From assembly GCA_904830895.1 (NCBI GenBank), contig LR882958.1:4359501-4423500 (forward strand): DNA of 64,000 nt, read 5' to 3'. Under the pieces are notes generated by a model, which saw only the letters and a program-made list of their open reading frames with translations, made no database searches and was not told the origin of the DNA. The translations under genes were made by a program, and so were the position numbers. Source of the stretch: Planktothrix rubescens CCAP 1459/22 (GTDB lineage Bacteria > Cyanobacteriota > Cyanobacteriia > Cyanobacteriales > Microcoleaceae). Each line of letters starts with the position of its first letter. Position 1 is the stretch's first letter. This document shows positions 1 through 64,000 of this stretch, one piece after another.

Positions 1-1566
1 GTAACTGCTTATTTAGGGTATCGGAGTGGAAAATTAAATCTAACACACCGAGTCTTTAATCAGTTAACGAGTGTTCGCGCTTCCAAAGCTTACCAAATTG
101 AATCCTACTTTAAAAATATTCGCAATCATACCCAAACCTTGAGCGAAGATCCAGCAATAATCGCGGCGATGCAAGAATTTGCAACGGCTTATCCTCAACT
201 CCAAACTATTAATATTACACAGAGTTTTGACCCCAAGTTAATCGCTTACTACCGTGACAAATTTCTTCCCCGCCTCACCCAAACTGAAGAAGGTTCACCG
301 ATTTTAGAATCCTATCTACCCAAAACAATCGCTTCGCGCTATTTACAATATTATTATATTGCTGATAATCCCCATCCCGTGGGTAAAAAAGAGGCCTTAG
401 ATTATGCCAAAGATGGGAGCGAATATAGCAAAATTCATGCTCGCTATCACCCTATTTTTCGCAATATTATTCAGAAGTTTGGTTATTACGATATGTTCCT
501 GATTGATCCCCAAGGAAATATCGTTTATACCGTTTTCAAAGAAACTGATTTTACAACTAATTTGGAAAACGGCCCCTATCAAAATACTAATCTCGCTGAT
601 CTATTTCAGAAGGTAAAAGAAGCACAATCAAAGGACTATGCCACAATAATTGATTTTCAAGCTTATGCTCCTTCCTATGGCGCTCCAGCCGCATTTATCG
701 CGGCTCCTATTTTGAATCAATCTGAGCTAATTGGGGTGTTAGCTTTTCAACTTCCAGTTAATGAAATTAATCATGTGATGACGGGTAATCAGCATTGGGA
801 AAGCGATGGTTTAGGTCAAACCGGAGAAACTTATTTAGTCGGACGAGATACCTTAATGCGTTCCATTTCCAGGTTTTTAGTACAAGATCCAAAAGGCTAT
901 GCTAAAGCTTTGAGATCCCTAGGAATGAGTGAGGCAGAAATCAACCGAATCAATCAATATGGTACGTCTATTTTACAACAATATGTGAGGACAGAAGCCG
1001 TTGCTGATGCGTTAAATGGTAAGCAAGGAACTCGAACTATTAGAGACTATCGAAACATTCCGGTTTTGAGTTCCTTTGCACCCCTTCGCATTGATGGATT
1101 AGACTGGGTGATTTTATCAGAAATAGATATATCAGAAGCTTATGCTCCGATTTATTCCTTTCGGAACCAAATTCTAATTTCAGCGACATTACTAATGTTA
1201 GTAATAACATTAATAGCCATGGTTTTAGCTAATTTATTTGTAAACCCGATCAATCAACTGATTAAGGGAACCCGCAAAATTTCCGCAGGACAACTTGATG
1301 CAATCGTACCTTTAGAAACAGAAGATGAATTTGGAGAATTAGCAAAATCCTTCAATAAAATTGTACGGAGTTTACAGGATCAAACCTTACTGGTAGAACA
1401 AAAAAATCAGGAAAATGAAGAATTATTGTTAAGTCTTTTTCCTACTTCAGTAGCAAAACGGTTTCAACGAGGAAACAAAGATATGGCTGAAGAACTATCA
1501 AATGTTGCTGTTTTGTTCTCCGATTTAACCGGATTTTCTAAACTATCTAGCTCCTTAAGTGCCAAT
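1..1566 (+). pseudogene. 5' part of membrane adenylate cyclase, split by an insertion sequence
   Basis: The reading frame is already open at base 1, so the true start lies left of the window. The fragment encodes an extracellular Cache-like sensor region, a membrane helix (around ILISATLLMLVITLIAMVLA), a HAMP segment (NPINQLIKGTRKISAGQLD), a short coiled linker and the first strand of a class III cyclase domain with a metal-binding Asp (LFSDLTGFSK). At codon AAT 1564-1566 the frame enters an insertion sequence and ends at a stop at 1605. The missing part resumes at 2712 in a frame that joins perfectly (..SLSAN + ESVAIL..). The intact gene would have made cAMP in response to an external ligand. 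The present allele is probably inactive. Confidence 0.9.
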
Positions 1567-2708
1567 AGATATCTCCGAAAATCCCCAAATGCCATCTATC
1601 GCTAATTTTTGAACCTCTAGCACTCCTGTGCCGGGTTCTCCCAAAGTAACGGATTTATAGGCTTTTTCAGTTACATTAATAATAATTAATGAATTTTATC
1701 TCTGATATTCAATCATTTTTTACAAGAATTATGGGCAATTCTTAGATGATAATACAATCGCTCCTATTCGCCATCTTATTAGTCCACATACTGTCAAGAT
1801 TACTGCTTCATAATTTTCCCTCTTTAACCGAAATCTTTCTGAAGCAACTCGATAAATTTTTATCAGTCTTATTAAATGTTCGACTACAATCCTTTGTTTG
1901 GCTTTTAACCGATTTTCTTCTCGATGTTCAAGCGATATTTCTTGATTTCTCGGTTTCTTATGTGGTGTATTAATTGCTGTTTCCCCTACATAAGCTTTAT
2001 CCCCTCTGTATTTTTGATTGTTCCCCAATTCCTCGCTTCTTTCTCTCCACAATTTTAGATCGCTTGTTGCTCCGGTATAACCCACTACTACATCCACTAT
2101 TTCTTTCCCATTTGGCATGACAATCACTTGATTTTTAAACGTATGTGTTTTTTTCTTTCCTGAGTAATATTTTTTCTGCTCTTCATTGTCTGTTGGTCTT
2201 TGCATGGGCTGTTCATAGCTATCTACTATTAACTCAAATTCCAGCAGAATTTTTTCTACCCACTCCCAATCACTCTCGTTTTTTTTTACTTGCTCAACTA
2301 AACTCGCTGGTAGTAATTCTCTGAAGATTTTTATCCAGTTATGGAAAATATCATTCGCTGTTGATTCACTCACTTCAAACTGTAACCCTAACATTTGAAA
2401 TGTGGGCATCTGATGCAGATAAATTAGAGTTAGTAATATTTGTTCATCCACAGATAATTTCTGGCGACGACCCCCACCTGCTTTAATCAACCTGATTTTA
2501 GTTTTTTCTTGTTCCTGTCGTTTTTCTTGTTCTAATAACTCCGCAGCTTGAATGAGTTCTATCAACTGTTCATATTCCATCCCTAATAGCCTTTTTGCTT
2601 GCTGGGGATTCTTGTCCAGATACTCTCTTAAGTTACTCATCTCTTATTGGGGTAAAATCCAATTTTACCATCTTGCTATCCTTCCCAATTTATATTTTGG
2701 AGATGTCT
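1567..2708 (-). mobile_element. IS5 family (ISL2-like) insertion sequence, complete
   Basis: The ends are imperfect inverted repeats: AGATATCTCCGAAAAT on the left and, read from the other strand, AGACATCTCCAAAATA on the right. It is flanked by a 3-bp direct repeat AAT (1564-1566 and 2709-2711). Removing the element plus one AAT restores the cyclase frame exactly. The 1142-bp length, one DDE transposase and an ANT-type 3-bp duplication fit the ISL2 group of IS5. Both ends and the transposase look intact, so it may still be mobile. Confidence 0.9.
1729..2640 (-). CDS. IS5/ISL2-type DDE transposase
   Basis: This 303-residue transposase fills the insertion sequence at 1567-2708. The N-terminal half carries a helix-turn-helix region (LTLIYLHQMPTFQMLGLQF..SESTANDIF). 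The C-terminal half is a DDE_Tnp_4-type catalytic core, with likely catalytic acids in IVDSYEQP, RGDKAYVG and RIVVEHLIR. No frameshift or internal stop is visible. It lies antisense to the interrupted cyclase. Its start ATG at 2640 sits about 70 bases inside the right terminal repeat, as usual for this group. Confidence 0.88.
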   Translation of the reverse strand: MSNLREYLDKNPQQAKRLLGMEYEQLIELIQAAELLEQEKRQEQEKTKIRLIKAGGGRRQKLSVDEQILLTLIYLHQMPTFQMLGLQFEVSESTANDIFHNWIKIFRELLPASLVEQVKKNESDWEWVEKILLEFELIVDSYEQPMQRPTDNEEQKKYYSGKKKTHTFKNQVIVMPNGKEIVDVVVGYTGATSDLKLWRERSEELGNNQKYRGDKAYVGETAINTPHKKPRNQEISLEHREENRLKAKQRIVVEHLIRLIKIYRVASERFRLKRENYEAVILTVCGLIRWRIGAIVLSSKNCP

Positions 2709-2711
2709 AAT

Positions 2712-3212
2712 GAATCCGTCGCCATTTTAAATGATTTATTCACCGCATTTGATGAAGTTGCTGAACGGTATGGGATGGAAAAAATTAAAACAATTGGAGA
2801 TAGTTATTTAGCCGTTTGTGGGCTTTCAATTCCTTATCTTGATCACGATAAACGCGCCCTTGATGTTGCCTTAGAAATTTTGATTGTTGTACGCCGATTT
2901 AGTCATGAACGGGGATTATCCTTGAATATTTCAATTGGTATTAACGCTGGGGATATTATTGCGGGAATTGTGGGTCGAAATCGCTGTATTTTTGATGTTT
3001 GGGGTGATACGATTAACCTGGCTACAGCCCTGAAAAATGCCTGTCCACCCGGCAGAATTTTAGTATCTCAGACCGTTTATCGTCGGCTTCAGGATCTTTA
3101 TCAGTTTGAGCCAATATCGGAGAAAGAAGTTAATGGTAAACCTAAATTGAATGGGTGGTTATTGAAAAGTAAACACTCACCGATTGAAGTTGAGAGCTTG
3201 GGAATTTTATGA
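2712..3212 (+). pseudogene. 3' part of adenylate cyclase, catalytic domain
   Basis: This is the continuation of the cyclase split by the insertion sequence at 1567-2708. It has the second metal-binding Asp (TIGDSYLAV), the purine-selecting Lys (EKIKTIGD) and Asp (FDVWGD) that mark adenylate rather than guanylate cyclases, and the Asn of the transition-state pair (TINLA). The transition-state Arg expected four residues after that Asn is replaced by Ala (NLATAL instead of a NxxxR pattern). A weak start inside the element could express this piece, but it lacks the first metal Asp. It is followed 109 bp later by the channel gene at 3322, which carries a cyclic-nucleotide-binding domain. Confidence 0.88.
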
Positions 3213-3321
3213 ATAAGTTTATAGACATTTTAAACCGAATCTTGAAAGCTGAAAGCTAGACCGTACACCTGTCTTTTCCTCCGGTTTTCCCTATTCCCTG
3301 TCCCCTGTTCCCTGCTATACA

Positions 3322-4779
3322 ATGAACTCTACAATTATTCAAAGTAATTTATTTATTTGGTCAATTACCCTTGCGGTTGGGTTTCCTTTTTTGATTATCG
3401 TTCTGGGGGAAATTATCCATCGATTAAAAAAACGGGGTAAACCTCTAGCAACCACTTTACAGGTAGTGCGAAATTTGGTTTTACCTGTGCTTGTGTTCTT
3501 GCTGTTTATGCAGTATGTTCTCAAACTTGATCATAATAGCAATTTAATCAGAACAGTGCAAACGTTGTTGTGGATTTTCGTGATTCATGCTGCACTTTCT
3601 CTACTGAATGTTATCTTGTTTGAACAAGCAGAAGCTGATACTTGGCGAGCTAGATTTCCTAAACTTCTGATTGATCTTTCTCGACTATTTTTGATTTTGG
3701 TGGGAACTGCGATCGCATTGTCAAGTGTTTGGAATGCAGATCTGGCAGGTTTAGCAACCGCATTGGGGGTTAGTTCTATCGTCATTGCTTTAGCCCTTCA
3801 AGATACATTGGGCAGTATTATGTCAGGAATTGCACTGCTATTTGAGCGTCCATTTACCGTTGGAGATTGGTTAAAAGTAGGAGATACGGTCGGACAAGTT
3901 ATTGATATTAATTGGCGTGCAGTGCGCCTACAAACCTTTGATCGGGAAATGATTGTAATTCCCCATAAAGTGATTGGTGGAGAAACCATTCATAATTTTA
4001 GCCAACCCTTACGCCTTCATGGAGAACGGATTCAAATTGGGTTTTCCTATAATGATCCACCGAATTTAGCCAAACAAGTTTTAAAAAGCACAGCCCTTTC
4101 AACTCAGGGAATTTTAAGCGAACCCGAACCGCAGATTTTTACCCTTTCTTATGATGATTCTAGTGTAACTTATGAGGTAAAATTTTTTATTGAAAACTAT
4201 AGCGAATTGGAAAAAATTCGGGATCGGTTTATGACTCGAATTTGGTATGCAGCCCAACGCAATAATTTAAAAATTCCCTTTCCAATTCGGACGTTATATC
4301 ATGTTCGTGGATCGAATTCTCCAGGAGAAGATCCTTCTAAGAAATTTGCTGAAAGCCTACAATCAATTCCGGTATTTGTGCCTCTCAAAAAAGAACAAAC
4401 TAACCTAGATAACCTCTCTCAAGGGGTTATGCTTCATCACTTTGGTACAGGGGAAAAAGTAATTCAGCAAGGCTATCCAGGTAACGATCTCTATATTATT
4501 ATTTCAGGAAAAGCCCTTTTAACAATCCCGGATGCGTGGGGAACTGAATGCGAAGTATTGTCACTGAAAGCAGGAGAATTTTTTGGGGAAATGGCTCTTT
4601 TTTCTGGTGAACCTAGTACGGTTTCTGTAACTGCTATTGAAGATCTCGAAGTGATGATCTTTTCTTCGATTATTGTTAATCAAATGATTGAACGTCAACC
4701 GAGTTTTGCTCGTGAGATTGGTCAAATTTTAGAAGTTCGGAGAAAGGCAATTCAGGCAGTAAAACAGTCCAGTGTTTAA
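3322..4779 (+). CDS. MscS-type ion channel with C-terminal cyclic-nucleotide-binding domain
   Basis: This 485-residue membrane protein has four to five N-terminal helices and a pore helix (ALGVSSIVIALALQDTLGS). The MscS beta domain follows (FERPFTVGDWLKVGDTVGQV), and a cyclic-nucleotide-binding domain spans about residues 365-470. This architecture is that of bacterial cyclic-nucleotide-gated MscS-like channels (bCNG). In the phosphate-binding cassette the Glu is kept (FFGEMALF), but the Arg that normally grips the cyclic phosphate is Ser432 (GEPSTVSV). It lies directly downstream of the adenylate cyclase, so the two were probably a sensor-effector pair. The start ATG follows a TTCCCTG-rich short-repeat stretch and no strong ribosome binding site is visible. 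Confidence 0.88.
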   Translation: MNSTIIQSNLFIWSITLAVGFPFLIIVLGEIIHRLKKRGKPLATTLQVVRNLVLPVLVFLLFMQYVLKLDHNSNLIRTVQTLLWIFVIHAALSLLNVILFEQAEADTWRARFPKLLIDLSRLFLILVGTAIALSSVWNADLAGLATALGVSSIVIALALQDTLGSIMSGIALLFERPFTVGDWLKVGDTVGQVIDINWRAVRLQTFDREMIVIPHKVIGGETIHNFSQPLRLHGERIQIGFSYNDPPNLAKQVLKSTALSTQGILSEPEPQIFTLSYDDSSVTYEVKFFIENYSELEKIRDRFMTRIWYAAQRNNLKIPFPIRTLYHVRGSNSPGEDPSKKFAESLQSIPVFVPLKKEQTNLDNLSQGVMLHHFGTGEKVIQQGYPGNDLYIIISGKALLTIPDAWGTECEVLSLKAGEFFGEMALFSGEPSTVSVTAIEDLEVMIFSSIIVNQMIERQPSFAREIGQILEVRRKAIQAVKQSSV

Positions 4780-4929
4780 TTGAATGGAGGCTAAATTCTA
4801 TCCGTCATCCTTAGCAGACCCGCGCTCAAAATGGTGTTGATGACATTAGATGCTCAATCCCCTTACAATTTCTGCCCTTGCCTCATAATTGATTTGAGGT
4901 TATCCTAAATAGATGGAGGTAAACCCGCA

Positions 4930-5568
4930 ATGATTACAAAAACTTTACTTTTACCTGAACAACGCACGGTTTTAAATCAAGTCAGTTGGCAAACATTTAT
5001 TAATTTATTGGACGATTTAGGGGATAACCGCGTCATTCGTTTATATTATGATCAAGGAGTATTAGAAATTATGACTCCATTAGGAGAACATGAAAATAAT
5101 AATCGGTTTATTGAGTGTTTAATTGGTGTGATTGCAGATGAATTAAACTTAAATCTTAAAAGATTTGGGTCTTTGACGTTAAAACGAGAAGAATTATTAA
5201 AAGGTGCAGAACCCGATTCTTGTTATTATTTAGAAAATGAACCCTTAGTCAGACATAAACAGAATATTAATTTAGAATCAGACCCGCCTCCTGATTTAGT
5301 TTTAGAAATTGATATTACTAGCAGTTCTTTAGATAAACAAACGATTTATGCTGCTTTTGAAATTCCCGAATTATGGCGTTATAATGGTCAGAAATTAGAG
5401 GTTTTTGTTTTAGATAAAACAACTCAATCCTATCAGAACTCAATTCAAAGTTTACATTTTCCTTGGCTACCTTTAGAAGTTATTCCCCAATATATTCGTC
5501 AAAGTTTAAGGGATGGGGAAACCGCAACCTTAAAATCTTTTAGAACTTGGGTTAGAAAGTTGACCTAA
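4930..5568 (+). CDS. Uma2 family (DUF820) PD-(D/E)XK endonuclease-like protein
   Basis: This 212-residue protein belongs to the Uma2/DUF820 family, which is greatly expanded in cyanobacteria. Visible family marks are the N-terminal helix region (VSWQTFINLLDDLG), RLYYDQGVLEIMTP, the PDLVLEIDITSSSLDK core with its acidic residues, and ELWRYNGQKLEVF. The fold is a PD-(D/E)XK nuclease, but the biological role of the family is not settled. The gene stands alone. The ATG at 4930 is preceded by GGAGG at 4915-4919. Two other Uma2 genes lie at 36633 and 60458. Confidence 0.85.
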   Translation: MITKTLLLPEQRTVLNQVSWQTFINLLDDLGDNRVIRLYYDQGVLEIMTPLGEHENNNRFIECLIGVIADELNLNLKRFGSLTLKREELLKGAEPDSCYYLENEPLVRHKQNINLESDPPPDLVLEIDITSSSLDKQTIYAAFEIPELWRYNGQKLEVFVLDKTTQSYQNSIQSLHFPWLPLEVIPQYIRQSLRDGETATLKSFRTWVRKLT

Positions 5569-5625
5569 GTAGTTCAAAAATCATCTAAACTTACTTATAT
5601 TTACATAGCCCATCCCACGGGTTTA

Positions 5626-6480
5626 TCAGGGTTTAATGGTGGTAAATAAGGCGGAATAATCGTCATCTAGTTTTCCGAGTTTTTGTGTAGCTTCTAATAT
5701 TGCTCGAACCCCTTCTAAAGAACTCACATTTAACCCCATTGATTTCGCTTCTTGTAAAAACAAATTCGTGTCTTTTAATAAATGTTTAGTAGGAAAATTG
5801 GGATTTTGATAATTTTCTTCTAACATCCGTTGTAATTTTTTATCAAAGGTAGGAGCATATAACGCACTCTTGCGTAAAATCTCCATAAAGAGTTCGATAT
5901 CAACTCCTTGACCTTGAACAAAATTTAAACTCAGGGCGAAGGCGGTTGTCAGGGAAGCAATTAACTGATTTAAGGCTAATTTTAACGCCGATGCACTACC
6001 AACTTCCCCAATATATTTGGGTTCCCCTAGGGGTTGTAAGACATGAAACCACTGTTTAAATTGGGCTTCCGTGGAACCGACCATAATTTGTAATTTCCCC
6101 GATTTTGCTTCAGGAATACTCCCTAAAACCGGTGCTTCTAAATAATTTCCCCCAGCTTTAATAATTTCTTTTTGGATATTTTTACTCTCCGTTGGGGAAA
6201 TTGTTCCCATAGAAATAATTGTTTTTCCTGATAAAAATGATTCAGATTCTGAACGGAACAAAACCGACTCAATCGCCTCTTGATTAGTTAACATTAACAG
6301 AATACAATCACTAGCAGTGATTAAACCTTGGGGAGTTCCCGCTACTGTTGCTCCGGCTTCTCTTAACGGTTCTACTTTGGATGTTGTGCGGTTATAAACA
6401 ATAACTTTAAATCCCATTTCCAGAATTTTGAGGGCGATGGGTAATCCCATTAACCCAGTTCCAATAACTCCAATTTTCAT
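5626..6480 (-). CDS. NAD(P)-dependent oxidoreductase, 3-hydroxyisobutyrate dehydrogenase family
   Basis: The 284-residue protein opens with a Rossmann nucleotide-binding motif (IGVIGTGLMGLPIA). It continues with the 3-hydroxyisobutyrate dehydrogenase / glyoxylate-succinic semialdehyde reductase pattern: EAPVLGSIPEAKSGKL for substrate binding and the catalytic Lys in ASALKLALNQL. It probably reduces a small beta-hydroxy acid or semialdehyde, but the substrate cannot be read from sequence. It starts 48 bp after the stop of the Anbu peptidase gene on the same strand, so the two may be co-transcribed. Confidence 0.82.
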   Translation of the reverse strand: MKIGVIGTGLMGLPIALKILEMGFKVIVYNRTTSKVEPLREAGATVAGTPQGLITASDCILLMLTNQEAIESVLFRSESESFLSGKTIISMGTISPTESKNIQKEIIKAGGNYLEAPVLGSIPEAKSGKLQIMVGSTEAQFKQWFHVLQPLGEPKYIGEVGSASALKLALNQLIASLTTAFALSLNFVQGQGVDIELFMEILRKSALYAPTFDKKLQRMLEENYQNPNFPTKHLLKDTNLFLQEAKSMGLNVSSLEGVRAILEATQKLGKLDDDYSALFTTIKP

Positions 6481-6528
6481 GTTAACTCCGATAGAATAAT
6501 AGGGCTATAATTCAAAGAATACGATAAT

Positions 6529-7296
6529 CTAATCAATTAAAACATCTTCCGAAAAATCACTCCCTCGGTGTTGCCAATCAATATCAGGAATCTCATTAAA
6601 TCCTTGTTTAAGACATTCTTCCCAAACTTTACGAATTTTGGCTAAATAGGGATCACCTAAACGCAGTTTCAGAAAATTTTTGATTTCTAAACTATCTTTT
6701 TCATACAAAACTAAATTAATCGGTGGCCCCACAGAAATATTAGATTTCATTGTAGAATCAATCGAAAGTAAGGCACATTTAGCCGCCGCTTCTAAATGGG
6801 TACGGAAACTGAGGGTACGATCTAAAATCGGTTTGCCATATTTGGTTTCTCCGATTTGTAAAAAAGGGGTTTCTTTGGTGGCATGAATAAAATTACCTTG
6901 GCTGTAAATCAAAAATAAGCAAGGTTCTTGTTCTTTAATTTGACCACTTAATAACATAGAGCATTTGGGTTCAATCCCGTCTTTTTTCAGCCAATGCTCA
7001 TCAATTTCTTGAACTTTTCTGAGTTTTGTACCAATATATCGAGCCACTTCATACATGGAGGGAAGACTATGTAAATTAACATCTTCCTGACTTTTAATAT
7101 CCCGATCTAATTCGCTCACAATGCCTTGGGTAACGGAAAGATTTCCGGCGGTACATAATAAAATAACCCGATCGCCAGGTTTGGAAAAATCAAATAATTT
7201 ACGATAGGTAGAAATATGATCAACCCCGGCATTTGTGCGGGAGTCCGAAGCCATCACGAAGCCCGTATCCGTAATAATTCCTAAACAATAAGTCAT
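6529..7296 (-). CDS. Anbu-type proteasome-like peptidase
   Basis: The 255-residue protein starts MTYCLGIITDTGFVMASDSRTN, the pattern of Anbu (ancestral beta subunit) Ntn-hydrolases, in which Thr2 becomes the nucleophile once Met is removed. Conserved segments such as STYRKLFDF, GNLSVTQ and CSMLLSGQI fit the family. Anbu forms large open helical or ring assemblies. Its usual partners in proteobacteria (a transglutaminase-like gene and alpha-E/circularly permuted ATP-grasp genes) are absent here. The only same-strand neighbour is the oxidoreductase at 5626. The start is fixed because the catalytic Thr must follow Met. Confidence 0.85.
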   Translation of the reverse strand: MTYCLGIITDTGFVMASDSRTNAGVDHISTYRKLFDFSKPGDRVILLCTAGNLSVTQGIVSELDRDIKSQEDVNLHSLPSMYEVARYIGTKLRKVQEIDEHWLKKDGIEPKCSMLLSGQIKEQEPCLFLIYSQGNFIHATKETPFLQIGETKYGKPILDRTLSFRTHLEAAAKCALLSIDSTMKSNISVGPPINLVLYEKDSLEIKNFLKLRLGDPYLAKIRKVWEECLKQGFNEIPDIDWQHRGSDFSEDVLID

Positions 7297-7511
7297 AAAT
7301 GCAGTTGAAACAAAATTAGCAGATTGCCAAACACTAGATCATAGACTTCTGGGATAGAAACTGTCAACCGACATCAACTGTTAAGGGAACATGAAGATTT
7401 TGTTTTGTATGATGCAATCAAAAAAACCGTTACAGGCTACCCTCCTAGGAATATAGTGTTTGGCCCTTGGAGATTCACTCCCTGGGGGGGATAGTCAGTT
7501 ATTTTAAGAAA

Positions 7512-7534
7512 TGTTAAACTTCTTAACATATAAT
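7512..7534 (+). promoter_or_regulatory. putative sigD promoter with overlapping inverted repeat
   Basis: A perfect -10 box TATAAT lies at 7529-7534. Immediately before it is an inverted repeat TGTTAA-N5-TTAACA (7512-7517 / 7523-7528), which occupies the -35 spacer and could be a repressor or activator operator. The predicted transcript would have a leader of about 180 nt before the sigma factor gene. Confidence 0.5.
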
Positions 7535-7626
7535 GTAGTTATGTTAAGACTGTAACGGCAAATTAGCGTTATAGAGCTTAAACATTGGAAAAACCCCCAG
7601 GTCGTAACACCTAGGCTAACCGTCCA

Positions 7627-7666
7627 TACTTGATGACGAAAGATCTAGTTTTTCGTGCTTCAAGTA
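7627..7666 (+). promoter_or_regulatory. long stem-loop in the sigD leader
   Basis: In the leader of the sigma factor gene, TACTTGA (7627-7633) and ACGAAA (7636-7641) can pair with TTTCGT (7651-7656) and TTCAAGTA (7659-7666). This forms a two-part hairpin with a small internal bulge and a 9-nt loop. It lies about 55 bases before the start codon. No run of T follows, so it is more likely an RNA stability or translation element than a terminator. Confidence 0.4.
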
Positions 7667-7720
7667 GGGGCTTGACGTATCAAACCTTTATAGGTTAAGG
7701 TATCCAGCCGGAGATGAGCC

Positions 7721-8680
7721 ATGAAATTTGCTAAAACCTCAGACACAGACTCTGTACGCGCTTATCTACGAGAAATTGGTCGCGTTCCCTTGCTAACCCA
7801 TGAGCAAGAAATTGTCTATGGTAAACAAGTTCAACACTTGAATCTCGTTCAAAATCAGTGGGAAGATCTAGCGACCTGTTTAGGTCGAGCGCCTAGTCCC
7901 GCAGAATGGGCGGAGGCGGCCGGACTATCGGAAGCGGAATTAGAACGGGTACTCGAACGAGGCCAAAGTGCGAAACGCAAAATGGTGGAGGCGAACTTGC
8001 GTTTAGTGGTATCCGTTGCTAAAAAATATATTAAGCGGAATGTGGACTTACTGGACTTAATTCAAGAAGGCACCATTGGGATGCAGCGTGGCGTTGAAAA
8101 ATTTGATCCCACTAAAGGATATCGTTTTTCCACCTATGCCTACTGGTGGATTCGTCAGGCGATTACCCGAGCGATCGCCGAAAAAGGCCGCACAATTCGT
8201 CTCCCGATTCATATTACCGAAAAACTCAACAAAATCAAAAAAGCCCAACGTCAGTTAGCTCAAGAGTTGGGACGGGCTGCGACCATGGCAGAATTAGCCG
8301 TGGAATTAGAACTCACCCCGCGACAAATTCGGGAATATTTAGAACGTGCCCGTCTACCCCTGTCCCTGGATCTGCGGGTGGGTGATAATCAAGATACGGA
8401 GTTAGGAGATCTTTTAGAAGATACGGGAACTTCTCCAGAGGATTTTGCCTTACAATCTTCTCTACGCAGCGATTTAGAATTAATGATGGCTGACCTAACC
8501 GAACAACAGCGTCAGGTATTATCCCTGCGATTTGGTTTAGAAGATGGGCAAAGTTTAACCTTGGCTAAAATTGGCGATCGGCTGAATATTAGTCGAGAGC
8601 GGGTTCGACAAATTGAAAGGGAAGCCTTAACAAAATTGCGAAAACGGAAACAAGATATTAACGACTATATGGCCAGTTAA
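7721..8680 (+). CDS. sigD: RNA polymerase sigma factor, group 2 sigma-70 (SigD-like)
   Basis: The 319-residue sigma-70 factor has region 1.2 ([16 protein letters not shown]), region 2 ([37 protein letters not shown]), region 3 and the region 4 helix-turn-helix ([27 protein letters not shown]). It lacks the long N-terminal region 1.1 of the primary factor, which marks a group 2 factor. Length and the MKF..TDxVRxYLREIGR start resemble cyanobacterial SigD, a light/redox-responsive sigma factor, but assignment among SigB/C/D/E by eye is not certain. The ATG at 7721 follows GGAGATGAG. A promoter and a stem-loop leader lie upstream. Confidence 0.8.
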
Positions 8681-8716
8681 ATCATTGTTCTAGGGGGGAT
8701 AACACATCCTCAAAGA

Positions 8717-8745
8717 GTAGGGATGTTTTCTGAAAACGTCTCTAC
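8717..8745. repeat. dispersed palindrome of the GTAGAGACG...CGTCTCTAC family
   Basis: GTAGGGATGTTTTC and GAAAACGTCTCTAC form a near-perfect palindrome between sigD and the DUF760 gene. Related palindromes with the same outer arms occur at 48216, 51181 and 53971. It has no trailing T run. Confidence 0.6.
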
Positions 8746-8826
8746 ATCCTGCTAAATTAGAATGTAGGGATCAACATTTGATTCAGATTGAGATCAACTG
8801 AAACTCTTGTATAAGGGGGAAGAAAG

Positions 8827-9168
8827 ATGAACGACAGATCTAACCGAAATTCAAAATTTTTTCAGGAAGAAACGGGGGAAATGGGGAACCTCTTGTGGCA
8901 ATATGTACAGTCAATGAGTCCTGATACCGTTTCCCAACTGTCGAAACCGAATTCTTCGGAAGTCTTCCAAGTCATGGAACGAAATATTATCGGACTATTG
9001 GGCAATTTACCCTCGGAACATTTTGGAATTACGGTAACAACCAGTCGTGAACATTTAGGACGACTCTTAGCGTCTGCGATGATTAGTGGCTATTTTCTTC
9101 GCAACGCCGAACAGAGAATGGCATTTGAACGATCTGTCCCAGGTATTGAAAAAGCCCCTCAAGAATAG
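8827..9168 (+). CDS. DUF760 family protein
   Basis: The 113-residue protein matches DUF760, a small family shared by cyanobacteria and plastids. Recognisable segments are LWQYVQSMSPDTVSQLSKP, VFQVMERNIIGLLGNLPSEHF and the C-terminal GRLLASAMISGYFLRNAEQRM. No catalytic residues or signal peptide are evident, so it is probably soluble. The biochemical function is unknown. GGGGGAAGAAAG precedes the ATG. It lies 146 bp after sigD, separated by a palindromic repeat. Confidence 0.78.
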   Translation: MNDRSNRNSKFFQEETGEMGNLLWQYVQSMSPDTVSQLSKPNSSEVFQVMERNIIGLLGNLPSEHFGITVTTSREHLGRLLASAMISGYFLRNAEQRMAFERSVPGIEKAPQE

Positions 9169-9287
9169 TTATTGTCCTTGATCCCGTGCCATTCCATGAA
9201 TACAAAATGTTTCAAATTTTGGCAAGCTGAATCTTGAGTTTGCGAAAGTTTTGTGTTGTTCATAAGATCATGATGGGAGTGTGGAAA

Positions 9288-9308
9288 CTCAGTGTCTTCA
9301 GACCTGAG
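9288..9308. repeat. 21-bp dispersed repeat, copy 1
   Basis: CTCAGTGTCTTC followed by AGACCTGAG. It is identical to copies at 33374-33394 and 35115-35135 (those in the opposite orientation). It is an imperfect hairpin with CTCAG/CTGAG arms. It ends 26 bp before the mutT-like start codon. Confidence 0.7.
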
Positions 9309-9334
9309 AGTGTCAAGTAAATTATTATCTTCCT

Positions 9335-9748
9335 ATGCTTCAAATATCTTCTCCCTTAGCCCATAAAATTATTGGTGTTGGTGTAATTTGGAATCATCAA
9401 AAACAAATTTTAATTGATAAACGACCTGCCAAGGATTTATTGGGAGGACTGTGGGAATTTCCAGGGGGAAAACTGGAGGCGGGAGAAACCCTAGAAGATT
9501 GTATTAAACGGGAAATTCAAGAAGAATTAGCGATTGAAATAGAAGTCGAAGATCATTTAATTACTATTGAACACACCTATACCGATTTTAAAGTAACTTT
9601 AAATGTCTATCACTGTCGTTATTTGGGGGGAGAACCCCAGCCTTTAGAATGTGATGAAATTCGCTGGGTCACTTTAGATGAAATTAATCAATTTCCCTTT
9701 CCTAAAGCCAATGAAAAAATTATTGCCGCCTTGAGAAATAATCCCTAA
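9335..9748 (+). CDS. mutT: Nudix hydrolase, MutT-like 8-oxo-dGTP diphosphatase
   Basis: The 137-residue protein has a full Nudix box (GGKLEAGETLEDCIKREIQEEL, residues about 45-66) and the MutT/MutY-like lead-in (KIIGVGVIWNHQKQILIDKRP, LLGGLWEFPGG). MutT enzymes remove 8-oxo-dGTP from the nucleotide pool to prevent A:T to C:G changes. The C-terminal part (DEIRWVTLDEINQFPFPKAN) matches the MutY C-terminal/MutT subgroup. Activity on other nucleotides cannot be excluded. The gene stands alone, convergent with the large sensor kinase. Confidence 0.82.
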   Translation: MLQISSPLAHKIIGVGVIWNHQKQILIDKRPAKDLLGGLWEFPGGKLEAGETLEDCIKREIQEELAIEIEVEDHLITIEHTYTDFKVTLNVYHCRYLGGEPQPLECDEIRWVTLDEINQFPFPKANEKIIAALRNNP

Positions 9749-9787
9749 ATCAAAGTTAATCAATAAATCAACCCGACATTATGGAGA

Positions 9788-12700
9788 TTACTGATTCTGC
9801 TCTTTTTGGAATATGGGAATAGAAACTTGAAATGCGGTAAAATTATCTTGATCTCGGTAACAGAGAATTTCTCCTAGATGTTGTTCTACCACAATTTTAT
9901 AACTAATTGATAACCCTAAACCTGTTCCTTTGCCCACCGGTTTTGTGGTAAAAAATGGGTCAAAAAGCCTATTTTTTACCTTATCTTCAATGCCAGGGCC
10001 GTTATCTCGAATCGTAATTCTAACCTGTTCTAAAGGGGGTAATTTCCCCTTATGTTCTTTCAAATTCGGATGAATGATCTCTGTAGTAATTTTAATGATT
10101 CGAGGTTCGGACTGATTATCTAAGGCATCAATTGCATTCCCAATCAGATTCATAAACACTTGATTTAACTGTCCGGCATAACATTCAACCTTGGGTAACT
10201 TGCCATATTCCTTGATTAACTCAATCCCACCGGATGATCCTTTGGGTTTTAAGCGATTTTGTAAGATTAATAATGTACTATCAATACCATCATGAATATT
10301 GACAGGCTTCATTTCAGCTTCATCTAATCGTGAGAAACTTCTCAAAGACACTACAATTTGACGAATCCGATCGGCTCCCATTTCCATTGAAGATAGAATT
10401 TTTGGTAAATCTTCTGATAAAAACTCTAATTCAATTTCTTCAGCTTTAGCTTGAAGGGCGGGAGTCGGAATCGGATAAATTTCTTGATACAATTCCAACA
10501 ATTCTAAAATATCTTGAGTATATTCCTTGGCATAGGTGAGATTCCCATAAATAAAATTAACCGGATTATTAATTTCATGGGCAACTCCCGCCACCATTTG
10601 TCCTAAACTCGACATTTTTTCACTTTGAATTAATTGAGATTCCTTCTGTTTTAAATCCTGTAGGGCTTCACTCAGATGAAAGGCTTGGGTTTGGGCTGCT
10701 AAGGCCGCCGCCCGGGTTTGGGCATATAATTCCGCCTGGTCAATGGCGATCGCTAACTGATCCACCACCGCCCGTACAAGCTCCACCTCACTGTCCCGCC
10801 AGGGTCGATATTCCCCATAATGATTACAAACCACAGCCCCCCGTTGACCCGATCGGGTTTCCAAGGGTAATAATAAGAAGGAAAAAATCCCCGTCGCTTG
10901 TAAAAACCGACAGGTTGATTCATCTAAAGCCTTTGTGGTGTGAATATTATCAATTTTAATCGTCTGGGCCATCCGAATTTTTTCGGCTAACAGAGGGATT
11001 TGTTCCGGGGGATAGTCCTGCAAACCATTGGATAAATCGGGATTTAGGGATTCGTGGGTGACGGCGAAACTGGGTTGTTGATTGGGTTGAATGTGCATAT
11101 ACCAGAGGAAATGACATTGATCCACCTGCAATAAGGCCCGAATTTCACTCACGGCCGTCCCCAAAATCGTATCAATATCTAAGGAATCCCGAATCTGACT
11201 CGCCAACCGAAATAATAACCCTTCCCGGCGACTTTGCAGTTCTTCCCGCGCCTTCACCCGATCAATCCCAACGGCCAGAGCATTTGCCACCCATCCCAAA
11301 ACCCCCCGAGCTTCATCATTGAGGGTGGAGTGGCTACAAATTGCCATTAACCCCACTAGACGACCTTCCACCACCAAGGGAAAATCAAAGGTGAGATTTT
11401 TCATTAGGGGTAGGGGGTACGGAATCGAACAGGTTAAAACATCGGTTTCGGTAATATTATGTTCATGAACAGTTAATCCGGCATTGGCTTGGAGTTCTAA
11501 TTGATTGCTATTAAGATTTAATGTCCAAATTCCCACCCCAGCCACATCGGGATACTGGGCGATCGCTTGTATACAACGGCCTAGAATCCTGGCAATCGAC
11601 CCCCCATGTCCCAGGGCTGTTCCCACTTCTGCTTCCAATTGAGAAAGCCTTGATCGCTCTAATAATAGGGTTTCAGCTTGTTTTCGTTCGGTAATATTCC
11701 GCGAAACCGCAATAATTTCATCAATGTCTTGTGAGTTCTGATTTCTCAAGCCATGACAGGTACTTTCAAACCAGATATATTCTCCATTGTGACATCGAAT
11801 TCGGTAACTCAAGGTATAAATATCTTGACTATTTCTTAATAGCAAATATTTCTCTTGAGTCCCTGCCAAATCCTCGGTATGAATCAAGTCATAGACCGAT
11901 TTCCCGATCAATTCTTCCGGTTGGTATCCCAATAATTGCTGACTGGCCGGAGAAGCATATAAATAAGTGCCATCGTTGCTATGTCGAGAAATTAAATCCG
12001 TCGCATGATCAGCCAAAAGTCGATAACGGGCCTCACTTTCGCGCAAAGCATCCTCAGACTGTTTGCGTTGGGTAATATCGGTTTGAATTCCGATAAAATG
12101 GGTTAAACTTCCTTCTCGATCGCGCACCGGAGAAATCGACAGTTCATTCCAGAAGTAATTGCCATCTTTACGATAATTTTTTAGGGTAACGCTACAATCA
12201 GTATTTTGGGCGATCGCATCCCGAAGACGAGCTAATTCCTTTGGATCAGTATCCTCACCCTGAAGCATCCGACAATTGCGTCCTAAAACCTCCTCCTGAG
12301 AATAGCCGGTTAATTTTTCAAAGGCAGGATTACAGTAGATAATCGGACAATCGGTGGCGGCAAAATCGCTAATCACAATTCCGCTAGGACTTTCAGTAAT
12401 CGCCCTTTCCAGCAATTCCATCCGCACTTCGGACTGTCGGCGTTCGGTAATATCAATTCCCGTAGCAATCACATATTTGATCAGGCCATTCGCCTGAAAT
12501 AAAGCCGTATTTGACCAAGTAATCCAATGACGTTGGCCATTAGGTTTAACCCATTCGGTTTCCCAAGCATTTAAACGGGTATGATTGGGGATTAGAGGAA
12601 CCGAATTTTGAGTTTTCACTGATTTGGGAGGTTCGTCAAACTCAATCATCATCCCTCCAGAATGCGGTTGACTACCAGAATCCAAGGGTAATAGGTTGAC

Positions 12701-13510
12701 CCCCAACTCATCAAAGGTTTTTCCTTCGACTTCCTCGGCGGAATATCCCGTCAGTTGTTCACAGGTTCGATTAAACCGAATAATTCGACCATCGGGATCA
12801 AGGACAATCACTAAGGCACTAACTGTGTCGAGAACAGCGCAAACAAAGTCTCTTTCTTGACGAACTACTTCCCAGACTTGCTTGCGTTCATTAATAATAT
12901 CTTCGAGTTGACTAAGTTTGGTTTTGGAGTGAATCAGTTGACGGTGTAAATTAATTTGGCTAATAATTTGATTATTGAGAGCTTGTAACGCCTTAATGGT
13001 TTCCGGTGATAACTTCCGGGGCTGATAATCCATAATCGACAGCATCCCCACCATTAAATTATCAGTCGTGATTAAAGGAATACCCAGATAAAACCGAATG
13101 CCATGATCCTGTTTAACTAAAGGTTGGCTAGAAAACCGTTGATCATCCCAGGTATCGGGGATGATAATTGGTTCTGGGGATAGTTTTAAGGTAGAGTTAG
13201 AGGAGTTTGGGGTTAAGGAATGATCGGGATCTTCTTGATCCTCCCTTAACGACTGAAATTGACACTGCAAGTAGATAATAAACTCGCAGAAATTCAAGTA
13301 GGGATGTATTTTTTCCGTTAAACCCACCTGGGATTTCAACCACTGATGGCTGACATCCATAAAGGTAATTAAAGCAATCGGCGTCTGGGCTAGATGGGAC
13401 GCTAAGTGAGTCAAATCATCAAAGGGAATTTCAGCAAACCTGTGGATGACCTGAGAAAGATTATTGCCCTCTGGGCTGAACATGGTTTGACCTAAAAATC
13501 TTGCATTCAT
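9788..13510 (-). CDS. multi-sensor histidine kinase with GAF, PAS and LOV-type domains
   Basis: The 1240-residue cytoplasmic kinase reads: GAF-like domain (about 20-190), PAS (about 220-355), a second PAS (365-485) with the LOV signature GRNCRMLQG (410-418), a third PAS with PAC motif (495-610), GAF (620-755), GAF (765-930), coiled coil, HisKA with phospho-His978 (GVAHEINNP), and a HATPase domain with N, G1 and G2 boxes (NLIGNAIDAL, DNGPGIEDKV, GKGTGLGLSI). In LOV domains the Cys (here Cys413) forms the light-driven flavin adduct. The Asn pair (NYRKDGNYFWNE) and the Gln (FIGIQTDIT) that hold FMN are also present. There is no receiver domain and no membrane helix. A decayed receiver gene lies about 380 bp upstream on the other strand. 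The output partner is unknown. Confidence 0.9.
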   Translation of the reverse strand: MNARFLGQTMFSPEGNNLSQVIHRFAEIPFDDLTHLASHLAQTPIALITFMDVSHQWLKSQVGLTEKIHPYLNFCEFIIYLQCQFQSLREDQEDPDHSLTPNSSNSTLKLSPEPIIIPDTWDDQRFSSQPLVKQDHGIRFYLGIPLITTDNLMVGMLSIMDYQPRKLSPETIKALQALNNQIISQINLHRQLIHSKTKLSQLEDIINERKQVWEVVRQERDFVCAVLDTVSALVIVLDPDGRIIRFNRTCEQLTGYSAEEVEGKTFDELGVNLLPLDSGSQPHSGGMMIEFDEPPKSVKTQNSVPLIPNHTRLNAWETEWVKPNGQRHWITWSNTALFQANGLIKYVIATGIDITERRQSEVRMELLERAITESPSGIVISDFAATDCPIIYCNPAFEKLTGYSQEEVLGRNCRMLQGEDTDPKELARLRDAIAQNTDCSVTLKNYRKDGNYFWNELSISPVRDREGSLTHFIGIQTDITQRKQSEDALRESEARYRLLADHATDLISRHSNDGTYLYASPASQQLLGYQPEELIGKSVYDLIHTEDLAGTQEKYLLLRNSQDIYTLSYRIRCHNGEYIWFESTCHGLRNQNSQDIDEIIAVSRNITERKQAETLLLERSRLSQLEAEVGTALGHGGSIARILGRCIQAIAQYPDVAGVGIWTLNLNSNQLELQANAGLTVHEHNITETDVLTCSIPYPLPLMKNLTFDFPLVVEGRLVGLMAICSHSTLNDEARGVLGWVANALAVGIDRVKAREELQSRREGLLFRLASQIRDSLDIDTILGTAVSEIRALLQVDQCHFLWYMHIQPNQQPSFAVTHESLNPDLSNGLQDYPPEQIPLLAEKIRMAQTIKIDNIHTTKALDESTCRFLQATGIFSFLLLPLETRSGQRGAVVCNHYGEYRPWRDSEVELVRAVVDQLAIAIDQAELYAQTRAAALAAQTQAFHLSEALQDLKQKESQLIQSEKMSSLGQMVAGVAHEINNPVNFIYGNLTYAKEYTQDILELLELYQEIYPIPTPALQAKAEEIELEFLSEDLPKILSSMEMGADRIRQIVVSLRSFSRLDEAEMKPVNIHDGIDSTLLILQNRLKPKGSSGGIELIKEYGKLPKVECYAGQLNQVFMNLIGNAIDALDNQSEPRIIKITTEIIHPNLKEHKGKLPPLEQVRITIRDNGPGIEDKVKNRLFDPFFTTKPVGKGTGLGLSISYKIVVEQHLGEILCYRDQDNFTAFQVSIPIFQKEQNQ

Positions 13511-13616
13511 GATCGGTAATTACCATACAAAGGGAGTGGCTAGATATCAGCAACCGGGTATTTAGCTTTTTGGGATGAGATGTTCGCATTAACTGAGGGG
13601 TCAAGGGTTAGTCGCT

Positions 13617-13651
13617 AACACCTCAACACCTTAACACCTCAACACCCCAAC
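13617..13651. repeat. 8-bp tandem repeat AACACCTN x4
   Basis: Four consecutive octamers (AACACCTC, AACACCTT, AACACCTC, AACACCCC) plus a partial fifth. They lie in the 380-bp gap upstream of the sensor kinase, which otherwise holds no gene. Short tandemly repeated repetitive sequences of this kind are common between genes in filamentous cyanobacteria. Confidence 0.75.
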
Positions 13652-13891
13652 TGTTACCCGACATCTGATTTTTGTTTGACTCGCCTTAGCTGTATGACAT
13701 TGTTTGTCCAAACGTCCTGATCTCACACAACTTTTTTAATCTACTTTAATCTTAACAAAGAAAGATCCAATTTTTCGCGATTAGATCAATCAGAAACACC
13801 GAAAACAGATTTGATCAAATTTCTTAATCATTATTCGGCTTAAAAGTATAGAATTGTTGATATTAAAACGAACGAATACTTTTCAACTATA

Positions 13892-14248
13892 ATGAAAATA
13901 ATAGATAGTCGGACTCAGATCCAACAATCAAGGCTATTTTTTATAGGTTTGATTACAGACGCTTTATCCACAATTTACCATGAAGCTGTTTCGGTTTTAC
14001 TTCTGGATGTGGCTATGCCGGGAATTGATGGCCTAGAACTCTGTCGCACCGTTCGTAGTATTCCTCAGTTTCAGAATTTGCCTATTATTATGTTAACATC
14101 AAGGGACGGTGCTTTTGATAAGGTTCAAGGCCGTCTAGCGGGCGCGAGTGAATATCTCACTAAACCCTTTGATGCTCAAAAGTTATCGGAAGTTGTTAGT
14201 CAAGTTTTGCAATTACAGCAAATTAATCCTCAAGGTTATCCCCACTAA
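13892..14248 (+). pseudogene. degraded response regulator receiver domain
   Basis: The 118-residue ORF keeps the second half of a CheY-like receiver: phospho-acceptor Asp39 (VLLLDVAMPGIDG), the Thr/Ser position (IIMLTSRDGAF) and the conserved Lys (EYLTKPFD). The N-terminus (MKIIDSRTQIQ) looks like MKILVVDDSRTQ with the acidic pair partly deleted. The spacing to the phospho-Asp is about 34 residues instead of about 44, so one strand/helix is missing. It resembles the receivers of PatA/PilG-type regulators. It is probably non-functional, although expression of the stub cannot be excluded. Confidence 0.65.
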
Positions 14249-14317
14249 ACACTAAAAAAAGAGGAATATCTAGTAATATTATTTTTCCCATGACCCATTA
14301 CCCATGACCCATTACCC

Positions 14318-15781
14318 TTAAAAAAAGTTAAACTGTTCCTCGGTAATTCGGTTTGATTCATACAAGGTTTCGGCGATTTCGGAAAGGGTTAATACCGCAT
14401 GGGCTTGATAATTATTATCCTTTAATTTTTCTTTAACTCCGCCTTCGTGATCAATTAAAACCACAATATCATTAACTTTTAATCCCGCAGATTGTAGCTT
14501 TTGGGCTCCTTGAATCACACTATTTCCCGTAATTAAAATATCATCTACCACCACAATAGTTTCCCCAGGTTGAAAATGTCCTTCAATTAATCGCCCCGCA
14601 CCATAGGCTTTAACTTCTTTTCGCGGAAAGATCATCGGGCGTTGTAACCTTAAAGATAACCCGGTTGCTGTTGGTAAAGAACCATAGGGGATACCCGCAA
14701 TTCGATCAAAACTTAGGGTTTCTAAAATATCCCCATAAGCACCAACAATTTGATGAAAAATTTGGGGAGTTGAAATAATCCGTCTCAAGTCAATATAATA
14801 GGGGAAAGTTTCTCCCGATGATTGAACATGATCTCCAAAAATAATACAGCCAATATCATACAATTGTAAAATCAAATCTCGATGGGGTTGATGTCTTAAA
14901 AAACAAACATCGGGCAACCATAAATCACAGGTAGGATTTCCTTGGATTACCTGTTGTCGTTCTGTGTTAATTTGATCTCTTAACTGTTTGATTTCGGTTT
15001 TTATGGTTTGTTTTTCTAATAATTGAGGGGGAATAGGTATTAATAAGCGATCGCCATTTAAACTTAATCCTGCGGCTAAAATTGGGGTTAAATCTTCTAA
15101 ATCCATTAAATCATTTTCTTCGGCTATATCCCCCTCTAATAAGATAAATTGTTCCGGTGCAGCTTGACGAATTTTTGCTAACATATCCGGTACCATTCCC
15201 ACTAATAATCCCAATTGTTCAGGAGTTCCCCAGGTTTGAGATACCTTAACTAATTCCAAATATAACGGTTGCTGAGATTGAGGATATTCTTGAATAATAG
15301 AAGCCGAAGGATTAGCCGTGGCACAGGAAATAAAAACCGCTTGATCAGGATAAACTAAAAAGGGTGCAACTTGATCTAATCCGGCATAAGGAGTTAAGGT
15401 ACAAGCGCCAACCTTTAAGTCTTCAAAGACAAAACGAGCAAAAACCGTACTCGAATTCAAATCACTATGTTTAGCATCTAAAATAATCGGAATATTAGGC
15501 GGAATTAATTTTATGGTTTTTTCTAATAATTTTAAACCAGGTATCCCCCATCCCAAATAAAACCCTAAAGAGAGTTTATAGGCACAGACAAATTCCGAAG
15601 TTTCTCGAATAATAAAACCTAGCCATTCCTGCCATTGTTCAATAATATCAGCATCATTGTCATCAATTCCCCCACAATTAAACCCGGCAAAAATATGGCT
15701 ATCGGGATCGGGTTCTAGGGCAACATAAAGTAAACTATTTTGTTGTTCAATGGCGGTCAATAATTGATTAAAAAAGTTCAT
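14318..15781 (-). CDS. pyrF-pyrE: bifunctional OMP decarboxylase / orotate phosphoribosyltransferase (PyrF-PyrE fusion)
   Basis: The 487-residue fusion catalyses the last two steps of UMP synthesis. The N-terminal half (about 1-270) is a PyrF-type orotidine 5'-phosphate decarboxylase with the catalytic DAKHSD motif. The C-terminal half (about 285-487) is an orotate phosphoribosyltransferase with the PRPP loop VVVDDILITGNS. This order is the reverse of animal and plant UMP synthase and is known from cyanobacteria and kinetoplastids. It is monocistronic, on the minus strand. A 14-bp tandem repeat (ATGACCCATTACCC) lies just beyond its 3' end, near 14287-14315. Confidence 0.9.
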   Translation of the reverse strand: MNFFNQLLTAIEQQNSLLYVALEPDPDSHIFAGFNCGGIDDNDADIIEQWQEWLGFIIRETSEFVCAYKLSLGFYLGWGIPGLKLLEKTIKLIPPNIPIILDAKHSDLNSSTVFARFVFEDLKVGACTLTPYAGLDQVAPFLVYPDQAVFISCATANPSASIIQEYPQSQQPLYLELVKVSQTWGTPEQLGLLVGMVPDMLAKIRQAAPEQFILLEGDIAEENDLMDLEDLTPILAAGLSLNGDRLLIPIPPQLLEKQTIKTEIKQLRDQINTERQQVIQGNPTCDLWLPDVCFLRHQPHRDLILQLYDIGCIIFGDHVQSSGETFPYYIDLRRIISTPQIFHQIVGAYGDILETLSFDRIAGIPYGSLPTATGLSLRLQRPMIFPRKEVKAYGAGRLIEGHFQPGETIVVVDDILITGNSVIQGAQKLQSAGLKVNDIVVLIDHEGGVKEKLKDNNYQAHAVLTLSEIAETLYESNRITEEQFNFF

Positions 15782-15967
15782 TTTAAAAGTTAAATATTAA
15801 TGGTTGATAGGGATTACAGATATTAATTCTAGTCCTAAGCTCTGGCAAGTCCAGTTCAAAAAATTAATATTTGTCGATCTAGTCTTGTCGTGACAACAGG
15901 TTCTATGATAAATTCTACCGCTAATAACTGATAACTGATAACTGGTAACTTATTACTGATTACTGAA

Positions 15968-17083
15968 ATGTTGAATACTAAAACCATACTCTCAGCCCTG
16001 TTAATTTTTGTGCCGATTTCGATTGCGGGTCACTTTTTGGAGTGGGGATCAACTATTGTATTTGTCACCTCAGCGTTAGCGATTATTCCCTTAGCGGGTT
16101 GGATGGGAACTGCAACTGAAGAAATTGCCGTTGTCCTGGGCCCGAATTTAGGGGGGTTGTTAAATGCCACCTTTGGGAATGCAACGGAATTGATTATTGG
16201 AGTTGTCGCCCTGAATGCTGGATTAATTGATGTGGTCAAATCCAGTTTAGTCGGGTCAATTATAGGAAACCTCCTATTAGTTATGGGTTTATCCATGTTC
16301 TTAGGGGGTTTACGCTTCAAAGAACAAAAATTCCAGCCCGTGATTGCCCGTTTGAATGCCTCCGCTATGAATTTAGCCATAATTGCTATTTTAGTACCAA
16401 CGGCAGTAGATGTTACCTCCATTGGCATTGAGGAATCCACTATGCAAACCCTCTCAGCGGCGGTGGCGGTGGTTTTAATTACGGTTTATGTTCTTACCCT
16501 GCTGTTTTCGATGAAAACCCACTCCTATTTATATGATGTGGGAGTGGCGGAAAACGATGAAGACGGCGTAATTACCCCAGAAGAAGCCGGACATGAGGCA
16601 GAAAAGGTGAATTTAAAGCTGTGGATTGGGGTTTTGTTATTGGCTACCTTAACTGTCGCCTTCGAGTCGGAATTATTAGTCGGGACTTTAGAGGAAGCTA
16701 CCTCTAGTCTAGGACTAACAGCATTATTTACCGGGGTAATTTTAGTTCCGATTATTGGTAACGCCGCCGAACACGCCACCGCCGTTACCGTGGCTATGAA
16801 AAATAAAATGGATTTATCCGTATCCGTCGCTTTAGGTTCGAGTTTACAAATTGCCTTATTTGTGGCCCCTGTGTTAGTTTTAGCCGGATGGATATTAGGC
16901 CAACCGATGGATTTGAATTTTAACCCCTTTGAATTAATCGCCGTTGCCGTGTCTGTGTTAATTGCTAATTCCGTCAGTTCCGATGGCCGTTCTGACTGGT
17001 TGGAGGGGGTTTTACTCTTGGCTGCTTATACTGTTTTGGGTATTGCGTTTTACTTCCATCCGATTATTGAGGGTATTGGTTGA
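15968..17083 (+). CDS. cax: Ca2+/H+ antiporter (CAX family)
   Basis: The 371-residue integral membrane protein has about eleven helices and the two inverted alpha-repeat signatures of cation/proton exchangers, GNATELIIGVVAL and GNAAEHATAVTVA. An acidic loop (AENDEDGVITPEEAGHEAE) separates the halves, as in CAX proteins. It would export calcium in exchange for protons across the plasma or thylakoid membrane. Heptamer repeats built on AACTGAT (about 15920-15965) fill the upstream region, and the start ATG overlaps the end of that repeat tract. Confidence 0.88.
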   Translation: MLNTKTILSALLIFVPISIAGHFLEWGSTIVFVTSALAIIPLAGWMGTATEEIAVVLGPNLGGLLNATFGNATELIIGVVALNAGLIDVVKSSLVGSIIGNLLLVMGLSMFLGGLRFKEQKFQPVIARLNASAMNLAIIAILVPTAVDVTSIGIEESTMQTLSAAVAVVLITVYVLTLLFSMKTHSYLYDVGVAENDEDGVITPEEAGHEAEKVNLKLWIGVLLLATLTVAFESELLVGTLEEATSSLGLTALFTGVILVPIIGNAAEHATAVTVAMKNKMDLSVSVALGSSLQIALFVAPVLVLAGWILGQPMDLNFNPFELIAVAVSVLIANSVSSDGRSDWLEGVLLLAAYTVLGIAFYFHPIIEGIG

Positions 17084-17276
17084 TTATCGCTGATCCGGTC
17101 TTCTATCCCACGAACTAAACTATGATCCTGAAAACCGATGGCTAGAAATTTTGGGTTGAAGTTCTCAGCCGTGATGACTAGACGCACAACCCAAAACATA
17201 ATACAATCTACATCGGTTAGTCGCCCTTAAGGACACTCCGAAAGGATTGCTGTTAATTTTTTATAGGGAAAGAATA

Positions 17277-18317
17277 GTGGGTCTTTTTAGTCGTTTTTCG
17301 CAGGACATGGGCATTGACCTAGGGACTGCTAACACTTTGATTTATGTACCGGGTAAGGGCATTGTACTACAAGAACCCTCGGTTGTCGCTATTGACAGAC
17401 TAGAAAAAGTCCCGTTGGCGGTGGGAGAGGAAGCCAAAAAAATGTTAGGCCGCACTCCCGAAAATGTAGTGGTACTGAGACCTCTGCGGGATGGGGCGAT
17501 TGCAGATTTTGATGCAGCCGAACAAATGCTCAAACATTTTATTCGGCGGGTGAATCAGGGAAAAACCCTGATTGCTCCTCGAATTGTGATTGGAATTCCC
17601 AGTGGAGTCACTGGAGTAGAACGCCGGGCGGTGATTGAAGCGGCTTCTCAAGCCGGGGCGCGGGACGTGCGACTAATTGATGAACCTGTGGCCGCGGCGA
17701 TTGGTGCAGGTTTACCCGTTTCGGAAGCGACGGGAAATATGATTGTGGATATTGGGGGCGGTACTACAGAAGTCGCGGTGCTGAGTTTACAGGGAACGGT
17801 ATTGAGCGAGTCCGTGCGGGTGGCTGGAGATGAACTCAACGATGCGATCATTTTGTATATGAAAAAAGTTCATAACTTAGTGATTGGAGAACAAACGGCT
17901 GAGGATATCAAAATTAAGATGGGTTCAGCTTACCCGAATCCGGCCGCCGATGAAGAAATGATTATGGAAGTACGGGGGATTCATTTATTATCTGGTTTAC
18001 CTCGCACCGTTACCATTAAATCCACGGAAGTGCGCGAAAGTATGGTTGAACCTTTATCGGTTATTATTGATTCGGTCAAACGCACTTTAGAACGCACTCC
18101 TCCAGAACTGGCTGCGGATATCATTGACCGGGGAATTATGTTGGCGGGTGGAGGAGCCTTACTCAAGGGTATTGATGCCTTAATTAGCCACGAAACCGGA
18201 ATTATTACCCATATTGCGGCTGACCCTCTGTGTTGTGTGGTATTGGGCACAGGTCGGGTATTAGAAAATTTCAAACAGTTAGAACGGGTTTTTACCGGGG
18301 GTTCCCGAAATCTGTAA
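17277..18317 (+). CDS. mreB: rod shape-determining protein MreB
   Basis: An actin-like ATPase of about 346 residues that polymerises under the membrane and guides lateral wall synthesis. Marks are the phosphate-1 motif DMGIDLGTANTLIYV, VVDIGGGTTEVAVLS (given as IVDIGGGTTEVAVL in this sequence) and the adenosine motif MLAGGGALLKGIDAL. I chose the GTG at 17277 because the protein then starts VGLFSRFSQDMGIDLG like other cyanobacterial MreBs and AGGGAAAG stands 5-12 bases upstream. An upstream in-frame TTG at 17247 is less likely. It is the first gene of mreBCD. Confidence 0.93.
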   Translation: MGLFSRFSQDMGIDLGTANTLIYVPGKGIVLQEPSVVAIDRLEKVPLAVGEEAKKMLGRTPENVVVLRPLRDGAIADFDAAEQMLKHFIRRVNQGKTLIAPRIVIGIPSGVTGVERRAVIEAASQAGARDVRLIDEPVAAAIGAGLPVSEATGNMIVDIGGGTTEVAVLSLQGTVLSESVRVAGDELNDAIILYMKKVHNLVIGEQTAEDIKIKMGSAYPNPAADEEMIMEVRGIHLLSGLPRTVTIKSTEVRESMVEPLSVIIDSVKRTLERTPPELAADIIDRGIMLAGGGALLKGIDALISHETGIITHIAADPLCCVVLGTGRVLENFKQLERVFTGGSRNL

Positions 18318-18318
18318 C

Positions 18319-18362
18319 AATTGATAATTGGTAATTGACCCTGAAAAAAACAATTATCAATT
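18319..18362. terminator. 12-bp stem hairpin between mreB and mreC
   Basis: AATTGATAATTG (18319-18330) is the exact reverse complement of CAATTATCAATT (18351-18362), with a 20-nt loop. The stem is AT-rich and followed by ATTAATTATTTT, so it may be a weak attenuator or an RNA-processing site. That would let mreB be expressed above mreC and mreD. Confidence 0.5.
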
Positions 18363-18394
18363 ATTAATTATTTTCACAGTTAATTTTAATCGGT

Positions 18395-19171
18395 ATGCAA
18401 ACACGCAGTTGGTGGAGTCGCAGTCGGAATCAATTTTTTTTACTGGGTTTGGCAATTTTAGCCGCTTGGTTAGTGCGACAAACTCAAGGGGCTGCTTTAT
18501 ATGAAATGTATTATTGGGTAACTCGTCCGTTTCATTTATCGACATCAACAGTAATGGAACAGGAAAAAATTGTTCGACAAATTGATCCTCGAATTAATCA
18601 GTTAGAAGCTCAAATTCAAGAACTGAAAAACCAAAATCAAAAGTTTCAGGATATTTTAAATTATGTCGCTTCTAAAAAACACGGTAAGGGAATTGTGGCT
18701 CCTGTGATTGGTCGCAGTGCTGATTCTTGGTGGAAACAAATTATTATTGGTCGTGGGAGTCAGCAGGGGGTTCGGAATCAGGATTTAGTGGTGGCTCCTG
18801 GGGGATTAATTGGACGGGTGATGAGCGTGACACCTAGTACCAGTAAGGTGATGCTTTTGAGTGATCCGATGAGTCGGATTGCGGTGACAATTAGTCGCAG
18901 TCGCAATATGGGATTTCTCAAGGGAAATTCGACCGAACAAGGAATCATGGAATTTTTTGAAAGTGATCCTAAAGTCAAGGTGGGAGATGTGGTTGTTACT
19001 TCTAGTTATAGCCAGCTTGTCCCTGAAGGTTTGCCCATTGGTAAAGTCGTTTCTGTAGATATGAATAAAGCCCCATCCCCCGAAGCAATTGTTGAGTTTT
19101 TTGCTTCTGTTTCTTCTGTGGAATGGGTGATTATTTATCCGAATCAAAAACCAGTCAACAGTAGTCAGTAA
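18395..19171 (+). CDS. mreC: rod shape-determining protein MreC
   Basis: The 258-residue protein has one N-terminal membrane helix (FFLLGLAILAAWLV), a periplasmic coiled coil (INQLEAQIQELKNQNQKFQDIL) and the MreC beta-barrel domain (VIGRSADSWWKQIIIGRGSQQGV, LIGRVMSVTPSTSKVMLLSD). It links MreB filaments to the wall-synthesis enzymes. It lies 77 bp after mreB and 28 bp before mreD in the conserved order. Confidence 0.9.
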   Translation: MQTRSWWSRSRNQFFLLGLAILAAWLVRQTQGAALYEMYYWVTRPFHLSTSTVMEQEKIVRQIDPRINQLEAQIQELKNQNQKFQDILNYVASKKHGKGIVAPVIGRSADSWWKQIIIGRGSQQGVRNQDLVVAPGGLIGRVMSVTPSTSKVMLLSDPMSRIAVTISRSRNMGFLKGNSTEQGIMEFFESDPKVKVGDVVVTSSYSQLVPEGLPIGKVVSVDMNKAPSPEAIVEFFASVSSVEWVIIYPNQKPVNSSQ

Positions 19172-19199
19172 TCAGTGATCAGTAATCCGTACAATAAAT

Positions 19200-19739
19200 A
19201 TGTTTTTTCAGCCTTATCAAGTTTTAAATTTGATGATTACCATTATTTCTTTAATGGTTTGTATTTGGTTATCCTTGGTTCGGATTCCTGGGTTAGAACT
19301 CTTTGGAATTACCCCGAATTGGGTGTTAATTTGGCTGGTGACTTGGAGTATTAAACGATCTTTTTTACAGGCTATGGTTGGGGGTTTATGCTGTGGGTTG
19401 ATTTTAGATGGATTAACAGTTTCTTCTCCTTCCCATGTTATTTCCTTGGTGATTGTTAGTCTTTTAACCGTAGTGATATATAAACGAATTATTAAAAAAA
19501 TTCAAGAGGATTTTATTTCCGTCGCTGTGATTGTTTTTGGAATGGCGATTTTGGTAGAAGCTATCCGAGGCTTTCAATTGAACAGTTTTGGATATTCGGC
19601 TATAGATGAATTATTCCGATATCAACAACGGGTAGCACTGTCCACAGCAATTTTGAGTAGTTTGTGGGCTCCTGTCATCTATCTGCCGCTTAATCGCTGG
19701 TGGGCATTTCTGGAAACCTCAAATCAACTAAAATCTTAG
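19200..19739 (+). CDS. mreD: rod shape-determining protein MreD
   Basis: The 179-residue, highly hydrophobic protein has about five membrane helices (LNLMITIISLMVCIWLSLV, WVLIWLVTWSIKRSF, HVISLVIVSLLTVVIYKRI and others). Family similarity is low, as usual for MreD, but position directly after mreC and the LVRIPGLELFGITPNWVLIWLV segment typical of cyanobacterial MreD support the call. It completes the elongasome operon. A short AGTAATCAGTGATC repeat lies in the mreC-mreD gap. Confidence 0.82.
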   Translation: MFFQPYQVLNLMITIISLMVCIWLSLVRIPGLELFGITPNWVLIWLVTWSIKRSFLQAMVGGLCCGLILDGLTVSSPSHVISLVIVSLLTVVIYKRIIKKIQEDFISVAVIVFGMAILVEAIRGFQLNSFGYSAIDELFRYQQRVALSTAILSSLWAPVIYLPLNRWWAFLETSNQLKS

Positions 19740-19818
19740 GGGCGGGTTTGGTGGAGAGTTGGGTTAATTCACAAAGATCTCACGGAACTCGCTTCTACAC
19801 GCTCTCAACGAAACTTAT

Positions 19819-20712
19819 ATGCTTAAACATAGCGATTTTGACCAAACAGATACAGCAGTTCGCGCTAAAATTCTCAGTGAAGCTCTCCCCTATATTCAAA
19901 AGTTTTCTAATCGCACGATTGTGGTGAAATATGGGGGGGCTGCGATGAAAGATAGTAGCCTTAAAGATAAGGTGATGCAGGATATTGTGTTACTATCTTT
20001 TGTCGGAATTCGGGTGGTGGTGGTTCATGGCGGTGGCCCAGAAATTAATAGTTGGTTGATTAAATTGGGAATTGAGCCTCAATTTAAAAATGGGTTGCGA
20101 GTTACTGATGCTGCAACGATGGATGTGGTGGAAATGGTGTTAGTGGGTCGGGTGAATAAGGAAATTGTTTCTCTGATTAACCAGGCGGGAGGGGAAGCTG
20201 TTGGCTTATGTGGCAAGGATGCTAATTTAATTAAAGCTCGTCCCGAAGGTCAAGCCGATATTGGTTTTGTAGGAGAAGTCAGTAGTGTCAATACTAAACT
20301 TTTAGAGTCTTTGGTGAGTAGTGGTTATATTCCCGTAGTTTCTAGTGTGGCAACGGATGAAGATGGACAGGCTTATAACATGAATGCCGATACGGTCGCC
20401 GGGGAAATTGCGGCCGCCTTGGGTGCTGAAAAGTTAATTCTGTTAACAGATACGGCCGGAATTTTGGAGGATTATCATAATCCTGATACCTTAATTGCCC
20501 AAGTTAATATTCAGGAAGCCCGACAATTAATTGATCAAGGAATTGTTTCTGGGGGTATGATTCCTAAAGTTAATTGTTGTGTCAGAAGTTTAGCCCAAGG
20601 TGTGCGGGCTGCTCATATTTTAGATGGTCGTGTTCCCCATGCTTTATTACAAGAAGTCTTCACTGATTCAGGTATAGGCACTATGATTGTCGCTTCTGAA
20701 TTTATGCGGTAA
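19819..20712 (+). CDS. argB: acetylglutamate kinase
   Basis: The 297-residue enzyme phosphorylates N-acetylglutamate in arginine synthesis and in cyanobacteria is controlled by the PII protein. Signatures are [29 protein letters not shown], the substrate-binding [21 protein letters not shown], and [11 protein letters not shown]. The N-terminal helix ([16 protein letters not shown]) needed for hexamer formation and arginine feedback is present. It follows mreD by 79 bp on the same strand and could be read through from the mre operon. Confidence 0.93.
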
Positions 20713-20754
20713 AGATTCACCGATAGTTTTCACCCGATAAGCTGTTGAGTCTCT

Positions 20755-20838
20755 ATGTTACGTGATCCGGCTCAACGCTGTCGCATGGCTCAAGCGATCG
20801 CCCAAGGGATTCTGCTATACATGATAGAGAGTAACTGA
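20755..20838 (+). pseudogene. remnant of the C-terminus of an N-acetylmuramoyl-L-alanine amidase
   Basis: A 27-codon ORF encodes LRDPAQRCRMAQAIAQGILLYM. It resembles the extreme C-terminal helix of cyanobacterial AmiC-type amidases (..P..R..MAxAIAxGILxYL). Nothing recognisable as amidase precedes it, so it is read as a leftover of a deleted gene just after argB. A HIP1 site lies inside the ORF. Confidence 0.45.
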
Positions 20839-20925
20839 AATATCGAGCGATCGCCCAGAGACTCAAAATAGTACCCAATTGGTGAGAAGTATCCGGCAAC
20901 AATATTGGCATCCGTAATAAATTAT

Positions 20926-22314
20926 TTATACCTGGTTATTTAGACTTTCTATATATTGCTTAATTAAAGGTAAAACAGTATAAAAATTTCCTTGTTGTTC
21001 GATTAAACAACGTTTTAATAAAGATTGTAGAGCATTAATTAAATCCGATGAATTAATTTTACTATTTTCTAACAATTTAACTAAATTAACCGGATGGTTT
21101 TCCTTTGCCAATGAAGAAAGCACTTGTTTTTCTATTTCCGATAAGCGATCGCACTGTTGCTGTAAACTATCTTTAATATCTTCAGGTAACAATAGAGTAT
21201 TATTAATTAATACCTCAATTTCACATTCTCCCAAATCCTGCATCAAATTTGCTATACTCTTTAACCAGAAAGGATTGCCTTGATAGCGTTGAATAATTGT
21301 ATCCCGGTGATCAATTTCCGTTAACCCATTATCTCTGAATATTTCCCGCGCAGCTACAATATCCAAACCCGTCAGTCGTAAAGTCCGAATTAGAGAATTT
21401 TCGCTTTTAACTTCAGTTATAATTCTAGGTTGTTCCCAACCAATTAACACAACACAACTTTGATGAGATAATTCTTTGATTTGTTTAAATAAAGTGCGAT
21501 AATCTTCATATCCAGACTTATACTTTCCGACCAATTCCCCACTAATAAAAAGATTTTGAATATTATCTAAAATAACTAAACACCGATACTTTTGCAAATA
21601 TTTAATTAGAGGTAAAAATTTATGATTATTTGCAGATAAATCCAACTGTTCAGACTGAGAAATTATCCGAATCAAATTACTTTGAAATTCGCCTAAAGTC
21701 GTCAATGAGTCAAAATCACACCAAATTACATACTCAAATTCATCCTTAATTTGTTGAACCAATTGCACCGTTAACGCTGTTTTACCAATACCACTAATAC
21801 CCGTAATTGCAATCAAGCGACAGCGTTGTTGTAAAATCCAATTTGTCAAGGTTGATAATTCAGGGATGCGATTATAAAAAGCACCCAAATCAGGCATTTC
21901 GCTTAAATCATTATGCAGAGTTTCAATTGATTCTGACTGAGAAATATTCTCATTTTGCTGATGTGGGTTTGGTGTATCTGGCGGATGTCTACTTTCTCCA
22001 CAAATATTAAAACTACCACTAACTACGACATCTTGTGCAAAGTTAAAAAGATTAGCATTTTGTAACCTCTCCATTGCAGATTTAAAATTAGATTTATTAA
22101 CATCTTCCCCTAACTCTTTTGCAAGAATTTTCCATAATTTTGATCCCGCATTCCTAACGTTACTTCCAGAACAATCAAAATCCTTAGCAATTTGTTTGTA
22201 TGTCTCATGTTGTAGAGTTCCCCGCAATACCGCTTCCTCTAAATCATCAAGATGCCTACCAGTTTTAGCAAACACTATATCATCAGCCACTTTTAACATT
22301 TCTTTAAGGTTCAT
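20926..22314 (-). CDS. STAND/NB-ARC ATPase with vMAP-type N-terminal helix-turn-helix domain
   Basis: About 462 residues in three parts. The N-terminal domain (about 1-85: MNLKEMLKVADDIVF, GRHLDDLEEAVLRGTL, YKQIAKDFDCSGSNV) resembles the winged-helix-like domain found at the front of many cyanobacterial NB-ARC proteins. A linker of about 60 residues follows. The NB-ARC P-loop ATPase comes next, with Walker A (ITGISGIGKTALT), Walker B (RCLVILDNIQ) and the GNPFWL motif, ending in a winged-helix region (LSEIEKQVLSSLAKENHPVNLVKLL). There is no C-terminal WD40, TPR or LRR sensor, unlike most STAND proteins. I start at the internal Met because a TTGTCT-17-TATGCT promoter overlaps the longer ORF start at 22377. 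It is divergent from the Ala/Gly-rich gene at 22528. Confidence 0.75.
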   Translation of the reverse strand: MNLKEMLKVADDIVFAKTGRHLDDLEEAVLRGTLQHETYKQIAKDFDCSGSNVRNAGSKLWKILAKELGEDVNKSNFKSAMERLQNANLFNFAQDVVVSGSFNICGESRHPPDTPNPHQQNENISQSESIETLHNDLSEMPDLGAFYNRIPELSTLTNWILQQRCRLIAITGISGIGKTALTVQLVQQIKDEFEYVIWCDFDSLTTLGEFQSNLIRIISQSEQLDLSANNHKFLPLIKYLQKYRCLVILDNIQNLFISGELVGKYKSGYEDYRTLFKQIKELSHQSCVVLIGWEQPRIITEVKSENSLIRTLRLTGLDIVAAREIFRDNGLTEIDHRDTIIQRYQGNPFWLKSIANLMQDLGECEIEVLINNTLLLPEDIKDSLQQQCDRLSEIEKQVLSSLAKENHPVNLVKLLENSKINSSDLINALQSLLKRCLIEQQGNFYTVLPLIKQYIESLNNQV

Positions 22315-22348
22315 TTGGGCTAGGATATGGGAGAGTTTTGTGCATTGT

Positions 22349-22377
22349 AGCATACATGGGCTGATTTTTTTAGACAA
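22349..22377 (-). promoter_or_regulatory. putative promoter of the STAND ATPase gene
   Basis: Read on the minus strand, TTGTCT (22372-22377) and TATGCT (22349-22354) are spaced by 17 bp. This places the transcript start near 22341 and supports the ATG at 22314. A TTGACA at 22435-22440 on the plus strand may serve the divergent gene at 22528, though its -10 match is poor. Confidence 0.4.
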
Positions 22378-22527
22378 TTTTGTATATTTTTGTATAAAAC
22401 TAGATTTTAAGAAGACAAGGGTTGGTAAAAATTGTTGACAAAACAGGATATTTTTGGGCTAGACAAAACTTCGATTTTTAAGAAATAATAAAGACAGTAT
22501 TCAAATATCAAACTAGGAATTACAAAT

Positions 22528-23118
22528 ATGAGTTTTGAAGATATCGCCCGTCAAGCTGTTGAAAAAGCTTTTGAACAGGGTACGGAGACTGTTGTAGAAA
22601 AAACTACGGGTATTGATGGAAATACAGTCAAAACAGTCAAAGCAGTTGCAGAAACTGGTGCTGCGGTAGGTGCGGCTGCCAGTGCAGCTACGGGGTTGAC
22701 TGTTGCAGCAACTTCAGGAGCAGGAATTACTTCGGGTTTAGCTGCCGCAGGTAGCGTGGTTGGTGGTGGGATGGCTGTTGGGCCTGCGGTATTAGCAGCA
22801 GGCCCAGCTTATCTTGGGGCAAAAATAATGAATGAAACTTTGTTCAAAGACCAACCTGACTTATCTGAGGAGGAGAATGGAGCTCGTGCAGCGGCAAGAA
22901 CAGCTACAAATATTGGGGCTGCTGCTGGTATAGCTGGTGCTGGTTTGGTAACCGTAGCTGGTGGTGCTTCTGGTGCTGCAATTATGGGTACTCTTGCAGG
23001 TATCGGTGGTGTTGTTGGGGGAGGTGCAATTGCTGGTACTGCCATCGTTGCTGCTGCACCTGTTGCTGCTGCTGCTGCTATTGGATACGGAGTATATAAA
23101 CTTTTTGGAGGTAAATAG
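22528..23118 (+). CDS. Ala/Gly-rich hydrophobic protein with glycine-zipper-like segments
   Basis: The 196-residue protein opens with an amphipathic charged stretch (SFEDIARQAVEKAFEQGTETVVEKTTG). It then has two long Ala/Gly/Val membrane-compatible blocks (about 45-100 and 128-190), separated by a charged loop (FKDQPDLSEEENGARAAARTA). Many GxxxG-like spacings occur (IAGAGLVTVAGGASG, GGVVGGGAIAGTAIV), typical of glycine-zipper or pore-forming proteins. No signal peptide or known domain is recognised. It is divergent from the STAND ATPase at 20926 with about 210 bp between starts, so the ATPase could regulate or trigger it. That link is inference. A TTGAGTT/AACTCAA terminator follows. Confidence 0.65.
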   Translation: MSFEDIARQAVEKAFEQGTETVVEKTTGIDGNTVKTVKAVAETGAAVGAAASAATGLTVAATSGAGITSGLAAAGSVVGGGMAVGPAVLAAGPAYLGAKIMNETLFKDQPDLSEEENGARAAARTATNIGAAAGIAGAGLVTVAGGASGAAIMGTLAGIGGVVGGGAIAGTAIVAAAPVAAAAAIGYGVYKLFGGK

Positions 23119-23165
23119 AAAAATCGTTAGCTTATTTCTACCTATTTAAGTCATAACAAAAAAAG

Positions 23166-23197
23166 TTGAGTTTCCTAGCGTTAACTCAATTTTTTTT
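23166..23197 (+). terminator. intrinsic terminator after the Ala/Gly-rich gene
   Basis: TTGAGTT (23166-23172) pairs with AACTCAA (23183-23189), followed by a run of eight T. A run of A before the stem makes it potentially bidirectional. Confidence 0.75.
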
Positions 23198-23232
23198 ACT
23201 TATATTCTTATCCATTGCTACAATCATTATAC

Positions 23233-23302
23233 GGGAGTGCGATCGCCTTCTTAAAAAAAGCGGGATCGCACTTTCTTTTAATAATTGTAGGGAGAGCGAT
23301 CG
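23233..23302. repeat. HIP1-containing dispersed repeat, first copy
   Basis: Pairs of GCGATCGC-type sites sit in the context AGTGCGATCGCCTTCTTAAA .. GCACTTTCTTTTAATAATTGTAGGGAGAGCGATCGC. The same module (TTGTAGGGAGAGCGATCGC + CTTCTTAAA + AGCGATCGCACTTTCTTG) recurs at about 24084-24112, 24844-24915, 25690-25775 and 26571-26612. It is always between toxin-antitoxin genes and can fold on itself because the sites are palindromic. Confidence 0.75.
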
Positions 23303-23415
23303 CAGTCTGACAAGAAAGATTGATGAGACTGCCCTTGCTTGTAATTTGGATTGTTAGTCATTTTTGGGATCTTTATAATTATAATTAATAGTTAAATTAA
23401 TGAGTAGAGTTAACG

Positions 23416-23658
23416 ATGCGAACTATTGGATTAAAGGTAACGATAACAAGCAATGGCAAGTTGTTAGTCGATTCTCCTGTAGATATACCAGTGGGTCAGT
23501 ATAATGCCGTTCTCGTTATAGAAGATCAACCCATTTCGGATCAGGCTCAAACCTCCGTCCAAAAGGCTCAAGCTCTTTTCAGGCAATATATTCCTGCTAG
23601 TAGAAAACTCTCGGAGGAGTTGATTCAGGAGCGGAGATTGGAGGCGACAGGTGAGTGA
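23416..23658 (+). CDS. antitoxin of a PIN-domain toxin-antitoxin pair
   Basis: An 80-residue protein (MRTIGLKVTITSNGKLLVDSPVDIPVGQY..) with an N-terminal beta-rich segment and a charged C-terminal helix (LSEELIQERRLEATGE). Its stop overlaps the GTG start of the PIN toxin at 23651 by 8 bases, the usual antitoxin-first arrangement. It is not a classical AbrB, RHH or Phd protein by eye, and the identification rests mainly on context. A HIP1 repeat module lies upstream. Confidence 0.7.
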   Translation: MRTIGLKVTITSNGKLLVDSPVDIPVGQYNAVLVIEDQPISDQAQTSVQKAQALFRQYIPASRKLSEELIQERRLEATGE

Positions 23659-24034
23659 AGTTGTTTTAGATGCCTCTGCTGTTTTAGCTTTACTGAATCA
23701 AGAAACGGGTAGCGAAGAAATTTCGCGGTTTATTGGAAATGCTGCTATCAGTACCGTCAACTTGTCTGAAGTGATAGCAAAGTTAGCGGAAGCAGGAATA
23801 AATGAAAACATCATTCAGCAGATTCTATCCAATCTAAATCTTGAGGTTATAGCTTTTGATCAAGAACAAGCATTAAAGTCGGGAATGCTGCGACCAAAAA
23901 CTAAATCAATTGGGCTTTCATTTGGTGATCGCGCTTGTCTAGCGTTAGGGATTTCTCTTAATCAACCTGTTCTGACAACTGATAGATTGTGGAGCAATCT
24001 TAGCCTTGCAGTTGAAGTCCGAGTGGTGCGTTAG
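23651..24034 (+). CDS. VapC-like PIN-domain toxin
   Basis: The 127-residue PIN protein has the expected acidic residues: Asp7 (VVLDASAVLALL), Glu in STVNLSEVIAK, Asp in FGDRACLALG and Asp in LTTDRLW. VapC toxins are Mg2+-dependent RNases that cut tRNA or rRNA. It starts with GTG overlapping the upstream antitoxin gene, so translation is probably coupled. It appears intact. Confidence 0.85.
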   Translation: MSEVVLDASAVLALLNQETGSEEISRFIGNAAISTVNLSEVIAKLAEAGINENIIQQILSNLNLEVIAFDQEQALKSGMLRPKTKSIGLSFGDRACLALGISLNQPVLTTDRLWSNLSLAVEVRVVR

Positions 24035-24083
24035 ATTGAAGCGAAGTAATTAGAATATTCAGTTAATCGGTGTAGTTTTAATT

Positions 24084-24112
24084 GTAGGGAGAGCGATCGC
24101 CTTCTTAAAAAA
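24084..24112. repeat. HIP1 repeat module, short copy
   Basis: TTGTAGGGAGAGCGATCGC followed by CTTCTTAAAA. It is a half-copy of the repeat described at 23233, lying between two convergent toxin-antitoxin pairs. Confidence 0.7.
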
Positions 24113-24129
24113 GGAGCAGCTATCTAAGA

Positions 24130-24528
24130 TTAATTAGCAGCCCAAAGAACGGAAATATCGCTGTATTGCTTGAATATTGAATCAGCACTCACCAGCGTCA
24201 TATTCTCAATTTGAGCCTGAGCAATCAACATTCGATCAAAGGGATCTCGATGATGTAATGGTAAAGCAGATGATCGCAGTGCATGAGGTGCTGTGATTTC
24301 CAAATATCGCATATCTAACTGCACCATACGACTAGAAATGTAGGTATCTATTGGCTCTGGCAATGGTAATTTTCTGATCGCAACTTTGATCCCAATTTCC
24401 CAAACACTAGCAACAGAAAACCATAATTCATTACTTTCATCGGCAATCTGTGCGATCACTTCCTGATTTAATCGCTCAGGTTGGGCAAACCACCACAACC
24501 AGCATTGGGTATCCAACAATAATTTCAC
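24130..24528 (-). CDS. VapC-like PIN-domain toxin
   Basis: The 132-residue PIN protein shows catalytic acids Asp6 (LLLDTQCWLWW), Glu in ASVWEIGIK, Asp in HHRDPFDRMLIAQA and Asp in LVSADSIF. This is the DTHxxLW...PFDRxLIAQA subgroup that usually pairs with Phd/YefM-type antitoxins. Its start overlaps the stop of the antitoxin at 24525 (ATGA-type overlap). The pair runs convergent to the TA pair at 23416. It appears intact. Confidence 0.87.
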   Translation of the reverse strand: MKLLLDTQCWLWWFAQPERLNQEVIAQIADESNELWFSVASVWEIGIKVAIRKLPLPEPIDTYISSRMVQLDMRYLEITAPHALRSSALPLHHRDPFDRMLIAQAQIENMTLVSADSIFKQYSDISVLWAAN

Positions 24529-24782
24529 TGTTCATTTCCTTCAAATGCTGCCAAAATTTCTTGGGGTAACGGTTCATTAAAGTCGTCTGGTATGATAAAT
24601 TTACCTTGATCTTGCCCTAAACTCGCCCGTCGATTGGATGAAGGACGAAACGGAATTAACTTCGCGATCGCCACCCCTTGATTGGAAATAATAATTTCTT
24701 CTCCAAGTTCTACACGAGACAATAACTCAGAGAGATTTTTTTTGAAGTTGTTGGGTAAGTTTTCAATCTGAAGTTTAGCCAT
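24525..24782 (-). CDS. Phd/YefM family antitoxin
   Basis: The 85-residue antitoxin has the Phd core (LSELLSRVELGEEIIISNQGVAIAKLIPF) and a C-terminal toxin-binding tail (DDFNEPLPQEILAAFEGNEQ). Its first residues MAKLQIENLP and its upstream 100 bp are nearly the same as those of the unrelated antitoxin at 26234. This indicates that a common leader has been joined to two different antitoxin bodies. It neutralises the PIN toxin at 24130 and probably represses its own promoter. Confidence 0.85.
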   Translation of the reverse strand: MAKLQIENLPNNFKKNLSELLSRVELGEEIIISNQGVAIAKLIPFRPSSNRRASLGQDQGKFIIPDDFNEPLPQEILAAFEGNEQ

Positions 24783-24885
24783 GACGATCCCAGAATTACT
24801 TAATTTATTATATCACCAGTTTCCATCATATCAATGTGATCATTGTAGGGAGAGCGATCGCCTTCTTAAAATAAAGAGCGATCGC
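24754..24885. repeat. 132-bp duplicated antitoxin leader, copy 1
   Basis: It covers the first ten codons of the antitoxin at 24525, its upstream region and one HIP1 module. It differs from copy 2 (26481-26612) at only about three positions. A TGATCA-containing motif (TCAATGTGATCATTG) inside it recurs near 25781 and, in altered form, near 25683, and may be an operator. Confidence 0.85.
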
Positions 24886-24963
24886 ACTTTCTTGTAATAA
24901 TTGTAGGGAGAGCGATTGCTTAAGATATAATCAAAACAACCCATCTAAGAAAATAGCTCAATC

Positions 24964-25212
24964 ATGAAAACACAACTTAATCAAGAGGGACAGATTACTA
25001 TACCTCCTGAAATTCGTGAGCGTTTAGAACTGAAACAGGGAGATGAATTCCTATTAATTGTTACCGGAAATGAAATTAAGTTACAACCGATTCAAAGAAA
25101 ATGCCTGAGTGAATTTCGAGGAGTTTTACCAGCTACTCAACCTTATTCGGGTAAAACAACTATACGCCAAGCTGTAGCTCAATCTTTAGCTCAGAAATCT
25201 AATCAGTCATAA
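24964..25212 (+). CDS. AbrB/MazE-type antitoxin (VapB)
   Basis: The 82-residue protein has an N-terminal SpoVT/AbrB swapped-hairpin domain (NQEGQITIPPEIRERLELKQGDEFLLI) that binds DNA, and a C-terminal tail (YSGKTTIRQAVAQSLAQ) that should contact the toxin. It lies 2 bp before the PIN toxin gene at 25215. This is a typical VapBC operon. Confidence 0.87.
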   Translation: MKTQLNQEGQITIPPEIRERLELKQGDEFLLIVTGNEIKLQPIQRKCLSEFRGVLPATQPYSGKTTIRQAVAQSLAQKSNQS

Positions 25213-25214
25213 TC

Positions 25215-25619
25215 ATGAGTAATTATTGGGTAGATGCCAATATTTTATTAAGGTTCATTACCAATGATCCCCTCAATCTCGCTGAACGGTCTGCTAGATT
25301 TTTACAGAAAGCTGAACAAGGGGAAATTACACTCAAGGTATCTTCAATTGTTGTGGCTGAAGTGGTTTGGGTATTAATTTCTTTTTATGGTTATTCTCGA
25401 CAACAAGTTGCAGATGTTTTGATAGGTTTGTTAACATCAGAGGGTATTATTCTTGAATCTAGTGAGCAAGTAATAGCAGCCCTTGATAGTATGGCGACAG
25501 CAAATGTTGATTTTGTTGATGCTTATCTTGCAGAAGTGGCTCGTAAAGAAAATGAGTCTGTTGCTTCTTTTGATCGAGATTTCAAACGTTTAGATATACG
25601 TTATATAGAGCCAGATTAA
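25215..25619 (+). CDS. VapC-like PIN-domain toxin
   Basis: The 134-residue PIN protein has Asp7 (YWVDANILLRFI), Glu (SSIVVAEVVWVL), Asp (NVDFVDAYLAEVA) and a final acidic site (VASFDRDFKRL), the full set of catalytic positions. It belongs to the DANxLLRxxxxD subgroup usually paired with AbrB-type antitoxins, which matches the gene 2 bp upstream. It appears intact and may be active as an RNase. Confidence 0.88.
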   Translation: MSNYWVDANILLRFITNDPLNLAERSARFLQKAEQGEITLKVSSIVVAEVVWVLISFYGYSRQQVADVLIGLLTSEGIILESSEQVIAALDSMATANVDFVDAYLAEVARKENESVASFDRDFKRLDIRYIEPD

Positions 25620-25689
25620 TTAATTTTTGATTGGATTCATGGGAATGAGTTAGTCTATTATACCACCAATTTCTATCATGACAACGTGA

Positions 25690-25775
25690 TCATCACAAGA
25701 AAGTGCGATCGCATTCTTGAAAAAGGAGCGATCGCACTTTCTTGTAATAATTGTAGGGAAAGCGATCGCATTTCA
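25690..25775. repeat. HIP1 repeat module, longest copy
   Basis: Three GCGATCGC sites occur in one unit: AAGAAAGTGCGATCGCATTC .. GGAGCGATCGCACTTTCTTG .. TTGTAGGGAAAGCGATCGC. The first two halves are inverted copies of each other, giving a long hairpin. It lies between the convergent toxin genes at 25215 and 25790. Confidence 0.75.
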
Positions 25776-25789
25776 TCATATCAATGTGA

Positions 25790-26237
25790 TCATTTTAGAG
25801 AAAAAGTTGTAAAAAGTCTCACATCAAACCTGCTACCTGTCAAAGAATTTACTAACCGTTCATCCAGAGTTAGCAACGGTGCTTTAACTTGTTCTGAAAG
25901 TGCTACATAACAGCCATCATAAGTAAGCTGTAATTCCATAGTCCAAACCAATTTGAACAGCATTACTGATTAGATCTTTTGTTGAAATGACTTGAAATCG
26001 TAGTGCTTTTAAGTCACTTAAATCGGCTTTAACCTGTTCAGCCGTGTAGAGGTTAGCGCGTACATACTTCCAGAGAACATTAGCACATTCAATATAAAAA
26101 AGATCAGGTACAAAAAACTCAACAGAAGGATCATCAAGATGAGTAAATAGTTGATTAACTTTAGAGGTCAATAGATCAGCAACAAATAACTTAATACAAA
26201 TATTTGTATCAATTATGCAGCGTAAACTAACGGTCAT
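25790..26237 (-). pseudogene. PIN-domain toxin gene broken by a small frameshifting insertion
   Basis: The first 106 codons encode a PIN domain (CIIDTNICIKLF, DLFYIECANVLWK) and end at a TGA after GITAYL. Four surplus bases (TACT or an equivalent shift) near 25919-25922 break the frame. Skipping them gives an open continuation to 25790: YDGCYVALSEQV, then APLLTLDERLVNSL, and RLFTTFSLK before a TGA. That continuation supplies the missing third and fourth PIN motifs. The toxin is therefore probably dead, while its antitoxin at 26234 remains intact. Confidence 0.85.
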
Positions 26238-26509
26238 CTATTGCGATCCTCTTGAATTAAAATAGTGCTATCTGTTAATCCAAAATCCCTGGGGTTAACT
26301 CTCGGACGATTACGAATTATTTGTAGAATTGCTGACATGGGTTGGTTCTCTTGCGTCCGATTTATCATTACTTTGTCAGGATCAAATGATAAGGATTGCG
26401 TCAACAGATGAATAACTGCCTCATTAAGAGTAAAATTTTTCTCTGAGGCTAGACACTCAATCTGACTATATAGTTCATCAGGCAAGTTTTCAATCTGAAG
26501 TTTAGCCAT
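26234..26509 (-). CDS. antitoxin, ribbon-helix-helix (FitA/VapB-like)
   Basis: The 91-residue protein begins MAKLQIENLPDELYSQIECLASEKNFTLNEAVIHLL, the pattern of FitA-like RHH antitoxins (short strand followed by two helices). A C-terminal tail (RDFGLTDSTILIQEDRNR) probably binds the toxin. It overlaps the start of the broken PIN toxin by 4 bases. Its leader is the second copy of the 132-bp duplication also found before the Phd antitoxin at 24525. Confidence 0.78.
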   Translation of the reverse strand: MAKLQIENLPDELYSQIECLASEKNFTLNEAVIHLLTQSLSFDPDKVMINRTQENQPMSAILQIIRNRPRVNPRDFGLTDSTILIQEDRNR

Positions 26510-26612
26510 GGCGATTCCAGAATTACTTAATTTATTATATCACCAGTTTCCATCATATCAATGTGATCATTGTAGGGAGAGCGATCGCCTTCTTAAAATA
26601 AAGAGCGATCGC
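26481..26612. repeat. 132-bp duplicated antitoxin leader, copy 2
   Basis: Nearly identical to 24754-24885 in the same orientation relative to the antitoxin start. It ends at a HIP1 site. The duplication boundary inside the coding region is after codon 10. Confidence 0.85.
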
Positions 26613-26772
26613 GCTTAGGCAAAGATTTCTGGTAAACTGTAGCGCATATATAAATCAAACAGCCTACACTTGTGGAAATAATTCCAAACAAAGCCTTAGT
26701 AGTTCGTGGCGGTCGTAATCACACCAACGATTCCTAACCCATCACAATCATCATCCTAAATCGAGTAAAAAC

Positions 26773-26892
26773 ATGAGTTATCCCAGAATCTTTGCAGACT
26801 TTCATAATGCTGATGAACAGAGTCGCCTTCGCCTAAATTGTGTTGGTACAATTGAAGATTTGAGTCGCCTTTTCAATGTAATTATGGTATAA
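26773..26892 (+). pseudogene. truncated N-terminus of a conserved cyanobacterial small protein
   Basis: A 39-codon ORF (MSYPRIFADFHNADEQSRLRLNCVGTIEDLSRLF..). The beginning looks like a widespread cyanobacterial family of about 70-80 residues that starts M.YPRIFADFHNAD..GRLRLNC.GT. The second half is missing. It may be a leftover of recombination in the toxin-antitoxin island. Confidence 0.5.
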
Positions 26893-26929
26893 TAATTAAA
26901 GATAATCTTGCTAATATTGCATAATAATC

Positions 26930-27151
26930 ATGACTATTGATATAGAGATTTTTCAAACCGTCGTCAAGATGCCGGAATCTTTAAAAAAAGAGATATTGGA
27001 TTATGCACAATATCTACTTGAGAAACACGCCAAAAGTGGATCATCTCAAGAAAAACTTGAAGAACTTCATGGTTATGGAAGTTGGGTTGGTCAGATATTT
27101 ATGTCTGATGATTTCGATCAACCACTCGATGATCTAAAGGAATATATGTAA
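26930..27151 (+). CDS. DUF2281 family antitoxin-like protein
   Basis: The 73-residue protein (FQTVVKMPESLKKEILDYAQYLLEKHA .. SDDFDQPLDDLKEYM) matches DUF2281. Proteins of this family commonly precede PIN toxins and end in the same DDFDxPLxDLKEYM toxin-binding tail. The expected toxin is absent: only an ATGACATTTCTTTTG start remains at 27153, closing after 22 codons (27219-27221). It is therefore an orphan antitoxin. Confidence 0.72.
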   Translation: MTIDIEIFQTVVKMPESLKKEILDYAQYLLEKHAKSGSSQEKLEELHGYGSWVGQIFMSDDFDQPLDDLKEYM

Positions 27152-27152
27152 C

Positions 27153-27221
27153 ATGACATTTCTTTTGATACAAGGCTTTCCGCCTCGTTTACCAGGCTCG
27201 ATAGTAATAATATGGCGATAG
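27153..27221 (+). pseudogene. 22-codon stub where a PIN toxin would begin
   Basis: It opens MTFLL one base after the DUF2281 stop, as PIN toxins of this context do (MTFLLDTH..), but runs into unrelated residues and a TAG. It is read as the junction of a deletion that removed the toxin body. Confidence 0.35.
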
Positions 27222-27264
27222 CTCATGGCAAAGGTAAATTTAGCGTTTCTACAGTAAGTTTAGC

Positions 27265-27429
27265 CTAATTTCTGATGCTAGCGGGGCGTGAGGGTTGGCT
27301 GTTGGCGGGATAGATAATCACTAATGGTTGCCCGTCATGGATAACAGTTAGAGGGGTTTTGGTACGTTCAACCTCTATCAATAGAGTTTGCAAGGTTTGG
27401 GGTAATTCAGTTGTAGTAATTTGTGTCAT
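27265..27429 (-). CDS. small Phd/YefM-like antitoxin, orphan
   Basis: A 54-codon ORF reads MTQITTTELPQTLQTLLIEVERTKTPLTVIHDGQPLVIIYPA. This is the N-terminal two-thirds of a Phd/YefM-type antitoxin (xxLxxLLxxVxxxxxPLTVIHDGQPLVII). It lacks a long toxin-binding tail and no toxin gene follows. It may be complete for its subfamily or truncated. Confidence 0.55.
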   Translation of the reverse strand: MTQITTTELPQTLQTLLIEVERTKTPLTVIHDGQPLVIIYPANSQPSRPASIRN

Positions 27430-27486
27430 TTTCTGTTACTTATTCAGCAAGCCCTACTTATAATTTTGTTCTTAAAAATCGAGATT

Positions 27487-27714
27487 TTAAGCCGTTTCTA
27501 ACCAGTCAAAAATTCTATCTAACTGCTCTAAGGTAACTAAACCGTATTGCAACAAAGTCATAGATACGGGACTGGGATCTTGATATTTATGTTGAGAGTT
27601 CGTGGGATGATTGGCTCTTTCTGCCATGGCAATTGAATCCGCAGATAGGGATAATTCTTCCTGCAGAAAGTGAATAAACCGAGAGTATTTACTGGGTGTC
27701 ATTCTAACACTCAC
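27487..27714 (-). CDS. DUF2949 family protein
   Basis: The 75-residue protein (PSKYSRFIHFLQEELSLSADSIAMAERA .. LLQYGLVTLEQLDRIFDWLETA) fits DUF2949, a small family confined to cyanobacteria. No function is known. CACTCACCTCC after the start on the plus strand gives a GGAGGTGAGTG ribosome binding site just upstream of the ATG on the coding strand. Confidence 0.75.
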   Translation of the reverse strand: MSVRMTPSKYSRFIHFLQEELSLSADSIAMAERANHPTNSQHKYQDPSPVSMTLLQYGLVTLEQLDRIFDWLETA

Positions 27715-28170
27715 CTCCTAATTTAATATTGATCTAAGGGTTAACAAAAAATTTTTCTGATAAAATTGGCTAATTGCCTTTTTTTATAGATTGATATACT
27801 GAAACAGATGAAGCTATCAAAATTAATCCGTCGCTAGACAGAACAGTTTCCTTGTCAAAACAGAGAAGTAGCGGAACTCTAAAATTTAGAGTCACAGTTT
27901 CACGGTTATTTAACCCTAGCTTGTTCAATACGCGCGAACTTGACTCAAAATTAGCCCTGACAACCAATGATCGTCGTGGATCAATTTTCTTTGCCCGCTT
28001 GCTTCTCCTCACACCTAAGAAGAATAAATCAACTGTATAGGGTTAACTGCCTTTACGCTGAACAGTGTTCGAATAAACAGATTAACAAATTTATTTGCTA
28101 TGGTGTAGACCTTAACATTAAAGTTTTAACAAATTACATGAATTTTTGTAAAGTTATTTCAACTTAAAGC
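27715..28170. other. 455-bp stretch without a convincing gene
   Basis: Overlapping ORFs of about 60-80 codons on both strands have no recognisable family. The one clear structure is a perfect palindrome ACTCTAAA-A-TTTAGAGT at 27876-27892, which could be an operator or the scar of an element. A CTCCTCACACC string near 28004-28016 recalls the Yfr1 small RNA core, but the flanking hairpins expected of Yfr1 are not evident. Confidence 0.4.
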
Positions 28171-28773
28171 TCATGGCTGAGAATTCAGAAAGCTGATCGG
28201 TATGCGATCGCCCACTTTTACACCCAATTCCTGAGATCGTCCGCCCCGTAATTCAATCACCTGATTCACCGGAACATCAGGGCCATAGGTAGGACAAGGT
28301 TCCTGTTCACAAGGGAGAGCATTAACCTGAATGGCTTTCACCACGTCATCGCGCAGAAAAATCATATCCAGGGGGATTTTACAGTTTTTCATCCAAAACC
28401 CCACAACCCGAGGTTGAGCAAAGGGAAATAACATTCCCCGATCATCGGCTACATTGGTTCTATACATTAAACCTAATGCTTGTTGCTGAGGGGTTCGAGC
28501 CACTTCAAGCTGAATAACCTGGCTGCCAATTTTAGCCTTCGCCGTAATCGGTAACATTTGACCCCGATTCTCTTGGGTGATTATAGGAGATTGAGAAACC
28601 GAAGTTCCTAAACCTACAGATTGTGCTATTGAAACCGATGATAACAAAGGTGAACAGCTAACTAATAATATACCGAGCGCCCCAAAACCCATGGAAACTA
28701 AGGCTTTGGGTATAGAAGCCAAGATCAAACCAGTCCTAAATCCGACTAACAGTTCAAGGTTCAAGGTTGTCAA
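28171..28773 (-). CDS. DUF192 family exported lipoprotein-like protein
   Basis: The 200-residue protein has a hydrophobic N-terminus ending in a lipobox-like LVSC, then a DUF192 domain (IQLEVARTPQQQALGLMYRTNVADDRGMLF, GFWMKNCKIPLDMIFL, NQVIELRGGRSQELGV). DUF192 proteins form small beta barrels in exported proteins of many bacteria, and function is not established. A start at the internal Met29 is possible. The gene stands alone. Heptamer ATTACCC repeats lie upstream around 28862-28927. Confidence 0.8.
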   Translation of the reverse strand: MTTLNLELLVGFRTGLILASIPKALVSMGFGALGILLVSCSPLLSSVSIAQSVGLGTSVSQSPIITQENRGQMLPITAKAKIGSQVIQLEVARTPQQQALGLMYRTNVADDRGMLFPFAQPRVVGFWMKNCKIPLDMIFLRDDVVKAIQVNALPCEQEPCPTYGPDVPVNQVIELRGGRSQELGVKVGDRIPISFLNSQP

Positions 28774-28861
28774 AAAATTTGTATCCCCAGCGACAAAAGA
28801 TTGTACAGCATCTTAGACAATTTTGATCACTGATTTAAGAGGATTACGCAGATTAACACAG

Positions 28862-28927
28862 ATTACCCATTACACAATTCTTAAAACCCATTACCCATTA
28901 CCCAAAACCTATTACCCATTACCTATC
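28862..28927. repeat. heptamer tandem repeats (ATTACCC / ACCCATT)
   Basis: Imperfect runs of ATTACCC fill the gap between the truncated response regulator and the DUF192 gene. The same theme occurs near 14287-14315. Confidence 0.6.
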
Positions 28928-28928
28928 A

Positions 28929-29429
28929 TTACCCATCTCTGAGAACATACCCCACCCCTCTAACCGTTTGAATTAGGCGTTTTTCGCCTTCGTCTTCAAT
29001 TTTGAGTCGCAAATAACGAATGTAAACTTCTATAACGTTAGACTCTCCCAGGAAGTCGTAACCCCAGACATTCTCTAAAATTTGTTCCCGGGTTAAGACT
29101 TCTCGCGGATGTTCCATCAAATATTTGAGTAACTCATACTCTTTCATTGTTAGATCAATTGTTCTACTATTGCGGAGTGCCCTTCTGGTGGCCAAATCCA
29201 AGACTAACTCCCCAAAGCGTAACTGTTCGTTAGTATTAGTTCCTGGTTGCAAATATAGATTGACCCGTTCCAAAAAACTTTCCGTCCGATAGGGTTTTAA
29301 ACAATAGTCATCTGCCCCCGACTCTAAACAAGCAATGCGGTCTTCGATCGCATCTTTTGCCATTAAAATTAACACAGGTATCCGGCTACCTAAATCACGT
29401 AAATGACTACAAGCTGCTCTAACCCCAAC
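28929..29429 (-). pseudogene. 5'-truncated OmpR/PhoB-family response regulator
   Basis: The open frame runs from a stop at 29430-29432 to 28929. It encodes the last half of a receiver (GVRAACSHLRDLGSRIPVLIL, GADDYCLKPY with the conserved Lys) and a complete winged-helix output domain (FGELVLDLATRRALRNSRTIDLTMKEYELLKYL .. VRGVGYVLRDG). The first half, with the acidic pair and phospho-Asp, is missing. Upstream sequence (29433-29551) shows no trace of it. If expressed from the GTG at 29375 it would be a phosphorylation-blind DNA-binding protein of about 148 residues. Confidence 0.78.
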
Positions 29430-29551
29430 TTATTCATCTATTTATTTTGTTTTGATCAAAAAAATTAAAACTATTTTAACACTTTCCGTTAACTATTAAG
29501 GTGTTAGTGCGTGCTAACAGACTTCCGCCCTGCCTCCTCTGTCTCCCCCGG

Positions 29552-30469
29552 CTACGGTAATTCAACAGAAGTCGGTTTGGCAATATGAGGTAGTCCCCAG
29601 CCTAATTTTTCTCGGAGAACTTGAAAAAATTCGGGGGGTTGAAGCCGAATAAATTTGGCATGATAGGGCGATCGCTTAACTTTCACCTGATATTCTGGAA
29701 GGACATAACAGCCTCCATTTCCATCCACTACCATCACCAACTGATTCGGACTAGCCGGATAAATGATTACAGGTTCAGTTTCCCCATAAATCAGAGCCCG
29801 AGAAGCCAAAGAATGGGGACAGATGGGAAGTAACTGTAACACTTCCACCCCGGGTGTTACCACGGCTCCTCCGGCTGATAAACAATAGGCCGTTGAACCC
29901 GTAGGAGTGGAAATAATCACCCCGTCCGCCGCAATATCCACCGGAGCATGACGACCGATTTTAATTTCAAAATGACACATACAGGTCATGGGTTCCCGGT
30001 GTAACACCATTTCATTCAAACACAAAGCTTCCCACAGCACTTGTTCTGACTGACATACCTCCACCGCAATCATAGTCCGGTTTTCAACAATATAGTTTCC
30101 GTCGATCACTTGTTCCAAGACCGAAGGCAATTGATTCAGGTAGGTTTCGGTTAAAAATCCCATGTGACCCGTATTCACCGCCAATAGAGGAATACCGTGA
30201 GGTGCCAGTTGACGAGAGGCGGAGAGAACCGTACCATCCCCACCTAGAACAATGGCAAACATCATCTCCTGATCAAAATCAGGCGGGGCCAGCTTATCCA
30301 TAGGAATGCGGTGTAAAGGATTTGGCCCAGTAGCATAGCCCAAGATGCCCCCGGTTCCGGGTGCAGTGCAAACCTTCAATCCCCGCCCTATCAGCTTATC
30401 TTTGATCTCGGTCGCAGCACGACAAGCGGTGGGTTTGGAGTCATTATAAATAATTCCTACTTTTGGCAC
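29552..30469 (-). CDS. nadK: NAD kinase
   Basis: The enzyme phosphorylates NAD to NADP. Marks are the GGDGT motif ([18 protein letters not shown]), [10 protein letters not shown], and the substrate/ATP region [22 protein letters not shown] chose the GTG at 30469 because the protein then starts [13 protein letters not shown] like its relatives. An upstream TTG at 30511 would add 14 residues. Cyanobacteria usually carry two nadK genes and this one is about 305 residues. It is followed on the same strand, further upstream, by ycf39. Confidence 0.9.
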
Positions 30470-30614
30470 GAGAAGTCTTGTTAAAATTGGGTTTAAATAG
30501 CCTAACAGCAACTAATTCGTCTATCTCAGAACTGGGATTGCCACCCCAATTCTGATCAGACATACAATTGAGCGATGGTTAAAGCATACTCTGTCTTTGG
30601 GCGATTGTGTCCAG

Positions 30615-31595
30615 TTAGAGGGGCTTGAAGGGATTGCTTCTCTGTTTACGTTTTTTCAGCTTTTCCTGTTCATATTCTAATTCTTTAAGTTTCTTCATAA
30701 TCCGACTAAAGTATTCCTGCATATAAGTCTCTAAGCTGCTGATTTCCTTGGGGTCGATGCCAAAAACTTGATAGGTTTCATCCATCGACGCTTGCAAGGG
30801 TTGACCATTGGCTAAAACCTCAGCAAAGGCTAGACGGTCAGAGACATTCCAACTCCACTGAAACCAACGGGTTACTTGCCGGAATAGACGCAGGACTTGT
30901 GTAGGGGTGCGAGTAATTTTAGCTTCTTTACCCGAAAGCCTTTCACATAAACGAATAATCTCCTCGGCTGTCCAGGCTTTAGAGCCGACGATGGGAAAAC
31001 TTCTATTCTCAGTTTCAGCAACGGATAGGGCTTTAACCGCAAATTTAGCGATATCGATGGTGTCCATATAGGCAACGGGTGAACTTAACCCAGGTACCAA
31101 AACCGCTTGTTTATCTAAAATTGGAATCGCATATTGACCAATTAACCCTTGAAAAAATCCACAGGGCTTTAAAATTGTGTAATTTAAACCGGACTCGGCT
31201 AAAAATAGTTCGGTACAGCGCTTGATTTCTAATAGTGGCACTTGGGGATATTTCTCGGCATCCAAAAAGGAAAAGAAGATAAATTTTTCCACTCCTGCTT
31301 CCTTGGCCGCTTGAATCAGAGAGACTTTCCCTTTCCAGTCTATTTGTTTAATTCCTAATGAATCCGTAGGACGGGCTGTTGCTGCGTCAATCACGGCCGT
31401 TACTCCTTCTAGGGCAGATTTTAAGGTTTCTGGTTCACACAAGTCCCCAGGAACCAATTCCGCCCCCCATTCTTTTAAAAACGCTGCCCTGCGGTAACTG
31501 CGTGCTAAACAACGCACGGTATAACCCTCGTCAATAGCGCGTCGCACCACCTGTCTTCCCAATGTGCCAGTCCCACCAACAATTAATAAGGTCAT
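30615..31595 (-). CDS. ycf39: Ycf39-type NAD(P)-binding photosystem II assembly protein
   Basis: The 326-residue atypical short-chain dehydrogenase has an NADP-binding GGTGTLGRQVVRRA, the typical CLARSYRRAAFLKEWGAELVPGDL, and a long C-terminal helical extension (EYFSRIMKKLKELEYEQEKLKKRK). Ycf39 acts with Hlips in delivering chlorophyll to newly made D1 during photosystem II assembly. Length and sequence match cyanobacterial Ycf39 rather than other NmrA-like proteins, two of which would lack this C-terminus. A long gene-free leader region lies upstream. Confidence 0.87.
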   Translation of the reverse strand: MTLLIVGGTGTLGRQVVRRAIDEGYTVRCLARSYRRAAFLKEWGAELVPGDLCEPETLKSALEGVTAVIDAATARPTDSLGIKQIDWKGKVSLIQAAKEAGVEKFIFFSFLDAEKYPQVPLLEIKRCTELFLAESGLNYTILKPCGFFQGLIGQYAIPILDKQAVLVPGLSSPVAYMDTIDIAKFAVKALSVAETENRSFPIVGSKAWTAEEIIRLCERLSGKEAKITRTPTQVLRLFRQVTRWFQWSWNVSDRLAFAEVLANGQPLQASMDETYQVFGIDPKEISSLETYMQEYFSRIMKKLKELEYEQEKLKKRKQRSNPFKPL

Positions 31596-31817
31596 GAATA
31601 TGAGTCTGAAGATTAAAGTTTGTTAAGTATGCTATCAAATATTCTCTCATTTTTTTACAAAACTTAACAAAAATCCGAGGGCCAACCCTGTAGATCCCAG
31701 ATATCACCCCAGACTCTGAAAACAATAAAAACTTTTTCTGATTGCGGCGTTGCGACAAAATCGTTCCAACCCAAAACAACAGCACCCAAAGCTCATTTCC
31801 CTAGTGATTTCCCCTCC

Positions 31818-32000
31818 TATGTTGGATGATGTGGAGTTGCTACTAAGGTCGAAGCCTAGTTGCATTGCTCCCTTTACCATGATTAGGGGAAGTGTAAGGA
31901 TCTAATGATAGGTACTGTTGTTTGTATTCTACAAGACAGATTGTATTGACTTTTAACAGAGTAACTAACCTCCTAGTTAAGCTAAGGAATTTCCTCGTTT
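31818..32000 (+). ncRNA. candidate small RNA unit A (promoter-hairpin repeat)
   Basis: A -10-like TATGTT (31818-31823) is followed at fixed distances by TGGAGTTG (+14), GAAGC..CATTGCTCCC (+45) and a hairpin TAACTA-ACCTCC-TAGTTA (31962-31979) whose loop shows CCTCC. Unit B, about 182 bp downstream, repeats the same order of motifs. No ORF longer than about 30 codons is shared. The design recalls tandem cyanobacterial small RNAs of the Yfr2 type, but I cannot confirm the family. The strand is inferred from the promoter motifs. Confidence 0.35.
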
Positions 32001-32192
32001 ATAATCCGTAAGTTTGGAGTTGTATACTTGTTAAAAACGAAGCTACATTGCTCCCATTTGGTTCACTAGAGGAAATATCAGCAACTAAAGAAAGAGTTAC
32101 TGCGGAAGACGACAGACGTTAGATGAAACAGTTTAGTTAACCTCCTAATTTCACTTAACTCGGACGCTCAAGAAAACGTGTTTCGGGCCTCC
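32000..32192 (+). ncRNA. candidate small RNA unit B (promoter-hairpin repeat)
   Basis: A perfect TATAAT (32000-32005) is followed by TGGAGTTG (+15), GAAGCTACATTGCTCCC (CATTGCTCCC at +46), AGAGGAAATA and a hairpin AGTTAA/TTAACT (32135-32140 / 32155-32160) with CCTCC in the loop. A third TATAAT lies at 32193-32198, with a weaker GAAGC..GGCTCC echo near 32240-32256. The spacing of the three -10 boxes is about 182 and 193 bp. The rest of 31600-32495 holds no gene that I can support. Confidence 0.35.
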
Positions 32193-32495
32193 TATAATCG
32201 AGATTTTACCGTTTGAACATCGTTTACTGATCTGTCAGAGAAGCTCTTTTTGGCTCCTGTATATAGAATAAACATTCCCCCTATAAATTGCAAGTGAAAT
32301 CCATTAAAGTTAATCATTTGATCAATCAACACTCTCGCAATTGTAAACTTAGGTAACAGAGACTTTTCGATTAAATCAGCATCTAATCTTGATATGTAGG
32401 GGATGACACTTGTTCAGACTGTTAGCACATCTAGCCCAATTTTATTCTTTGTTGAAATAGATGGAATCCCCGCCCGTTTTACCGAGGGGTGGATG

Positions 32496-32978
32496 TCAAC
32501 GCACCTGCATATAGACTGCATCGGAAATCGTGGGAATTTCTGCATATTTTCCCGACAAAGATTGAATTACAGAATAGAAAAATACCGCCAACAGTCCCAA
32601 GAATATCATGTTGTAGAGGGTTTCACCGACAAATCCTTGTAAAAGAACACTGCCAAATACCTGGAATAGTAACGTGCATAAAATTAGAACAATGTCAATC
32701 AAAATGGCTTGCATGGTATTAAATCGAATGAAATGGGGAATATTTTCATTACGAACCACTAACATATATAAACCGATAAACACAATAAATCCAGCAAAAG
32801 GAATGTATTGATAAAGGAACATTAAAGGAATAACAGGCAATGTAATAATTTGTAAAACTGGAAACTGTTGGAATAAAAAGCGTCCAAAGGGCAACCCATT
32901 CATTAAAGGTAATAGATAGGGTAATGCGGCAAAAATGCGATCGCGTACTGTCGTGGTTCCGCGCCAAGTCATAACCAA
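32496..32978 (-). CDS. Tic20 family membrane protein
   Basis: The 160-residue protein has four membrane helices and the Tic20/Ycf60 signature (RIFAALPYLLPLMNGLPFG, YIPFAGFIVFIGLYMLVVRN, IPHFIRFNTMQAILIDIVLILCTLLF). In plastids Tic20 is part of the protein import channel of the inner envelope. The cyanobacterial role is unknown. The gene is monocistronic. The ATG at 32978 and a second at 32972 (MTWRG..) are both possible starts. Confidence 0.85.
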   Translation of the reverse strand: MVMTWRGTTTVRDRIFAALPYLLPLMNGLPFGRFLFQQFPVLQIITLPVIPLMFLYQYIPFAGFIVFIGLYMLVVRNENIPHFIRFNTMQAILIDIVLILCTLLFQVFGSVLLQGFVGETLYNMIFLGLLAVFFYSVIQSLSGKYAEIPTISDAVYMQVR

Positions 32979-33098
32979 TTCTCCTGAGTATCTCTTAAAC
33001 TCAGGATAGCGCAGTCCTAGAGATTGGGGTTAGATGTTCGCAAGAAAAACCCAGAAGGAGTGCAAGTACCCCCTCGCTGATCACCAAGAACCAATATA

Positions 33099-33296
33099 TT
33101 ATTGGATATTGGCAATACGGAAACCCATCTGACATTCATACTGACTCGGTTGATTGTCAATGCAGGGACGAACCAAATGTCCACAGGACAAATGGCCTCC
33201 TCTCCAACGCGGTTGACCGCTTTGATCGGCTAATAAACATCCCTGACAAACTTGTTGAGAAGCAAGTATCTGGTTATCCATCAAAATGACTAGCAT
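33099..33296 (-). CDS. small cysteine-rich conserved cyanobacterial protein
   Basis: The 65-residue ORF has four Cys: one pair around QVCQGCLL and two later (LSCGHLVRPC, with ECQMGF). It resembles a short cyanobacterial family with a QGCLLADQSGQPRWRGG segment. The spacing could bind a metal, but no known zinc-finger class matches. A GGAGG-like ribosome binding site (CGGAGGAATC on the coding strand) stands just upstream of the ATG. One copy of the 21-bp dispersed repeat lies about 80 bp upstream. Confidence 0.6.
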   Translation of the reverse strand: MLVILMDNQILASQQVCQGCLLADQSGQPRWRGGHLSCGHLVRPCIDNQPSQYECQMGFRIANIQ

Positions 33297-33373
33297 AATG
33301 ATTCCTCCGACAGACGCCCAATTATACTTTTATTGTAATCCCACAGTTATCGGGGATTCGGCTAATTGACACT

Positions 33374-33394
33374 CTCAGGTCTGAAGACACTGAG
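33374..33394. repeat. 21-bp dispersed repeat, copy 2
   Basis: CTCAGGTCT-GAAGACACTGAG, the reverse complement of the copy at 9288. It is preceded by TTGACACT and flanked by shared bases (GAGTGTCAA in the other orientation) also seen next to copy 1. Confidence 0.7.
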
Positions 33395-33503
33395 ATTCTG
33401 CGGACAGAATTAGTTTAATCTAATTCTCGCTACGACTGCCGCATATCGTCTACTGAGTTGATTAGGTAAGAAACCCGATCTTCCCGATACTTTTACTTTT
33501 GAA

Positions 33504-33690
33504 CTAAAACACTTTCACCAAGCCATCACTAAGCCAAGTTGCGGTACGCTCTGCAATCTGCCATTGTTTACTCCTTGCTTGTCATACTGCCGTTAGAATT
33601 AAATCTAACCGTTGTTTCAGGGGAGTCGGGATTTCTCCGATACTAGAATGCTTCAACACGCAGATGTTTATTGTTCTTACTTGTGTTTTT
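33504..33690 (-). pseudogene. decayed minus-strand coding remnant next to the IS701 element
   Basis: Reading the minus strand from about 33690 gives VRTINICVLKHSSIGEIPTP, then LKQRLDLILTAV, a TGA at 33592-33594, then QARSKQWQIAERTATWLSDG and a TAG at 33504. The continuous, protein-like character with one internal stop suggests a pseudogene. I do not recognise the family, and upstream continuity is cut by the insertion sequence at 33700. Confidence 0.35.
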
Positions 33691-33699
33691 TGATTCTAG

Positions 33700-35059
33700 T
33701 GGGACTTAAACAAAAATCAAGCCCAAATCAAGCCTAAACTTGCTTTGTAGGCTGCAAATACATCCCTATTATTCTGGAGCCACTCCACAAATCGAAAGGA
33801 AATCGCTGTGCGGAAGGCTTCAAGGGCATCAGCAAATGTGTTTAAAGGTTTGTTAGCCCATCGACGTCTTAACCCTCCAGTTAAACTATGCCAGAGAATA
33901 AAAGTATAGGCACAAAATACCAAAATCCAATGTCTGATTAGACTTCTTTTATCTCGGACTTGATATTCTTTCAGCCCCAACCAACCCTTAGCTTCCCTGT
34001 AAAAAACTTCTATCCAATTTCTTTGTGAATAGGTCGTTACTATCCATTCTCCTGTGGCTTTTGATGCCTCAACATTAGTCATTAAATAATCAATATCACT
34101 GGCTTGGTCGAAAGTGGCAGCATTCATGACGATGGCTATTACTTTCTTCCCTGCATACTTTGATAATTCAATTTCTTTTGTTGCTACCCACACAGTTCTG
34201 GGTTTTTCTAGTTGGAGTTGAATTTCACTAAAAGCTCCTTGGGGCAACGATTTGGCTAAATTATCTAATCGAGTTTCCTCTGTTTTATCTTCCCCCTTTT
34301 TGAGGATTACCTTTCGATTCTTGGCGACTCCCCCTATATATTTTAATCTTTTTTTCTCTAACTCTTGTAAAAAATTTGTGTTATTTCCATACCCGGCATC
34401 TGTTAGCACAATTCCCGGTTGATATCCTCTCTCTAAGCTCCTTTCTATTAATTCTAATGCTATTTCCGGTTTCTTTTTAAATTCCGGGTCAGCTTTTCCT
34501 GACGGTAATGACTCGGCTTTTTGATATAATTCTATATCTAATGGTAGGCTTTTTTTGCCATCGTATAGATGGCTCGTTACTGCTACGATTCCATTGTCGG
34601 TTTTTCCGATTTCTCCGATGTATTGTCGTCCCACTCCATCAGTAAAGTTCCCGCTTTTTCGATGTCCTGAATCATCAATAATTAGGGCAAATCCCCGACT
34701 AATCTGGGTTTGCTTACACTGATTCATCACCTCCAGGCGACGCTGATTCAGTTTCATTGCTAACCAGGGAGCTTCGGTTAAAAAGTGGTGTAATCGGTGG
34801 TAAGCTACTCCTACGGAGTTATTCGCCATTTGCGACAGGTTTTTTCGCTCACTTTCTCCCAATAATCCCCCTAAATAGTTCCTAAATTCCCGTTTTTGGG
34901 CAAGATGACCAAATATATCGTCAAATCTTTGACACCATCGGTCAAAGCAGGGGGGCATCGCTGCCGGGGTTGTCTCTTTCATTCGTTATTCTTGAATGTT
35001 ATGTGCTTGCTACATAATCATTATCATCTATTTCTTCCCTTATTTTTGTTTAAGTCCCA
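33700..35059 (-). mobile_element. IS701 family insertion sequence, complete
   Basis: The ends are perfect or near-perfect inverted repeats TGGGACTTAAACAAAAAT (left 33700 onward; right end read from the other strand). The element is flanked by CTAG at 33696-33699 and 35060-35063, the 4-bp YTAR-type duplication expected for IS701. Length is 1360 bp with one transposase. It sits between the remnant at 33504 and glyA. Confidence 0.9.
33717..34982 (-). CDS. IS701 family DDE transposase
   Basis: The 421-residue transposase has the typical IS701 start (PCFDRWCQRFDDIFGHLAQKREFRNYLGGLL) and a DDE_5-type core: first Asp in LIIDDSGHRKSG, second in VLTDAGYGNN, Glu in WIEVFYREAKGWLGLKEYQVR. No internal stop is seen, so it may be active. 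The 3' end reaches within 17 bases of the element boundary. Confidence 0.92.
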   Translation of the reverse strand: MKETTPAAMPPCFDRWCQRFDDIFGHLAQKREFRNYLGGLLGESERKNLSQMANNSVGVAYHRLHHFLTEAPWLAMKLNQRRLEVMNQCKQTQISRGFALIIDDSGHRKSGNFTDGVGRQYIGEIGKTDNGIVAVTSHLYDGKKSLPLDIELYQKAESLPSGKADPEFKKKPEIALELIERSLERGYQPGIVLTDAGYGNNTNFLQELEKKRLKYIGGVAKNRKVILKKGEDKTEETRLDNLAKSLPQGAFSEIQLQLEKPRTVWVATKEIELSKYAGKKVIAIVMNAATFDQASDIDYLMTNVEASKATGEWIVTTYSQRNWIEVFYREAKGWLGLKEYQVRDKRSLIRHWILVFCAYTFILWHSLTGGLRRRWANKPLNTFADALEAFRTAISFRFVEWLQNNRDVFAAYKASLGLIWA

Positions 35060-35114
35060 CTAGCACATCTTTTAATATTTCAAGGGGAATAAATTCCCTT
35101 GCGTCGCGTTTCCT

Positions 35115-35135
35115 CTCAGGTCTGAAGACACTGAG
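35115..35135. repeat. 21-bp dispersed repeat, copy 3
   Basis: Same sequence and orientation as copy 2. It is followed by TTTCCACTCTCCC, matching the GGGAGTGTGGAAA beside copy 1. It lies about 100 bp before glyA. Confidence 0.7.
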
Positions 35136-35233
35136 TTTCCACTCTCCCAAATTTGTCTTATGATAGAAAATCAGGAATAATCCTAATCCGTTTAAATCGG
35201 TAATCAAATTGTGTAATTAAGAGGAATTTTATT

Positions 35234-36517
35234 GTGAGTCAGACTAACTTAGAAATCTTATCTGAAACTGATCCGGTGATTGCTGATCTGATTCAGCATG
35301 AACTCTGTCGTCAACGGGAACACCTAGAATTAATTGCCAGTGAAAATTTTACCTCGGCGGCGGTCATGGCGGCCCAGGGGTCGGTTCTCACCAATAAATA
35401 CGCCGAAGGACTTCCCAAAAAACGCTATTATGGCGGTTGTGAATTTGTTGATGGCATCGAACAATTAGCCATTGAACGCGCCAAACAACTGTTCGGGGCC
35501 GCGAGTGCCAATGTTCAGCCCCATTCTGGAGCCCAAGCTAACTTTGCCGTGTTCTTGGCTATGCTCAAACCCGGTGACACGATCATGGGAATGGACTTAT
35601 CCCATGGGGGACATTTAACTCATGGTTCCCCGGTCAATGTTTCCGGTAAATGGTTTAAGGCTTGCCATTACGGAGTTAGCCCGGAAACCGAACAACTTGA
35701 CTATGACTTAATTTTAGAACTGGCTAAACAGCATAAACCTCAAATGCTGATTTGCGGTTATTCTGCCTATTCTCGGATTATTGATTTTGAGAAATTCCGC
35801 GCCATCGCCGATGAAGTCGGTGCTTACTTAATGGCTGATATTGCCCATATTGCTGGGTTAGTGGCAACGGGACACCATCCTAACCCTATCCCCTATTGTG
35901 ATGTTGTCACCACCACTACTCACAAAACCTTGAGAGGGCCAAGGGGGGGATTGATTCTCAGCCGAGATGCCGAACTGGGCAAAAAATTAGATAAGGCTGT
36001 TTTCCCAGGGTCTCAAGGTGGCCCCCTAGAGCACGTTATTGCAGGCAAAGCCGTTGCCTTTGGGGAAGCCCTCAAACCCGAGTTTTCGACCTATTCTGGT
36101 CAAGTGATTGCCAATGCTAAAGCCTTAGCGACTCAGTTACAAAACCGAGGCTTAAAAATTGTTTCCGGTGGTACGGATAATCATTTGATGTTAGTGGATT
36201 TACGTTCTGTCAATATGACGGGTAAACGGGCGGATCAACTGGTTAGTGAAGTGAATATTACGGCGAATAAAAATACGGTTCCCTTTGATCCCGAATCTCC
36301 TTTTGTCACCAGTGGTTTACGGTTGGGATCTCCGGCCATGACCACCCGGGGGATGGGAGAAACGGAATTTATCGAAATTGGGAATATTATCGCCGACCGT
36401 CTGTTAAACCCCGAAGATGAAGGTATCGGCGAAGCCTGTCGTCAACGGGTGGCGAATTTGTGCGATCGCTTTCCCCTCTATCCCCATCTGAGTTTGAAAG
36501 TTCCAGCCTTAGCCTAG
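35234..36517 (+). CDS. glyA: serine hydroxymethyltransferase
   Basis: The 427-residue PLP enzyme interconverts serine and glycine with tetrahydrofolate, feeding one-carbon metabolism. Marks are the N-terminal [44 protein letters not shown] and the PLP-binding Lys in [14 protein letters not shown]. The start is GTG at 35234, with AAGAGGAAT upstream and the typical [16 protein letters not shown] beginning. It is monocistronic, followed by an intrinsic terminator at 36549-36576. Confidence 0.95.
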
Positions 36518-36548
36518 TGGGATTTAGATAGATCTATTAATTGATATT

Positions 36549-36576
36549 CCCCGCTCTAAGGAGACGGGGATTTTTG
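36549..36576 (+). terminator. intrinsic terminator after glyA
   Basis: CCCCG-CTC-TAAG-GAG-A-CGGGG forms a GC-rich hairpin followed by ATTTTTG. Confidence 0.8.
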
Positions 36577-36632
36577 AAAATCTCATAACTGATTTAATTG
36601 GTTATAATATTAACCAAAATCCCTTTAAGATT

Positions 36633-37328
36633 ATGGTTATAGAACTTAAATCGGCAATTTCCACAGAAATTATCTATCCAGAAACTGATGGCAAACCGAT
36701 GGCAAATAATACCGAACAATTTCGCTGGATTGTCGTCATTGAACAGAATTTAGAAGGGTTATTTGCTGATGATCCTGATGTATTTATTGCCGGGGATTTA
36801 TTCTGGTATCCGGTACAGGGAAAACCTCATATTGTGAATGCACCGGATGTATTAACGGTATTGGGAAGACCGAAAGGAAAACGGGGTTCCTATAAACAAT
36901 GGGAAGAAGATAATATTCCTCCCCAAGTCGTCTTTGAAATTCTTTCCCCTGGAAATACTCAGAATGAGATGGATCGAAAATTGGTGTTTTACGATCGCTA
37001 TGGTGTGGAAGAATATTATATTTATAATCCTGACGGTAATCATTTCAAAGGTTGGCTTAGAAATGATGAGGGATTAGATTTGATAGAAACCCTGGACAAT
37101 TGGGTGAGTCCCAGTTTAGGAATTCGCTTTGATTTATCCGCAGAAGAACTACAAATCTATCATCCCAATGGTGATAAATTTGTCTCTTATGTTGAAATTA
37201 TGCAACGGTTAGATGCGGAAAAAAAACGGTCAGAAATAGCTGAAACTGCTTTAGAATCAGAACAACAGCGATCGCAATTATTAGCAGAACGATTAAGAGA
37301 AATGGGAATTAATCCCGATGAATTGTAG
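36633..37328 (+). CDS. Uma2 family (DUF820) protein with C-terminal coiled coil
   Basis: The 231-residue protein has the Uma2 core PD-(D/E)XK-like region (DDPDVFIAGDLFWYPV, PPQVVFEILSPGNTQNEMDRKLVFYDRYGVEEYYIY). A C-terminal charged coiled coil follows (MQRLDAEKKRSEIAETALESEQQRSQLLAERLREMGINPDEL), ending in a motif seen in many cyanobacterial Uma2 proteins. The function of the family is unresolved. The gene is convergent with the hydrolase at 37372. Confidence 0.85.
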   Translation: MVIELKSAISTEIIYPETDGKPMANNTEQFRWIVVIEQNLEGLFADDPDVFIAGDLFWYPVQGKPHIVNAPDVLTVLGRPKGKRGSYKQWEEDNIPPQVVFEILSPGNTQNEMDRKLVFYDRYGVEEYYIYNPDGNHFKGWLRNDEGLDLIETLDNWVSPSLGIRFDLSAEELQIYHPNGDKFVSYVEIMQRLDAEKKRSEIAETALESEQQRSQLLAERLREMGINPDEL

Positions 37329-37343
37329 GATTTAAACCCAATT

Positions 37344-37374
37344 ACCCCCCCAAACCCCCGTACACGGGGGGCTA
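37344..37374. repeat. C/G-run hairpin element
   Basis: CCCCCCCAAACCCCCGTACACGGGGGG with a CTA tail. The same sequence, inverted, is present twice at 56424-56526. It lies between two convergent genes and could end transcription from both sides. Confidence 0.65.
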
Positions 37375-38247
37375 AGGTCTTAAAAAATTTAACAATTCTC
37401 GATTTACAGTTTGGGGAACTTCCTGTTGTATCCAGTGACCACAATCGGAGATTAATTCTAGTTTAAACGGGGCCGCAATTAATCTATCTAAACCTTCCGT
37501 TAGATGATAACTTAAAAATGAGTCTTCCTTTCCCCATAAAACTAAAGTAGGAGATAAAACTTTTACCGGGGTTTTTGTCAAATTTAATAACCAAGTCGGC
37601 GGCCAAAACAAATGACGATAATAACTCATCGCTGCTCTTAATACCCCGGGTTTTTCTAAAGCTGCTTCATAAATTTGAGTTTCTTCGGTACTAAAAGCAC
37701 CCTTACGGATAGCGTGTTCTCGCAACGCATTAGTAATAAATTCTTTTAAATTTTGTTGGATTAACCATTCGGGAATCCCCGGAACTTGAAAGGCAAAAAT
37801 AAACCAACTGCGACGAACTTGATCTAAATTACTAACTAATTCTTGCACAAAACGATAAGGGGGAGGAGCGTTTAGAATCGCCAAACGATTTAGAGATTCG
37901 GGAAACTTCTGGGCAAAATGCCAAGCAATTAATCCCCCCCAATCATGCCCAACAATATGAGCCTTAACATAGCCTAATCGTTGAATCAAGCCTTGAATAT
38001 CAGCTACTAGGGTGTCTAAATCATAGCCACTATCCGGCTTATCAGAATCATTATAACCCCGTAAATCAGGTACAACAACTTTAAAATGACGAGCCAAGGC
38101 CGGAATTTGATAGCGCCAAGCGTACCAAAATTCAGGAAATCCATGTAGAAGTATGACGAGTTCACCCTCGCCTTGGGTAACCGTGTGTAAACGAATGTTA
38201 TTCGTTTCTACAAACAGATGTTGCCAATCAGATTCTAATGTCACCAT
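37372..38247 (-). CDS. alpha/beta hydrolase, epoxide hydrolase / haloalkane dehalogenase-like
   Basis: About 291 residues of the alpha/beta-hydrolase fold. The oxyanion motif is HGFPEFW, the nucleophile Asp is in VGHDWGGL, a cap domain follows (about 130-210), an acidic residue is in VLWGKEDSF, and the His is in SDCGHWIQQE. An Asp nucleophile with HGFPEFW points to soluble epoxide hydrolases or dehalogenases. The substrate is unknown. I use the ATG at 38247 (MVTLESDWQHLF) with TTGGAG upstream rather than one seven codons earlier. Confidence 0.85.
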   Translation of the reverse strand: MVTLESDWQHLFVETNNIRLHTVTQGEGELVILLHGFPEFWYAWRYQIPALARHFKVVVPDLRGYNDSDKPDSGYDLDTLVADIQGLIQRLGYVKAHIVGHDWGGLIAWHFAQKFPESLNRLAILNAPPPYRFVQELVSNLDQVRRSWFIFAFQVPGIPEWLIQQNLKEFITNALREHAIRKGAFSTEETQIYEAALEKPGVLRAAMSYYRHLFWPPTWLLNLTKTPVKVLSPTLVLWGKEDSFLSYHLTEGLDRLIAAPFKLELISDCGHWIQQEVPQTVNRELLNFLRP

Positions 38248-38410
38248 AAACTCCAATATAACACTCACAAGCGCCTAGGCTAACGTCTTAGAGAATTTCC
38301 TCAACGGATTGGAGCAATGTTAAACAGTTGCTCGGTGATTTCAGATTACCACCGACGGGGGTTAACTCCATCAACTTCATTAGGTCTGTCAAGGGGCAAT
38401 TCCGCATCTT

Positions 38411-38761
38411 CTAAACACGCTGGGCAAGTTTGGGACTCGTAAGATGGGGAGAAGGTATTCCTCTGTAAATGACCAAATTAGCCAACTCCTGCAATTGTTG
38501 AATGGCCTCAGCACCCTCTAATTTCATGAGTTCCCGGTCATCACGCATTTCCGTCCAGGTAATTCCATAGTCTGATACCAGAAAACGAATCAAATGACTT
38601 TCGCCCAAACTGACCATAAAGGAGGCGCTATTCATCTGACCGCCGCAGGTATAGCAGGAAGCGAGATACCCCTGTCTTTCTAGCACCGTAGCTAGAGCTT
38701 GGAGGTTCATCACCAAGTCCTGAACGAATTTGCGGTGTTGTTCTGCAATTCTGAGAAACAT
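38411..38761 (-). CDS. DUF1815 family protein
   Basis: The 116-residue protein (MFLRIAEQHRKFVQDLVMNLQALATVLERQGYLASCYTCG .. GITWTEMRDDRELMKLEGAEAI) matches DUF1815, a cyanobacterial family without known function. The start at 38761 is favoured by a strong GGAGGAG ribosome binding site directly before it. The longer frame has no such site. Confidence 0.78.
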   Translation of the reverse strand: MFLRIAEQHRKFVQDLVMNLQALATVLERQGYLASCYTCGGQMNSASFMVSLGESHLIRFLVSDYGITWTEMRDDRELMKLEGAEAIQQLQELANLVIYRGIPSPHLTSPKLAQRV

Positions 38762-38970
38762 AATTCTCCTCCTATCACCACACCTGGGATTATTTACAAA
38801 ATGTAGCATAATCTTAAAGTTATGGTGCTGAAATATTAATCTTAGTCTGATCAGCCTAAATTGAAAAGATCACCCTATTTACCCACCCCAGTGCCAAAAT
38901 AGAGACTGTTTTGCAGGTTAACCAAAACCCTCAGTTGAGAAGTTCCAGGTACAGAAACTTTCCCTCAACC

Positions 38971-39183
38971 TCAATCAATTTGCCACCACCCAAATCCAGG
39001 GCCGATAAATCGAATCGTAACCCAAACAAAAACCAGTAAACCAATCCCTAGCCAACTGGCTTTAGTCGTAATTTCTATGAATTTTCGACTTTGGTTTTTA
39101 GTGAGGGGAAACCAAGGGACAAATTTTTCGTCTTGGCCATAACTTTCTCCCATAGAATCTTTTCGGCGTTTTGCTTCACCCAT
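38971..39183 (-). CDS. DUF2839 family small membrane protein
   Basis: The 70-residue protein begins MGEAKRRKDSMGESYGQ and has one membrane helix (ASWLGIGLLVFVWVTIRFIGP). This matches DUF2839, a small cyanobacterial family. The MGEAKRRK start is diagnostic. The function is unknown. It lies 28 bp upstream of nagA's stop on the same strand, so it is downstream of nagA in the same direction and may be co-transcribed with it. Confidence 0.78.
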   Translation of the reverse strand: MGEAKRRKDSMGESYGQDEKFVPWFPLTKNQSRKFIEITTKASWLGIGLLVFVWVTIRFIGPGFGWWQID

Positions 39184-39211
39184 ATTTGTATATAAAAGTT
39201 AACGGTAGGAC

Positions 39212-40489
39212 TCATTTACTCAATTTTATTTGATCTGTTGGCAAGTTGACGATTATTCCTTGATCGATCACAAATGGTAATAGTCGCTCCCAATTTAAGG
39301 TAACAGTTTCAGAGGCTGGATCAAGTTTCCACCGCAAAAGCTGACTGGCGGATTCACCGATGGGGGAAAATAGACCCAGGGCTTGCCTTGGGGCAATAGT
39401 AGCGTATGCGATCGCCTCTCCCAAATCACAACAATTCCACTTAACTAAATTTTCTACCCCTACAAATAAAGGTAAGGTGGTTCCAGATAAAGTCCCATCG
39501 GCTAAACGGGCGGAACCTTCTTTCACCTCAATTTGTCGTTCATCCCAAGGATAAACCCCATCCGGTAGTCCCAAAGGTGCTAAGGCATCACTCACCAAAA
39601 ACAGGGGAATTAAATCTGTGGCTTCGTTGGGTTGGTTAATTCCCGACATCCGTAACAGCAAATTAACCATTAGGGGAGAAATGTGCTGTCCATCGGCAAT
39701 AAAGCCCGATTGTACCTGGTTATTAACTAAAGCCGCCCCTAATAAACCCGGTTCTCGATGGTGCAGACTGGGCATGGCATTGAAAGCATGAGTTACCATC
39801 CTTGCCCCCAGGTTAAAAGCTCTTTCTGCCTGCTCTGCTGTAGCCTGGGAGTGACCTAAACTAACAATTATTCCTAAATTTGTCAAATAGGGAATTACCG
39901 TATCTGTGGGGTCTAATTCCGGGGCTAGGGTAATGATTTTTACGACGTCTGCATAGTCCCCTAGAACCCGTTGCACCTGCTCCAAAGCTAGGGGTAATAA
40001 ATGCTCTTGAGGATGGGCACCCCGTTTACTGGAATTGAGAAATGGCCCTTCCAGATGTACCCCTAAAATTTTAGCGGTGGGTTTGTTCTGGGGAATGGTT
40101 TGGATAAATTCCGCTATGGTGGAGAGCGATCGCTGAATTTTATCAATTGAAGTGGTGACAATAGTGGGCATAAACCCATCAATGCCCTGTGCCCATAAAT
40201 ACTGGCAAATTTCGGTCAACTTGGAAAAATATTTCGGTTCTAAATCGGGAAAAGCTAATCCTAATGCCCCATTAATTTGTAAATCTATTCCTCCCAAAGA
40301 TAGCCAATCTCCCTGCAAATCTATTTGTTGAATTGCTGCGGTTGATCTGGGTTGAGATAAACCTGCCATTGGTTCAATTCCAGAGATTTTACCCTGACGA
40401 ATTAAAACTTGTTGTAAATTTTGTGTTCTGGGGAGACGGACATTGATAATATCGAAGTTAACGGCGTCTGGCTGTGGTGTTGTGATCAT
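39212..40489 (-). CDS. nagA: N-acetylglucosamine-6-phosphate deacetylase
   Basis: The 425-residue amidohydrolase removes acetate from GlcNAc-6-phosphate during amino-sugar recycling. Metal and substrate motifs are GVHLEGPFLNSSKRGAHP, SLGHSQATAEQ, VTHAFNAMPSLHHREPG and FIADGQHISP, with the late catalytic Asp in FLVSDALAPLGLPDG. The start ATG is 9 bp from the purE start on the other strand, so the promoter of each must lie inside the other gene. Confidence 0.92.
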   Translation of the reverse strand: MITTPQPDAVNFDIINVRLPRTQNLQQVLIRQGKISGIEPMAGLSQPRSTAAIQQIDLQGDWLSLGGIDLQINGALGLAFPDLEPKYFSKLTEICQYLWAQGIDGFMPTIVTTSIDKIQRSLSTIAEFIQTIPQNKPTAKILGVHLEGPFLNSSKRGAHPQEHLLPLALEQVQRVLGDYADVVKIITLAPELDPTDTVIPYLTNLGIIVSLGHSQATAEQAERAFNLGARMVTHAFNAMPSLHHREPGLLGAALVNNQVQSGFIADGQHISPLMVNLLLRMSGINQPNEATDLIPLFLVSDALAPLGLPDGVYPWDERQIEVKEGSARLADGTLSGTTLPLFVGVENLVKWNCCDLGEAIAYATIAPRQALGLFSPIGESASQLLRWKLDPASETVTLNWERLLPFVIDQGIIVNLPTDQIKLSK

Positions 40490-40498
40490 GAGGAATAG

Positions 40499-41035
40499 TT
40501 GGCTTTGAACTCTACATTATTATCGACTAACTCTACTCCTGTGGTTGGGATTATTATGGGGAGTGATTCAGATTTACCCACAATGGCGGCGGCGATCGCG
40601 GTTTGTGAAGAATTTAATATCCCCCATGAAGTTGCTATTGTTTCCGCCCACCGTACCCCGGAAAGGATGTTTGAATATGCTAAAACCGCCCATTTGCGAG
40701 GATTAAAAGTGGTTATTGCCGGAGCCGGAGGAGCCGCCCATTTACCGGGGATGGTGGCATCTTTAACCCCTTTACCTGTAATTGGGGTTCCAGTAACAAC
40801 TCGCACCTTACAGGGGGTTGATTCTCTGTATTCTATTGTACAAATGCCTGGAGGAATTCCGGTGGCAACGGTGGCAATTGGTAATGCTAAAAATGCGGGT
40901 TTATTAGCAGTACAAATCCTAGCCAGTCATGATCCTGAACTCTTGCAAAAAGTTCAAGACTATCGGGAAAATCTTAAACAATCTGTTCTGGAAAAACAGG
41001 AGCGTTTGGATCAAGTTGGCTATAGTGAATATTAG
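40499..41035 (+). CDS. purE: N5-carboxyaminoimidazole ribonucleotide mutase
   Basis: The 178-residue PurE class I enzyme acts in purine synthesis, moving the carboxyl group of N5-CAIR to C4. Motifs are [28 protein letters not shown] and [16 protein letters not shown]. The start TTG at 40499 is preceded by AGGA at 40491. No later in-frame start leaves the conserved GSDSD loop intact with a reasonable leader. It is divergent from nagA with a 9-bp gap. Confidence 0.92.
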
Positions 41036-41101
41036 GTGTAAAGTCGGAGATCTGCGAGCAGTGATATTGAGAACTAACAAAAAAAATAGGATAAAAAAAT
41101 T

Positions 41102-41614
41102 ATGACAACCCTTTGGCAGTCTAGTAACAATCACCCCGATAATGCAACCCATCTGGATATCATTCGTCAGTGGTGGGCATCCTTACAAGGTCAGGAAATT
41201 CACTGGCAACAACGTTTAATTCCTGCCGATGGGGATTATTTGAGTGGTTTAGATTGGCAACCCCAACGTTTTGATGAAACCTTTACGATAAAAAAACCAG
41301 AAATTCGCGGAATCACACTCTATTATTTTAAACCAGAACTACCCCAAGAACTGAGTATTACTCCCCATAAATTAAAACTTGATTCTCAACAACAACAACT
41401 GTATATTTTCCCCCAATCTCAACAGCAAGTGGTGATTCGAGTCGAAGGTTATAAACCTCCTTATCAAATCATAGAATTAACCGATCCCGATTTGGCTGTT
41501 GGCAAAGATGGAATGATTTTATTTCGGGATCATCAACAGTTAATGGATGTTAAAATTAAACTGAGTTCCGATCGGCTAAAGTTATTAAAATCCAAACTTA
41601 ATTCTACTGAATAA
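41102..41614 (+). CDS. hypothetical protein
   Basis: A 170-residue soluble protein with no family that I recognise. Its middle is polar and Gln-rich (LDSQQQQLYIFPQSQQQVVIRVEGYKPPYQIIEL), with regular alternation suggesting beta strands. There is no signal peptide or membrane helix. It lies 66 bp after purE on the same strand and could be its last operon member. Codon usage looks like the neighbours, so there is no sign of recent transfer. Confidence 0.6.
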   Translation: MTTLWQSSNNHPDNATHLDIIRQWWASLQGQEIHWQQRLIPADGDYLSGLDWQPQRFDETFTIKKPEIRGITLYYFKPELPQELSITPHKLKLDSQQQQLYIFPQSQQQVVIRVEGYKPPYQIIELTDPDLAVGKDGMILFRDHQQLMDVKIKLSSDRLKLLKSKLNSTE

Positions 41615-41731
41615 TCAGTCTTTAAGGGATTCACCTTGACGATCAGTTCCTTGACATCCTAGAGACGGATGCACTACCATATCCTCAATTACATCCCATC
41701 CCATAAATAATGTAAATTTAGGACGTTTCTG

Positions 41732-42343
41732 ATGTCAAAAATCTACAGTACAGAGGAACTGATCCAAATCTTAAATCAGGAGCGCCAAGCTTGCCTGAAG
41801 GGGGAGCGTTTGAATTTAATGGCGACTCCGGCGGTGGGAAATCCCGTAGTTGACTGTTTTTTGAAACCAGAGGGAATTCAAAAGTTTACAGCCTATCAAA
41901 ATTTTAAGGCAACGATTCACCAATACCAACAAGAACATCAAGTTTCTGGAATTGTTTGGCGGGAAATTATTGTTAGGGGAAAAACCCTACAATTTCCGTT
42001 TGTGAATGAACAATTAATTGCCTTACCCTATGATTTAGAACAGTTAAAAGCAGCAAAAATTAAATTATTGGCATTCTGGGATGATGTAACCGCCGGGATG
42101 GATTTATATTTAAGTTTAAATAGTGGTAAGGATTATCGTCAAATTTGCGTAGAAGAAGTCGATGCTATTATTCAACGCACGGAATGGGCTTGTATTTGGA
42201 AGTGGGAGAAATCGAGTTTTTTAGAAATGTTATTACAATTAGGTTGGGGACAACCCTCAGAATCGGGTGATCGCAGGGGATGGCCCCAGTCAGGGAGCGA
42301 AAATATTCATGCTGTTAAGCCTGGTCAACATCCGATTTGTTAA
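41732..42343 (+). CDS. hypothetical cyanobacterial protein
   Basis: A 203-residue soluble protein starting MSKIYSTEELIQILNQERQACLKGERLNL. It has conserved-looking Trp-rich segments (SGIVWREIIVRGKTLQFPF, LLAFWDDVTAGMDLYLSL, TEWACIWKWEKSSFLEMLLQLGWG). I do not recognise a named domain. It is convergent with the radical SAM gene at 42371, whose stop lies 28 bp away. Confidence 0.6.
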   Translation: MSKIYSTEELIQILNQERQACLKGERLNLMATPAVGNPVVDCFLKPEGIQKFTAYQNFKATIHQYQQEHQVSGIVWREIIVRGKTLQFPFVNEQLIALPYDLEQLKAAKIKLLAFWDDVTAGMDLYLSLNSGKDYRQICVEEVDAIIQRTEWACIWKWEKSSFLEMLLQLGWGQPSESGDRRGWPQSGSENIHAVKPGQHPIC

Positions 42344-42370
42344 ATCTGAAGTTGCCCAAAAGGGCGGTGT

Positions 42371-43924
42371 TTAGTTCAAATTCGCCAACACAACCTTTGA
42401 GTCGTCGGAGGAAGCGTCACTAACCATCCCTGAATATTCTCCGTTATAGTTGGTAAATTCAGACGGAGATCTCCGAATCTTAGATAGGCGAATTTGCCAA
42501 TCGGAAACCTGCTCGTAGCTAAGGTGATTAGTATTGGAAGTAGTTGTCCATACTCCCCAAAGACAGGTATCTTCAAACTGTAGCAGTCCTGACTTCCGTA
42601 AGTTATAAGATTGCGGAGTTCCGGGCAAGGGAATAATGCTGTAGCAGGAAGTCTGAAATTCCAATTGCGGGTTAATTTCTACCAGTTCATCCACCAGTTC
42701 TGTGATTGCTTCCTCAAGACGTAACAAATCCTCATGGTCATCATCGGGTAGCCCGATAATGATGCCATAAGCAATCACAGGTACACCAGTTCGGACTACA
42801 GATTTCATCAACGTACAATGTTCTTGCCAAGGCAACAACTTCTTGTAAGCTTCTCGTCCAAAAACGGGACGTTCAGCCGGGATATAAGCCAAAGGGCAAC
42901 CGACTTTGCCATCCCAGCCAAACAGTGCTTCAATCATTTCTTCGTCAGGTCTGAGGTCGCTGCTTTCGTAGTTACGCCCAGCGCCGAGAGTTGTTTTCCT
43001 CAGTTCCAAACCATTCGGCCACATGAGTGTTATTCCCATCTCCCTCGCACCATTGGTAATGTCGAGGATCTCTTGTCGCCCATCAGGAAAGAGTCCACGG
43101 GCGAGGAATTGATCGGAACCGATATTAATCGAACGCGCCCCCGCTTCTTTCTGAATCGCCAACCATTTCAGGGCCGTTTCTGGGGTCATTCTCCGAAAGC
43201 CAGTGCCGTAGGTGGGTGTCATGCAAAAATCGCAGGTGCGATCGCAACCAATGTCAGCTACCAAAGAACCGACTGGCACAGTTCCCTGGACATTGGGCAG
43301 TGTCCCTAAACACTCCCGCGCCACATCCACCGATGGTAGTGCCCACTCCTCTGGACTTTTGGCTTTATTCTTCCTGGCATACTGTTTACCATTTGCGAGA
43401 ATGACACCCGTGAGTTCTTCTCGTGGAGTTTTTCCGAGTACATAGTCAAAAATAGCCCAATTCGCTGCCCCGGATTTATCCTGAACGACTGCTGCTGCGC
43501 CAGCCTTCAAGTAGTGGTGCGGTTCAGCGAAAGCATCCGACCCGCCAACGACAATGGGACGACCTCCCTTAGCCAGATGCTCAATCACCATACAAGTGAC
43601 TTGACGATCTTGGGAGAAATTAACTGTAATTCCCCAAGCATCGAAGGCCTGGGGATCTAGGGTGGCAATTTTGCCCCCGACGTAAGTTTTCCGCAGGGTT
43701 ATCCCTTTCCAGACAATCTCCCCAAATTCTTCACTATAATTATCATCTCTGAGGTTGACTAATCGGGCATCAAATCCTCCTGCTTGCAAGTCAGGTATCA
43801 AAACTTGCTTGCTGATTAAGGAACGATGTCTATATAAAGAAGTCCAATTTTTGCCTTCTGCATCGTAGAGTCCGGTTGCTGGAGGTTCAATCAGTCCAAT
43901 TGTGGGATACTTGTTAGCTACCAT
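42371..43924 (-). CDS. B12-binding-type radical SAM protein
   Basis: The 517-residue protein has an N-terminal cobalamin-binding-like Rossmann region (about 1-170, ITVNFSQDRQVTCMVIEHLAKGGRPIVVGGSDA). A radical SAM core follows, with the cluster motif CDRTCDFC (C-x3-C-x2-C) near residue 226. The radical SAM barrel continues with SINIGSDQFLARG and IIIGLPDDDHEDLLRLEEAI. Class B enzymes of this kind methylate or rearrange unreactive carbon or phosphorus centres. The substrate is unknown and no biosynthetic cluster surrounds it. It is monocistronic. A His in the DxHxxG cobalamin motif is not evident, so cobalamin binding is uncertain. Confidence 0.8.
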   Translation of the reverse strand: MVANKYPTIGLIEPPATGLYDAEGKNWTSLYRHRSLISKQVLIPDLQAGGFDARLVNLRDDNYSEEFGEIVWKGITLRKTYVGGKIATLDPQAFDAWGITVNFSQDRQVTCMVIEHLAKGGRPIVVGGSDAFAEPHHYLKAGAAAVVQDKSGAANWAIFDYVLGKTPREELTGVILANGKQYARKNKAKSPEEWALPSVDVARECLGTLPNVQGTVPVGSLVADIGCDRTCDFCMTPTYGTGFRRMTPETALKWLAIQKEAGARSINIGSDQFLARGLFPDGRQEILDITNGAREMGITLMWPNGLELRKTTLGAGRNYESSDLRPDEEMIEALFGWDGKVGCPLAYIPAERPVFGREAYKKLLPWQEHCTLMKSVVRTGVPVIAYGIIIGLPDDDHEDLLRLEEAITELVDELVEINPQLEFQTSCYSIIPLPGTPQSYNLRKSGLLQFEDTCLWGVWTTTSNTNHLSYEQVSDWQIRLSKIRRSPSEFTNYNGEYSGMVSDASSDDSKVVLANLN

Positions 43925-44184
43925 AGTTCAGGGTGGGGAATATGGGATCAGAAAATTCGATGGCTCGCGATCGCCTACCGCATCCAGGAAGCCGATCGCA
44001 AATCTTTGGCGATAGGACAAGTCAGTGAGCCACTTTTTCAGAATATCAGAGGATAGGACAATTGGGCTATTTGTTTTTGAGTCTTGTCACTATTTTCTTT
44101 GACGAAATTCTTTAAATTTTTCTAACTCCTGAATTTTGGGTTGAGTTCCTACTCCTACAGGTCGGCTAGCCTGATATATAATTG

Positions 44185-44889
44185 TTAAGGAGGCATTTTA
44201 AATAACTTACCATTTTCGTGATTAAGTTCATTTTGCAAAATCTTTTCATAAATTTCGGGCAAAGAATCTGTGACGAGATTATCTTCAATTCCATAGCCCA
44301 AACTTGTCCAGGTTCCTGATAATAATTCTAACACCTGATCAACTTTTTCTTCGCGTAATAATTGGGAAATATTAACCCCCCAAAATTTATCATCTAATAA
44401 CCAACGATAAACCACCGTATCTTGATATTCTGGTTCAAAACTATAGGGAAGCCAAAACCAAAATTGAGCGGGTTTTGGATGATAGCGTTCGGCTTTTTCA
44501 TCCCAGGTAGTTTTTAACATTTGATAGCGTCCGGCGGCGGTGCTACATTTGCCTTGATTTGGGCCGACCATAATCCGCATACATTGGTCAGGATGGCTAT
44601 GTAAACTAGAGACATATTTTCCCCCATATAAAACATGATAGGGGTCAGAATAACTGGACTCACTGGCGGAAATAGTTCGCATCAATGCCCGAATATAAGG
44701 ATCTCCGCCCCGCATAACTAAAGGTAGCCATTGTGCTTCTACCTGTTGATCAATTGACGGTTCAAAATCCGATTTTCCCTGGCAACTTCTGACGCCAATA
44801 AAGGTTAACGTCAATAGCAGTAAACCACTCCAGAATAGCCGTTTACGGCGATTAATGTTCTGTCTTTTTCTTTGATAATGTTCCATCAA
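44185..44889 (-). CDS. membrane-anchored muramidase, lambda-endolysin-like
   Basis: The 234-residue protein has an N-terminal anchor (RLFWSGLLLLTLTFIGV), followed by a lambda-lysozyme-like domain: RALMRTISASESSYSDPYHVLYGG with the catalytic Glu, then GKCSTAAGRYQMLKTTWDE. This type (COG4678, GH104) cleaves glycan strands of peptidoglycan. The anchor suggests a resident wall-remodelling enzyme rather than a phage gene, and no phage genes are nearby. Its ATG overlaps the stop of the reductase at 44886 by 4 bases, indicating translational coupling. Confidence 0.8.
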   Translation of the reverse strand: MMEHYQRKRQNINRRKRLFWSGLLLLTLTFIGVRSCQGKSDFEPSIDQQVEAQWLPLVMRGGDPYIRALMRTISASESSYSDPYHVLYGGKYVSSLHSHPDQCMRIMVGPNQGKCSTAAGRYQMLKTTWDEKAERYHPKPAQFWFWLPYSFEPEYQDTVVYRWLLDDKFWGVNISQLLREEKVDQVLELLSGTWTSLGYGIEDNLVTDSLPEIYEKILQNELNHENGKLFKMPP

Positions 44890-45548
44890 TCACTTACACT
44901 GGCAAATAGTTGTTCTAAGGGCTGTTGTTGAGCCTCTGGATTAGCTACAATTTCAATAATTTTATTCCGTGAAGTTGGAATAAATAATGCTTCTACACAA
45001 ACTTGAGCCACTTTTGTTCGGGGAATACTACCTTCAAATAGGGTATCGGCCGACTGCATAACTAAATTATAATTATTGTCCTCATTTTTTAACCCGCCCG
45101 GACGAACAATGGTATAATATAAACCACTATTTTGAAGATATTCTTCTGCTTGTTTTTTCCACAAAAGAATCAGCCAAAATAAATTTAACGGGTGAAAAAA
45201 TTGGGAGACACACAGGGAAGTAACTAAAACAAAATGTTCAATTCCCTGGGATTTTGCCACATCAACTAAATTTTTTGTTCCTTGACAATCGACTTGATAG
45301 GGCCCAGTAAAATCAAAACTGGGTCTGGCGCCTGTTGCACACAATACAACCGTACAATCACTCAAAGCCGAGGCTAAACTGTAAGTATTTAAAACATCTC
45401 CGACCACCAGTTCCACGTCGGTCGGTAAAATTTGTTGAGCAGTTTCAATATTCCGAACCAAAGCCTTAACCGGAATTTCCCGCTTGACTAATTCGGTGAT
45501 AATTCGCCGTCCCGTTTCCCCCGTTGCCCCTGCGACAAATGCTTTCAT
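44886..45548 (-). CDS. NAD(P)-binding SDR / NmrA-like protein
   Basis: The 220-residue protein begins MKAFVAGATGETGRRIITELVKR, a Rossmann motif of atypical short-chain dehydrogenases. It continues with VELVVGDVLN, VLCATGARPSF, LVTSLCVSQFFHPLN and YTIVRPGGLKNE. The YxxxK catalytic pair is not conserved, so it may be a redox sensor or assembly factor rather than an enzyme. It overlaps the muramidase gene by 4 bases in a two-gene operon. Confidence 0.8.
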   Translation of the reverse strand: MKAFVAGATGETGRRIITELVKREIPVKALVRNIETAQQILPTDVELVVGDVLNTYSLASALSDCTVVLCATGARPSFDFTGPYQVDCQGTKNLVDVAKSQGIEHFVLVTSLCVSQFFHPLNLFWLILLWKKQAEEYLQNSGLYYTIVRPGGLKNEDNNYNLVMQSADTLFEGSIPRTKVAQVCVEALFIPTSRNKIIEIVANPEAQQQPLEQLFASVSD

Positions 45549-45680
45549 GCTGTTAAAGGTTTTTCAGTAAGTGTCAAGTTTTGCCAAGTAACATCAAAAG
45601 TTACGTATATTTATCATAGCGGTTCACGACAATACAAGGCATTCTGGAAATAGGAAAAAACCCTCGCAGGAGAACATATT

Positions 45681-46382
45681 ATGCCGTCCGATATCTCTGA
45701 ACCTCAACCGTCAAGAGCATCATCTGAGTTTGTTGATGATTCTGTTGCTCTCCCAAACCCCGAAGAAAGTAATCAAGAGCAAGATTCTCAGGAGTTAATC
45801 TGGTTTCACAGCGATTTTGAAGACTGCATGGAAATGTTCGCGCCTTTGGATACGGTGGCTGAATATTTGGGTCAACATAGCGGCTGGTTTTGTCGGTGTG
45901 CGTTACCAATGAAAACCGAACCCATGGGAAATAATGCCTATGATTTATTAGTTGGAAGGTTTGGAGCCTTGGGTTATCGAGTGGAAGCGCGGATTGGATT
46001 AGAATTAGTCCCACCGGATGCAGAGGGGATTTATCGGATTCGGACGGTTCCCATCCCCGATTATAAGGCTCCTGGTTATGAGGTGGATTTTAAATCAACG
46101 ATGACATTAATAGAATTACCTACAGCCGAATTTTGTGCCGAACGAGGTATTAAATTAACTGAATGTCCGACTCAAATTACCGGGGCGAAATGGCATCTGG
46201 ATTTGGCTGTCGGGGTACAAATTCCTAAGTTTATTCGTTCTAAATCAGAAGGGTTAATTCAAAAAACCGGGGATACCCTACTAAAAAATATTGTTAAACA
46301 GGTTTCCCGGCGTCTTTCGGCTAAAACTCAACAGGATTTTCATAGCAGTTTGGGGATTCCTTTCCCAAAATATCGCGGTTAA
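45681..46382 (+). CDS. DUF1997 family protein
   Basis: The 233-residue protein matches DUF1997, a cyanobacterial/plastid family. Typical segments are WFHSDFEDCMEMFAPLDTVAEYLGQH, GWFCRCALPMKTEPMGNNAYDLLVGRFGALGY and the C-terminal VGVQIPKFIRSKSEGLIQKTGD. A START-like or lipid-binding fold is plausible but not shown. The first 35 residues are low-complexity and acidic. AGGAGAAC precedes the ATG. Confidence 0.78.
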   Translation: MPSDISEPQPSRASSEFVDDSVALPNPEESNQEQDSQELIWFHSDFEDCMEMFAPLDTVAEYLGQHSGWFCRCALPMKTEPMGNNAYDLLVGRFGALGYRVEARIGLELVPPDAEGIYRIRTVPIPDYKAPGYEVDFKSTMTLIELPTAEFCAERGIKLTECPTQITGAKWHLDLAVGVQIPKFIRSKSEGLIQKTGDTLLKNIVKQVSRRLSAKTQQDFHSSLGIPFPKYRG

Positions 46383-46543
46383 TACCCTAGCGAGCACCGA
46401 ACACTCGCACTGCTGTTTAGGATAAGCGGATACAACTATATAAGACACCCCTGGCGGGTTTTAGAATAAACGATGAATGATAAGCAAAACTTGATCACTC
46501 CTATTTAATAAAAAACTGTATTTGGCACTAAAAGCTATTGCCA

Positions 46544-46579
46544 GTCTATAGATATAATGCTACTTTAGTATTTATAGAC
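46544..46579. promoter_or_regulatory. inverted repeat with -10 box upstream of the cmp operon
   Basis: GTCTATA (46544-46550) and TATAGAC (46573-46579) flank a TATAAT at 46553-46558. This could be a regulator site (LysR type) around the native promoter, now separated from cmpA by the MITE-like element at 46653. Confidence 0.35.
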
Positions 46580-46652
46580 GCTATGGAACGACTTAACTAA
46601 AAATCAAGTCCTAACCCAAGTCACCCTGACCCCAGGGTAATGTTTTATCTAT

Positions 46653-46753
46653 AGGACTTACGCAGAAACCGAGTTTCTGAACGAGAAATCACCGATTTCA
46701 TCCGCAAAATCAGGGCTAGAAACCCGGTTTCTTTGGTCTTGTGCGTAAGTCCT
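46653..46753. mobile_element. MITE-like element with AGGACTTACGCA terminal repeats
   Basis: A 101-bp unit with perfect 12-bp terminal inverted repeats AGGACTTACGCA / TGCGTAAGTCCT. Two inner palindromes (GAAACCGAGTTTC and GAAACCCGGTTTC) are present. No ORF is present. No clear target duplication can be seen. It lies in the leader of the cmp operon. Confidence 0.75.
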
Positions 46754-46764
46754 GAATAATTTAA

Positions 46765-46791
46765 CTACTACAAAATTTTTTTTGTAAGTAG
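46765..46791. promoter_or_regulatory. imperfect palindrome before cmpA
   Basis: CTACTACAAAA and TTTTGTAAGTAG surround a T-rich centre, 40-66 bp before the cmpA start. It is a candidate binding site for CmpR or NtcB, or an RNA hairpin. Confidence 0.35.
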
Positions 46792-46830
46792 CAACCTATT
46801 TTTTCAACAGACAGGTTGTTAGGAGGTTTA

Positions 46831-48204
46831 ATGTCTGAATTTTCAAAAGGTTATTCTCGGAGAAAATTTTTAATTACCGCCGGATTTTCGGCAGCTAGTA
46901 CCGTCTTTTTAAAAGGCTGTTTGGGCAACCCACCCGAACCCACTGGTAATACTGGAAGTTCTCCGGCGACAACACAAGTTCCGGCAGTTAATATTAGTCC
47001 AGAACAAGCCCCAGAAGTGACAGCAATTAAACTAGGTTTTATTCCCATTGTGGAATCTGCCCCCTTAATTATTGCCAAAGAAAAAGGCTTTTTTGCTAAG
47101 TATGGAATGAGCAATGTTGAGGTATCCAAACAGGCAAACTGGGCCTCAGCACGGGATAACGTTACCATTGGCTCAAGTGGGGGAGGAATTGATGGTGGAC
47201 AGTGGCAAATGCCCATGCCGCATTTATTGACAGAAGGCATTATTACCGGGGGCAAAAAAGTCCCTATGTATGTCTTAGCTCAATTAAATACAAATGGCAA
47301 TGGTGTTGCTATTGCTAATACCCATTTAGGGAAAGGAATAGGCTTAGATATTAAAGGCGCTGCCGAATATATTCGCAGTCTTCCAAATACCACAGGACGC
47401 AAATTTAAAGCAGCTTATACATTCCCAAATGTTAACCAAGATTTTTGGATTCGCTATTGGTTAGCTGCGGGTGGAATCAACCCAGATGTCGATATTGATT
47501 TGATAGCAGTTCCTCCCGCAGAAACGGTGCAGGGAATGCGAAATGGAACGATGGATGCCTTTAGTACAGGAGACCCTTGGCCCTATCGAATTGTTAGTGA
47601 TAACATCGGTTTCATGTCCTGTTTAACCACGGAAGTTTGGCCGTTTCATCCTGAAGAATATTTAGCCATTCGTGCTGACTGGGTTGATAAACATCCCAAG
47701 GCAACAAAAGCTATATTAAAAGGCTTAATGGAAGCCCAACAATGGTGTGATAAACCGGAAAACAGAGCCGAATTAATCACGATAGTTTCTGGACGGAATT
47801 ATTTTAATGTGCCTGAAGCAGTTCTGACTGGCCCCTTCCAAGGAAACTATCAGATGGGAGATGGAAAACCTCCAATTCAAGACTTTAATAAAGGGCCGTT
47901 ATATTGGAAAGATCCAATTGGTAGTGTTTCCTATCCCTATAAAAGCCATGATTTATGGTTTTTAACTGAAACTATCCGTTGGGGTTTCCATAATGGTCAA
48001 ATTAAAGATATTGCCCAAGCAAAAGCCATTGTTGATAAGGTAAACCGTGAGGATATTTGGCGAGAAGCTGCCAAAGAAGCCGGGTTTACTGCTGATATTC
48101 CCGCTTCGACTTCAAGAGGTGTGGAAAAGTTCTTTGATGGAATTACTTTTGATCCGGCAAATCCAGAAGCCTATCTTCAAAGTTTAACCATCAAAAAAGT
48201 CTAG
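46831..48204 (+). CDS. cmpA: CmpA/NrtA-type substrate-binding lipoprotein (bicarbonate favoured)
   Basis: A 457-residue periplasmic binding protein. It has a twin-arginine-like lipoprotein signal ([22 protein letters not shown]), a Pro/Thr linker, then the NrtA/CmpA fold ([40 protein letters not shown]). In NrtA the nitrate pocket uses a Lys in the segment WP.HPEKxLG. Here that place is Glu ([15 protein letters not shown]), as I recall for CmpA, where Glu helps bind Ca2+ with bicarbonate. The Thr and Gln of the CmpA pocket (TFPNVNQ) also appear kept. Nitrate remains the alternative. The ATG at 46831 follows AGGAGG. It is the first gene of a four-gene operon. Confidence 0.8.
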
Positions 48205-48215
48205 AAATCATATAC

Positions 48216-48239
48216 AGACGCGCCATGGCACGTCTCTAC
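48216..48239. repeat. palindrome AGACGCGCCATGGCACGTCTCTAC in the cmpA-cmpB gap
   Basis: Arms AGACG/CGTCT surround GCCATGGC. It is a member of the GTAGAGACG palindrome family. It lies directly before the cmpB ribosome binding site and may moderate expression down the operon. Confidence 0.6.
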
Positions 48240-48255
48240 ATAAGGAGTTTGAAAA

Positions 48256-49104
48256 ATGACAAGTACCGCTAAAAGAAAAACCAACGGAAATAGCTTTGTT
48301 GACAATGTGGCTGAATATTGGAAAAAGAATTCACAAGATATTATTCTTCCCTTAATGGGAACTTTGGGTTTTTTAGTAGTTTGGCAACTTTTCTCCCTCT
48401 CAGGACTTACCCGTTTACCAGGGCCATTAAGTGTCGTGACTAATGAACAAACCCGAACTTTATTAATGTATCCTTTTTATGATCGAGGAGGATTAGATAA
48501 AGGCTTATTTTGGCAAACTTTAGCCAGTTTAGGACGGGTGGCTCAAGGCTATTCAATTGCTGCTATTGTTGGCATTAGTGTGGGGGTTTTAGTGGGAACA
48601 AATCCGATTTTAGATAAAGCATTAGATCCCCTATTTCAGTTTTTAAGAATGGTGGCTCCTTTAGCCTGGGTTCCGATTGCCTTAGTCGCCTTTCAACAAA
48701 ACCAACCCGCAGCGATTTTCGTGATTTTTATTACTTCCGTTTGGCCGATTTTAATTAATACTAAAGAAGGCGTTAAACAGATTCCCGATGATTATAATAA
48801 CGTTGCCAAAGTCTTGCAATTATCTCGCAAAGAATATTACTTAAATATTCTATTCCCTTCCGCCTTACCTTACATTTTCACCGGATTAAGAATTGCCGTA
48901 GGTTTAGCTTGGTTAGCAATTATCGCTGCTGAAATCGTGATGTCCGGTATCGTGGGAATTGGTTTCTTTATCTGGGATGCTTACCAACAAAACTACATCA
49001 GTGACATTATTTTAGCCGTGGTTTATATCGGTGCAGTCGGTTTAATTTTAGATCGAGGTATTGGTTACATTCAACAATTAATTGTCCCGGGTGAAAAAAA
49101 GTAA
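48256..49104 (+). CDS. cmpB: bicarbonate/nitrate ABC transporter permease
   Basis: The 282-residue inner-membrane permease has about six helices and the EAA-type loop (NVAKVLQLSRKEYYLNILFPSALPYIFTGLRIAVGLAWLAII), which contacts the ATPases CmpC and CmpD. The N-terminal segment (NVAEYWKKNSQDIILPLMGTLGFLVVWQLFS) matches the CmpB/NrtB family. TAAGGAG precedes the ATG. Specificity follows the binding protein. Confidence 0.87.
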   Translation: MTSTAKRKTNGNSFVDNVAEYWKKNSQDIILPLMGTLGFLVVWQLFSLSGLTRLPGPLSVVTNEQTRTLLMYPFYDRGGLDKGLFWQTLASLGRVAQGYSIAAIVGISVGVLVGTNPILDKALDPLFQFLRMVAPLAWVPIALVAFQQNQPAAIFVIFITSVWPILINTKEGVKQIPDDYNNVAKVLQLSRKEYYLNILFPSALPYIFTGLRIAVGLAWLAIIAAEIVMSGIVGIGFFIWDAYQQNYISDIILAVVYIGAVGLILDRGIGYIQQLIVPGEKK

Positions 49105-49162
49105 ACTAAGGTGCACTCATCGCAGCCCACGCACTGTCAACCATTAATCAGGAGTTAATATC

Positions 49163-51169
49163 ATGGAAAAACCATTAATAGAAGTCGAACAAATTGATAA
49201 AGTCTTTAACTTAACCGGAGGAGGTCAATATGTTGCCCTCAAAGGAATTGACCTACAAATACAAAAAGGTGAATTTGTCACCCTAATTGGACACTCTGGC
49301 TGTGGAAAATCAACCCTATTAAACATGGTAGCCGGGTTAGATTTACCATCAGAAGGAATTGTCACCATTGAAGGTCAAAAAATTACCCAACCAGGGCCAG
49401 ATAGAATGGTAGTATTTCAAAACTATTCTTTATTACCCTGGCGAACAGTCCGAGAAAATATTGCTTTAGCAGTTGATTCCGTGATGAAAGGATTACCCCT
49501 AGCAGGACGAAAAAATATCATTGAAAGCCATATTGATATGGTAGGATTACGCCCAGCCGTAGACAAATATCCTGCCCAATTATCAGGAGGAATGAAACAA
49601 CGAGTTGCGATCGCCCGCGCCCTAGCATTACGACCCAAATTATTATTATTAGATGAACCTTTTGGGGCTTTAGATGCCTTGACACGGGGTAATCTTCAAG
49701 AACAATTAATGAAGATTTGCCAAGACAATCAAATTAGTGCCTTAATGGTGACACATGATGTCGATGAAGCCGTGTTACTGTCTGACAGAATTGTGATGTT
49801 AACTAACGGCCCGGAATCAAAAATCGGACAGATTTTAGATGTAGATATTCCTCGCCCCCGCCAACGGATGCAAGTGGTAGAACATCCCAGTTATTATCGC
49901 TTGCGGAGTGAAATGATTTATTTCCTCAATCAACAAAAACTGATCAAAAAAATGCGGGCGAAAAAGAATAAAGTTATTGCCCGTCATGGCCTAGAAAAAA
50001 TTAATTTAGAACTCGGTTTTGTTCCCCTCACCGCCTGCGCCCCCCTGGCCGTGGCTAAGGAATTGGGATTTTTTGAAAAACACGGCCTCGATGAAATCAA
50101 TCTTGTCCGAGAAACCAGTTGGCGTGGCATCAGTGATGGCATCGCCGGAGGCTATTTAGACGCGGCTCAGATGCCCTCTGGGATGCCTTTATGGATGACT
50201 TTGGGAGGGGATGACACCCAACCCGTAACGGTGATTACAGCCCTGACCATGACCCGCAACGGTAACGCCATTACCCTCGCCCGTCGCTTCTATGACCAAG
50301 GGATTTATACCCTGGCCGACTTCAAACGAATGTTGTTACAATCCCCTGGACAACAGCATCGCATGGGGGTAGTTCATCCTAGTTCCATGCACAACCTGTT
50401 ACTGCGCTATTGGTTAGCGTCGGGAGGTATTGACCCCGACCATGATGTGGAACTATTGACCATTCCTCCGGCCCAAATGGTGGTAGACCTACAGGCTGGC
50501 ACTATTGATGGGTTCTGTGTCGGGGAACCCTGGAACCTGCGGGCAATGATGGAGGATGTCGGGTTTACGGTGGCCACGGATTTAGAAATCTGGCCCGGAC
50601 ACCCAGGGAAAGTTTTAGGAGTGCGGGAAGACTGGGCGAAGGCCTATCCTAATACCCATATTGCCTTGGTCAAATCACTATTAGAGGCTTCAGCTTATTG
50701 CGCTGACCCGGAAAATGCCCCTGAAATTCAGCAGATTTTAGCTCAACGTCAATATCTGGGAACTCGCCCCGAATATATTCAGTTAGCTGATCCCAATGAT
50801 ATTGCTTGCAACATGGATGAACCCATGCGTCAATATGCCCATCATCAATTTTTTGGCGATGGAGTCAACCGTCCCAGTCGCACCGAACAGCTTTGGCATA
50901 TTGTTCAAATGGCCCGTTGGGGACATACGCCTTTCCCCCGTAACTGGGTGGAAATTTTAGAACGGTTATGTGCGGTGGGTGCTTTTAGTACCGCAGCCCG
51001 GGAATTAGGACTTTCTGAAATTAGTTATAGTCGGGGTGCTATTCAATTATTTGATGGTACAAAATTTGATACAGAAGATCCTATTGGTTATCTGAATAGT
51101 TTGAAGATTAAACGGGATTTTACTGTTACTGAAGTTGTATTAGATTCTCCTGGGATTAAAGTAGCTTAA
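49163..51169 (+). CDS. cmpC: ABC transporter ATPase fused to a substrate-binding-like domain (CmpC/NrtC)
   Basis: A 668-residue fusion. Residues 1-270 form the ATPase with Walker A (GHSGCGKSTLL), signature (LSGGMKQRVA), Walker B (LLLLDEPFGALD) and H-loop (VTHDVDE). After a basic linker (KKMRAKKNKVIARHG), residues about 280-650 repeat the CmpA/NrtA fold (LELGFVPLTACAPLAVAKELGFF) on the cytoplasmic side, where it is thought to sense internal substrate and inhibit transport. The C-terminal domain keeps Lys in its WPGHPGKVLG segment, unlike CmpA. This domain order is diagnostic of the CmpC/NrtC subunit. Confidence 0.9.
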   Translation: MEKPLIEVEQIDKVFNLTGGGQYVALKGIDLQIQKGEFVTLIGHSGCGKSTLLNMVAGLDLPSEGIVTIEGQKITQPGPDRMVVFQNYSLLPWRTVRENIALAVDSVMKGLPLAGRKNIIESHIDMVGLRPAVDKYPAQLSGGMKQRVAIARALALRPKLLLLDEPFGALDALTRGNLQEQLMKICQDNQISALMVTHDVDEAVLLSDRIVMLTNGPESKIGQILDVDIPRPRQRMQVVEHPSYYRLRSEMIYFLNQQKLIKKMRAKKNKVIARHGLEKINLELGFVPLTACAPLAVAKELGFFEKHGLDEINLVRETSWRGISDGIAGGYLDAAQMPSGMPLWMTLGGDDTQPVTVITALTMTRNGNAITLARRFYDQGIYTLADFKRMLLQSPGQQHRMGVVHPSSMHNLLLRYWLASGGIDPDHDVELLTIPPAQMVVDLQAGTIDGFCVGEPWNLRAMMEDVGFTVATDLEIWPGHPGKVLGVREDWAKAYPNTHIALVKSLLEASAYCADPENAPEIQQILAQRQYLGTRPEYIQLADPNDIACNMDEPMRQYAHHQFFGDGVNRPSRTEQLWHIVQMARWGHTPFPRNWVEILERLCAVGAFSTAARELGLSEISYSRGAIQLFDGTKFDTEDPIGYLNSLKIKRDFTVTEVVLDSPGIKVA

Positions 51170-51180
51170 TTCAACAAAAC

Positions 51181-51205
51181 AGAGACGCGCCATGGCTCGT
51201 CTCTA
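51181..51205. repeat. palindrome of the GTAGAGACG family in the cmpC-cmpD gap
   Basis: AGAGACGCGCCATGGCTCGT followed by CTCTA. It is almost the same palindrome as in the cmpA-cmpB gap (48216). Two copies within one operon argue for duplication or repeated insertion. Confidence 0.6.
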
Positions 51206-51238
51206 CCAATGAAATTTAAAATTTAGGAAATATCAACC

Positions 51239-52093
51239 ATGACTACTGCCAAAATTTCTGCGTCTACCTTTGGTAAAAAGTTTACTAAAACATCCCCAGG
51301 GACAACTGAACCTTATTTAGTCTTTGATCAGGTTTCTAAGGTTTATCCCACTGCTAAAGAGCCGTATATAGTTTTAAAAGATGTAAATTTAACAATTAAT
51401 CAGGGTGAATTCATTTGTGTGATCGGACATTCCGGCTGTGGAAAGTCTACTTTATTAAATATGGTTTCGGGGTTTAATATTCCTTCTCAGGGAAAAGTAA
51501 CATTGCGTTCAAAACCTATTTTGAAACCTGGCCCCGACCGGATGGTGGTCTTTCAAAACTATGCTTTACTTCCTTGGCGCACGGTGTTTGAAAATGTCTA
51601 TTTAGCGGTTAATGCGGTTCATCCTAATAAGTCAAAGGTCGAAAAAAATGCTATTGTTCGAGATCATTTAGCCCTGGTGGGATTATTAGAAGCGGCTGAG
51701 AAAAAACCCCCTCAGATTTCGGGAGGAATGAAACAACGGGCTGCTATTGCTCGGGCTTTAGCTATTCGTCCAGAAGTATTAATTTTAGATGAACCCTTTG
51801 GGGCTTTGGATGCAATTACAAAGGAAGAATTGCAGGAAGAATTATTGAAAATCTGGAATGATCATCGCTGTACGGTGTTAATGATTACCCATGATATTGA
51901 TGAAGCATTATTCCTGGCTGATCGATTAGTTATGATGACAAATGGCCCTTCAGCAACCATTGGAGAAATCCTAGAAATTCCCTTTGAACGTCCCCGCGAT
52001 CGCACTCAAATTATGGAAGATCCCGAATATTATAACCTCAGAAATTATGCCCTCGATTTCCTCTATCGTCGTTTTGCCCATGATGATGAATAA
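51239..52093 (+). CDS. cmpD: bicarbonate/nitrate ABC transporter ATPase (CmpD/NrtD)
   Basis: A 284-residue ABC ATPase with Walker A (GHSGCGKSTLL), signature (ISGGMKQRAA), Walker B (VLILDEPFGALD) and switch His (ITHDIDE). It is the second, unfused ATPase of the asymmetric pair CmpC/CmpD. It ends the operon. A TTGACA promoter for the next gene begins 8 bp after its stop. Confidence 0.9.
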   Translation: MTTAKISASTFGKKFTKTSPGTTEPYLVFDQVSKVYPTAKEPYIVLKDVNLTINQGEFICVIGHSGCGKSTLLNMVSGFNIPSQGKVTLRSKPILKPGPDRMVVFQNYALLPWRTVFENVYLAVNAVHPNKSKVEKNAIVRDHLALVGLLEAAEKKPPQISGGMKQRAAIARALAIRPEVLILDEPFGALDAITKEELQEELLKIWNDHRCTVLMITHDIDEALFLADRLVMMTNGPSATIGEILEIPFERPRDRTQIMEDPEYYNLRNYALDFLYRRFAHDDE

Positions 52094-52100
52094 ATAATTG

Positions 52101-52129
52101 TTGACAAAAAAACAAAAAAGATATAGCAT
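52101..52129 (+). promoter_or_regulatory. promoter now separated from its gene by an insertion sequence
   Basis: TTGACA (52101-52106), 17-bp spacer, TAGCAT (52124-52129). Before the IS630 insertion this promoter would have served the small gene at 53354, about 75 bp downstream once the element is removed. Confidence 0.5.
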
Positions 52130-52201
52130 ATCGAGGGGAAGACGAAGAAGCCAGAAACAAATTTCGTCTCTCAACACTAAACACAATCAGTAATAGGGAT
52201 A

Positions 52202-53350
52202 TAGCAGTCCTAAATCATTATCAAGAGCATGATATAATGATATACACTACTTGATTATGACAATAAAAATTATGAATGACTTACAACAGGCAGAAAAAGA
52301 GCGGAACAAAGAAATAGCTGAATTAGAAATTTTAATTGAGAGTAATCTTTCGGCAAGAGAACTAAAACGAGCAATAGCTGTCAGGATGGCACTCACCGGT
52401 AAAATTTACCGTGAAATCAGCCAAATTTTAGGTGTAAGCGAATTTTTTGTTGGGCATTGGAAAAAAGTTTTTAAAGTCAAAGGAATCGCTGGATTAAAAC
52501 TAGGATATAAAGGCTCAAAAGGGTATTTAAGTATTCAAGAAAAAACAGAAGTAATTGAGTGGTTAAAGAATAAAAAGTATTGGGATTTAGATGAATTAGT
52601 TACTTATGTGGATCAAGAATTTGGGGTAATATATAAATCGAAACAAAGCTACTATAAACTTTTTGACCAGGCAAATATTAGTTGGAAGAAGTCTCAAAAG
52701 GTGAATCCAAAATTTAACGAAGAGCAAGTAAAAAAAAAGAGAGAAGAAATTAATGAGATGTTATCAAAACAAAAGGCTGGCATAGAATCGGGGGAAGTAA
52801 TAGTATTTTTTTTAGATGAATGTCATCTACTTCATGGAGATGTTAATGGCTACGTTTGGGGTCAATCAAATCTAAGAATTGAAGTTCCAATTACCAATGA
52901 AAAAGAGCGACAAACTTATTTTGGAGCACTGAATTATCAAAGCAAAAGATTCCATGTTAAAAGTTACCCATCTGGGGATGGAAAATCAACAATTGAATTT
53001 ATAAAATACTTACAAAACCAATATAAAAACAAGAGAATTATCTTAATTTGGGATGGAGCGAGCTATCATAGATTTGGAGAATTTAGAGAATTTTTATCAG
53101 AAATAAATGGTGATAAAGAACCTGATGATTTTTTAATTACTTGTATTTTATTTGCTCCTAATGCTCCGCAACAAAATCCGGTTGAAGATATTTGGTTACA
53201 AGCGAAAAACTTTTTGAGGAAGTATTGGTATTTATGCAGGTCGTTTAAGATTATCAAATTTTTGTTCGAGTTTTTTACTAAGGAACATAAATTTGATTTT
53301 CCCAAAATTCATCAGTATACTTATATATAGAAAATCATTTAGGATTGCTA
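52202..53350 (+). mobile_element. IS630 family insertion sequence, complete
   Basis: The ends are inverted repeats TAGCAGTCCTAAATCATT and (right end, other strand) TAGCAATCCTAAATGATT. It is flanked by the dinucleotide TA on both sides (52200-52201, 53351-53352), the IS630/Tc1 target. Length is 1149 bp with one transposase gene. It is inserted two bases before the start codon of the gene at 53354. Confidence 0.88.
52251..53330 (+). CDS. IS630 family transposase
   Basis: The 359-residue transposase has an N-terminal helix-turn-helix (YREISQILGVSEFFVGHWKKVF) and the Tc1/mariner-like DDE domain: Asp in VIVFFLDECHLL, Asp in IILIWDGASYH, Glu in APQQNPVEDIWLQAKNFLRK. The frame is open and it probably starts at the ATG at 52257 or 52272 (MTIKIM / MNDLQQAEKERN). 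It may be active. Confidence 0.9.
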   Translation: MIMTIKIMNDLQQAEKERNKEIAELEILIESNLSARELKRAIAVRMALTGKIYREISQILGVSEFFVGHWKKVFKVKGIAGLKLGYKGSKGYLSIQEKTEVIEWLKNKKYWDLDELVTYVDQEFGVIYKSKQSYYKLFDQANISWKKSQKVNPKFNEEQVKKKREEINEMLSKQKAGIESGEVIVFFLDECHLLHGDVNGYVWGQSNLRIEVPITNEKERQTYFGALNYQSKRFHVKSYPSGDGKSTIEFIKYLQNQYKNKRIILIWDGASYHRFGEFREFLSEINGDKEPDDFLITCILFAPNAPQQNPVEDIWLQAKNFLRKYWYLCRSFKIIKFLFEFFTKEHKFDFPKIHQYTYI

Positions 53351-53353
53351 TAT

Positions 53354-53902
53354 ATGACAAAGGTAAGAATTGAATTAGTTGACGTTTATTGTGGAGATAC
53401 CGAAGATGTCACAGGTGCTGATGATTTTTATTTAGTCGGTGCTTTGGTCGGAGGCGGACAAACAAAAGCAATTCTAACGCGCCCTATCAAAATTAATGAT
53501 AAGCAAAGAAAAACATTTCGTCCCGATGACTCCGTTTTATTTGATGGCGAAATCCCAGAAGGACAAACCATCAAAGGAGGACTAAAGGCTTATGACGAAG
53601 ATGCTGCAAAAGACTGGGCTCAACACGGCACTAAAGTTCAGGAGATCAGCCGTAATGTTTCAAGTGCTTTAGCAGGAGTCGGCCCAGAAGGAGTGATGGC
53701 GGGCAAGATCCTTGGAATCGCTACAGCTGCGTCGGGCATTCTCTCTAGTTTGGATCGAGATGACTTACTGGGTGCTACCGAATTAGAAATTTCCTCCATT
53801 GGGCCATCTCTTGAAGAGCGAGAGTGGAAAATGAGTAAGAAAGGAGGCGGCGGTTGGTCTACCTGGGATTACTCCTTGCGCTATCGGATTAGCCGTTCTT
53901 AA
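53354..53902 (+). CDS. hypothetical protein, expression probably altered by the upstream IS630 element
   Basis: A 182-residue soluble protein (MTKVRIELVDVYCGDTEDVTGADDFYLVGALVGG..) of unknown family. The first half alternates polar and hydrophobic residues like a C2/beta-sandwich domain. The middle has a Gly/Ala-rich helix (EGVMAGKILGIATAASGILSSL) that could be membrane-active. The end is Gly/Trp-rich (KKGGGGWSTWDYSLRYRI). Before the insertion the ATG followed AATAGGGATAT. Now the IS terminal repeat supplies AGGA 10 bases upstream instead. Its native promoter at 52101 is 1.2 kb away. Confidence 0.65.
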   Translation: MTKVRIELVDVYCGDTEDVTGADDFYLVGALVGGGQTKAILTRPIKINDKQRKTFRPDDSVLFDGEIPEGQTIKGGLKAYDEDAAKDWAQHGTKVQEISRNVSSALAGVGPEGVMAGKILGIATAASGILSSLDRDDLLGATELEISSIGPSLEEREWKMSKKGGGGWSTWDYSLRYRISRS

Positions 53903-53970
53903 AAAATAGTAAGTCGGGTGCGTTCATTGTCATCGAATGCACCTGCTCAACTATCCGATTTCAGTATCGT

Positions 53971-53998
53971 GTAGAGACGTTGCATACAACGTCTCTAC
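53971..53998. repeat. palindrome GTAGAGACGTTG-CATA-CAACGTCTCTAC
   Basis: A perfect 12-bp-arm palindrome between the hypothetical gene at 53354 and the LysR gene. It is the cleanest copy of the family also seen at 8717, 48216 and 51181. Confidence 0.7.
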
Positions 53999-54112
53999 GT
54001 GGGGTTTAGGGATTATCTATAGCACCGATTTAAGGATAGAATGTTAAATCATAAATAAGACCCTATTCTCAATTTCTCCAGATAGAGCAATCTTTCCCGA
54101 CCCCCTATATTG

Positions 54113-55105
54113 CTATATTCTTAAATTATTAATCCCCGCTCCCATTTTCACTAAATTTTCATGACCATTGTTTGCAGAGCGTTGCTGATTTAAGGTGATT
54201 GTTTCTAAGGTAGGAACATGATTACTATTTTCTAATAAAAATTTTAAAAATGTTTCTGCAATAATAGATATTTGCTTTCCTTCTAAATGGGTGACATACC
54301 AACGCAAATGAATCGGGAAATGCTGCACATCTAAAATAGCAAGTTCTCCCATGAGTTGTTCTGCAATTAAAGTATGTTTAGATAAAACTGAAATTCCTAA
54401 TCCACCAGCAATTCCTTGTTTAATTGCCTCATTACTGCCTAATTCCAACCGAACTTTTACATCAATTTTATAACGATCAAAAAGATTTTGAATCGCCTGT
54501 CGGGTTCCTGAACCTTGTTCTCGCATAATAAAAGGTTCTCCCATTAAAGATTTAATTGGAATATTTTTTTCTCCCACCAAAGGATGATCCTGTCTAGCCA
54601 CCACTACTAAAGGATTATCTAAAAAAGGTTGACTGGATAAAGCAATATCTTCAGGAGGTTGACTCAGAATATACAAATCATCCTCATTATCTTGCATTCG
54701 TTGAATTAAAGTGGCATGATTGGTGACTTGCAAGGCAATATCAATCCCCGGATATTGTTGACAAAAATAACCTAATAATCGAGGGACAAAATATTTAGCT
54801 GTTGAAACTACTCCTAACCGTAACCGTCCTTGTTTTGTTCCTTTTAATGCTGCTATCTGCATTTCTAAATTATCCAACTGTTCAAAAATATTCTGACAGG
54901 TAGATAATAAAGATTCCCCGGCTTCGGTAAGATAGAGTTGTTTGCCAATTTGTTCAAATAACGGTAAACCCACGGTCTGAGTCAGTTGTTTAACTTGGGT
55001 GGAGACCGTTGGCTGGGTAATCATCATTTCTTCGGCGGCTTTAGTAAAGCTACGATGACGGGCCACCGCCTCAAATACCTTTAATTGGTGTAATGTTGCC
55101 TGCAT
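54113..55105 (-). CDS. cmpR: LysR family regulator, CmpR-like
   Basis: About 330 residues. The N-terminal helix-turn-helix (LHQLKVFEAVARHRSFTKAAEEMMITQPTVSTQVKQL) is followed by a two-lobed effector domain (GRLRLGVVSTAKYFVPRLLGYFCQQYPGID, PFIMREQGSGTRQAI, LELGSNEAIKQGIAGGLGISVLS). The sequence is closest to the CmpR/RbcR/NdhR group, which senses 2-phosphoglycolate or related metabolites and controls inorganic carbon uptake. It is convergent with the transporter operon at 46831, supporting a CO2 role for that operon. The start at 55105 has GGAGG upstream. A longer frame exists. Confidence 0.8.
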   Translation of the reverse strand: MQATLHQLKVFEAVARHRSFTKAAEEMMITQPTVSTQVKQLTQTVGLPLFEQIGKQLYLTEAGESLLSTCQNIFEQLDNLEMQIAALKGTKQGRLRLGVVSTAKYFVPRLLGYFCQQYPGIDIALQVTNHATLIQRMQDNEDDLYILSQPPEDIALSSQPFLDNPLVVVARQDHPLVGEKNIPIKSLMGEPFIMREQGSGTRQAIQNLFDRYKIDVKVRLELGSNEAIKQGIAGGLGISVLSKHTLIAEQLMGELAILDVQHFPIHLRWYVTHLEGKQISIIAETFLKFLLENSNHVPTLETITLNQQRSANNGHENLVKMGAGINNLRI

Positions 55106-55380
55106 CAAAATTCTATATCCTCCTTTTACCCAATATTTGATAATTTTCGGGATTTTTATCATAGATTGACATCTATAATTTTATATTATTACATATAATT
55201 TTACCAATATCATCAACTCAGATCAAATAATTCTGTAAAACCCCATAAATCAAGGGATTGAGATTATATGAGATTGAATTATAGCAATGATTTGATTGAT
55301 CAATACTAGAACCAAGAACACCGAAATCAGCAAATCAAAAGGGGTAGACCTGACAACCCTCAATTCATCTCTAGAGCTTT

Positions 55381-55473
55381 CTAGCGAGGTTTCTGACGGC
55401 GTTGCAATTCAGAGATCAAAATTTTTCTGTTAGGTTTTGGGATCACAGGGGGAGTAGTGGTAGTCTTGTTCAT
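55381..55473 (-). CDS. possible 30-residue peptide
   Basis: An ORF MNKTTTTPPVIPKPNRKILISELQRRQKPR lies in the 600-bp gap between the LysR gene and tRNA-Gly. It is basic and Pro/Thr-rich with no ribosome binding site visible. It could be real, but nothing beyond the open frame supports it. The rest of 55163-55709 shows no other gene. Confidence 0.2.
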   Translation of the reverse strand: MNKTTTTPPVIPKPNRKILISELQRRQKPR

Positions 55474-55709
55474 TAATGAAAATCAATAATAAATCAATAA
55501 ACAATAGCCAAAAAACAATAATACTTCCCATCAATAGTAGTAGATGCTCAAAAACCTATGGTTAGTGATCTTTCCTAATCGATCTTCAGTCCTCCTAACC
55601 CGTTATCCTAGTATTGCTGTTCGCGGGTTTTCGTTTTTTCTGGATTTTGGGTATTGAAAATTGGGAAAATTGGGTTATAATCGTTAGTGACTGAAAATAA
55701 AACCCAGTC

Positions 55710-55781
55710 GCGGACGTAATTCAGTGGTAGAATGTCAGCTTCCCATGCTGAACGTCGTGGGTTCGAGTCCCATCGTCCGCT
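55710..55781 (+). tRNA. tRNA-Gly (anticodon CCC)
   Basis: The cloverleaf closes fully. The acceptor arm is GCGGACG/CGTCCGC, the D arm GTAATTCAGTGGTAGAAT is in place, the anticodon stem TCAGC/GCTGA has loop TTCCCAT, and the T arm has GTTCGAG. The discriminator base is T, normal for glycine tRNA. No CCA is encoded. Confidence 0.95.
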
Positions 55782-55843
55782 TCACTCTAATCATCTTACT
55801 TTCGACTGGGTAAATTCATGAATTAGCCCTAATGTTGTTCCGT

Positions 55844-56368
55844 TTAAATAGCGTTTAAATGCTGAACCTCTAAAACTCCCCGGATCATATTCATCCCACA
55901 ACTAAAGGTATATTCTCCAGATTCTTCAGGAAGAAACTCAATGGTTGTAGTTTGATTCATCGGTAAATCTTGAGCAATATTAAAGTCAGGAAACAACACT
56001 TTATCTAAGCAATGACTAGGATCTTTACGAATGAAGTTCAGACGGACTTTTTTACCCAATTGAACAGTAATGTGGTTAGGTTGATAGCCTCCATCCACTA
56101 AAATATCTAATTCTTGAGCATCTTGATTGATTGTTGCTTTTTTGGCTTTAGATTTACTCAATAAAAACCACCAAAGTTCTAAGCCAATTAAGGCTAATCC
56201 CCCCGCAGTAACCACCATTTTAGTTAATAAGGGCTGTTCAATTGTCCGCAATTGATTATTGGCGGGTTCTGTATGGGCTTCCATTGACCGAACTGGGGCA
56301 CAATTCCCAATTAAAATAGATAGAAAAATTCCGCTCAATTGTAATCCGATTTTTAGTTTTTTGTTCAT
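55844..56368 (-). CDS. membrane-anchored cupredoxin-domain protein
   Basis: The 174-residue protein has a signal or membrane segment (LKIGLQLSGIFLSILIGNCAP), a second hydrophobic helix (KMVVTAGGLALIGLELWWFLL) and a C-terminal cupredoxin fold. The fold has likely copper ligands His in DPSHCLDK, Cys in EYTFSCGMNMIRG and Met in GMNM. Proteins of this kind deliver or buffer copper at the membrane. It lies downstream of the CopA-type ATPase gene on the same strand, separated by two C/G-run hairpins. Confidence 0.8.
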   Translation of the reverse strand: MNKKLKIGLQLSGIFLSILIGNCAPVRSMEAHTEPANNQLRTIEQPLLTKMVVTAGGLALIGLELWWFLLSKSKAKKATINQDAQELDILVDGGYQPNHITVQLGKKVRLNFIRKDPSHCLDKVLFPDFNIAQDLPMNQTTTIEFLPEESGEYTFSCGMNMIRGVLEVQHLNAI

Positions 56369-56423
56369 GATTTGATCTCCTGATTATAATAATACTCAAA
56401 CCCAGAGGGTGAGATTTTTTCTT

Positions 56424-56526
56424 CCCTATTCCCTCCCCCCCTAGCCTGCCGTACACGGGGAGTTTGGGGGGGCTATTCCCTATTCCCTCCCCCCCTAGCC
56501 CCCCGTACACGGGGGGTTTGGGGGGG
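56424..56526. repeat. two tandem C/G-run hairpin elements
   Basis: Two copies (56424-56472 and 56479-56526) of CTATTCCCTCCCCCCCTAGC then CCCGTACACGGG and TTTGGGGGGG. Each folds into a strong hairpin. A third, inverted copy is at 37344-37374. They lie between copA and the cupredoxin gene. Confidence 0.75.
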
Positions 56527-56544
56527 CTATTCCCTATTTAGAAA

Positions 56545-58815
56545 TTAATCCAGCTTAAACTGACGTAATCTTAACGCATTAGTAACAACAGAAATTGAAC
56601 TTAATGCCATGGCTCCTCCGGCAATAATTGGATTCAGTAACCAACCCGTTAAAGGGTATAAAATTCCAGATGCAATAGGGATTCCAGCCGAGTTATAGAT
56701 AAAGGCAAAAAACAGGTTTTGGCGAATATTATTCATCGTAGCTTTGCTAAGTTTAATAGCAGTAACTATCCCGATTAAATCCCCTGAAATTAAGGTAATA
56801 TCACTAGCAGCGATCGCCACATCTGTCCCAGTTCCAATCGCAATTCCCACATCCGCTTGAGCTAAAGCCGGAGCATCATTAATTCCATCCCCCACCATCG
56901 CTACAATTTGATCCTGTTTTTTTTGCCCTTTCCGTTCATTTTGTAAGGATTTAATCATATTCGCTTTTTGGTCGGGACGGACTTCTGCAAATACCCGTTT
57001 AATTCCCACTTCCGAGGCGATCGCTTCGGCGGTTTTTTGATTATCTCCTGTTAACATAACTACCTCTAAACCCATTTTTTGTAACGCTTGAATTGCCGTT
57101 TTAGAAGTTGCTTTTAGAGCATCAGAAATCGCAAATAACCCTTCTATTTCTCCATCTAATGCTATCCAAGCAGTTGTTTTTCCTTCCGCTTCCCAACTCG
57201 ATTGATACTGTTGTAAAGGTTCGGTTTTAATTCCTAATTCTTCCATCCAGCGAGAGGTGCCAATTTGTACCAATTGATCTGAAATATAACCTTGAACTCC
57301 CATTCCCCCCAAGGCTTGAAAATTATTAATTTCAGGTAAGGGAAAATTAACTCCTTGAGTTTTAGCATATTCAACAATTGCTTCTGCTAAGGGATGTTCC
57401 GATTGCTGTTCAATTGCTGCGGCTAATTTTAATAACTTCAATTCATGATCGTTATTCGTTCCTCCGACGGTTATATAGTGGGTTACGGTTGGTTTTCCGG
57501 CGGTTAAAGTTCCAGTTTTATCTAATACAATCGTTTGGATTTTGTGGGCTAATTCCAGACTATCTGCTCCTTTAATTAAAATCCCATTTTCTGCCCCTAA
57601 ACCCGTTCCAACCATCACAGAAGTCGGTGTAGCTAATCCTAATGCACAGGGACAAGCAATAATTAAAACTCCTACGGTAGTGGTAATGGCTAAAGTGATA
57701 TTTCCGGTTAAATTAAACCAGAGAATAAAAGTAGCGATCGCGATCGCAATTACAGCCGGAACAAACCAACCCGTCACCTGATCTGCTAATTTTTGAATTG
57801 GTGCTTTTGACCCCTGCGCCTGTTGAACTAACTGCACAATTTGGGCTAATACCGTATCTTTTCCCACCCGTGAAGCTCGAAATTTAAAACTTCCAGTTTT
57901 ATTAATTGTAGCTCCAATTACCTCATCCCCAGGATGTTTTTCAACGGGAATACTTTCCCCCGTCACCATCCCTTCATCAACGGTAGAATTACCTTCAATT
58001 ACTTCTCCATCAACGGTGATTTTTTCCCCAGGACGTACTCGAATAATATCCCCCAAATTAACAGTTTCAATCGGAATATCAATTTCTTCTCCAGACCGAA
58101 TTACCCGGGCTGTTTTAGCTTGTAATCCCATTAATTTTTTAATCGCATCGGAGGTTTTTCCTCTGGCTTTATTTTCTAATAATTGACCTAGTAAAATCAA
58201 GGTAATAATCATAACCGCAGATTCATAATAAACATCCGCCGATAACCCTTGATTTAGGAAAAATTGCGGGAAAAAGGTAACAAAAATAGAATATAAATAA
58301 GCCGATCCTGTTCCCACAGCAATTAAGGTATTCATATCCGCCTGATGACGTTTTAATCCTTTCCAAGCTCCCATAAAAAAGGATTGACCCGACCAAAATA
58401 GAATCGGTGTTGTTAGGATTAATTGTAACCAAGGGTTGTGCATCCATGGGGGAATAAAAGGTAAATTCAAACCCGTCATCATCGGTAATCCTCCAATGAC
58501 TAAAAACCCACTGACAATGGCACTTATTAAAACCTTTTGGGTTAATTTTTGTTCAATTTTTCGGTTTTCTTTTTCACTATCTTGGAGATCAGATGTTGTA
58601 TCTTCTATGGGTTTAGCCGTATATCCCGCATCCGTAACCGCCTGTTGAATTTTCTCAATATTAGTTTGATCTGGATCAAATTCAACTGTTGCTTGTTCCG
58701 CCCCAAAATTAACATGACAAATCCCAACCCCATCCACATTTTGAATCGCTGTTTCTATAGTATTGGCGCAGGAGGCGCACCCCATTCCTTTTAATCGTAA
58801 ATAGCTTGTTTTCAT
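56545..58815 (-). CDS. copA: copper-translocating P1B-type ATPase (CopA family)
   Basis: The 756-residue ATPase has one N-terminal heavy-metal domain ([14 protein letters not shown]), eight predicted helices, the phosphatase motif TGESIPVEK, the metal-binding CPC in the membrane ([12 protein letters not shown]), the phosphorylation site DKTGTLT, the HP motif (SEHPLAEAI) and [20 protein letters not shown]. These mark a Cu+ exporter or importer (CopA/CtaA/PacS). With a cupredoxin downstream and a sensor kinase upstream on the same strand, it forms a copper homeostasis cluster. Confidence 0.93.
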
Positions 58816-58953
58816 GGTTTAAACTCCATTTTGAGTTCAGTTTGGTGGTGCGTGTCCTCGGTTTGGACACCCCACAATGTTGTTGATTTTTATTCTAAAG
58901 TCTCCTCTCAACTGGAGTGTCAAGGGGGAATGGAAAATTAAATTTCTAATCGC

Positions 58954-60393
58954 CTACAACCCGCTAGAATGCAGGGGTAAGAGGACTGTAGCGGTTGTTC
59001 CTTGGTTAATTTGGCTGTCTAAATCAATTTGACCGTGATGGTTTTCCACAATAGCTTGGGCGATCGCCAAACCCAAACCAGACCCCCCACTATTGCGATG
59101 AGTTCGAGAGGGATCAACCCGATAAAAACGGTCAAAAATATTAGGTAATGCTTCAGTTGGAATCCCAATTCCTGTGTCTTTTATTATAACTTGTAATCCT
59201 TCAAATTTCAAGAGGGAATTTGATTTTTCCCAAGATTCTGTCATTTTTCCTAATGCAGCTTGTCGCTTGGGTTTGGTTATAGATTTTAATTCAATTTTAA
59301 TCTCACCCCCAGAAGGAGTATACTGTACGGAATTACTAACTAAATTAGTAAATAATCGCACTAATTGATCCCAATCCCCCTCTAAATTAAAGGGTTCATT
59401 TTCCTGGGAATAATTACTATCTGAATTGAGAATAATATCCTCAATATCCTCAATAAAATTTAAGGAAAGTTGGATTCCTTGTTGAGTTGCGATCGCTGTT
59501 TGTTCTTCCACTACTTCCATTAATAACCCATCCAAAGGAAGGGAAATAAATTGAGGTTTAATAATCCCGCTATCCTGTCTAGCTAAAAACAATAAATCAT
59601 CCACTAACCGACCTAAACGGCGGGTAATTCGTTCAATAACTTGCAAGTGTTGTTGTTCTGAACTAGATAAATTAGGTTCTGCTAAAGCCACTTGTACATT
59701 AGTTTGAATCATCGCAATCGGACTTCTTAATTCATGGGAAGCATCGGCGGTAAATTGTTTTAAACGTTGGTAAGAATCCCGCACAGGTTCCATGGCTAAA
59801 CCCGATAAAAACCAGCCAATAGTAGCCACACCAATTAACATTAAAATAGTTCCTAAAGTCAAATCAAAAATTAACTGCTGAATGGGTTTTGTCACTTCAA
59901 ACCAAGGATGACTGACTCGCAAATAGCCTAATACTTGTCGTCCGATTTCCACCCGATCTGTAACTTGTCTTAAAATCGTTTCTGAAACATTATTATCTTC
60001 AGAAATATGTACCGTTTCCCCACTGTGCTTAGGATCAACTGGAATATCTAATACTTGAGAAAAGGTAGACCATAATAATTCACCCGTAGGACTAAACCAT
60101 TCAATATCAATATGATCATCTTCAACGTTATTCAAATTATTTCTAAAACTGGCTTCAACATTGACTTGAAATTGACCTGCTAAAACCGCCGGAGACATGG
60201 CTGGAGGCGTCGTTACGGGTTCAATTACCAAAGAACGTTCTACCACCTCCACAACGTGATTTAAGGTATCATCAATCCGTTCAATTAAGGTATTTCGCAC
60301 ATAGAAATAAAACCCACTCGCAAATAGTAATAATAAAATAGCGGTAACTGCGGTATACCAAATTGCTAACCGTCGTCGAGTTGCTTGAAACAT
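58954..60393 (-). CDS. membrane sensor histidine kinase
   Basis: The 479-residue kinase has two membrane helices (TAVTAILLLLFASGFYFYV, FDLTLGTILMLIGVATIGWFLSGL) framing a periplasmic sensor of about 130 residues. HisKA follows (FTADASHELRSPIAMIQ, phospho-His), and the HATPase domain has NLVSNSVQYTPSG, DTGIGIPTEALPNIFDRFYRVD and SGGSGLGLAIAQAI. It resembles RppB/NrsS-type cyanobacterial metal/redox kinases. No response regulator gene is adjacent, although that is usual. The copA context suggests metal sensing, which is inference. Confidence 0.87.
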   Translation of the reverse strand: MFQATRRRLAIWYTAVTAILLLLFASGFYFYVRNTLIERIDDTLNHVVEVVERSLVIEPVTTPPAMSPAVLAGQFQVNVEASFRNNLNNVEDDHIDIEWFSPTGELLWSTFSQVLDIPVDPKHSGETVHISEDNNVSETILRQVTDRVEIGRQVLGYLRVSHPWFEVTKPIQQLIFDLTLGTILMLIGVATIGWFLSGLAMEPVRDSYQRLKQFTADASHELRSPIAMIQTNVQVALAEPNLSSSEQQHLQVIERITRRLGRLVDDLLFLARQDSGIIKPQFISLPLDGLLMEVVEEQTAIATQQGIQLSLNFIEDIEDIILNSDSNYSQENEPFNLEGDWDQLVRLFTNLVSNSVQYTPSGGEIKIELKSITKPKRQAALGKMTESWEKSNSLLKFEGLQVIIKDTGIGIPTEALPNIFDRFYRVDPSRTHRNSGGSGLGLAIAQAIVENHHGQIDLDSQINQGTTATVLLPLHSSGL

Positions 60394-60457
60394 AAGTTAA
60401 AAAAATTTGCTAATCTATAAATAGGTTACAATTCTATTTTAGGATAGGGAAAATACA

Positions 60458-61033
60458 ATGATTTTACAAGTTGAACAAAAAAACGTCTATTCTCTGGAAG
60501 AATACCTCAATTTTGAAGTTAATTCTCCAGAACGCCACGAATATATTGAAGGTGAAATTAGACCTATGACCGGTGGAACTCCCAATCATAATCAAATTAC
60601 TGGTAATCTCTACGCGACGCTGAATTTTGCCCTCAAGCGTCAACCCTATCGCGTATTTGTTACCGATCAACGTCTTTGGATTCCTGAAAAACGCCTCTAT
60701 ACCTATCCTGATATTATGGTAATTCAGGGTGATATTCAACTCCAAGAAGGGAGAAAAGATACAATTACAAATCCATTAATTCTTGTAGAAGTATTATCCG
60801 CATCAACTAGAAACTACGACAAAGACGAAAAATTTGCCGCCTATCGTACCCTTCCCACTTTTCAAGAATATATTTTGATTGATCAATATAATATTCAGAT
60901 TGAACACTATTATAAAACCGATCAGAAACACTGGATATTTATGGAGTATAATAATAGCAATGAAACCTTAGTGCTTAACTCGATATCTTTTGAAATTGCC
61001 GTTGCTGATATTTATGATAAAGTAGAGTTTTAA
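60458..61033 (+). CDS. Uma2 family (DUF820) protein
   Basis: The 191-residue protein is a clear Uma2 member: YSLEEYLNFEVNSPERHEYIEGEIRPMTGGTPNHNQI, YTYPDIMVIQGD, NPLILVEVLSASTRNYDKDEKFAAYRTLPTFQEYILIDQY. The PD..VE.LS..T..YD...K pattern of the nuclease-like core is complete. It is the third Uma2 gene of the window and does not resemble the other two closely enough to be a recent duplicate. Confidence 0.87.
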   Translation: MILQVEQKNVYSLEEYLNFEVNSPERHEYIEGEIRPMTGGTPNHNQITGNLYATLNFALKRQPYRVFVTDQRLWIPEKRLYTYPDIMVIQGDIQLQEGRKDTITNPLILVEVLSASTRNYDKDEKFAAYRTLPTFQEYILIDQYNIQIEHYYKTDQKHWIFMEYNNSNETLVLNSISFEIAVADIYDKVEF

Positions 61034-61135
61034 TCCTAAATCCGATCTAAACTTGCTTACGACGTAGGAATAAAACATGATTTCAGTTATTAATTACCGA
61101 GTTTCAATTATACTATATTTAATCTAATTTATGGT

Positions 61136-61942
61136 TTATAGTTTCATCTTTTTAAGAACGGGATTAGGAACATCATCCCGTTCAATAGGATATCCGTGAT
61201 AACCATCAACATTATCCGGTTGAAATTCATAAAACTTACCATTTTTATACCCATAAAACTTTTTCCCATACAACCAATTATTACGGTAGCTTTCATTCAA
61301 GACTTCTTGAGCTTCTGCATCACTTAAATCCATCAATGTTCCTTTCACTCCTCGTTCACCTTGCTTACGATGTTTAGGGCTGGGGATATATTTAGGTAGT
61401 AACTTTTTAGCTTGACTAACATAGTTCAAATTAGTAATTTCTATTAAATGGTATTTCCCATCTGTAGTAAATTTAATTTTAAGAGATTCTTTTGAGAAAG
61501 CAGGAGCTTTTGGTAAACTGATAATTTTGCTCATGATATGATCATAAATTTGGAAATATACAACACCTGCTAAAGAACTTTTAGAAACATCTTTTTCCTT
61601 GAATTCACATTTAAAAAAAGGAATTTCTTCTCTTTTTAATTTGTCCTCAAGTTCGCGATCAATAAAAGGGCCTTTCCGAGTTATTTGTAAAAACAGGCTA
61701 AATTGATTATTTTTATTTTTTTTCCTCTCTAAGTTTTGTTTGTTCCGCAACCATTCTGCTACTGTTAAATTTGGTGAAATTTGACAAGCCCAAAAATTAC
61801 TATGTATTCTAACTGGAATTCCTTTATAAATTTTATCAAATTCTTCAATTATTTCAAATACAGCAGTCATCAGGTTATCTGCTTCATCATAATTATTTTC
61901 TGCTTGTCCAAGAAATGAAAGTTCATTAATCACGACGTACAT
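61136..61942 (-). CDS. unknown protein, third gene of a DUF262-ATPase operon
   Basis: A 268-residue soluble protein that I cannot assign. It starts MYVVINELSFLGQAENNYDEADNLMTAVFEIIEEF. It has a basic middle section (LPKYIPSPKHRKQGERGVKGTLMDLSDAEAQEVLNES) and ends in an aromatic, His-containing segment (LYGKKFYGYKNGKFYEFQPDNVDGYHGYPI). The C-terminal part is vaguely like the last strand of small RNase toxins, but no catalytic set can be proven. It overlaps the ATPase gene by 17 bases, so it belongs to that operon and is the best candidate effector. Confidence 0.65.
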   Translation of the reverse strand: MYVVINELSFLGQAENNYDEADNLMTAVFEIIEEFDKIYKGIPVRIHSNFWACQISPNLTVAEWLRNKQNLERKKNKNNQFSLFLQITRKGPFIDRELEDKLKREEIPFFKCEFKEKDVSKSSLAGVVYFQIYDHIMSKIISLPKAPAFSKESLKIKFTTDGKYHLIEITNLNYVSQAKKLLPKYIPSPKHRKQGERGVKGTLMDLSDAEAQEVLNESYRNNWLYGKKFYGYKNGKFYEFQPDNVDGYHGYPIERDDVPNPVLKKMKL

Positions 61943-63041
61943 TATAAGTTAGCTCCATTAAGTCATTTTCACGTTGATCAAAAAAGCCTTCGGGCCATTC
62001 ATCAATCCGCCCGTCTTGATCTATATTAGGAGATATTATTTCTGTTAACATTTTTCCTTGTATTTTTTCCCGTTTAAAATAGTGAATTTGTACTTCTTTA
62101 GAATTGATTTCACCATGTTTAACAGCTAAACAAATTCCATCCAAAACATGATCACTATGGGTTTCTACAACAATTTGAATCCCACAACTTGCTGCAATTC
62201 CTAAAAGTTCACCCATTTGAGATTGTCCTTTAGGATGCAGATGAGATTCTGGATTTTCAACAATAATTAAAGTTTCGGGTTCAGCAGCCAGAATTGCTAC
62301 TAAAATAGGTAAAGTATATGTGACTCCAAAACCCACATTAAAGGGACTATAACCTCTACTTTCTTTAAAAGAATATATAAGTCTTACACGCTGGGTTTGT
62401 AAGTTTGGTTCAGTTTTGATTGAAATGCCAGGGCTTATTTCTCCCATCCAAGCATCAACTTGATCTTTTAAACTGAGTGATTTTGCTTTAGGATGAATTA
62501 ATTTTTTATTGTGAATATCTTTATTTCCAAAAGCGTCTAAAAAATGAGTTGCATACTCTCCATTTATTCCAAGTTGTTTTTTTTGAATCACATCAACCTC
62601 TGACATTGGGTATGATATTTGAGGCCCAATTCGTTCTGCTTTTAAGTAATAAAATTTTTTATCATTAAAAAGGCGGGATTTATAAATTTTATCATCAACT
62701 TTTTCTGATGCTATCTTTAAAACATCTAATTCTTTAGCATAATTAAAGCACCAAATTCCTTTATGTTCATTTTCTAAATCTATTTCAAATCCAATTAATT
62801 CATCTTCTGCATACTCAAAAAGTGCGTCTTGTCCTGTGCCAATATATACTTGTTCATCATTTAAAATTAAACCCTTGTTAGGGAGAAAATCTCTCTGATA
62901 TGAACGACGTAACAGCATCAAAGCTTGTAAAACAGAAGATTTTCCTGTACTATTTAAACCTGATAATAAGGTCAAAGGTTTAAAAGAGATGCTTTGATCT
63001 TGAAAAGATTTAAAATTGATTAGCCGTAAATTTTTAATCAT
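61926..63041 (-). CDS. AAA ATPase, DUF3696/OLD-like
   Basis: The 371-residue SMC-like ATPase has Walker A (LSGLNSTGKSSVLQAL) near residue 28. The ABC-like C-terminal half has NVGFGVTYTLPILVAILAA, Walker B with the ATPase acid (TLIIVENPESHLHPKGQSQMGELL) and the switch His (IVVETHSDHVLDGI). The C-terminus (GRIDEWPEGFFDQRENDLMEL) is the tail typical of DUF3696 ATPases. Such proteins often power defence systems. It overlaps the DUF262 gene by 4 bases and the unknown gene by 17 bases. Confidence 0.85.
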   Translation of the reverse strand: MIKNLRLINFKSFQDQSISFKPLTLLSGLNSTGKSSVLQALMLLRRSYQRDFLPNKGLILNDEQVYIGTGQDALFEYAEDELIGFEIDLENEHKGIWCFNYAKELDVLKIASEKVDDKIYKSRLFNDKKFYYLKAERIGPQISYPMSEVDVIQKKQLGINGEYATHFLDAFGNKDIHNKKLIHPKAKSLSLKDQVDAWMGEISPGISIKTEPNLQTQRVRLIYSFKESRGYSPFNVGFGVTYTLPILVAILAAEPETLIIVENPESHLHPKGQSQMGELLGIAASCGIQIVVETHSDHVLDGICLAVKHGEINSKEVQIHYFKREKIQGKMLTEIISPNIDQDGRIDEWPEGFFDQRENDLMELTYNVRRD

Positions 63042-64000
63042 TTCAAAACTTCCTTAATAATTGTTTCAATATGGGCTAAACGTTTTTTGACACTTTCTTT
63101 ATTTCCCGTACTTCTATAAATTATAGCATCAAATTCACCGTTTTGTTTTCTATTTAAAAGATTATGATATAAATTATTTTTACAATGAGCTAAAATTTGT
63201 ATAGCATGATCATCTAATCGATCTAAGTTAACAGACCAAGCCTCAAATAGAGCTTTATTGATAGGATACCGTCTTTTCCGCTCAGGTGACTTGGGTTTAC
63301 GAAAAGCATCTTTACCAAATATCTGAAAAGCTGCATCCATCGCTCGTTCAAAACGCTGTCTTAGTAATTCAATTTCTTGCTCACTCATTTGGTTTATCTG
63401 AGCCATTTTGTCATTTAAAAAAACATCATAATCTTTAAAATTATATTCAAAAGCATGATTATCTGTTAAGGCTAAAAAGCGTAAAATACACTCTTGAGCT
63501 AACATTCTTCTATCTTTTAAACCCTTATCAGTAGCGTTTTTGAAAGACTGTGATTTTGCTAGATCTGTCAATAAATCCCTCGCCTTATCTTTGCTTTTTG
63601 CATAACGCATTTCCTGTGAAGACAAAGGAGAACCACCTCGATTAATTCGCTTATATAAGCTAAAAATAACATCTTTAGATGTTCCTCTTAAGATTAAAAA
63701 TATAGTTAATTCTGTTTCTCTAATTCGTCGCCTTAAATAATTAGGAATATCAGAAGATTTTGCTCCATTAAGCTGATCTAAAAATTCCAATTTTTTTAAT
63801 TCCAAGGTTTCTTCTATTAAAAATTCTTTAAAAGTGGTTAACCGTTGTATTCCATCAATAACAAACCATTCTTCTTCATTTGTTGCATCAATATAAAAAG
63901 CTGGAATTGGAAAACGAATTAAAACAGATTCGATTAATCTACTTTTAGCTACTTGAGTCCAAATTCCTTGATTTCTTTGAAACTCTGGAGCTAAATTCAG
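63038..64000 (-). CDS. DUF262 family protein, 5' end beyond the window
   Basis: The frame is open to base 64000 without a start, so the gene continues to the right. The visible 320 residues begin in LNLAPEFQRNQGIW and contain the DUF262 signature as DGIQRLTTFKEF (usual form DGQQRLTT). A helical domain follows with SLYKRINRGGSPLSSQEMRYA. DUF262 (ParB/Srx-like fold) is the GmrS-type N-terminal domain of modification-dependent restriction and anti-phage proteins. No HNH (DUF1524) domain follows here, so the nuclease part is missing or provided by another subunit. It is the first visible gene of the three-gene overlapping operon. Confidence 0.82.
   Translation of the reverse strand: MNLAPEFQRNQGIWTQVAKSRLIESVLIRFPIPAFYIDATNEEEWFVIDGIQRLTTFKEFLIEETLELKKLEFLDQLNGAKSSDIPNYLRRRIRETELTIFLILRGTSKDVIFSLYKRINRGGSPLSSQEMRYAKSKDKARDLLTDLAKSQSFKNATDKGLKDRRMLAQECILRFLALTDNHAFEYNFKDYDVFLNDKMAQINQMSEQEIELLRQRFERAMDAAFQIFGKDAFRKPKSPERKRRYPINKALFEAWSVNLDRLDDHAIQILAHCKNNLYHNLLNRKQNGEFDAIIYRSTGNKESVKKRLAHIETIIKEVLK

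What the first reader, a model, noticed from the sequence alone, without database searches (positions are those of the whole stretch)
20926..23118. STAND ATPase without a sensor domain, divergent from a glycine-zipper membrane protein
The ATPase has a vMAP-type N-terminal domain and NB-ARC core but no repeat sensor. It faces, across a 0.2-kb promoter region, an Ala/Gly-rich protein with two pore-like hydrophobic blocks. A signalling ATPase plus membrane-disrupting effector is a known defence logic, and a toxin-antitoxin island follows directly. The functional link is inference from position.
Basis: inference. Interest (0 to 1): 0.62.

Follow-up and report, generated by a model that had tools for sequence, protein, structure and literature searches.

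The report
NB-ARC DNA switch with swappable neighbours
This gene belongs to a large cyanobacterial family of proteins built like plant and animal cell-death switches but carrying a DNA-binding head; nearly every copy sits head-to-head with a different, often membrane or exported, protein gene across a shared stretch of 10-base repeats, which suggests that it switches an exchangeable neighbour on or off.

Summary
The two genes are real. The ATPase (462 aa, ATG at 22314) is a sensor-less NB-ARC protein whose predicted fold matches plant resistosomes and CED-4. Its N-terminal domain is a sigma-region-4-like helix-turn-helix, not a demonstrated vMAP module. It belongs to a paralogous family with tens of copies in many related genomes. 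The particular pair is not obligate: the glycine-rich protein occurs without the ATPase in Nostoc, Anabaena and others. A broader link is strong. In 106 of 113 non-redundant members the nearest upstream gene is divergent (window background 22/63). The partners fall into 76 sequence families and are enriched in membrane or exported proteins (47/86 vs 21/159). Pairs of ATPases at least 70% identical usually face unrelated partners, while the intergenic region stays conserved. That region carries tandem 10-bp direct repeats (109/174 sensor-less members at p<=0.05; 0/46 control promoters at p<=0.01). Repeat sequence tracks the HTH helices (partial rho 0.39, p=0.001), not the NB-ARC. WD40-bearing homologues mostly lack the repeats (2/20). 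Best reading: a CED-4-like STAND DNA switch that controls an interchangeable divergent gene, here a glycine-zipper protein. DNA binding, the signal and any defence role are inferred, not shown.

The parts
20926..22314 (-). HTH-NB-ARC-winged-helix STAND ATPase, 462 aa, no C-terminal sensor
   Evidence: NB-ARC PF00931 1.2e-10; conserved start M1; AF2 pLDDT 83.7; Foldseek best to plant resistosomes and CED-4
22060..22314 (-). N-terminal helix-turn-helix domain (residues 1-85)
   Evidence: Sigma70_r4 / Sigma70_r4_2 / GerE matches; five helices in the model
22111..22167 (-). predicted recognition helix of the HTH (residues 50-68)
   Evidence: helix 50-68 after helix 39-45 in the model; identity over aligned positions 36-66 tracks repeat sequence
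21778..21801 (-). Walker A GISGIGKT (residues 172-179)
   Evidence: G172, G177 and K178 invariant in 67 homologues
20929..21192 (-). C-terminal winged-helix region (residues 375-462)
   Evidence: model helices/strands 378-461
22366..22395 (-). proximal repeat array ATACAAAAAT ATACAAAATT GTCTAAAAAA, 10-bp period, -81 to -52 from the ATPase ATG
   Evidence: period-10 p=0.025 here; 0.005-0.055 in the orthologues listed; only match in this genome at <=3 mismatches
22344..22349 (-). -10-like box TACAAT of the ATPase gene (TATAAT in most orthologues)
   Evidence: alignment of 14 intergenic regions; coordinates
22437..22466 (.). distal conserved element TTGTCTAGCCCAAAAATATCCTGTTTTGTC (ATPase strand), next to the partner's -35; conserved although the partner gene differs
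22460..22489 (+). promoter-like site of the small-protein gene: TAGACA-18-AATAAT
   Evidence: 1 found, 0.8 expected by chance; its -35 is the reverse complement of the conserved TGTCTA
22501..22511 (.). end of nucleotide homology with five orthologous ATPase loci that carry other partners
22528..23118 (+). divergent partner: Ala/Gly-rich (glycine-zipper) protein, 196 aa
   Evidence: relatives fused to LRAT domains

Best explanation
The ATPase is a local, CED-4-like STAND transcription switch. Its N-terminal HTH binds tandem 10-bp repeats in the 213-bp intergenic region. Nucleotide-driven oligomerisation through the NB-ARC/winged-helix core lets protomers occupy repeats one helical turn apart on one DNA face. 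It thereby controls its own promoter (proximal array just upstream of the -10) and the divergent partner's promoter (distal element abutting the partner's -35), most likely as an activator of the partner. The partner is exchangeable cargo, often membrane-associated or exported; here it is a glycine-zipper protein that probably acts at a membrane. Shown by sequence: the repeats, their tracking of the HTH, the divergent layout, partner exchange, and the membrane/export enrichment. Inferred: DNA binding, oligomerisation, the sign of regulation, the triggering signal, and a defence or conflict role.
For: HTH family matches and NLR/CED-4-like fold. Period-10 repeats upstream: z=19.5 at 10 bp, 17.2 at 20 bp, 8.7 at 30 bp over 83 regions; 116/189 family genes at p<=0.05 and 80/189 at p<=0.01, against 1-25 at p<=0.05 for periods 7-9 and 11-13; 109/174 for sensor-less members and p=0.025 for the window; 0/46 control promoters at p<=0.01. 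Repeat similarity tracks HTH-helix identity after controlling for NB-ARC and winged helix (partial rho 0.39, p=0.001, n=41); NB-ARC does not (0.07, p=0.15). A triple-repeat pattern scanned over 13 whole genomes gave 13 sites, 10 of them 34-145 bp upstream of, and co-oriented with, a gene with this HTH. The window operator is unique in its genome. Divergent neighbour 106/113 vs 22/63; 76 partner families; hydrophobic segment in 47/86 partners vs 21/159 controls, p=2e-11. Of 182 ATPase pairs at >=70% identity, 134 face unrelated partners, and shared intergenic homology usually ends before the partner start codon. Sensor-sized (WD40-type) homologues: repeats 2/20, divergent 12/20.
Against: No binding, transcription or toxicity data. 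The sigma-4-like match is weak for this member. About 37% of sensor-less members do not reach p<=0.05 for repeats. A simpler test on assigned 3-bp repeat cores gave only p=0.08 in the non-redundant set. The Mantel test does not fully remove shared ancestry. No candidate signal is known, and some partners look like housekeeping genes (class I tRNA synthetase, ferredoxin). Genes were called mechanically.
Confidence: 0.72

Rival explanations
1. One reading: the ATPase is a signalling NLR-like protein that, when triggered, activates the membrane protein by direct contact, and the pair is an abortive-infection system.
For: Adjacent genes; NLR-like fold; partners enriched in membrane/exported proteins; some partners match defence-linked families such as dynamin, AIG1, methyltransferases, IetA and E1-E2.
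Against: The N-terminal domain is an HTH that tracks DNA repeats, not an adaptor domain. Close ATPases face unrelated partners, which is hard to reconcile with specific contacts. The glycine-rich protein lives without the ATPase in many genomes.
Confidence: 0.1
2. Repressor/addiction module: the ATPase keeps a harmful partner silent and releases it on a signal, or when the ATPase is lost.
For: Toxin-like partner classes in some loci; repeats overlap the position of both promoters; the unit travels together with PIN toxin-antitoxin genes in Planktothrix sp. PCC 11201.
Against: Many partners look harmless; SARP/AfsR proteins with a similar domain logic are activators (PMC10972967); no toxicity data. 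One orthologue has lost its N-terminal part and shows no glycine-zipper partner upstream (L019).
Confidence: 0.12
3. Auto-regulation only: the repeats regulate the ATPase gene, and the divergent neighbours are incidental insertions at a permissive site.
For: The strongest repeats lie 40-100 bp from the ATPase start; some partners look like housekeeping genes.
Against: Divergent orientation in 94% of members against 35% background; partners strongly enriched for membrane/export features; a conserved distal element next to the partner -35 despite unrelated partners.
Confidence: 0.06

Closest known systems
Medium/large SARP regulators with NB-ARC (CdaR, CpkO, FdmR1, AfsR) of Streptomyces (PMC10972967)
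   Same: N-terminal DNA-binding domain plus NB-ARC; direct repeats with a period near one helical turn (11 bp, 10 bp in one PimR site) at the -35; AfsR activates the adjacent gene afsS
   Different: Here the HTH is sigma-4-like, not SARP/BTAD; no TPRs; tens of paralogues, each with a divergent, exchangeable partner and its own repeat sequence
CED-4 and plant NLR resistosomes (Sr35, G10, RPP1, Roq1)
   Same: NB-ARC plus winged-helix core; CED-4 also lacks a repeat sensor; best Foldseek matches
   Different: HTH in place of CARD/CC/TIR; associated with a DNA repeat array; bacterial
Cyanobacterial 'sigma70_r4/r4_2 x NB-ARC' sigma-homologue architectures (PMC11119718)
   Same: Same kind of domain pairing noticed in a survey of cyanobacterial sigma-70 homologues
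   Different: In the passages read, that survey reports no divergent partners and no repeat operators (a search for 'direct repeat' found nothing)
HTH-NB-ARC-WD40 proteins of cyanobacteria (for example L074 in this genome, 1216 aa)
   Same: Homologous HTH and NB-ARC core
   Different: Carry WD40 sensors; such sensor-sized homologues mostly lack period-10 repeats (2/20) and have divergent neighbours less often (12/20)
VMAP ternary conflict systems (Kaur et al. 2020, PMC7159879)
   Same: NTP-dependent switches with variable effectors in multicellular bacteria
   Different: No MoxR, vWA protein or VMAP-C here; two genes, divergently arranged

Membership tests
STAND / NB-ARC (AP-ATPase) NTPases | Walker A/B P-loop NTPase of NB-ARC type | tested here: met
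   PF00931 in 67/67 members; G172, G177, K178 invariant and D250 nearly invariant
STAND / NB-ARC (AP-ATPase) NTPases | Winged-helix domain and GxP-type motif after the NBD | tested here: met
   G346-N-P348 conserved; C-terminal winged helix in the model; Foldseek to NLRs and CED-4
STAND / NB-ARC (AP-ATPase) NTPases | Nucleotide-dependent oligomerisation | not testable with these tools
   needs biochemistry
Antiviral STAND (Avs / bNACHT) defence proteins | N-terminal effector plus C-terminal repeat sensor | tested here: not met
   No effector or repeat domain found; PADLOC matches only weak NTPase-core and winged-helix hits
SARP / AfsR regulators | SARP DNA-binding domain with BTAD | tested here: not met
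   No BTAD or SARP model matched; the N-terminus matches sigma70_r4 / GerE HTH
SARP / AfsR regulators | Direct repeats about one helical turn apart near the -35 of the target | tested here: met
   10-bp repeats; distal element abuts the partner -35
VMAP ternary systems | MoxR ATPase, vWA protein and VMAP-C in one neighbourhood | tested here: not met
   No VMAP or vWA domain in the ATPase; neighbouring translations look like mreB/C/D and argB (by eye) and PIN toxin-antitoxin genes
DNA-binding transcription regulators | Sequence-specific binding to the operator | tested here: inconclusive
   Indirect only: HTH similarity tracks repeat sequence; repeat sites found genome-wide lie next to HTH genes
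Pore-forming / membrane-disrupting effectors (small protein) | Membrane insertion and permeabilisation | tested here: inconclusive
   Borderline hydropathy; low-confidence all-helical model; tail shared with LRAT proteins

The most novel reading that the evidence does not exclude
A lineage-expanded immune-like repertoire: dozens of sensor-less, CED-4-like NB-ARC proteins per cyanobacterial genome act as DNA-bound switches, each with a private 10-bp repeat operator, and drive interchangeable divergent effector cassettes, many of them membrane-targeted. This would be a transcriptional counterpart of NLR effector diversification.
Probability: 0.35. Interest if true: 0.82.

Novelty: new variant of a known kind. 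Interest (0 to 1): 0.66.

Why it matters
Prokaryotic NB-ARC/STAND proteins with sensors and fused effectors are now read as immune receptors. This family has lost the sensor, kept a DNA-binding head, multiplied within genomes, and is tied to a shuffled set of membrane or exported proteins through readable operators. If right, it gives a testable code (recognition helix to 10-bp repeat), a way to predict the target of each paralogue from sequence alone, and a link between STAND regulators such as AfsR and the apoptosome/resistosome core. It also offers a catalogue of candidate effectors: in a scan of 85 partners, few Pfam families recurred and the most frequent matched only 6.

Tried and rejected
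Rejected as stated: an obligate ATPase/glycine-zipper pair. Rejected: 'vMAP' as the name of the N-terminal domain; no library model supports it. PADLOC gave no defence call for either protein. PDB sequence search for the small protein: nothing. AlphaFold of the small protein: too poor to use, so no fold search was run on it. No Rfam element in 20600-23500. Assigning 3-bp repeat cores by a regular expression was noisy; the core-based Mantel test was significant in the redundant set but p=0.08 in the non-redundant set, so it was replaced by a register-free 10-bp profile on a larger set, a choice made after seeing the first result. A profile of the HTH found no significant PDB relative. Literature searches found no paper describing the divergent-repeat arrangement; the library is open-access only.

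Full report
WHAT IS THERE. The window comes from a Planktothrix-like cyanobacterium: the nearest named record is Planktothrix sp. PCC 11201, with the small protein 97% identical and genome G003 in the same genus. The ATPase ORF opens at a TTG at 22377, but the start conserved across the family is ATG 22314, giving 462 aa. It has NB-ARC (PF00931, 1.2e-10), and AlphaFold predicts an N-terminal helical domain, NBD and winged helix with mean pLDDT 83.7. Foldseek's best matches are wheat resistosomes, Roq1/RPP1 and CED-4. The N-terminal 85 residues match sigma-70 region 4 and related HTH models, weakly for this member and up to 1.7e-5 in paralogues. No vMAP model matched. The 196-aa protein is Ala/Gly-rich, has no database family and folds poorly in silico; distant relatives carry an LRAT domain in front of the same kind of tail.

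THE PAIR ITSELF IS NOT OBLIGATE. The small protein was found in 9 of 59 relatives at loose E-values, six of them strongly, and in 13 of 340 genomes of the class. It faces the ATPase in Planktothrix, Microcoleus and Tychonema genomes, but at least 12 named loci (Nostoc, Anabaena, Komarekiella, Trichormus, Pseudanabaena, Leptolyngbyaceae and others) have it without the ATPase in the fetched flanks. The ATPase is one of many paralogues: 23 matches in its own genome and 55 of 59 relatives positive; 93 of 145 genomes of the class have the family at E<=1e-60.

THE LAYOUT IS A FAMILY RULE. In the Microcoleaceae-type expansion almost all members are about 450-475 aa with no sensor. In a non-redundant set of 113 members the nearest upstream ORF of at least 70 aa is divergent in 106, at a median distance of about 214 bp, against 22 of 63 genes in this window. 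The 106 partners form 76 sequence families. Partners of 70-300 aa contain a strongly hydrophobic stretch in 47/86 cases against 21/159 neighbouring control ORFs (p=2e-11). Pfam and PADLOC recognise few: dynamin/GTPase, AIG1, N6 methyltransferase, ThiF/E1-E2, LOG, IetA-like AAA, FG-GAP, RTX, one PF01338 (Cyt-family) homologue, and some ordinary enzymes.

PARTNERS ARE SWAPPED UNDER A CONSERVED CONTROL REGION. Of 182 ATPase pairs at least 70% identical, 134 face unrelated partners; where intergenic homology is detectable it usually stops before the partner's start codon (median gap 69 bp). For the window gene, nucleotide homology with five Planktothrix orthologues that carry other partners ends at 22501-22511, about 20 bp before the small-protein start codon. 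The unit including the first toxin-antitoxin pair (20938-24112, 94% identical) is contiguous in PCC 11201, but homology stops at the end of the ATPase, where the neighbouring genes differ.

TANDEM 10-BP REPEATS. Upstream regions of the ATPases show direct repeats with a period of exactly 10 bp: z=19.5 at 10, 17.2 at 20 and 8.7 at 30 bp over 83 non-redundant regions. Per gene, 116/189 members carrying the domain reach p<=0.05 and 80 reach p<=0.01, against 1-25 at p<=0.05 for other periods; for sensor-less members 109/174 and 74/174. Upstream regions of other genes in the same loci give 0/46 at p<=0.01 and 2/46 at 0.05 with a related score. In the window the array is ATACAAAAAT ATACAAAATT GTCTAAAAAA at 22366-22395 (p=0.025; its listed orthologues 0.005-0.055), just upstream of a TACAAT -10-like box. 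It has no other match in the genome at up to 3 mismatches. A second conserved element at 22437-22466 abuts TAGACA-18-AATAAT, the only promoter-like site in the gap, reading towards the small protein (shuffled sequence gives 0.8 such sites on average, so this site alone is no evidence). The element is conserved in 14 regions most of which have different partners.

REPEATS FOLLOW THE HTH. Using a register-free 10-bp profile in 41 members below 65% NB-ARC identity, repeat similarity correlates with identity of HTH positions 36-66 after controlling for NB-ARC and winged helix (partial rho 0.39, permutation p=0.001), but not with the NB-ARC after controlling for the HTH (0.07, p=0.15). An earlier, cruder core-based test gave p=0.001 with all members but 0.08 in the non-redundant set. 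Independently, a degenerate triple-repeat pattern scanned over 13 genomes gave 13 sites; 10 lie 34-145 bp upstream of, and in the same orientation as, a gene with this HTH. Repeats also precede some proteins that carry only this HTH or fuse it to pentapeptide repeats. By contrast, sensor-sized homologues of about 1,200 aa (WD40 in the one scanned) have repeats in 2/20 and divergent neighbours in 12/20. The repeat/divergent arrangement therefore goes with the sensor-less branch.

MECHANISM. Shown: a CED-4-like core with an HTH head, a period-10 array whose sequence follows the HTH, and a swapped divergent gene behind a conserved control region. Inferred: the protein binds the array as an oligomer, one protomer per helical turn, and controls the divergent gene, probably by activation as in AfsR, which binds direct repeats at the promoter of the adjacent afsS (PMC10972967). 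The signal is unknown; with no sensor it may be a ligand or protein that acts on the NB-ARC/winged helix, or expression level. A membrane action of the small protein is plausible but untested. A defence role is a reasonable guess from the partner classes and the toxin-antitoxin surroundings, no more.

LIMITS.

Noticed in passing
L165:2638-3492, L174:1486-2301, L176:1111-1980: Relatives of the small protein's glycine-rich tail are fused behind an LRAT (lecithin retinol acyltransferase) domain, which suggests that the tail may be a membrane anchor used by lipid-acting enzymes.
   Followed up: partly
window 23223-23316, 24754-24919, 25643-25778: A repeated segment of about 60-165 bp lies between the PIN toxin-antitoxin cassettes and recurs near related cassettes in PCC 11201; it may drive cassette shuffling.
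   Followed up: no
L085:3001-4953: A 651-aa protein in the same genome joins a related N-terminal HTH-like domain to a TIR domain and AAA_35.
   Followed up: no
L077:4867-5373 and L082:3001-3513: Small proteins (about 170 aa) with this HTH and a second sigma-4-like match at the C-terminus; L082 has one of the clearest repeat arrays upstream.
   Followed up: partly
L155, L156, L161, L163, L164: In several Nostocales the small-protein gene sits at a similar chromosomal place, near apparent pilus-assembly (PilC-like) and aspartate-dehydrogenase-like genes judged by eye from translations, so it looks like a resident gene there.
   Followed up: no
L019: A 92%-identical orthologue has lost its N-terminal third; the same antitoxin/PIN pair as at window 25917-26509 lies just upstream and no glycine-zipper gene was seen.
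   Followed up: no
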